NCBI GenBank assembly: GCA_027603945.1
Contig: JADIIU010000150.1
Coordinates: forward strand, 1-28,528
Direction of reading: 5' to 3'
From: Terramyces sp. JEL0728
Taxonomy: Eukaryota; Chytridiomycota; Chytridiomycetes; Rhizophydiales; Terramycetaceae
Length of the DNA stretch: 28,528 nucleotides
A program made the translations under genes and the position numbers. Positions 1 through 28,528 of the stretch are shown piece by piece. The notes under the pieces were generated by a model. It was not told the origin of the DNA. It ran no database searches and worked only from the letters and a program-made list of their open reading frames with translations. Numbering within the stretch: the first letter of the stretch is position 1; each line of letters opens with the position of its first letter.

Positions 1-374
1 ACCCATGCGTAAATGATTTTTCCTGCTATTGTCCAACTGTAAAATGCGTGTACTCGCTGTAATGTTGATATAGATGAGCAATGATCTAAAAAGAACCAGC
101 CGACTTCACACATTACTGTCAAAAAACTTACAAATGCCATTGAATAGTTGGAATTGTAAGCTCCACAAAGATACAGCCAAACTATATTCTGCCCTTTTAG
201 TATTGAAAAGATGATTAATATTAGTAATGCTTTGTTTGGCTTCGACTGAATGTATATTGTTGCTGTTATTATGAGGTCTAGGAGGAGGAATGTTGTTTGC
301 GTTTGTCCCCATGATGATACTGAAGTAATAAAGACTAATTCTGGGTCCAGAGTCAAGTCGAAACTTTCGCTCAT
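1..374 (-). CDS. Multi-pass membrane protein, C-terminus cut off by window edge
   Basis: Reading leftwards from an ATG at 374-372 the frame stays open for 124 codons to the window edge, so only the N-terminal part is present. It begins MSESFDLTLDPELVFI and contains at least three hydrophobic stretches: FLLLDLIITATIYI, then ALLILIIFSILKG running into IVWLYLCGAY, then MAFVSFLTVMCEVGWFFL. They are joined by short polar loops, as in a polytopic membrane protein. There is no cleavable-looking signal peptide. I do not recognise the family. The frame contains no stop and no obligatory intron. The 122 bp to the next minus-strand gene (stop at 497) could hold its promoter. The gene call rests on open frame and composition only. 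Confidence 0.6.
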   Translation of the reverse strand, partial: MSESFDLTLDPELVFITSVSSWGQTQTTFLLLDLIITATIYIQSKPNKALLILIIFSILKGQNIVWLYLCGAYNSNYSMAFVSFLTVMCEVGWFFLDHCSSISTLQRVHAFYSWTIAGKIIYAW

Positions 375-496
375 GAAAACACGTAAATTTTATTCAAATA
401 TTAAAGAATGACGATCGAGTTTTGGATACCGCCAATAAGAGCAATTCGCTACTCTTCAGTACTAGATTACAAATACGAATTTAAAATGTTATATAA

Positions 497-1429
497 TTAA
501 TGCTTATTTTCGTTCAATTCATCAGAATCAGAAATTGGTTCAGAAGAGCCATCATCTTGCGCGCCAGTTTCACTTGGTTCACTAATCACTCTCTCAAGTG
601 TATCTTTGTTTGGGAATCTTGCATCAGGATCGTTAGCTTCATAGTCTCCATCAGGCACACTTTCAGCCGCATAAGTGTATAATGGACCTTTGGCGTTTCT
701 TGAGTACGAGCCATAATCTTTGCCTTCATAGTAATGGCCATAGGTTGCTTCTTCTTCAATTGGAGGGGCATAAGGAGATTCTTCTTTAATAGGTGGGTAG
801 GCTTTTGGTACGATATAACTATTTCTCGCAGAGTTTGATGAATCACTTCCTACTGGAGATGCTGCCAAAGGTGATGATTGAGCAGGAGTTTTTTGTAAAT
901 TATTTGTCCCGAGTAAAATTGCTGAGCTTGGACGTGGAGCAAACAAATGTTCGGCAGGTGTATATTCCAATCCTTCATCCAAATTCTTGTCTTGGATAAC
1001 TCTGTTCTTTTTACGGTAGTGTCTGTAAAAGAACCAACCAGCTGCTGCTAAAATACCCGCAATGAATACTGCAAGCACTACCCAGCCGAATACGACAACT
1101 GCTGGTGATGCATTCGAGTTTCCGGTATCTCCACTTGGATCAGGAGAGCCAGTGGATGTTGCAAAACCGGGTTGCCCACTGGATAATGTTGTTGCGCTTT
1201 CAGTTGTAACCCCAATTGTAGGCGGCTGTGTAGTTGGTGCATTGGTTTGTGTCTGAGGTTGTGTTGTAGCTGGTGGATTGGTAGTAGTAGGAGGCGGATT
1301 GGCGGTAGTTGGGGCAATAGTTGTAGTTGGAGGTGGTGCCTCAGTCTTGCTCTCCACATGAACAGCCGAACTATTCTTTCCTTGACTAATTACTCGAGCC
1401 GCGAATAGCACAATTAATTTCCAATTCAT
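497..1429 (-). CDS. Single-pass type I membrane protein with mucin-like Thr/Pro ectodomain
   Basis: A 310-aa single-exon protein. Residues 1-17 (MNWKLIVLFAARVISQG) look like a signal peptide. Residues ~28-80 are a low-complexity Thr/Pro/Gln segment with repeated PPPTTT and PPATTQPQ motifs, expected to be heavily O-glycosylated. A clear transmembrane helix spans ~110-134 (VVVFGWVVLAVFIAGILAAAG). It is followed by a basic stop-transfer patch (YRHYRKKNR) and a ~170-residue cytoplasmic tail rich in Pro, Tyr, Ser and acidic residues. The layout is that of fungal cell-surface sensors of the Wsc/Mid2 kind or of membrane mucins. I see no cysteine-rich WSC domain, so a specific family cannot be named. 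It lies head-to-tail with a smaller membrane protein of similar plan at 1702-2097. Confidence 0.8.
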   Translation of the reverse strand: MNWKLIVLFAARVISQGKNSSAVHVESKTEAPPPTTTIAPTTANPPPTTTNPPATTQPQTQTNAPTTQPPTIGVTTESATTLSSGQPGFATSTGSPDPSGDTGNSNASPAVVVFGWVVLAVFIAGILAAAGWFFYRHYRKKNRVIQDKNLDEGLEYTPAEHLFAPRPSSAILLGTNNLQKTPAQSSPLAASPVGSDSSNSARNSYIVPKAYPPIKEESPYAPPIEEEATYGHYYEGKDYGSYSRNAKGPLYTYAAESVPDGDYEANDPDARFPNKDTLERVISEPSETGAQDDGSSEPISDSDELNENKH

Positions 1430-1701
1430 TTTCTATCTAAAAAACTTCTTTCAAAAAGAGCAGGACTGGTTCTTTGGCCGCAAAAAAGCGCTGTTTCACA
1501 ATTTCAAAGGATGCAAAGTTATGCTGTAAATGGAAAATTATACTGTATTTTGGTAGATTTATAAATGGTTATTTCCATTGTATTTATAGAGTGTGTATTA
1601 ACTGTTATTTTTCACCCAGCTTGTTTAGCCTCATCCGACTGGCCGTGTTTCTGATTGACAGTGCAACAATCAAGTATTCAGTTCTGCCTATTCTAGCTGT
1701 T
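1430..1701. other. Intergenic gap upstream of the mucin-like gene
   Basis: These 272 bp lie between the start of the mucin-like gene and the stop of the next minus-strand gene. A plus-strand frame crosses them but has no recognisable protein character and runs into the antisense of the neighbour. It presumably holds the promoter of the 497-1429 gene. No motif stands out. Confidence 0.4.
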
Positions 1702-2097
1702 TCAACGCTCCACTCTGCTCTTCACATTGTTGAGTTGGTGCGCATGATTACTTTCTATTGGCAAGCTTTCTAGTTCGTAAGAGCTCTCTTCTTTCGCCAT
1801 TCTTGTATTATTCTTCCTAAGGGTAAGCCAAATGCCACTGGCTGCAATTATTCCAACTAGAAATGCTACGAATCCCCAACTGCAAATGAATAAAGGAGAA
1901 GTGCCATCTGTGTCAATGCCATGCAAAGAGGTGGTTGATCCGGCTGGCGCTTGGCTGTCTGTCGGGACGAGTAAAGGGGTTTCTTGTGTTGAATTAGGCT
2001 GTATGGTAGCAGAAGCCATACTCTGTTGAATTGTGGATACAAACCCATGTTTTTGAGACTGTACATTCATCATCAAGGATAAGATCATTGGCTTCAT
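1702..2097 (-). CDS. Small single-pass membrane protein
   Basis: A 131-aa frame starting MKPMILSLMMNVQS, a weak possible signal peptide. Residues ~20-68 are a Ser/Thr/Gln/Pro-rich segment with one N-glycosylation site (NSTQ). One transmembrane helix covers ~69-93 (LFICSWGFVAFLVGIIAASG and the residues after it), followed by a basic LRKNNTR border and a ~35-residue tail. The order of parts matches the larger neighbour at 497-1429, so the two may be distant relatives or work at the same membrane, but I see no alignable core. I do not recognise a family. Codon use and the clean hydrophobic segment support it as real. The start is the first ATG of the frame. Confidence 0.55.
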   Translation of the reverse strand: MKPMILSLMMNVQSQKHGFVSTIQQSMASATIQPNSTQETPLLVPTDSQAPAGSTTSLHGIDTDGTSPLFICSWGFVAFLVGIIAASGIWLTLRKNNTRMAKEESSYELESLPIESNHAHQLNNVKSRVER

Positions 2098-2857
2098 TGA
2101 AACAGTTGTAAGGACACAAGGATTTGTGATCGATCACAAGAAAAATTGTTGGTAATGCACTGAAATGAACTTTTTTGAGTGTGATATTGGCAACGGATGA
2201 ATTTGATCCAAACGATATTTGGCAATGTGCCGTCGAAACGCTTTACATCACGAAAAGAGACTTGTATTTATTCCCATGATGAACAGGAACCTCTGATGAG
2301 TTTTGTCGCCTTCCCATAAGATATCCAAGATTTACCGCTCTGTATTGCTGTTTATAGTTGCTTTGAAGTATGTGCACCAAAACTGCCTGTATCTGGCTCT
2401 GTGAATTGCGCTTCAGTGTATAAGTGATATTCATCCTCTGCTTTTTCATATCAAACAGAACTACACTAGCGCTGACTCGCATCATTCCAGGAATAGTATG
2501 ATGTTATTATCAGCCTAGGTCCAATATGTAATTGGCTCTGCAATTTTACCCCCACTGCCTCTAAAAGTCATATGAAAGACACAGATACCGCTTTCTTTCA
2601 TTTATGAACAGCTGCCTTTCCGCGCCTTGAAATTCCCTACTTTCATCACAAGGCTCATACGTGTTTATGACAGCTTGGATTTGACAGGAAGCAATTGGAT
2701 TCCAACGTAAGACGGATTAACGCAAATCCTTTCTTCTTAGGGTTATTGGCACGCTCTTTTTTTCAGTTAAATGAAATGCACAGATCACCAGGGACCTAGT
2801 ACCGCAGAGTAACACTGCACAAGAAAATAACGAAAATTCTCGAGAAAATTAAAATAG
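2098..2857. other. 760-bp stretch without a confident gene; several short protein-like frames
   Basis: I found no gene I would defend here. A minus-strand frame at 2485-2243 encodes 80 aa (MMRVSASVVLFDMKKQRMNI...). Short open pieces in other frames also look protein-like, for example a plus-strand piece ending NDIWQCAVETLYITKRD at ~2195-2276 and a minus-strand piece EKAEDEYHLYTEAQFTEPD at ~2360-2450. None joins into a sensible product with a 19-22 nt intron. It may contain a decayed gene, a small fast-evolving gene, or only the promoter of the large gene that starts at 2858. Confidence 0.4.
2243..2485 (-). CDS. Possible 80-aa hypothetical protein
   Basis: This is an ATG-to-TAA frame of 80 codons with a mixed, basic composition (MMRVSASVVLFDMKKQRMNI...) and no transmembrane segment or domain I recognise. 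A second frame on the same strand also looks protein-like across part of it, which weakens the case. Listed as a low-confidence candidate only. Confidence 0.2.
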   Translation of the reverse strand: MMRVSASVVLFDMKKQRMNITYTLKRNSQSQIQAVLVHILQSNYKQQYRAVNLGYLMGRRQNSSEVPVHHGNKYKSLFVM

Positions 2858-5800
2858 ATGATTGGTGCTGGAGGCGAAACTGACCAGCAGCCAGCCAAAA
2901 ACTCTCTAAAGAGCGCAGCTAATGCGCAATACCACAGCAGACCCCAGGGTCTTTTCAAAAAATTAGCAACCTTCTACAAAGTAAGACCAGCTAACTTTAG
3001 CCTACCTATCCCAATGCAGAAAAAGGACTCAACCCAGACCAATTAGTAAAATACAAAAGATATTGGGGAGGCAGGATGAAGCCCTTTGAATTCGTCCTTC
3101 TCCACATATTTGTCTTGATCAACTTTTTCACAGTTGTCCTTTCTCCCATTTTCTACTTTTACATTATCCCCAAATATGTTCAGTATATCGTAGATGGAAT
3201 CGGAACAGGCTCAAATCCACCAATCCTGTTGCGGAATTTTAATGTCGGAAAGTTTACAAATGATTCATTGGGGATTGGAGTTTCAATTGGAGTAGATCCA
3301 ATCTTACCATTTCCAATCAACGGCGGAATCGGCGCAACACATGTAACAGTCGTAGATGAGCTGGATAATAAAATCGCAGAGTTGGATATCCCTGAACTGG
3401 ATTTCTGGATAAACAGACAAGTCGATATTGCAATGAATACTACTGTTCAGATTAATTCCAATAGTCAACAGAATTTACAAAAGATGCTTATGCGAATGTC
3501 ATCTTCATCTGGAATCTCTGATCTTACTTTTACGATCCATTTTAATGCTCCAATCAAAGCATTTGGTATACCTGTTTATGCCGGATTACCACTACACAAA
3601 GTACTAAATCTTGGAGAGTTGAATGCATCTCTAGCTTCATTTGGAAGATTTCTTGGCAGAACTGAAAACGCTGTATCTCCAGAATCTTTCAGAGCTACAG
3701 GTATTTGTTTATTTACATAGGCGCTGATTTAAGAGAGCATTTTGCTGCTAACGATATCATGTCAATCACACAATCATTTGGACTCGTGTGGTCCAAGCTT
3801 GGAATTACAATGAATGACAAAGGAATGCAAATTGATATGATTTTGTCATTTGAAAATGGAACCCCACTAACTGTTACCCTTATTGAAGGAATTCAACTCT
3901 ATTTATCTTTACAAGATATCCCAATAATGAAAATTTCAATTGATAAAGTCGATCTACTTGACGGATTACAAAACTTTGAAATGAAGATCAGCATTGTTAT
4001 GATTGATGACAAGATTTCTGCTGCAAATCTTGGTGCTGCTTTGGAATTGGCTTCCAAATCATACGTAGATACAGGTGATTTTGCAATTTCAGTAGCTGGG
4101 CCGATCGATATCCAAAATGGAGATTTTGTTCATTTCATTACCCAAGAATTTAAATTTGTAATCACCTTTTCAGATATATGGTCGATCGTTACCTCCATCG
4201 CAGGGCCAATCAATTTATCCTCATTGGGTTCGATTCAAAGTATCTTGCAGAATGCTCAAGTCCAATCAATTTTAGGTAATTCTTCTATCGCACTGGATGT
4301 ATTATCCGACAAGATACAGATTCCTATTGGATTAGTGTTGCCTGATTTCTTGCCTATCCCAAGAGAAATTGATTTCCCTTACTTTACAACAGTTTCAGTT
4401 GTTGGGCAGACCTCCCAGCTTATAAAGAGCAATGTCAACCCAGTGTCTATCAGCAGAAACGATATCAATATCCAAGCAAATACAACTGTGGCTGTAGTGC
4501 CAAATAATACAGATGTAGCAGCTACTGAACTCGCACAGGCGATCAATCCTATTTTAGCTGCCAATCCAACAGTAAAACTTGCTAATTTTAGAGCTCCGTA
4601 ATTGGAATTTCACAGCTGGCTTTTTACCCAGATGACCAGCAGCATTTTAAATGGTGCGATGAAATATTTGGCAACAAAGTCATCCAAATCCATTTGCCTG
4701 CGATTCCTAAAGAGAAAATCATCAATGCTTTACTAGATGCTCCTGATCTGGGTATTAGCAAAGCAGTAAGCAATTTGCTTACCGTCAACAAATTCGACAT
4801 TGCCCAGTTAAATGATCAACCAGGATTCGGTGTTGACGGAAATGTAAATGTACATTATCCAGCTGGGCTTCCTATCCTCAAGGTTGATTTTGGATATTTC
4901 AACATTGATGCAACTGTTGAAAGTGCAGATTTCGCTTCCCTCCAACTCCCGGTTGGTTTGCAATTTGCACCTAGTGCTTCTGGCACTGTTTTGGATGCTT
5001 CGGCTGTTGTGAGCAGAAACTCTAAAGTCCCAGAAAAGGCACAACGTTTCGTCGATTCATTCGTGAATGATGATGCTCCTCCATCATACATGGGTGTGAC
5101 TGGATTAAAATTCGGAGCCAACTCTCAATCAGCGTTTGTAACTTTCTCCAAAGTCAATATCGACCTTTCTACCGGCACTATATTGAACATTACAGAATCT
5201 GTTGGGTTCCAGAACGCCGTGTCAAAATTGATTGAAAACACACTTGTAAAAGTTGCCGGTGCTGACTTGAATGTTGCTTCTTCGAGTCAAGTGTCTGTTG
5301 TAGCAAATACTGTATTGAACAACCCAACTGTTGCTAATATCAATTTGGGATCAATCTCAGCTGATCTTTCTGCAGATCAAAATGTGCTTGGAACCACAGT
5401 GATCAACCCTCTTTCTATCAAAGCTGGTTCGTCACCTTTGGATGTGAATTTAAGGGTATCTCTTTCCCAGGGAACTTCTGATCTGGAGCATGCTATTGCT
5501 TCCATAGTCAACAGCGTATTGACAGACTCAAGTTCAAACAATGTCGTTGGAGTCCAAGGCATTAAGCTGATACCAGTCCAACAAACTTCTCCAAATAGTA
5601 TAATTGATCAATTCTCTTCAGTCAAGGTCCAAGTTGCTCTATCCAAACTGAAATCGTTTATATCCGGATTGCAAAGCACCAAATCCAAGCTGTTGGATAT
5701 ATCTGCATTGTTACCTCCTGACAACTTTATAGACACAGTAAACCCTGCCTTTACTTATGCTTCCGTGGACGCAAAACCAATGCAGGTTATGGCGGTCGGT

Positions 5801-8800
5801 GCATCGGTGAGCTACAGCAATGTGTTGCCAATATCAGCGAAAATTCCTTTTGCTGCGGTAACTGTTCAAATTGATAATCTAAAAACGTTCATTGTTCAAA
5901 TTACTGGAATCGAAATCGACAGAAAATCAGGTAAGTCTAATTATAATAGCAGGAGTATTGTCGCCTAAATTGACTGTTCAATTTGGAAGCGATCAAAATG
6001 TGCCCACATCTTTGGCTACCTTTGTACAAAACTTCTTGGATGGTCAAATTTCACAGCCAGTTTCAATTGGCCAAATCTACTTTGGTGGATCCGCAAACGA
6101 TCAAAATGGCCTGCTTTCTGCAACTACTGTTGCGGTGAACTCGTATCTGTCTAACTTTGCTTCTTATGGCCAAAAGATTTCCAACGCTCTTTCTGGGGTG
6201 GTCATTTCAGCACTCCAAAAGAGAGATACGCTATTCTCGCTCAATCTTTTCGGCAACGTCAACTTTGCCCTAAATCAGCTTGACATCGCAATCCAACCAA
6301 ATAAGGTTATTGGAGTGAACATTGGTTCGACTTTAGGTCTACCTTTCCCAGTTGATTTGAATCTACCCTACGTCAGAGTTGCCTTGAATATCGATTCTGA
6401 GCTGTTTGCCAATATAGACTTGGGAATGGCACTGGCTGCTGGGAATTCTGCACTAACGCTTAAACCAATAGTAAATGTGAACGACGTCGACTCTTTAGCT
6501 CAAAAAATCGGATCTCTTGTATCCGACATTGCGAACGGAAACAAACTATCATCGGGTGTTGGCGTCAACCAGATTTCTTTTGGGATGTCGCAATCTGAAT
6601 CCATCAATGCATTTTCGATGCTTAATGTAATGGTGCCTGTTCAAAAATTGATCGATTCTGCCGGTGGTTCCTTGCAGGTTCCATCATTTAAAGACTTTGT
6701 CAACACCTATGGAATTTCTCTCGGCAGTTTAGCAATCCAAGCAAAACAACAACGCACTGTCAATCTGGGAACTGCTTTGAAGTTCAACAATCACTTCCCC
6801 GTATCTCTTTCAGGTCTAAATTACATTTCAACATCAGCGGGTATCGACAATGTGGAAGTTGTTGGGGTCACGATCCCTGGGCTGTCTTTACTACCAGGAA
6901 GCAACCTATTCAACACATCAATCGCTGCTACGTTCCCTTCTAGTTTGGCCATCCAAGAAAAGGTGGGGCAATTCGCGTCAAATGTTAACAATAACCTGGG
7001 ACACACCTCCGAAAATCTGGCAGTTGCTGGCATCACTTTTGGCTATAGTCAATCAGAACAATTCAAATTTCTAAGTCAAGCAAAGTTTGAAATCAGCTCC
7101 GCAAGAATCATTAATCAGGATACAATCGATGATTTGGCGTCTTTGGTGCAACAAAAGGTCAATTTAAACTTGGCAGATATCGTGTCTATCAAAAGTCTAA
7201 ATGCCGAATTTACCAAAGACAAGAAAATTCTTGCTTCCATTGGCGGTTCTACAGCAATCAATTTCCCTATTACCATCGACTTGCCATTCGTTACTTTGGA
7301 TGCCACTGTTGATAAAGTGGATGGGTTTTCTGTTGGAGTTAGCAACCTCCACTTGCAAGGAGTTGGTCCATTGTCGATAGCTTCTGTGGTTGGATCTCCA
7401 GATACAGAATCTCTTGCTTTCAAAATTGCCGCAATTGTAAACGCGATTGAAAACGGAACCCCATTGCCTGGACTAATTGGTGGAGGAAAGTTGGTATTCG
7501 GGGTGGACTCTCAGGATAACATTGATACCTTTAACCAAGTATTCGTCAATCTCAATCTCGAAACCGTTGCACGGCCAATCATCAACAATTTCCCTTCAGT
7601 TAATGTTCAAGACGTCTTCAATGATCTTGGGTTGAAAATTACTCAAGCTGCAGTAGCTGCAAAACCAAACAAGGTTTTGGCGGCTTCAGCTTCGCTATCT
7701 TTGACAAACAACTTTGAATTGGGAATCAAGGGGCTAAACTATGTATTTACTGGAGTTGGCATCAACACCATAGAGATATTGGAATTTTACTCTCCTAGTT
7801 TTGCTTCCATTACACCTGGGACCCAATCAATGGCTGTCGATATGCAGCTACATTTCCCATCTTCTGATCTTATCAAGTCTACCTTTGGAAAGTTTGTCTC
7901 TGATTTAACCGAAAATTTTGGTAAAACCACTGAAATGATCTCCTTGTCTAATCTGGCTTTTGGGTTTGACGAATCATCTAAATTCAACTTTTTGTCAAGA
8001 TCAATGATTGGAGCGCAATCTTTGTCGATATTAAATCAAAAGACTTTGGACGCAGCGCTCGAAATCGCCTCTAATATGGGTTTCAACCTCTCACAAATTA
8101 TTGATCAAGTTCAAGTTCAAAACCTGGATGCAACTTTTGTGGAAAACAGCAATATCAATGCAGGAATAGGTGCAAATATCTTGATGCCATTTGAAATCTC
8201 CCTGGACATGCCTTACTTTACTTCTGCTATTGCGCTAAGTTCCATGGATCTTTTGAATGTGGAGGTAAATGGGGTAAAAGTAAATGGAAAGGGTCAAAAT
8301 AGTTTGGCTCTGCAATCACTGGTGAAATTCTTTGACTCTGACGATCTAGAAAATCATGTTCGCGACGTTGTGGACGCAGCTTTGAACCAACAAGCTATCC
8401 CCGGAACTATTGGAGTCCGTGGTCCTATGTTTGGCTTTGATAGCACTCCTCAAAACGTAATTGATACATTTGAACAGTTGGATGCCCATGTTTCGCTTGA
8501 GAAGTTTGCTGATCTCTTTGTCCCAACTTGGAGGTCGGGCAGCATTCCTTCATTATCAAATTTCTTGGACAAACTCAATTTGGAACTGCAGCACCTACTG
8601 GTCAAGACATTGCCAAAGAAGAACATCGGGGCTCGTATTCAAGGCACTTTTGATATTCCACTCAGCTTTTCCCTTTCTGGGTTTGGCTTCTTTGGAGTTC
8701 AAATTGGCCTGGATAACCTTCCGATGCTTGATGTTGTTGGTCCTGAAGGTTTAACGATTTCTCATCCGCACAACGCACTTGACTTGCAGACAATTGTTCA

Positions 8801-10960
8801 TTTCCCTTCATCCGTGTCCATTCAAGACAAAGCTGCCAGTTTTGCTCAGAGTATTACTCAAAATGGCATTGATAATGTCAAGGAAACGCTATTGGTCCAA
8901 CAATTGACTTTTGGGCACGATCAGGCAACTGCGATTAAGGTGTTTTCCAAAGTCGCCTTGAAAATCTCTCCAAAATCAATTTTTAATCAAGATCTGGTCA
9001 ACTTTATCTACAAAGAACTAAATCTTGGGCAGTTCTCCAACTCTAAGAGCTTGATTGACAATTTCAGTCTGAACAAGGCTCATATTGATGGCTCGGTGCC
9101 AAATGTTGTTTCTGCAGATATTGGGGTTGGTTTGAAGAACGTGTCTGTTCCTGTTGAAGCCGATATTGGATATGCAGGTATCATGCTGACATTGGACAAC
9201 AATCAGTAGAATATTATTAACATAGATTGCTAGAAGTTGCTGTTAATTCAGGTCTTTCTGTGAAAACCATTTCAAATCAACTTGAGATGGACTTGAATAA
9301 CACAGTCAAATTTATTGAAAATGATGCAGGCAGAGCGGACGTTGCTGTCCTGGCAAACAATCTCTACCAAGGATCACCAATTTCAAACACTGTTGGTGCT
9401 ATTGGCATTATATTTGGGTCTGACAATAGCCCCGACAACATTATTGACACTCTATCCAAAGTTGCAGCAAACTTTGATCTCGGCAATTTGATTAATCAAG
9501 TGAAGGGAGGTTCCTCATTCGTGAGCAATCTTGGTGTGCAATTTGAACGATTATCATTTGATATTTTGGACCCAATCACTATGGCATTCGACCTTGGCGT
9601 GGCTCTAAAAGGCATTACAGCTGACCTTAAACTCAATATGCCATATGTCCACACTGAAGCATTGTTCAATAGCAAGGACTTTGTGCACGCCAGACTGTAC
9701 AACTTGCAAGCAACAAGTGAAATGCTGACTCTATATGCGAATATCAGCTACACAAGCCAGCCTGACACTGCAGCAGCAATCATCGCAGCTGTTGATGAAA
9801 TTATTTTCCACACCGACTTTAGTTTCAGTCAAACCCTTACTGTGCAGAGCATTGAGTTTGGTGCTAGCGCAAAATCAACAATACGGACATTGGCAGATGC
9901 TTCCATTTCTCAAGATTTGTATAAGCCTGTTGACTGGATTTGGAATTTCTTTGAAGACAACAAGCCTTTTGATTTCAAGTACATTAATGCCGTCCTGGTT
10001 AAACAAGGGGTTGATATTGATATTCAAGGTGTAGTTCCGCCATTTAACCTTACCAATCTACTTTCCGCAATTGAAATCCAAATGGCATATCAAGTTGGAG
10101 GCACTGGATTCGTTTACGATGCATTTGATATCACAATTGATATTTTCAAACCTCCATACGTTCACTTGATGGCAGTTCCCAACATGGATCCAAAAGTAGG
10201 CATTGTACGACCGATGCTTGACTGTTTGTTGCGTATCTTGGACTTTCAGTCTTTCAGTGAGAACGCGAGATTGACGAAATTGGTGCTTGTTGGTGGCAAT
10301 GGACAAAGGATGGATTTGTTTGGCAGTGGTATTATACACGGAAGGCCTTTGTTCTTTATCCCTCCTATTAACGTTGATGTCTTGGCTCACTGGCCATTTA
10401 ATGGACTCGGAATTGATCTTCCTATTCAAATTGATGTTGGTTTCTTGAATCCTTCGATAGTTCATATTGATGTTGGGAAAATATTTGTTGATTTGAACAA
10501 CGGAGGCGGAGATACACTTGCGACATTTAAGACTACTGATGACGGCTTGGTAATCATGAACAAACCAGATGGAGGCAATGCGACAAGTATGGCTGGCCCT
10601 CCAAACATTGGCATTTTTGTGATTGAATTTCCGTGGCACGATCTTAATCCAATCACACTTGTCAATACAATCATTGATTTGATAGAAGGGAAAGGGTTTT
10701 ATCCGCATATTTATTTCGAGCGCGGTAATGATCAAATCGTATGGTTCAATGAAATTTTGGACCAGTTTGCTTCAGAAGGATTGCTAACCCAGCTTGTGCC
10801 TTTGATTGGGTACATCATCAGTCACTTGAAGCTGGAGATATTTGGGATCGATCTGGAAAAGGTTCCGATTGTTGGCACCTTGTTTGACAAGGCAAAGGAG
10901 TGGGCCGCAAGCCATTTACCTGGAGGCATCCAACAAAATATGGTTATTAATGGACATTAG
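2858..10960 (+). CDS. Giant Tag1/DUF3712-like membrane-anchored protein of tandem ~155-aa repeats
   Basis: Exons 2858-2980, 3001-3700, 3721-4571, 4592-5930, 5950-9205 and 9226-10960 join into 2667 codons plus stop. The five introns are 20, 20, 20, 19 and 20 nt. A ~70-residue cytoplasmic N-terminus precedes one transmembrane helix at ~71-97 (FVLLHIFVLINFFTVVLSPI). Everything after it should be luminal or extracellular. The rest consists of beta-rich repeats, each carrying a motif like FGxDSxxNxIDTF or FGxxxSxxFxFLS every ~150-160 residues. This is the look of fungal DUF3712 proteins such as yeast Tag1, a vacuolar-membrane protein. Published modelling places Tag1 in the LEA-2 family of proposed lipid-transfer proteins. 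Yeast Tag1 is far shorter, so this one is strongly expanded. The start is the ATG whose short first exon splices in frame to the helix. The lipid role is family-based inference. Confidence 0.85.
5111..9859 (+). repeat. Tandem ~155-aa protein repeat marked by FG motifs
   Basis: The FG-type motif recurs at about 5111, (5570, degenerate), 6081, 6577, 7038, 7498, 7959, 8430, 8910, 9413 and 9857. After subtracting introns the spacing is ~148-165 codons. Two flavours tend to alternate: one ending IDTFxxxxVxxxL and one ending FLSxAxxxISxxSIxNQ. The period is therefore either one ~155-aa domain or a ~310-aa pair. The repeats are divergent at the DNA level. Confidence 0.75.
5931..5949 (+). other. 19-nt intron with a second acceptor 3 nt downstream
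   Basis: GTAAGTCTAATTATAATAG separates exons 4 and 5 of the Tag1-like gene. The next three bases are CAG, so splicing at 5949 or 5952 both keep the frame and differ by one codon. This is a NAGNAG-type acceptor. The 19-nt choice fits the size of the other introns better. Confidence 0.7.
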
Positions 10961-10998
10961 AATAAAAAGTAACTTTAAGGTTTCAAGCCACACACCAC

Positions 10999-11005
10999 TA
11001 TATAA
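10999..11005 (+). promoter_or_regulatory. Possible TATA element (TATATAA) of the HOP1-like gene
   Basis: TATATAA ends 23 bp before the HOP1-like ATG at 11029, inside a 68-bp gap after the Tag1-like stop codon. If it works as a TATA box the 5' UTR would be only a few bases. The AT-rich background makes chance occurrence plausible. Confidence 0.3.
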
Positions 11006-11028
11006 CTCTAAACTAATCCAATATTCGT

Positions 11029-12237
11029 ATGCAAGTATTACCAAACCCACAGCAGTCTCTTTGCCTGGTACAAAACCTAGTAAAAGCAACCATTGGATCA
11101 ATAGCTTACATTCGAATGCTCTTTCCCGAAGATGCATTCGAAACCAAGGGCATAGACGGAGTAGCAATCAAGACTCTAAAACGTGATTTTACAAGCGAAA
11201 GTAATTGTCTGTTGGATTGGATTGAGGTTGGTGTATTTGATGCATTGGAAAAAAAGTACCTCAAGAATCTCGTTTTTGGGATTTATCTGGACAAGGATAA
11301 ACCAAATGAGATGATTGAACAGTATCTCTTTGAATTCAAGTGGAATAATTTAATCCTAGGTACTGTGTATTTAACTGTAGGTAATTGTGCTGGTTGATTT
11401 AGTTACATTGAAGATAAAGTAGAATTTAATTTGTGCTCTGGGAAGCAAGAAATTTCCAAAACCACTCATCAGTTGATAAGAAGATTATTATTGATGACCC
11501 AATCACTTGAATCTCTGCCGGATGATGCGTACGTTACTCTAAGATTATTCTATCACCCATCAACTCCACTTTCCTATGAACCTCCTCATTTCAAAAAGTT
11601 GGACAGAGTGAGCAATCAAGAGTACCACTCGACATTGAATTTGGGCTCTGTTAAAACCCCTTTTCATGATTTTAGCTTAAAAGTAAAGACAAACTGTCAA
11701 CAACAAGGTAGATCTCTCTGACAAAGTCCAAGATTATGATACCCAAGAATTAAAGGAGGGGTTGGAAAATAACGCTAATTTGTCTCAAACGCAACCGAGA
11801 TTTTTCAAAGCAAAGGAATTTTCTCAATCAATGGTAAATTACAACTAAATAGACCCAAGACCCAATCCCAAACTTCCAATGTGTCTGTGGATTACAATGT
11901 GATTTCCCTTCATTTACTTGCTGCTCAGCGCTACACCATCTAATTTGCAGTCCATCTGGCGAATGGTTCGTTATATTAACCAAGTGTGAAATGTCTGTCA
12001 TCTAAAACACCAACACTGCCAATCACTGAAATCAAGGAAATTTGTTTAAAGAAACTCGCTTTATTTTACCTATTAACAACAAAGAATACTGATTTTAGCA
12101 AAAAGCTAGGTGTAACCAATTCAAAAACCAAGGAATTGTTGGATTGGATGAAGCTGAGTGGATACATTAACAGTAAAAAGAAGATTGTAAAGGAAAACAA
12201 AGGTAAAGCATATTTATGCAGGGTTAGAATGGATTGA
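11029..12237 (+). CDS. HOP1: HORMA-domain meiotic axis protein (Hop1 family)
   Basis: Exons 11029-11339, 11403-11707, 11727-11833, 11853-11965 and 11985-12237 give 362 aa. The N-terminal HORMA domain is clear: SLCLVQNLVKATIGSIAYIR, LFPEDAFE, LLDWIEVGVFDAL, LVFGIYLD, then SLESLPDDAYVTLRLFYHP and YEPPHFK. Joining exons 3-5 creates a PHD-like zinc finger (CVCG...CC...HHLIC...CVKC) followed by a winged-helix-like region (KKLALFYLLTTKNTDFSKKL). HORMA plus zinc finger plus winged helix is a known Hop1 layout. The protein acts on meiotic chromosome axes, so it implies a sexual cycle. The last three introns are 19 nt each. The first gap, 11340-11402, is 63 nt and divides into three GT...AG units; removing all of it gives YLFEFNYIEDKVEF, which fits the HORMA strand order. 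Confidence 0.88.
11340..11402 (+). other. Three-unit tandem intron (20+21+22 nt) in the HOP1-like gene
   Basis: Unit 1 (11340-11359) is GTGGAATAATTTAATCCTAG. Unit 2 (11360-11380) begins GTACTG and ends TTAACTGTAG. Unit 3 (11381-11402) begins GTAATT and ends TTGATTTAG. They abut with AG|GT junctions and no exon between. Removing all 63 nt restores the reading frame (phase 2) and a normal HORMA sequence. Removing units 1 and 3 only would also keep the frame, leaving a 7-codon mini-exon, so cassette splicing cannot be excluded. Confidence 0.6.
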
Positions 12238-12317
12238 TTCAGCTGTTATTGTAAAATCAAGCACAGTAACAAAAGATATCGCAGTATTGTAATAAAACGA
12301 TGGCACTTTATTCTAGT

Positions 12318-13037
12318 TTATACGCATTGCTGTCGTTGGACAGAATACACTCTTTGGACAGTGAATCCTCTAATTGTAGTATCGTTTCCTTGGCAAACAT
12401 CCGCGACTTCGCCGTTGTTCAAGTCATACCAACCGACTGGGAATGCGAATGAAGTAGCTTGGCCAAACCCTTTGTCGGTTACGCTTTCAACCAATTCGTG
12501 TGAAGTCAACGAACAGATATTGTCAAATGGCTGTGGATGATCTCCGCATCCTTGGGCACAAGCACCGCTGAAATCAGGGATGACCATATACGGAACAAAT
12601 GAACCATTGACTTTTGCAGTGTTGTGCAGGCTGCAAACGCTATTGCAAAGCGGTTGTCCATTCAGTGTCAAGTTTGTGTTTTCAAAGTGGATTGCATAAA
12701 CGGAATTGTCGTTTGGTCTAATTCGTCTAGTTTGAGCCAGCGACGAAAGCATTTCTTGCATAATTCTAGTAATTTCTCTGTTGTCTATTGTATAATTTAC
12801 ATGTATGGCTTTCCTTGCCCTTCCTCGCCCTATTTTGAATTCTGGGGTGCTGTACTCTGCTACTGAATCCAAGTAATGAGAAGGTAGGATTGCATTGTAA
12901 AAGCTTTGCAGTTCCGATTGGAATTTTACGTTTCCTACGTATATTGGTGTCAATTCAGCGTTTGCTAGTAGTGGGCCGCCAAAGTAGGTAAAGTTGAATG
13001 CAGTAGCGGAAATAGAGGAAATGAGCAAAGACAGCAT
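12318..13037 (-). CDS. Secreted EXORDIUM-like (phi-1 family) protein
   Basis: A single-exon 239-aa protein. The start MLSLLISSISATAF looks like a short signal peptide. Landmarks follow the EXORDIUM/phosphate-induced-1 family as found in plants and some fungi: YFGGPLLANAELTPIYVG near the N-terminus, then NSVYAIHF, an even set of cysteines (CNSVCSLH, GACAQGCG), SHELVESVTD, and GWYDLNNGEVADVC near the end. The His-Glu-x-x-Glu core with downstream acidic and cysteine residues recalls zinc-metalloprotease-like folds, but family members have no firm enzymatic role that I know of. NYT, NLT, NGS and NDT are possible glycosylation sites. The gene is convergent with the HOP1-like gene (80 bp between stops) and divergent from the PC4 gene. 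Confidence 0.7.
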   Translation of the reverse strand: MLSLLISSISATAFNFTYFGGPLLANAELTPIYVGNVKFQSELQSFYNAILPSHYLDSVAEYSTPEFKIGRGRARKAIHVNYTIDNREITRIMQEMLSSLAQTRRIRPNDNSVYAIHFENTNLTLNGQPLCNSVCSLHNTAKVNGSFVPYMVIPDFSGACAQGCGDHPQPFDNICSLTSHELVESVTDKGFGQATSFAFPVGWYDLNNGEVADVCQGNDTTIRGFTVQRVYSVQRQQCV

Positions 13038-13069
13038 TCAAAGATATTTGCATGGCCAGTAGCGGATCA

Positions 13070-13076
13070 TTTTATA
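13070..13076 (-). promoter_or_regulatory. TATA box (TATAAAA) of the EXORDIUM-like gene
   Basis: On the minus strand TATAAAA lies 33-39 bp upstream of the ATG at 13037, in the 206-bp divergent spacer shared with the PC4 gene. Position and sequence fit a TATA box with a very short leader. Confidence 0.45.
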
Positions 13077-13243
13077 CCAGCCAGCGATGAAACATCCTTT
13101 TAGTTCTGTTGACAAGCCCGCTTTCCACCGACCCAAATCAAGAAAAAGCATAGGGTGAAACTAGCTTTCAACAGTTGCGCTCTTTATCAGGTGGTCAGTG
13201 TCTAGTAAATCCTTTCTGGACTTTTTCTCGGACAAATCTCGAA

Positions 13244-13530
13244 ATGACATTTAAGCGCAAAGCAGAACCTGTAAAGCAAGAGCCATCAAGTTGTTTTAAA
13301 TTAATATAGAAAAGCAAAAGGAATGGCAACTAGATTTGTCCTCTAGCAAGAAACTCACGATTTCAATGTTCACTGGGAAGCCAATGGTTGATTTGAGAAA
13401 CTTTTTCAAGGACAAAGCAACTGGAGAAATGAAGCCTACCCAGAAAGGAATTATGCTTTCATTGGAAGAATTCGAATTGATTCATCAAAATTATGAATTG
13501 ATCAAGGAAGAGTTCAATAAATGCTTGTGA
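13244..13530 (+). CDS. SUB1: Transcriptional coactivator PC4/Sub1
   Basis: Exons 13244-13289 and 13310-13530 join across a 20-nt intron (GTTGTTTTAAATTAATATAG) to give 88 aa. The N-terminus is short, basic and Ser-rich (MTFKRKAEPVKQEPSSKKQK). The rest is the PC4 single-stranded-DNA-binding fold: KKLTISMFTGKPMVDLRNFF, then GEMKPTQKGIMLSLEEFELI. PC4/Sub1 binds melted promoter DNA and assists RNA polymerase II initiation and elongation. Length is close to the core of the family; yeast Sub1 has a long extra C-terminus that is absent here. The upstream ATG is preferred because it supplies the expected Lys/Ser leader and splices in phase. Confidence 0.92.
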
Positions 13531-13709
13531 CTGTTCAATACGAGGTGTATCAATGAAATTGAGTGAGATGCTTACCAAGCGAATGTATGTCTACCAGTAC
13601 CTCTGACCTGGCGATGAAAATTCAAGTGCTGCCTAGAGAACAACTCCACCAATATACTGTGCCTCTTGGTCATGCTTTTTCCAAATTGAACCTCAGCAAA
13701 AAAAAAGTA
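13531..13709. other. Short intergenic gap
   Basis: These 179 bp separate the PC4 stop from the uridine-kinase ATG. I see no further gene, only a run of nine A residues just before the ATG. Confidence 0.4.
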
Positions 13710-15177
13710 ATGTCGTCAGGAAAGCTACCATGGTGAGATACGCTAATGCCAGGTTCAATTCAAACGGAACATCCCTTAAACCATACATCATTGGTATCGC
13801 TGGTGGTACTGCGTCAGGGAAAACTTCAGTCTCCAGTAACTTGCTATTTATCTAGACCGCATTATCAAACAGCTTGGTGTACCGTGGGTATCCTTGCTCT
13901 GTATGGATTCATTTTACAACAGTTTGAATCCAGAGCAAATCACAGCTGCTCACAGAAACGAATTTGATTTCGATCATCCCAGTACATTTCATTAATTCAG
14001 ATGCCTTTGACTACGACAAATTGTTCACTTGCTTAGAAGATTTAAAAAAGGGAAACAAGGTGGAGGTTCCTGTCTATGACTTTTCAACCCACTCTCGTTT
14101 GAATGAAACTACGCCATGTTATGGAGCAAATGTTATTATTTTTGAGGGGATTTTTGCCCTCTATGACAAGAGAGTTAGGGATTTGATGGATTTGAAATTG
14201 TTTGTTGATACTGATGCGGATGTTAGGTAGTAATCAATTAACAAGATTATGTCGCAGATTGAGAAGGGATATCGCCGAAAGAGCAAGAGACGCAAAAGGA
14301 ATCCTGCAGCAATACAATAGATTCGTCAAGCCCTCGTTTGACGAATACATCTTTCCAACTATGAAATATGCGGATGGTATTTTGTGATTTATTTAGTCAT
14401 CATTCCTAGAGGATTGGACAACTCTGCAGCCATCGATGTCATTATCAAACATGTACAGCGTCAATTGGATGAAAGAGGTGTCAATTTGAATGGGCAGATT
14501 TCAAAGCTCTTGCCAGAACTGACACCAAATGTTGAATTATTGGAACAAAAACCTCAATTAATTACCATTCAAACAGTATTAAAAGATCAATCAACTGCCA
14601 GACCGGATTTCGTATTCCATGCAGATAGACTTTCCCGTATACTTGTGGAACGGTAATAATATTTAACGATAGAGGATTGAACCACATTGAATACGACCAA
14701 GTTGACATTAAAACACCGACTGGATCACAGGTCACCGGTAGAGTTAGCAAATCTCAGCTAGTTGCAGTGTCAATAGTTCCTGGTGGTCAACCAATGGAAC
14801 AGAGTTTAAGAAAAGTAATCAAGGATATTCCAATTGGAAAAATCTTGATTGAAAACTCAAGCAAAAATGAACCTCGCCTCCAATACCAAAAACTGCCTCA
14901 TGATATTGCATCCAAGCACATTATTCTTGCACAATCTGAAGTAATAACTGGAGGCGATGCTCTGATGGCAATTAAAATCTTGCTTGAACACAAAGTCCAG
15001 CAAGAAAATATCATCTTGCTGACTTTGATGACTACAAAGACTGGAATTACTGCTTTACATAATGCGTTCCCCAAAGTGAAAATCATTACTGCGTCTGTTG
15101 AAGAGTACCAAACCGAAGATGGAAATGAAATCAAGGGAGGGTATGGCAACTTTTTAGAAAGATATTTTGGAATGTAA
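13710..15177 (+). CDS. URK1: Uridine/cytidine kinase fused to a UPRT-like domain
   Basis: Seven exons, 13710-13732, 13753-13835, 13856-13981, 14001-14226, 14246-14376, 14397-14652 and 14673-15177, join to 449 aa. The six introns are 20, 20, 19, 19, 20 and 20 nt. The kinase half has the P-loop GGTASGKT (residues 25-32), [55 protein letters not shown] and KYADVIIPRG. It phosphorylates uridine or cytidine with ATP or GTP in pyrimidine salvage. The C-terminal half resembles uracil phosphoribosyltransferase, as in UCKL/Urk1 fusions: [34 protein letters not shown]. The usual Asp of the PRPP loop (DxxxxTGG) is replaced (AQSEVITGG), so this half may be non-catalytic. The ATG at 13710 is used because its 23-nt exon splices cleanly over GTGAGATACGCTAATGCCAG. 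Confidence 0.92.
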
Positions 15178-15195
15178 TAAACTATAGTTTCAAAT

Positions 15196-17327
15196 TTATT
15201 CGTGGAACTCTTTCAGAATATAAGTGAACAGTGTAAGAATCTTGCTCCTGTTGCCTTCCAAAACATCTGTGTTAGAAAAATGTACCTCGTGGAGTTAAAA
15301 AGGAGGTATTTACACCATGCTTGGACAAGAATGATAAACTGACCGCAATGTTATCTAATTTATGCACCTGCATCATTGCTTTTTTGTTGTACTTGCCTAC
15401 ACTTTGTCCAGTTTGGTTCTACGTTAAAATATCTTACTTCGAGAGCGTAGATGAAAGTAAGTCCGTCAGAAATGTCGAGTTTATCCAATTCTATTTCGTG
15501 TGATTTGAGATTTTTGTTTAACCATTCAATGGCTTTCTAGTATTATCAGCAAGTACCTTTTCAATTGCTTTATCGTCACCGCTCGTGCTGTTTTCCTTTT
15601 TCTTCAACACAAGTGGTTTTGCGAGCGGAGCTGGAGCCGGTTTTTTAGTGGTTGCTGGCCGTGCAAGTGATTTTCTAGCGAGCTCGTTTCTGGCAATCTC
15701 GTCTTTCGTAAGTGCAATATGTGGCTATTATTATCAATTGGTGTACCTCGTCATCATCCAAGCCAGAAGGATCTGCAGTAACCTCAAAGGTGGAGACGGG
15801 TCTATTTTCAGATATTGGTCTGTTGGGCAATTGCGGTGACCTTACCCTTGGCACTACATGTGGTGCATCGCCATTTGGATCTGCTTCGGATTGCTTTACA
15901 GGGGATTCCTCTATTTGCGAACTTGGTCTGTCTTGGGACAATGTTCTTTCAGGCAAACTAGGTCTTGGCCGAGGAAGCGTTGCAGGTGGTTCATCAACGT
16001 GTGAATTTGGTCTATCGATAGAGCCTTGTCTTTCTGGCGATTTAATTCTTGGTTGTACCGGAGGAGGATCATCACTATGTGATATTGGTCGATTTGGAAT
16101 TGTTGGTAGTACGGGAACTCCAACATGAGATATTGGTCTATCCGCATTAGGGGATTTTACTCGAGGCTGTACAGGAGGAGCAACTTTTTCAGCATGATTT
16201 TCCTTATCATCACCACCCAAAAAGATGTTATCATCCACAGATGTAGTGGGTCGAGGTTTTGTAGCGGGAGGAGCGGCAGTGTTCATTTCAACCATTGTAA
16301 CAGGACGTGGTTTAGTGCTTGGATTTGGTCTAGTTGCAATTTGTGCAACGGATTCAGTTGACCTACTCTCTGCCAAATCTGTGATGGACTTGCCGTGAGA
16401 TCTTACCTTTTCACCCAACCCTGATTTCATTGCAGAAGCTAGTGCAGACATGGCATTGGTAGGTACATAGCGCTTTGGTTGAACAACTACGTCTTCTTCT
16501 TGATGTTCGACGGCATGGTTTTCTTTAGCATGTTCCTTTTGTTCGGCAACGGCTTCCTCTTCATCCTTTGGTTCTAAAGATTGTTCAATAGGTTTATCCA
16601 CAGATTGTTCCGCTTCGTTTTCAACTTTTGGCTCGTCTTTATCGTCTGTAGACTGCCCTTTCTTTGGTTTTGGAGCCCTTTGCTTGGTGAGATGGCCAAG
16701 CATGTTTCTAATTCCACTTCCAAAAGTCGACTTTCTCTTTGGATGGTCTTCATCCAGAGGGAGTCTATCCTTTTCAGTATGAACATCATGCTTTTCAGCT
16801 TTCTTTTCGGATTCCGTCACTGAAGGTTTCTTTGAAACAGCTGGTTCGCCGCTTGCCTTGACATCGGCGTCTTTCCTTTCCTGTTCTGTTTGTTCAGTAT
16901 CTACATTGGTATTTTCATTATGTGCAACCTCTTCCTCAGATTGAACAGATTGCTTTTCTGCATGTTCCTTTTGTAAAGCTTCTAATTCGGCCTTCTTTTT
17001 TTCAATTTCAGCTTCCAGTATACTGTTTAGCGTAGAATTGACCAAAGAGTTGATTCCGCTGATGACTTTATTGTGAGCACTTTTGATTATTTCACCGATA
17101 TGATCTCCAGTGAATTCCTTTTGAATGAATTGCTGTATTTGCGGGTCTAATCCATGCAATGAAGCAGGCAGAAATAAATGCTTTTCCAACTCTTGCGCAA
17201 ATGAAGCATGTAATGATTTTTGGATTGTAATCAGCTGTTCATGACTTAGCGGATTAATTTGAAGTGAATAAAAGTCATTATCTGGCTTGTATTTAGTAAT
17301 TTCTTCAATCAATTCGTGAGATTCCAT
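15196..17327 (-). CDS. Proline-rich coiled-coil protein with C-terminal calponin-homology domain
   Basis: Exons 17327-15747, 15724-15557, 15536-15438, 15418-15286 and 15266-15196 (introns 22, 20, 19, 19 nt) give 683 aa. Residues 1-~90 form an unrecognised helical region (MESHELIEEITKYKPDNDFY...). A Lys/Glu coiled coil follows at ~95-125, then a long acidic, lysine-rich segment. Residues ~400-525 hold repeats of the form RPxSHxDEPP...PRxxSP, possible SH3 ligands. Residues 584-683 form a single CH domain: KAIEWLNKNLKSHEIELDKL, DISDGLTFIYALE, QVHKLDNIAVSLSFLSKHGV, ILTLFTYILKEF. CH domains bind actin or signalling partners, so a cortical cytoskeletal adaptor is likely. The CH domain only appears after splicing four introns; unspliced it is invisible. 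The first ATG is 17327. Its stop lies 18 bp from that of the uridine-kinase gene. Confidence 0.8.
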
Positions 17328-17485
17328 GAGTGAATAAATTTCACAAAAAAGCAAGTTTGGTAAAAAGTATAGACCTGAAAATGTTTGTTTCTATTTCTCA
17401 AGATTAAGAGACATTCTGTTGTTCCCGCCTTGAATGCTTTCAAAAGTAGCTTTGGCGGCGCACTAATTCATAACTGCACATTTTA

Positions 17486-18167
17486 TTATAATTGCTTGAT
17501 AATTTTTTTGGCTCTCTTGGCGATTGTATCCGTAATCCCTTCTTTTTCCAGCATGATTTTCGCTTCCTCGATTGTTTCCCTCTTTTGTCTCTCTCCCATC
17601 CCTTGGAGATACGCTAGCGTGTGTTTGAAATGGATATTATCAATCTATATTAAGCAAAAATACCTGGTGCTGGTAGTAGAGGTTTTGTAAAATCCAAGTT
17701 TGACGAACTTTTTGAAATTTCCAATCTGCCTTGTTTTCAATAAACAGCATCAGGTAAGCTAGGGCTGCATCCTTTGCCGAGATATCTTTTTCAGTCGGAT
17801 TGGGTTCAACAGGCTTCTTTGCCTTCTTTTTCCTTTTCTTCTTTTTTAGTTTAGTCTCTTTATCTTCAGCTTTATCCTCAGCTTTATCTTCAGCTTTATC
17901 CTCAGTTTCCTCGTTTATCTCTGCCGATTCTCCTTCTATTTTTTCCTCTTTACTTCCAAACAACGCAGCGTGGAATTTCTGTTCTTGCTCTACAAGCTTA
18001 TTTCGCAGCCTTTCTCTCTTCTCTTTCTTTGCATCGATTACCTTTGCTCTTTTTTCTTCGTCAATTGGTTCTGGCTCCTTGTGATGCTCTACTGCTCCTT
18101 GAATGGTTTCTGCTACTTCTCCATCTTCGTTGAATCGCAGTTTCTTTGCTTGAGCAGCAAATGTCAT
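17486..18167 (-). CDS. WKF-domain nuclear/nucleolar protein (C7orf50-like)
   Basis: Exons 18167-17664 and 17644-17486 join over a 19-nt intron (GTATTTTTGCTTAATATAG) to 220 aa. The N-terminus (MTFAAQAKKLRFNEDGEV) and a charged middle part contain four EDKA-type tetrapeptides in tandem, then a Lys/Arg cluster (KLKKKKRKKKAKKP) that should direct nuclear or nucleolar import. The C-terminal third is the WKF domain: AALAYLMLFIENKADWKFQK, VRQTWILQNLYYQ, then across the intron HFKHTLAYLQGM and a basic helix. The human relative is C7orf50, linked to ribosome biogenesis. The second exon is essential for the domain. The gene is divergent from TAF12 (274 bp). Confidence 0.8.
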
Positions 18168-18441
18168 TTCAAAAAAAACAAAAAATATTCAGTGAATTAT
18201 GCCTCGTCAGAAATAGATAAATCGTGCAGATACCAATATCCGCAGCATAGAGACAACCACGCTTGAATATATTCCTGGTGATTCATGAGAAATTGAAAAT
18301 TAGAGATAATATTTCATACCGATATCTGCGTTAGTATCCTATTTTGAATTGTATATCGCGAATTAGTATATCCAAGGTCAAGGTTCATGATTCTTGAAAA
18401 TAGACTTTGAAATTTCTTTCCATTTTAAATCTTAATCTCAA
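18168..18441. promoter_or_regulatory. Divergent promoter region between WKF gene and TAF12
   Basis: This 274-bp AT-rich spacer separates two start codons pointing away from each other, so it must carry both promoters. I cannot single out a convincing element. Confidence 0.4.
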
Positions 18442-20012
18442 ATGGACAATAATTTCTTTAATTCACTTGGACTTAATAATCAAGAGCAAGATCAGCAGCA
18501 ATTAAATATTAACTTTGAACAGCTGCCTCCTCAGCAAAGATTACAAATGATGCAGAACATCAACAGCCAGCGACATCCACAGCAACAGAATTTCTTGCTG
18601 CAACAACAAATGCTATTATATCAACAACGGCTGCAACAACAAAATAGAATGAATCAAATGTCTCCGCAATTAATTACTTCATCTCCTCAATTATCTTCAC
18701 CACATATCCAGCAGAATATGCAATCTATTCAATCCCTACAGGTAATCGCATGTTAACTCCAGGTTCAGCCAACTATTAATTATAGGTAATGTTGCTTTAA
18801 TACAGAACAACTTACAGCAAAATCTACAGTCAAACCTACCTCAAAATCTACAGCAAAATCTTGCTCAAAACATGCAGCAGAATATCCAGGCAATTAAAAG
18901 CTAATCCTAGGTATTAACAAAGTAACTCTAGGTAAAAAATGCAATCAATCCAATGATGAATTATACAAATGTAAACATGATGATGAATATGGTGCCAAAT
19001 CAGCTACAAAATAATTTCCAACTACCTAACCAAGCTTATTTCAACAACCCTAGAGTAACACAGATGGTGAATCAAGCTCAGTTTATGCCAAATAGAGCTT
19101 TCGCGAGGCCAAAGCAAGCGCCAAATATAAATATCAGGCCACATGTTGGAAGTAATCAAAAATTAAATATAGCAACTCCCTCTGTACCTAAAGGTGCCTT
19201 ATTGTTGATTTAGCTGCAGCAGGGAATATTAATATTACAGATCAAACTAATAGTGTATCAGTTACCCAGCGACCGAGGTATGAGTTGCCCAAAGGACCGC
19301 CATTATTTGCAATCGCACCGCAGCAATCTACTCGATGCTTCTTCACCCAGAATATGCATGGGCTAGTAGATCCCCCAACTTTACTCACTGGATATCAAAA
19401 TACCACTACAGTAGGACAAAAAATTGAATCCGCACCATTGTATAATTACATTAATTGTAGGTATAATAGAGACAACATTTCTGATATTAAACCAATTACC
19501 ACGACAACTGGACTTGCAAAGAGGAAGCTCCATTTGTTGTTAGCAGAATTGGACCCGCTTGAAACGCTATCCCCAGATGCCGAACAAGTATCTTTAACTA
19601 ACCAAGTGTCTATTACAATTTGCAGATCATTTTATAGAACAGGCAACTCATAGAGCAAGTAAAATATCAAAGCATTGCAACGCTACCACTCTACAAGTAA
19701 AAGATCTGCAGCTAGAACTAGGTAACTATCTGTTAACAAGAACAATCATGGAATATTCGTATACCTGGATATGAAACGCAAACGCGTCCAATTCATAAAT
19801 ACTTGCCCACAGCCGCACATGCAGCTAAACTAACAAATGTAATGAAACAAAGAAAGGATGAAGCGGCGGTAAAGTATTATAAATACGCGCACTTTGAAAA
19901 GATGCATCAAGATTTGCTAAGTGCTGTTGAAATGCAAGAAAAGGAAGGCGAAGGCGATATAGATGAAGAAGTAGTGGAAGAAGTAGAAGATGAAGTGGTA
20001 TTTGTTGAATAA
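18442..20012 (+). CDS. TAF12: TFIID/SAGA subunit TAF12 with Gln/Asn-rich N-terminus
   Basis: Exons 18442-18741, 18806-18889, 18932-19193, 19214-19439, 19461-19587, 19607-19721 and 19741-20012 give 461 aa. The first ~180 residues are Gln/Asn/Met-rich (QQQNFLLQQQMLLYQQRLQQ), prion-like. The histone fold follows: KRKLHLLLAELDPLETLSPD, then AEQCLLQFADHFIEQATHRA, SKISKHCNATTLQVKDLQLE and the TAF12 hallmark WNIRIPGY. It pairs with TAF4 in TFIID and Ada1 in SAGA. The C-terminus HAAKLTNVMKQRKDEA also fits TAF12; an acidic tail ends it. Simple introns are 20, 19 and 19 nt. A 21-nt intron at 19440-19460 is in frame and optional. The first two gaps (64 and 42 nt) are tandem arrays of ~21-nt units, described separately. 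Confidence 0.9.
18742..18805 (+). other. Three-unit tandem intron (21+23+20 nt) in TAF12
   Basis: Unit 1 (18742-18762) begins GTAATCGC and ends TTAACTCCAG. Unit 2 (18763-18785) begins GTTCAGCC and ends TTAATTATAG. Unit 3 (18786-18805) is GTAATGTTGCTTTAATACAG. Units abut as AG|GT. Removing all 64 nt is needed to pass from the first Gln-rich frame to the next (…SLQ|NNLQQNLQ…). Keeping unit 1 would insert a stop; dropping only one or two units breaks the frame. Confidence 0.7.
18890..18931 (+). other. Two-unit tandem intron (21+21 nt) in TAF12, GC donor in the first unit
   Basis: Unit 1 (18890-18910) begins GCAATTAA and ends GCTAATCCTAG, following a CAG exon end. Unit 2 (18911-18931) begins GTATTAAC and ends GTAACTCTAG. 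Each unit contains an in-frame stop, so both must be removed. The Gln/Asn frame before and the Asn/Met frame after are the same frame once 42 nt are removed. A single 42-nt GC-AG intron is the alternative reading. Confidence 0.6.
19440..19460 (+). other. Optional in-frame 21-nt intron in TAF12
   Basis: The segment starts GTATAATTAC and ends TTAATTGTAG, with the same end and branch features as neighbouring introns. It is 21 nt with no stop, so retention adds seven residues (YNYINCR) and removal gives APLYNRDN. The exon after it begins GTATAATAG, repeating the start of the segment. Confidence 0.5.
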
Positions 20013-20392
20013 ACGTGTACAATCAATTTATTACGTGGTCCAATTTACCATCAGTCATCGGAGAATTATTCGAATGGTTGGTATCCATAATATCGCCAAA
20101 TGTAATTAAGAAAGGGCTTCGCTGATGATGAGCCGTAGGATTTCCATAAAACGATTCTCGTATGGACAATGGGAATAAGAAAGGAAATCACGTTTCTCCG
20201 TTCGCAGCAAGCTCAATAGGCATCCATAGTACGCTGCCATTATTAACTCTAATCCCCATTGAACAATGATCCACTATGCCTTTGCGAGCCCGTTTTATTT
20301 ATTTGTTTATGTTTTCAATCCTCCCATTATTCTACTACAATGACGAAATCTGCTTTTAAATCAATTGTTTTGACGTTTCACCAACATTTACA
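20013..20392. other. 380-bp intergenic region between TAF12 and the LysM gene
   Basis: No strong gene. It holds one minus-strand 44-codon frame, listed separately, and otherwise should carry the TAF12 3' end and the promoter of the LysM gene. Confidence 0.4.
20106..20240 (-). CDS. Possible 44-aa small protein
   Basis: ATG at 20240 to TAA at 20106 encodes MAAYYGCLLSLLRTEK, a Tyr/Cys/Pro centre and the end EILRLIISEALS. An in-frame stop 12 codons upstream supports the ATG as start. The composition is protein-like, with two amphipathic helical stretches, but length gives no statistical support and I know no match. It could be chance. Confidence 0.22.
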   Translation of the reverse strand: MAAYYGCLLSLLRTEKRDFLSYSHCPYENRFMEILRLIISEALS

Positions 20393-20951
20393 ATGTCTCA
20401 ATTAACTCTAATTGGAAATGAAGACGCTGCACAATTAATTAGTATTTATATCTAACAAAAGATCAAGTGAAATCTGCTGAACAGCTTGATTATGCACAGG
20501 GATACAAGCCGATAGTAGAGCAGTATTCCGATGCGGAATCAGATCACCAACACGAGGAACAGCAAGAAGAGGAGGAATACTTGCTGCCAGCTTATATTCA
20601 CTTAATCACCCTTGGGGATACAATCAAATCAATCGCAAAGCATTACTCAACGACAGTATTCATTACTAATGTAGACTGAAATATTACAACGAGCTAATTG
20701 TATAACAGAAATAACGGAGGAAATATTATGTAAAAGAAAGTTTATTGTAATACCGTCAAAATCAACATTTAATGAGTTTATATTCGAGTCAGAGCAAGGT
20801 ATTAGTTTCCTAACGAGAACGCTTTGAATTGTGCAGAAATTTTTGTCTGCTATTTAACGATTTGACTATCGAAGAAGCAGAATTTTACTTGTCCAAGTGT
20901 GGATTCAATTTGGCTCTAGCCGTAGAAAACTATCAATTTGATATATGCTGA
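20393..20951 (+). CDS. LysM-domain protein with UBA/CUE-like C-terminal helices
   Basis: Exons 20393-20441, 20462-20655, 20675-20798 and 20818-20951 (introns 20, 19, 19 nt) give 166 aa. No signal peptide or membrane segment is visible, so it is probably intracellular. Residues ~35-60 are acidic and Gln-rich. A LysM domain follows, YIHLITLGDTIKSIAKHYST, continuing after the second intron into TTEILQRANCI and KRKFIVIPS. The C-terminus, LTIEEAEFYLSKCGFNLALA then VENYQFD, resembles a three-helix UBA/CUE ubiquitin-binding fold. Intracellular LysM proteins of the LYSMD kind have vesicle or ubiquitin-linked roles. The pairing suggests such an adaptor, but that is inference. The ATG is the first in frame and splices cleanly. 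Confidence 0.8.
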
Positions 20952-21000
20952 ATAAAGCTTTGCCCATTTGTAGCTTAATTTTCTTTCAAAAATTTGACAG

Positions 21001-22420
21001 ATGACAGATTTCAAAAAATTACAAGGCGAATTGGAAAAATTAGAGCAGATACCTAAAAATGTAATGTGTGCTTATATAGGGCTTGGTATTTGTTGCGGAT
21101 GCGCTTCATGACAAGGAGTATCTTGCCACTCATACGTTCACAATTAACCCAGATTTTAAACAACAAGTTTTCTCAGAGCTCGGAGTGGTAGGATACCTAA
21201 AAAACAATCATTTGATTATAAAGAAAAGAGATTTGGAAGATCAGGATCCACAAAACGTGTTTGACAATGTCGATCCTCTAAAATCTGTAGCGATCAAAAT
21301 AACATCTGCTCCACAGGTTTTCAATATCAAGGGCGAGACTGCTACACTCATGCGGATAGAGCGGCCAATTTCTCGTCAAGAGTTTGCCAAGCCTCCAAAA
21401 ATAGCAACCCAATCGTCATCCAAACAACTTTATTCAGGCATTTCTCTGCACAGTGTGCTAGAATCCTTCCAGGCGCCTATTGACAACGTTAAACTGGTAA
21501 CCAATAATGTGATTGATACCCTACAAGCGCCAATCAGTAATGTACTGCCAATTCTCTCAAACTACAAATTCACTCCTACTGAAATTCCAATTCCAAACTG
21601 CAGCGAACCCGGGTTTATATTACTAATAGACTTGTTAAAGCAGCAAAAATCGGAACATTATTGTCTAGCTGTCCAAAAATACGCACTGCAAATAGCAAAC
21701 TTTACAGCGCCATTAAACACACATTCAAAATTAGAACCACTACAGAAAATCCTATTTGCGTGTATTGAAGATTTCAACAACAAATTATCGCAAGATCCAG
21801 ACCTGAAGAACGTTGAGCAAGACTATTTCTATAGTATCTTGGACGGATTGGAATCGTACCTGATTGTATTAAACCACGACAAGATCAAACAAAGATTGAT
21901 GAAGCAGGAGTTTGATAAGGATGCAATCCTAGCGCGAAGATTAACTTTATTTGCAACTTACAATGTCGAAATAGATATTCCGTTGCAATTAAAAGCGGAT
22001 CTTCCGCAACTGGTAAAACAATGTTATTTGGAATTACTACGGTTCGAATCAAGCACTACACCTACCCAGAAATTATTCTATCTGCACAATTTTGTTGATT
22101 TAATCTCGTCATTTACTCACGACAAGATTCAAGCAGACGCAGATTTATTCTTGTCGCTAGTAATCTACATTATCCTAAAAACAATTCCGATAAGTTTGTA
22201 TTCGTCACTCAAATTTACTCAGTTAAAGTATCCCAGGCATATGGAAGGTGTAGATGAGTACTGTATTGTAAGTTTGGAGGCCGCGATATCTTGGATCAAT
22301 CTTTATGATACCAGCAAGTTAGGGCTGCCTGAAGATATTTTGAGAATGCTGAATATTAGTGTGGATAAAGGTACAAAGAGTAAACTGACACATGGAATAT
22401 CGATTATGAGTGAATTGTAA
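21001..22420 (+). CDS. VPS9-domain protein, probable Rab5-type GEF
   Basis: Exons 21001-21060 and 21080-22420 (19-nt intron GTAATGTGTGCTTATATAG) give 466 aa. The C-terminal third matches the VPS9 fold: TQKLFYLHNFVDLISSF, ADADLFLSLVIYIILKTIPI, then SSLKFTQLKYPRHMEG and DEYCIVSLEAAISWI. The acidic residue of the usual ADD-x-L-P segment (here ADADLFL) and the Tyr of the final helix are present. VPS9 domains load GTP on Rab5-family GTPases on endosomes. The preceding helical part (~200-330) could be the helical bundle that supports such domains. The N-terminus is unrecognised; I see no CUE, RA or ankyrin repeats, so a specific orthologue (Vps9, Muk1, ANKRD27-like) is not assigned. It lies 49 bp after the LysM gene and converges on the DAHP synthase gene. 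Confidence 0.8.
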
Positions 22421-22564
22421 TACCGTTTAATGTAGGCAAAGCGTTGTTAATAGTTTATGGAAGTATCCGTCGGCATTAGGAAGACACTCACCTTTGAGGT
22501 CGCCGATAAAGTCGCCATTTAGTTCACCAGCAGGAAATCAAAAATAAACATGCAATAAGTTTAT

Positions 22565-23712
<1,148 letters not shown>

Positions 23713-23913
23713 TTTTCAAGTGAATTTTTCAGGAAATTTTATTGAGATGAACTGAAGCCACAGTTGATGGGAAACGTTGATGGAGATGAGAAAAATTGGA
23801 GGTAAAGTGGTTGGTAATAGCGTACTGTTGGCAAGCGGTTCAAACATGCATTTGATAATTTGTTTGCTCTGCAAATGAAATCTGCGGACTGCGGCAATCT
23901 TTCCATTTTAAAA

Positions 23914-24789
23914 ATGAATCAGCCTGAAATTATACTGAATAGAAGAAAGAGGAAAAAGAAAAACAAACTCCCTCAGATAACCAATATTCCTTATCCTCTA
24001 ATGCCGCACGATGATATAGTAATTGGAAATGGAACAATTGAACAATACGTAGAGTGGATAAACAAATCGCTAGAGATTTTCAACAGCATAAAAATCACTG
24101 GGATTGAACCTGATTTGGCGAAATGCTGTTCAGTAGTCGCATTGCTGGACAAGAACTTTGCGGCTACATTGGAAACTACTACTTTTGAAAAGACCATCAG
24201 CGGATTATATTGCCACATCAATCGATTGAATCCCTTGTAATGGTTATTGCTGTATATCCATATACCTGGCCAACGTGGATGTAGCTCTGATGGAAACCCA
24301 ACTAGCTCTAACGCTAATAAAGCAGGTGTTATTCGACTGTTGAAATTCTTTTTCAAAATTTCAAAAATAAATCAAAAAAAGAGAAACAGAAGGCTAAATT
24401 TCATTGAAAAGAACTTGAGCTTGTTTACCATACAGGAAATAAAACATCGCCTTCCCCTACTGTACCACAAAATCCTATATTTTCACTCTGAAGATATCAG
24501 CAACCTCCAATTGTCGGAAAGGATACAGTTCAACAATGACGAACAGCGGTACCTATCACTAGTAAATCAAGAATACGAAGAGGAATCCGATGATGAAATT
24601 GAAATTCCTACCCCCAAAAAAGCATCGGAAATGAAAGAACTGGAATTAGAGCTGGTGCGGCTGGCAAAGGAATTCTTTTTGGATGGAAAGGATGATTTTG
24701 ATTACTCCAAGATCGACAATAATGTAGAGTTTGATGATCTGAGGATAATCGGCCAAGATATTGAAGATTTGTATTTTGATGAAGAATAA
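23914..24789 (+). CDS. CCDC97-like protein (DUF2052), N-terminal splicing unresolved
   Basis: The C-terminal frame (to TAA at 24787-24789) carries the CCDC97 signature: KRNRRLNFIEKN, EIKHRLPLLYHKILYF, then LAKEFFLDGKDDFDYSKIDN and a DLYFDEE end. Human CCDC97 associates with the SF3b splicing complex. The upstream part (ATG 23914) encodes a basic NLS-like start (NRRKRKKKNK) and a helical region ending LYCHINRLNP before a stop at 24238. To join the two in frame an intron from 24237 to 24284 (48 nt) or to 24305 (69 nt) is required, larger than any other here. An alternative is a start at ATG 24240 with a 25-nt intron 24281-24305. I cannot decide. An earlier in-frame ATG at 23860 is possible. Confidence 0.65.
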
Positions 24790-24925
24790 AGCATTGTTAG
24801 CTGGCTGGTATCGTGCTTGAGGTTCAGTGTTGGAACCCAACAAAACTGAATTTTCGGTGTCTTTAGTGACAAAAATGACTAGTACCGAATCTCAAATCTG
24901 ATTGGCTGGCACCTTTTCCACCAAA

Positions 24926-24932
24926 TATAAAA
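24926..24932 (+). promoter_or_regulatory. TATA box (TATAAAA) of the ABC transporter gene
   Basis: TATAAAA ends 28 bp before the ATG at 24961, inside a 171-bp spacer. An ATTGG (inverted CCAAT) lies 25 bp further up at 24901. The spacing implies a 5' UTR of only a few bases if the box is used. Confidence 0.4.
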
Positions 24933-24960
24933 TGCAGAAAAATCAAGGCAGTGAACAGCA

Positions 24961-27900
24961 ATGTCTTACCAACCTATTGGCGAACAACCAACAATAAACC
25001 CAAACTGGCTCGGATACATATCTGCCAGCTGGCTCACTCCAATTATGCGACTATCAAAAAAAGGAGAATTGTCAGAACATGTAACAATGCCATAACTTAG
25101 AACCTGCTTAAATTGCATGAAAAGGATACTGCAATCACAATTTCAAGGAAATTCGATTGGTTTTGGGATGAAGCGAAAAAGTGTCAGCAAGATCCAAGTA
25201 GGAAAAAACCAAGCATGTACTATGTCTTGTTTTCTTCTATTTTCTTTTCGTTTACTGGCAGCGCATTAGCGAATGTCATCGGCACTGCTTTGACTTTAAT
25301 TGAGCCAATATTTCTACAGCAAATGATTCTGTACTTGGAAGGAAGGCAAGATATATTCATTTCAAACGGATTTGTATTAGCTGCCATCTTGGTTGTTCTA
25401 CAATTTGGTAGAAGTTTGGCTACTTCCTATGAAATCCTTACATCAAGAAGATACAGTCAAATAATGGTATGGTTTTGTTAATCAAGCAATCATTATTTGT
25501 CACAGGATTATATCAAAAATCTTTACGACTCTCCCTTTCCTCAAGGGCTAAATATTCAGAAGGCAAAATAATGAATTTGATTAATCAGGATGTGCCAGCA
25601 ATCAAAAATGCCGTGTTTTCATTAGACTCTATTCTCGTAATGCCACCGCAGATTGTGTTTACAATGTACATGCTTTATATTTTACTAGGGAACGCGGCGT
25701 TTGTTTCCTTTGGAATCGTTGCCATAATTGCCACCATCACTGCAATCATATCGCCAAAAATTGGAAAGACTTATTCCGCATGGATTGAAGCTGGAGATAA
25801 GAGACTGGCCATAGTTAGAGAGATGCTATATGCGATCAAAGTAGTCAAATACGAGACCTTGGAAGGTTATTTCAAAAGAAAGATTGGAATGGTCCGTAAT
25901 GATCAAGTGAAGAGCTTGAAAAGGGAATTCGTTTACGGATGTACCTTGGAAGTGATGGTTACATCATCTGTCATTATTATGATTGCCGGTACTTTTGCAG
26001 CATACTCGCTGTTAGGCAATCAAATGAGTGCATCAGTAATCTTCCCAGCCATCCTTTATTTCACCAAACTAGAAAACCCATTAGATTTGATTTCTTGGGT
26101 GATTTCTGCAAATATGGCTGGAATCAAATCTATGCAGCGTGTTCATGAATTCCTCCTAGCTGAAGAAATGGACTTGAAGCACAATGAAGAGGGTGACGGA
26201 TCTCTCGTTGCTTCCAATGCAAGTTTCGCTTGGGAAAAAGTTGAAAAGGAAGCCGAATCTACAGATGAAACTACTCCACTACTGGAAGAGAGTGGCAATG
26301 TATTTTCGCTGAACAATATCAATTTGAACATCAAGCCAGGCACCACAGTGGGCATCGTTGGTGCAGTAGGGGCCGGGAAAAGCACTTTGTTGTCGTCCAT
26401 TATCGGCGAAGTGAATCTAGCCTCGGGTGCTTTAAAGGTAAATGGGAGCGTGGCTTACTGCAACCAACAACCTTGGATCTTGACTGGATCTGTGGAAAAG
26501 AATATCTTGTTCAATTCAGAAAAAAACAGCGAATGGCTTAATACTGTTGTAAAGATGTGTGGGTTGGAAAAGGACTTGACTCAACTTGCAAACGGGCTAG
26601 ATACAGAAATTGGTGAAAACGGCGTAAATCTATCAGGTGGGCAGAAAGCTAGAGTTGCGTTAGCAAGGGCAATCTACAGCAATGCTGATATTTATTTGCT
26701 CGACGATCCATTGGCTGCACTTGATGCCCATGTCGGAAAGCAAGTATTCAAGAACGCAGTCCAAGGGTTACTCAAACACAAGACAGTTCTCCTGGCGACT
26801 CATCAATTACAATACTTGAATCAGCTTGATCGGGTCGTTGTGATGGAAAATGGAGAAATTGCTGAATCAGGAACCTATGTAGACCTAATTGAAAGCAAAG
26901 GCAAACTGAGCCAAATGATTCAGAACCATACTATTGAAGAGCCAGAACTTGATCATCATGAAGAAGAGGTAGATGTCGCGACGAAAGATGATAAAGTCGA
27001 ATCTTTTATTGAAGAAGAAGAAAGAAATGTCGGAAAGGTGTCTTTAAAGGTGTACTTTGACTTCTTTAAAGCTGTCGGTGGGTATGCATACCCAATTGCG
27101 TTCTTTGCTCTCACTATCGCAACTTGCTTTGTCCAAATTGTTACACCATTGCTGCTTACTTGGTGGACATCTTCAGTGGAAAAAGAAGGTTCTTTTGATA
27201 AGCTTATTTTGTACTCTGCTTTTAGTGGAGCTCAGGTTTTGATTGGTGCTGCGTTCCAAATAGTCTGTCTATTTATGGCTATTAAAGCAGCATGCAATAT
27301 TCATGATTTCGCGCTAAATGGATTGCTTTCTGCACCGCTATCATTCTTTGATCAAAACCCAATTGGAAGAATTCTCAATCGGTTCTCAAGCGATGTGGAA
27401 AAGCTGGATAGAAGTATTGGGTACCATTTAATGTTTATTACATTGCACGTTGTTACCTTGATTTGCAATTTGGTATTGATTGCCTTGTCCAACTTTTATA
27501 TTATGGGGCTGTTTGCTCTAATCGCTATTTTCACTTACAATTGGTTCTTACTCTTCAGACCAAGCAACTTGGACCTGCAACGAATGCTTTCCGTCAGCAA
27601 CTCTCCGCTAGATGCTCATATTAGTGAAACTTTGGCTGGAATAGCAGTGGTCAGAGCTTACAAGCAAGAATCCAAATTTATCGATATTCAAATGGAGCTT
27701 ATTGATAAAATGTTGGCTATTTCATACACAAAGCAAAGTTTAATGGTATGGTTCAAGTTTAGGGTAAACATGATGGCTACCTGCGTTACTCTATTCGTGG
27801 TTTCATTTGCCCTTCGCTCAGCTAATGCATCTGCGGAATATATTTCACTAATTGGGCTGGCGTTAACCAGAACTTCTGCGCTGGCTGGAATGATTCTTAA

Positions 27901-28528
27901 CTTTATGATTGTTTTTGGATACTTTGAAGCTAGTGTAAGGTTTTACTAATCATAGATGAACTCTGTTGAAAGACTATCACACTACTCTCAAAATCTGCCA
28001 GAAGAGAAAGCTGCGTTGCTGGATACAGATCCAGTTCATTGGCCAACCAAGGGGAAAGTGGAAATAAAGAATTTGGAGCTGCGATATCCAACAAGACCAG
28101 ACTATCCAGTTGTCAAGAATCTGTCGATAACCATTAGCCCTGGTGAAAAGATTGGAGTTGTTGGCAGAACGGGATCAGGAAAGTCTACACTTGCAGCAGC
28201 CTTTTTCAGAATCATGGAGCCTTCAAGCGGAACTATTTTGATTGACGATGTGGATATTTGCAAGATTGGCATCAATTCGTTGCGGAAAAGCATCCAGATG
28301 ATTCCGCAGGAACCAGTGTTGTTTGAAGGAACATTTAGAAGCAATCTTGATGTCGAAGGCGAGTTTACCGATGAGCAATTGTGGGAAGCGCTGGACCACT
28401 CTGGCTTGAAAGATTATGTGTCTAGTCTGACCGAGAAGCTGGAAGCACCAATCACTCCAATGGTGAAAACCTATCAGTTGGCCAGAGACAGTTGGCTTGC
28501 TTAGCACGAGCAATCCTTAGGAAACCCA
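24961..28528 (+). CDS. ABCC/MRP-type ABC transporter, truncated at window end, with a frameshift
   Basis: Exons 24961-25080, 25101-25466, 25487-27934 and 27956 onward (introns 20, 20, 21 nt). It has no N-terminal TMD0 and starts like short MRPs (WLGYISASWLTPIMRLSKKG). TMD1 is followed by NBD1 with Walker A GAVGAGKST, signature LSGGQKARVALARAI and Walker B IYLLDDP. An acidic linker, TMD2 and NBD2 (Walker A GRTGSGKST, Q-loop IPQEPVLFEG) come next. It should export organic anions or conjugates using ATP, at the vacuole or plasma membrane. Near 28457-28461 the frame breaks: upstream reads LEAPIT, while the conserved continuation GENLSVGQRQLACLARAI lies in another frame, one base short. This leaves a premature TAG at 28502-28504 if real. 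The 3' end is beyond the window. Confidence 0.93.

Follow-up and report, generated by a model that had tools for sequence, protein, structure and literature searches.

The 63-nt intervening sequence in a HOP1-like HORMA-domain gene of the chytrid Terramyces sp. JEL0728 is probably made up of three complete, autonomous U2-type mini-introns that are separated by zero-length exons and most likely excised separately. The gene lies in a 28,528-nt contig (hereafter, the window). The unit structure, its recurrence throughout the genome and the restoration of conserved proteins upon array removal are all legible in the sequence, from which we best infer removal unit by unit; at least some of the arrays also appear to have grown by tandem duplication.

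A probable composite intron in HOP1

The features of the gene, all on the forward strand, are as follows.

11029..12292, forward strand: HOP1-like HORMA-domain gene (our own gene model; stop position read from the sequence)
11029-11339, 11403-11707, 11727-11833, 11853-11965, 11985-12202 and 12222-12292, forward strand: HOP1 exons (our own gene model)
11340..11359, forward strand: composite intron, unit 1; 20 nt, GTGGAATAATTTAATCCTAG, branch motif TTAAT, weak GTG donor
11360..11380, forward strand: composite intron, unit 2; 21 nt, GTACTGTGTATTTAACTGTAG, branch motif TTAAC
11381..11402, forward strand: composite intron, unit 3; 22 nt, GTAATTGTGCTGGTTGATTTAG, branch motif TTGAT
11708..11726, forward strand: single 19-nt intron; orthologue co-linear
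11834..11852, forward strand: single 19-nt intron
11966..11984, forward strand: single 19-nt intron
12203..12221, forward strand: single 19-nt intron, the least certain of the HOP1 introns

An earlier note on this DNA had divided the 63-nt gap (11340-11402) into 20 + 21 + 22 nt, with a GT, a branch-like motif and an AG in each piece and AG|GT at both joins; the division is exact, leaves no remainder, and all these signals are in place. The three units also pass a strict test (length of 19-23 nt, and YTRAY with its A 6 or 7 nt before the 3′ end), and units 2 and 3 are both matched by the junction pattern used in the genome-wide search described below; the GTG donor of unit 1 is weak, with a score of -2.26. 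Strict chains in a 228.5-kb sample, consisting of the window plus the initial 20 kb from each of ten contigs, comprise two with three units (HOP1 and the one at 18742, both in the window) and one with two. Because 1000 dinucleotide shuffles yielded 0 three-unit chains (and 0.036 two-unit chains per shuffle), the three-unit tiling of HOP1 is not chance.

The family fit that the earlier note had stated for full removal was borne out. With all three units removed, the protein reads YLFEF-NYIEDKVEF (YLFEF-NYIEDKVEFNLCSG), co-linear with the Boothiomyces HOP1 orthologue, which is 75% identical and reads YIFEFNYFEDHVEFNLCSG at the junction, with no residue gained or lost; the orthologue segment YIFEFNYFEDHVEF likewise agrees with full removal of the array. 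The HORMA profile gives full removal 180.6 bits but cannot by itself decide how HOP1 is spliced, since the alternatives score 182.7 bits (unit 2 retained) and 178.6 bits (a 36-nt intron). The former corresponds to regulated alternative splicing, in which unit 2 would at times be kept as a 7-residue microexon. Only 2 of the 8 possible removal combinations leave an open frame, namely, all three units and units 1 and 3, so that the latter is the sole partial product with an open frame; unit 2 retained alone introduces no stop and keeps the frame, with a slight gain in HORMA bits. Nevertheless, the Boothiomyces orthologue shows no insertion at this place, unit 2 carries the full set of intron signals, and a single open 21-mer easily arises by chance, so that we regard this reading as quite improbable. 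Less credible still is a 36-nt intron at 11367-11402 that follows the coding sequence FKWNNLILGTV: the frame is open and the HORMA domain remains recognizable at the above score, but the donor scores -0.71, the length falls outside the distribution, with no such length among the 112 or the 178 introns predicted by the gene models below, and 9 residues absent from the Boothiomyces orthologue would be added. By gene-model score, three introns (-14.4) and one 63-nt intron (-14.3; both values are sums) are about equal, and the trained gene model renders HOP1 only as short unspliced fragments.

Residues 58-110 of our model are absent from the public HOP1 protein (P0003), as is the zinc-finger segment; the first loss lies around the composite intron (window 11203-11421), and the zinc-finger segment is further on. 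Both segments are missing apparently because tiny introns were left unmodelled. This is a warning for annotation: unmodelled introns of about 20 nt can delete segments of a protein, as they apparently did in P0003.

Intron size across the genome

Most introns of Terramyces, whose assembly comprises 15.0 Mb in 231 contigs, appear to be about 20 nt long, within a narrow range of 19-23 nt. Counted without a gene model over distances of 10-79 nt, GTA..YTRAY..AG occurs 83 times at 19 nt and 115 times at 20 nt, with ~29 expected, and shows a smaller excess at 17-18 and 21-22 nt; beyond this peak, no distance up to 79 nt has more than 44 matches, the count reached at 35 nt. When a gene model was trained with an initially flat prior on length (12-300 nt), 111 of its 112 introns measured 19-23 nt and the other 61 nt; YTRAY is present in 85 of 111 introns predicted in the 228.5 kb, with its A at 6-7 nt from the end in 73 of the 85. 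Fixed site models whose length prior was uniform up to 1000 nt gave 88 of 91 introns at 19-23 nt (the others being 14, 28 and 58 nt), and a model with 10% prior weight on longer introns, applied with 24 further loci, gave 177 of 178 at 19-23 nt and one at 14 nt. None of these 178 exceeds 24 nt, a count that may be too low for long introns because the model can split a gene instead of accepting one.

Reading the gaps between exon matches is free of this gene-splitting bias, and we applied it to the Cpn60/TCP1 (CCT) genes; the count covers introns between matches. Among 22 gaps in eight genes, 18 arithmetically fit one intron of ~19-26 nt. Three are larger: one is explained by a pair of tiny introns, of 22 and 24 nt, on either side of an exon, and the other two are simple introns, 67 and 114 nt long, which cannot be divided into AG|GT units. 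Long introns thus make up 2 of the 22 counted, a C27 gap (~34 nt, overlapping frames) being left out. The suggestion of the earlier note that the spliceosome is limited to introns of about 20 nt therefore fails, as does a strict ruler of ~24 nt, and a one-step excision of 63 nt is not forbidden by length. Shortening of the two long introns by hairpins was considered and rejected: GATC clusters are common (3.2 GATC/kb) and the folds are not significant (z of 0.49 and -1.57 for the 67- and 114-nt introns, respectively). These two introns, located at L056 and L057 (contigs C42 and C12), are possibly decayed arrays. Overall, introns longer than 24 nt look to be few in this genome, judging from predictions and gaps alike.

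Other conserved genes were read in the same manner. HSP70 genes have few introns, and in the proteasome genes, which were picked in the knowledge that two arrays are located there, 16 gaps were readable: 14 are compatible with ~17-22 nt, and the remaining two correspond to those arrays. The proteasome reading leaves out two C29 gaps, and the combined HSP70 and proteasome reading one C31 gap. A search for U1 with Rfam gave no match in Terramyces, but none in the control genomes either; one U2 gene was found. On contig C5, at ~10.7-11.8 kb of the first 20 kb, two introns are predicted identically on both strands (10772 and 11288 on the forward strand, 11222 and 11738 on the reverse, in strand coordinates), which suggests an inverted repeat.

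A further case is predicted in a formin-like gene (L054, G000:C106:24500-26300), for which a lowered intron penalty was set in the gene model: 36 predicted introns of 20-23 nt delimit 22 predicted exons of exactly 3 nt (21 ACC and 1 CCC). Most of these introns lie in the proline-rich FH1 region, that is, the proline runs before FH2, and the FH2 domain itself is confirmed by Pfam. Certain adjacent introns of this gene are near-copies of each other. The predicted 3-nt exons keep proline codons, and neighbouring tiny introns would therefore be removed singly in this gene.

Arrays of mini-introns and the proteins they interrupt

HOP1 is not alone even within the window, where three further features were recorded.

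18742..18805, forward strand: second composite intron, 21 + 23 + 20 nt, inside a Q-rich reading frame
18890..18931, forward strand: probable third composite intron, 21 + 21 nt, GCAATTAAAAGCTAATCCTAG|GTATTAACAAAGTAACTCTAG, unit 1 apparently with a GC donor
13290..13309, forward strand: single 20-nt intron in a gene that we take to be PC4-like

The second and the probable third composite introns share one Q-rich reading frame.

Genome-wide, the junction pattern TTAAYN{1,2}TAGGTAN{13,16}TAG, which does not demand a branch motif in the second unit, has 30 matches compared with 12 for the reversed pattern, and four further junction patterns have 67 compared with 22 (20/5, 19/4, 13/3 and 15/10, the last being the TTGAY pattern, barely above its control). 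YTRAY at 6-7 nt is present in the second unit of 16 of the 30 first-pattern matches, against a background of 119 out of 445 (same-size GTA..TAG stretches of the 228.5-kb sample, real introns among them), and in 42 of 97 matches to all five patterns (16/30, 11/20, 3/19, 5/13 and 7/15), the CAG-acceptor pattern, with 3 of 19, being no better than background. Zero spacing between units is special: with a two-base acceptor spacer, there are 18 matches at spacing 0 and 21 over spacings 1-12 taken together, 7 of which come from one formin gene, whereas the reversed control gives 53 over spacings 1-12, i.e., 4.4 per spacing. The excess of 63 matches, divided by a catch share of 0.44 (the proportion of single introns detectable by the search patterns), gives a rough estimate of ~140 AG|GT junctions in the genome.

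By our own curation, 23 of the 30 first-pattern matches are contained in arrays, and the other seven (L027, L032, L040, L042, L043, L046 and L049) were judged not to be arrays. The array set combines this curation with two other loci and two more arrays from the window; matches to the four further patterns were curated singly for C128, C1 and two in the window. Paralogous copies (L030 and L039), repeats (L034, L036 and L048) and doubtful cases (L042 and L043) were left out before counting. Similar arrays, on whose existence elsewhere the earlier note had made its reading depend, do exist: the curated set holds 22, HOP1 included, with 2-7 units each (two units in 12 arrays, three in 4, four in 4, five in 1 and seven in 1), amounting to 64 units and 42 junctions and spanning 39-148 nt. 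The array at L024 was initially assigned six units, but its first 'unit' is coding, which leaves five units and 105 nt. Ten of the 42 junctions fit none of the search patterns, and decayed arrays would be missed because arrays were sought by their intact signals. Two pairs of loci, L029/L030 (both on C26) and L038/L039 (C30 and C33), are duplicated over ~3 kb, with 97.5% and 98.7% identity, respectively; each copy retains a two-unit array at the corresponding position, with a single base difference.

Outside protein support is available for 12 of the 22 arrays, HOP1 included, and is weak in one of these, a CAND1-like match obtained after array removal (E 0.009); for the other 10 arrays, the support consists of open frames or weaker matches. 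Aligned to solved chains, five proteins run without a gap over the junction once the array is removed: PSMA6 (proteasome alpha-6; C30:14748-14828, 81 nt, four units, the last three identical), PSMB5 (proteasome beta-5; 62 nt, three units), heme peroxidase (43 nt), the CAP-Gly domain of TBCE (41 nt) and U2A′ (41 nt). Pfam matches above the cut-off cross the junction in endosulfine, CAF1, MATH (four units), CDP-alcohol phosphatidyltransferase (five units) and HOOK (C128, seven units). Compared with a relative, HOOK shows a 5-residue gap located five residues from the junction; a search for PDB relatives of the MATH, HOOK and PI-synthase-like pieces found none. The U2A′ gene, which bears a two-unit array (L025, C12:55823), itself encodes a spliceosome component. 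Given that the arrays recur at 22 curated loci, each time in another gene, that 12 of these have outside protein support and that the shuffles yielded no triple, an artefact of sequencing or assembly, or tiling by chance, is exceedingly improbable; the assembly is divided into 231 contigs, and we found no evidence in favour of such an artefact.

Removal, origin and biological meaning of the arrays

How would such arrays be spliced? By intron definition, the spliceosome of Terramyces would mostly recognise a donor together with the branch point ~13 nt and the acceptor ~20 nt downstream of it, and each unit would most likely be excised on its own. The order of excision would be irrelevant because, whichever unit or run of units is removed, an AG or an exon would meet the neighbouring GT or exon, so that every route would lead to an identical mRNA. 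The mRNA sequence cannot decide between routes for this very reason, and a single excision of all 63 nt, spanning the outermost GT and AG, with the internal signals as unused relics of recently joined introns, would give the same product. This one-step alternative is also in keeping with the simple 67- and 114-nt introns of the CCT genes and with the identical or near-identical units of two arrays, which are hence young. Separate removal is favoured over it, however, because long introns without units look rare (more than 24 nt in 2 of 22 in the CCT genes and 0 of 178 in the gene model), because dissimilar units each keep a GT (in one case, GC), a branch-like motif and an AG, and because the predicted 3-nt exons of the formin-like gene require introns to be removed singly in the same genome. 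We therefore consider one-step removal unlikely and retain separate excision of the units as the preferred reading.

Duplication in tandem of a sequence that contains AGGT can give rise to a new intron. In Terramyces, by contrast, the duplicated segment would be the intron itself, which yields arrays rather than an exon-derived intron, and tandem duplication of an intron would automatically produce a spliceable AG|GT array. The earlier note had proposed that introns multiply in this manner. Duplication is plain in 2 of the 22 arrays, namely, L035, where three identical 20-mers stand behind a different first unit, and L052, with four near-identical 21-mers. As a general origin, the proposal did not hold: without these two arrays, pooled units are no more alike within arrays than between them (mean score of 2.47 vs 2.61, p 0.67, with L024 in its six-unit form), and yet they are complete, although L024 and L045 each contain a single pair of units whose similarity is above that of 99% of unrelated pairs. 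The arrays other than L035 and L052 could equally well stem from old duplications or from the insertion of new introns at AG|GT sites. That tandem duplication can create an intron is described in PMC4974935.

The arrays bear comparison with several known systems, each of which they resemble in part. Recursive splicing at zero-nucleotide-exon ratchet points takes place in Drosophila and also in human. The feature shared with the Terramyces arrays is the juxtaposition of AG and GT inside the removed segment, together with an intron that would be taken out in segments and a donor regenerated at the exon junction, and to this extent the parallel with Drosophila drawn in the earlier note stands. 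The parallel is partial: whereas Drosophila ratchet points occur within long introns and depend on a cryptic RS-exon, according to the abstract of PMC8605326, the Terramyces segments are complete introns of 19-23 nt, up to 7 in a row, and would require no order. Recursive splicing is recognised in kilobase-long host introns, but the HOP1 intron is 63 nt long and the arrays 39-148 nt. Inside an array, the next donor is that of the next unit, 19-23 nt away.

Like stwintrons, the arrays are fungal complex intervening sequences of several U2 introns. Stwintrons, however, are nested: the external intron has one of its splice elements split by an internal intron, and their removal takes, by definition, two consecutive reactions (PMC9024468). 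The Terramyces units, by contrast, abut, each signal is contiguous and nothing is interrupted; in HOP1, the outermost GT-AG pair gives the same product. Ultra-short introns within a narrow size range are likewise found in mikrocytids (16-17 nt), chlorarachniophyte nucleomorphs (18-21 nt) and heterotrich ciliates (15-16 nt) (PMC10245619, in excerpt), and Terramyces shares with them the GT-branch-AG organisation, at ~20 nt. What sets it apart are the arrays, of which the same excerpt of PMC10245619 makes no mention for these three groups, the exons of 3 nt that are predicted and the presence of a few simple introns of greater length (67 and 114 nt). Among the open-access matches listed, a set that mostly leaves subscription journals outside, neither tandem arrays of ~20-nt introns nor tiny introns in these chytrids are described.

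On the whole, we lean towards the view that the Terramyces spliceosome works purely by intron definition, imposes no lower limit on exon length and would remove ~20-nt introns one by one across 0- and 3-nt exons, that introns in this fungus multiply in the manner of minisatellites while the protein is unchanged, and that selection on every unit keeps composites of up to 7 units working. Exons of 0 and 3 nt are hard to square with exon definition, and, if this view is true, it shows how little flanking sequence a spliceosome requires beside the splice sites. It would also offer a simple route to intron multiplication and lengthening, in which tandem duplication of 20 nt immediately yields a spliceable array.
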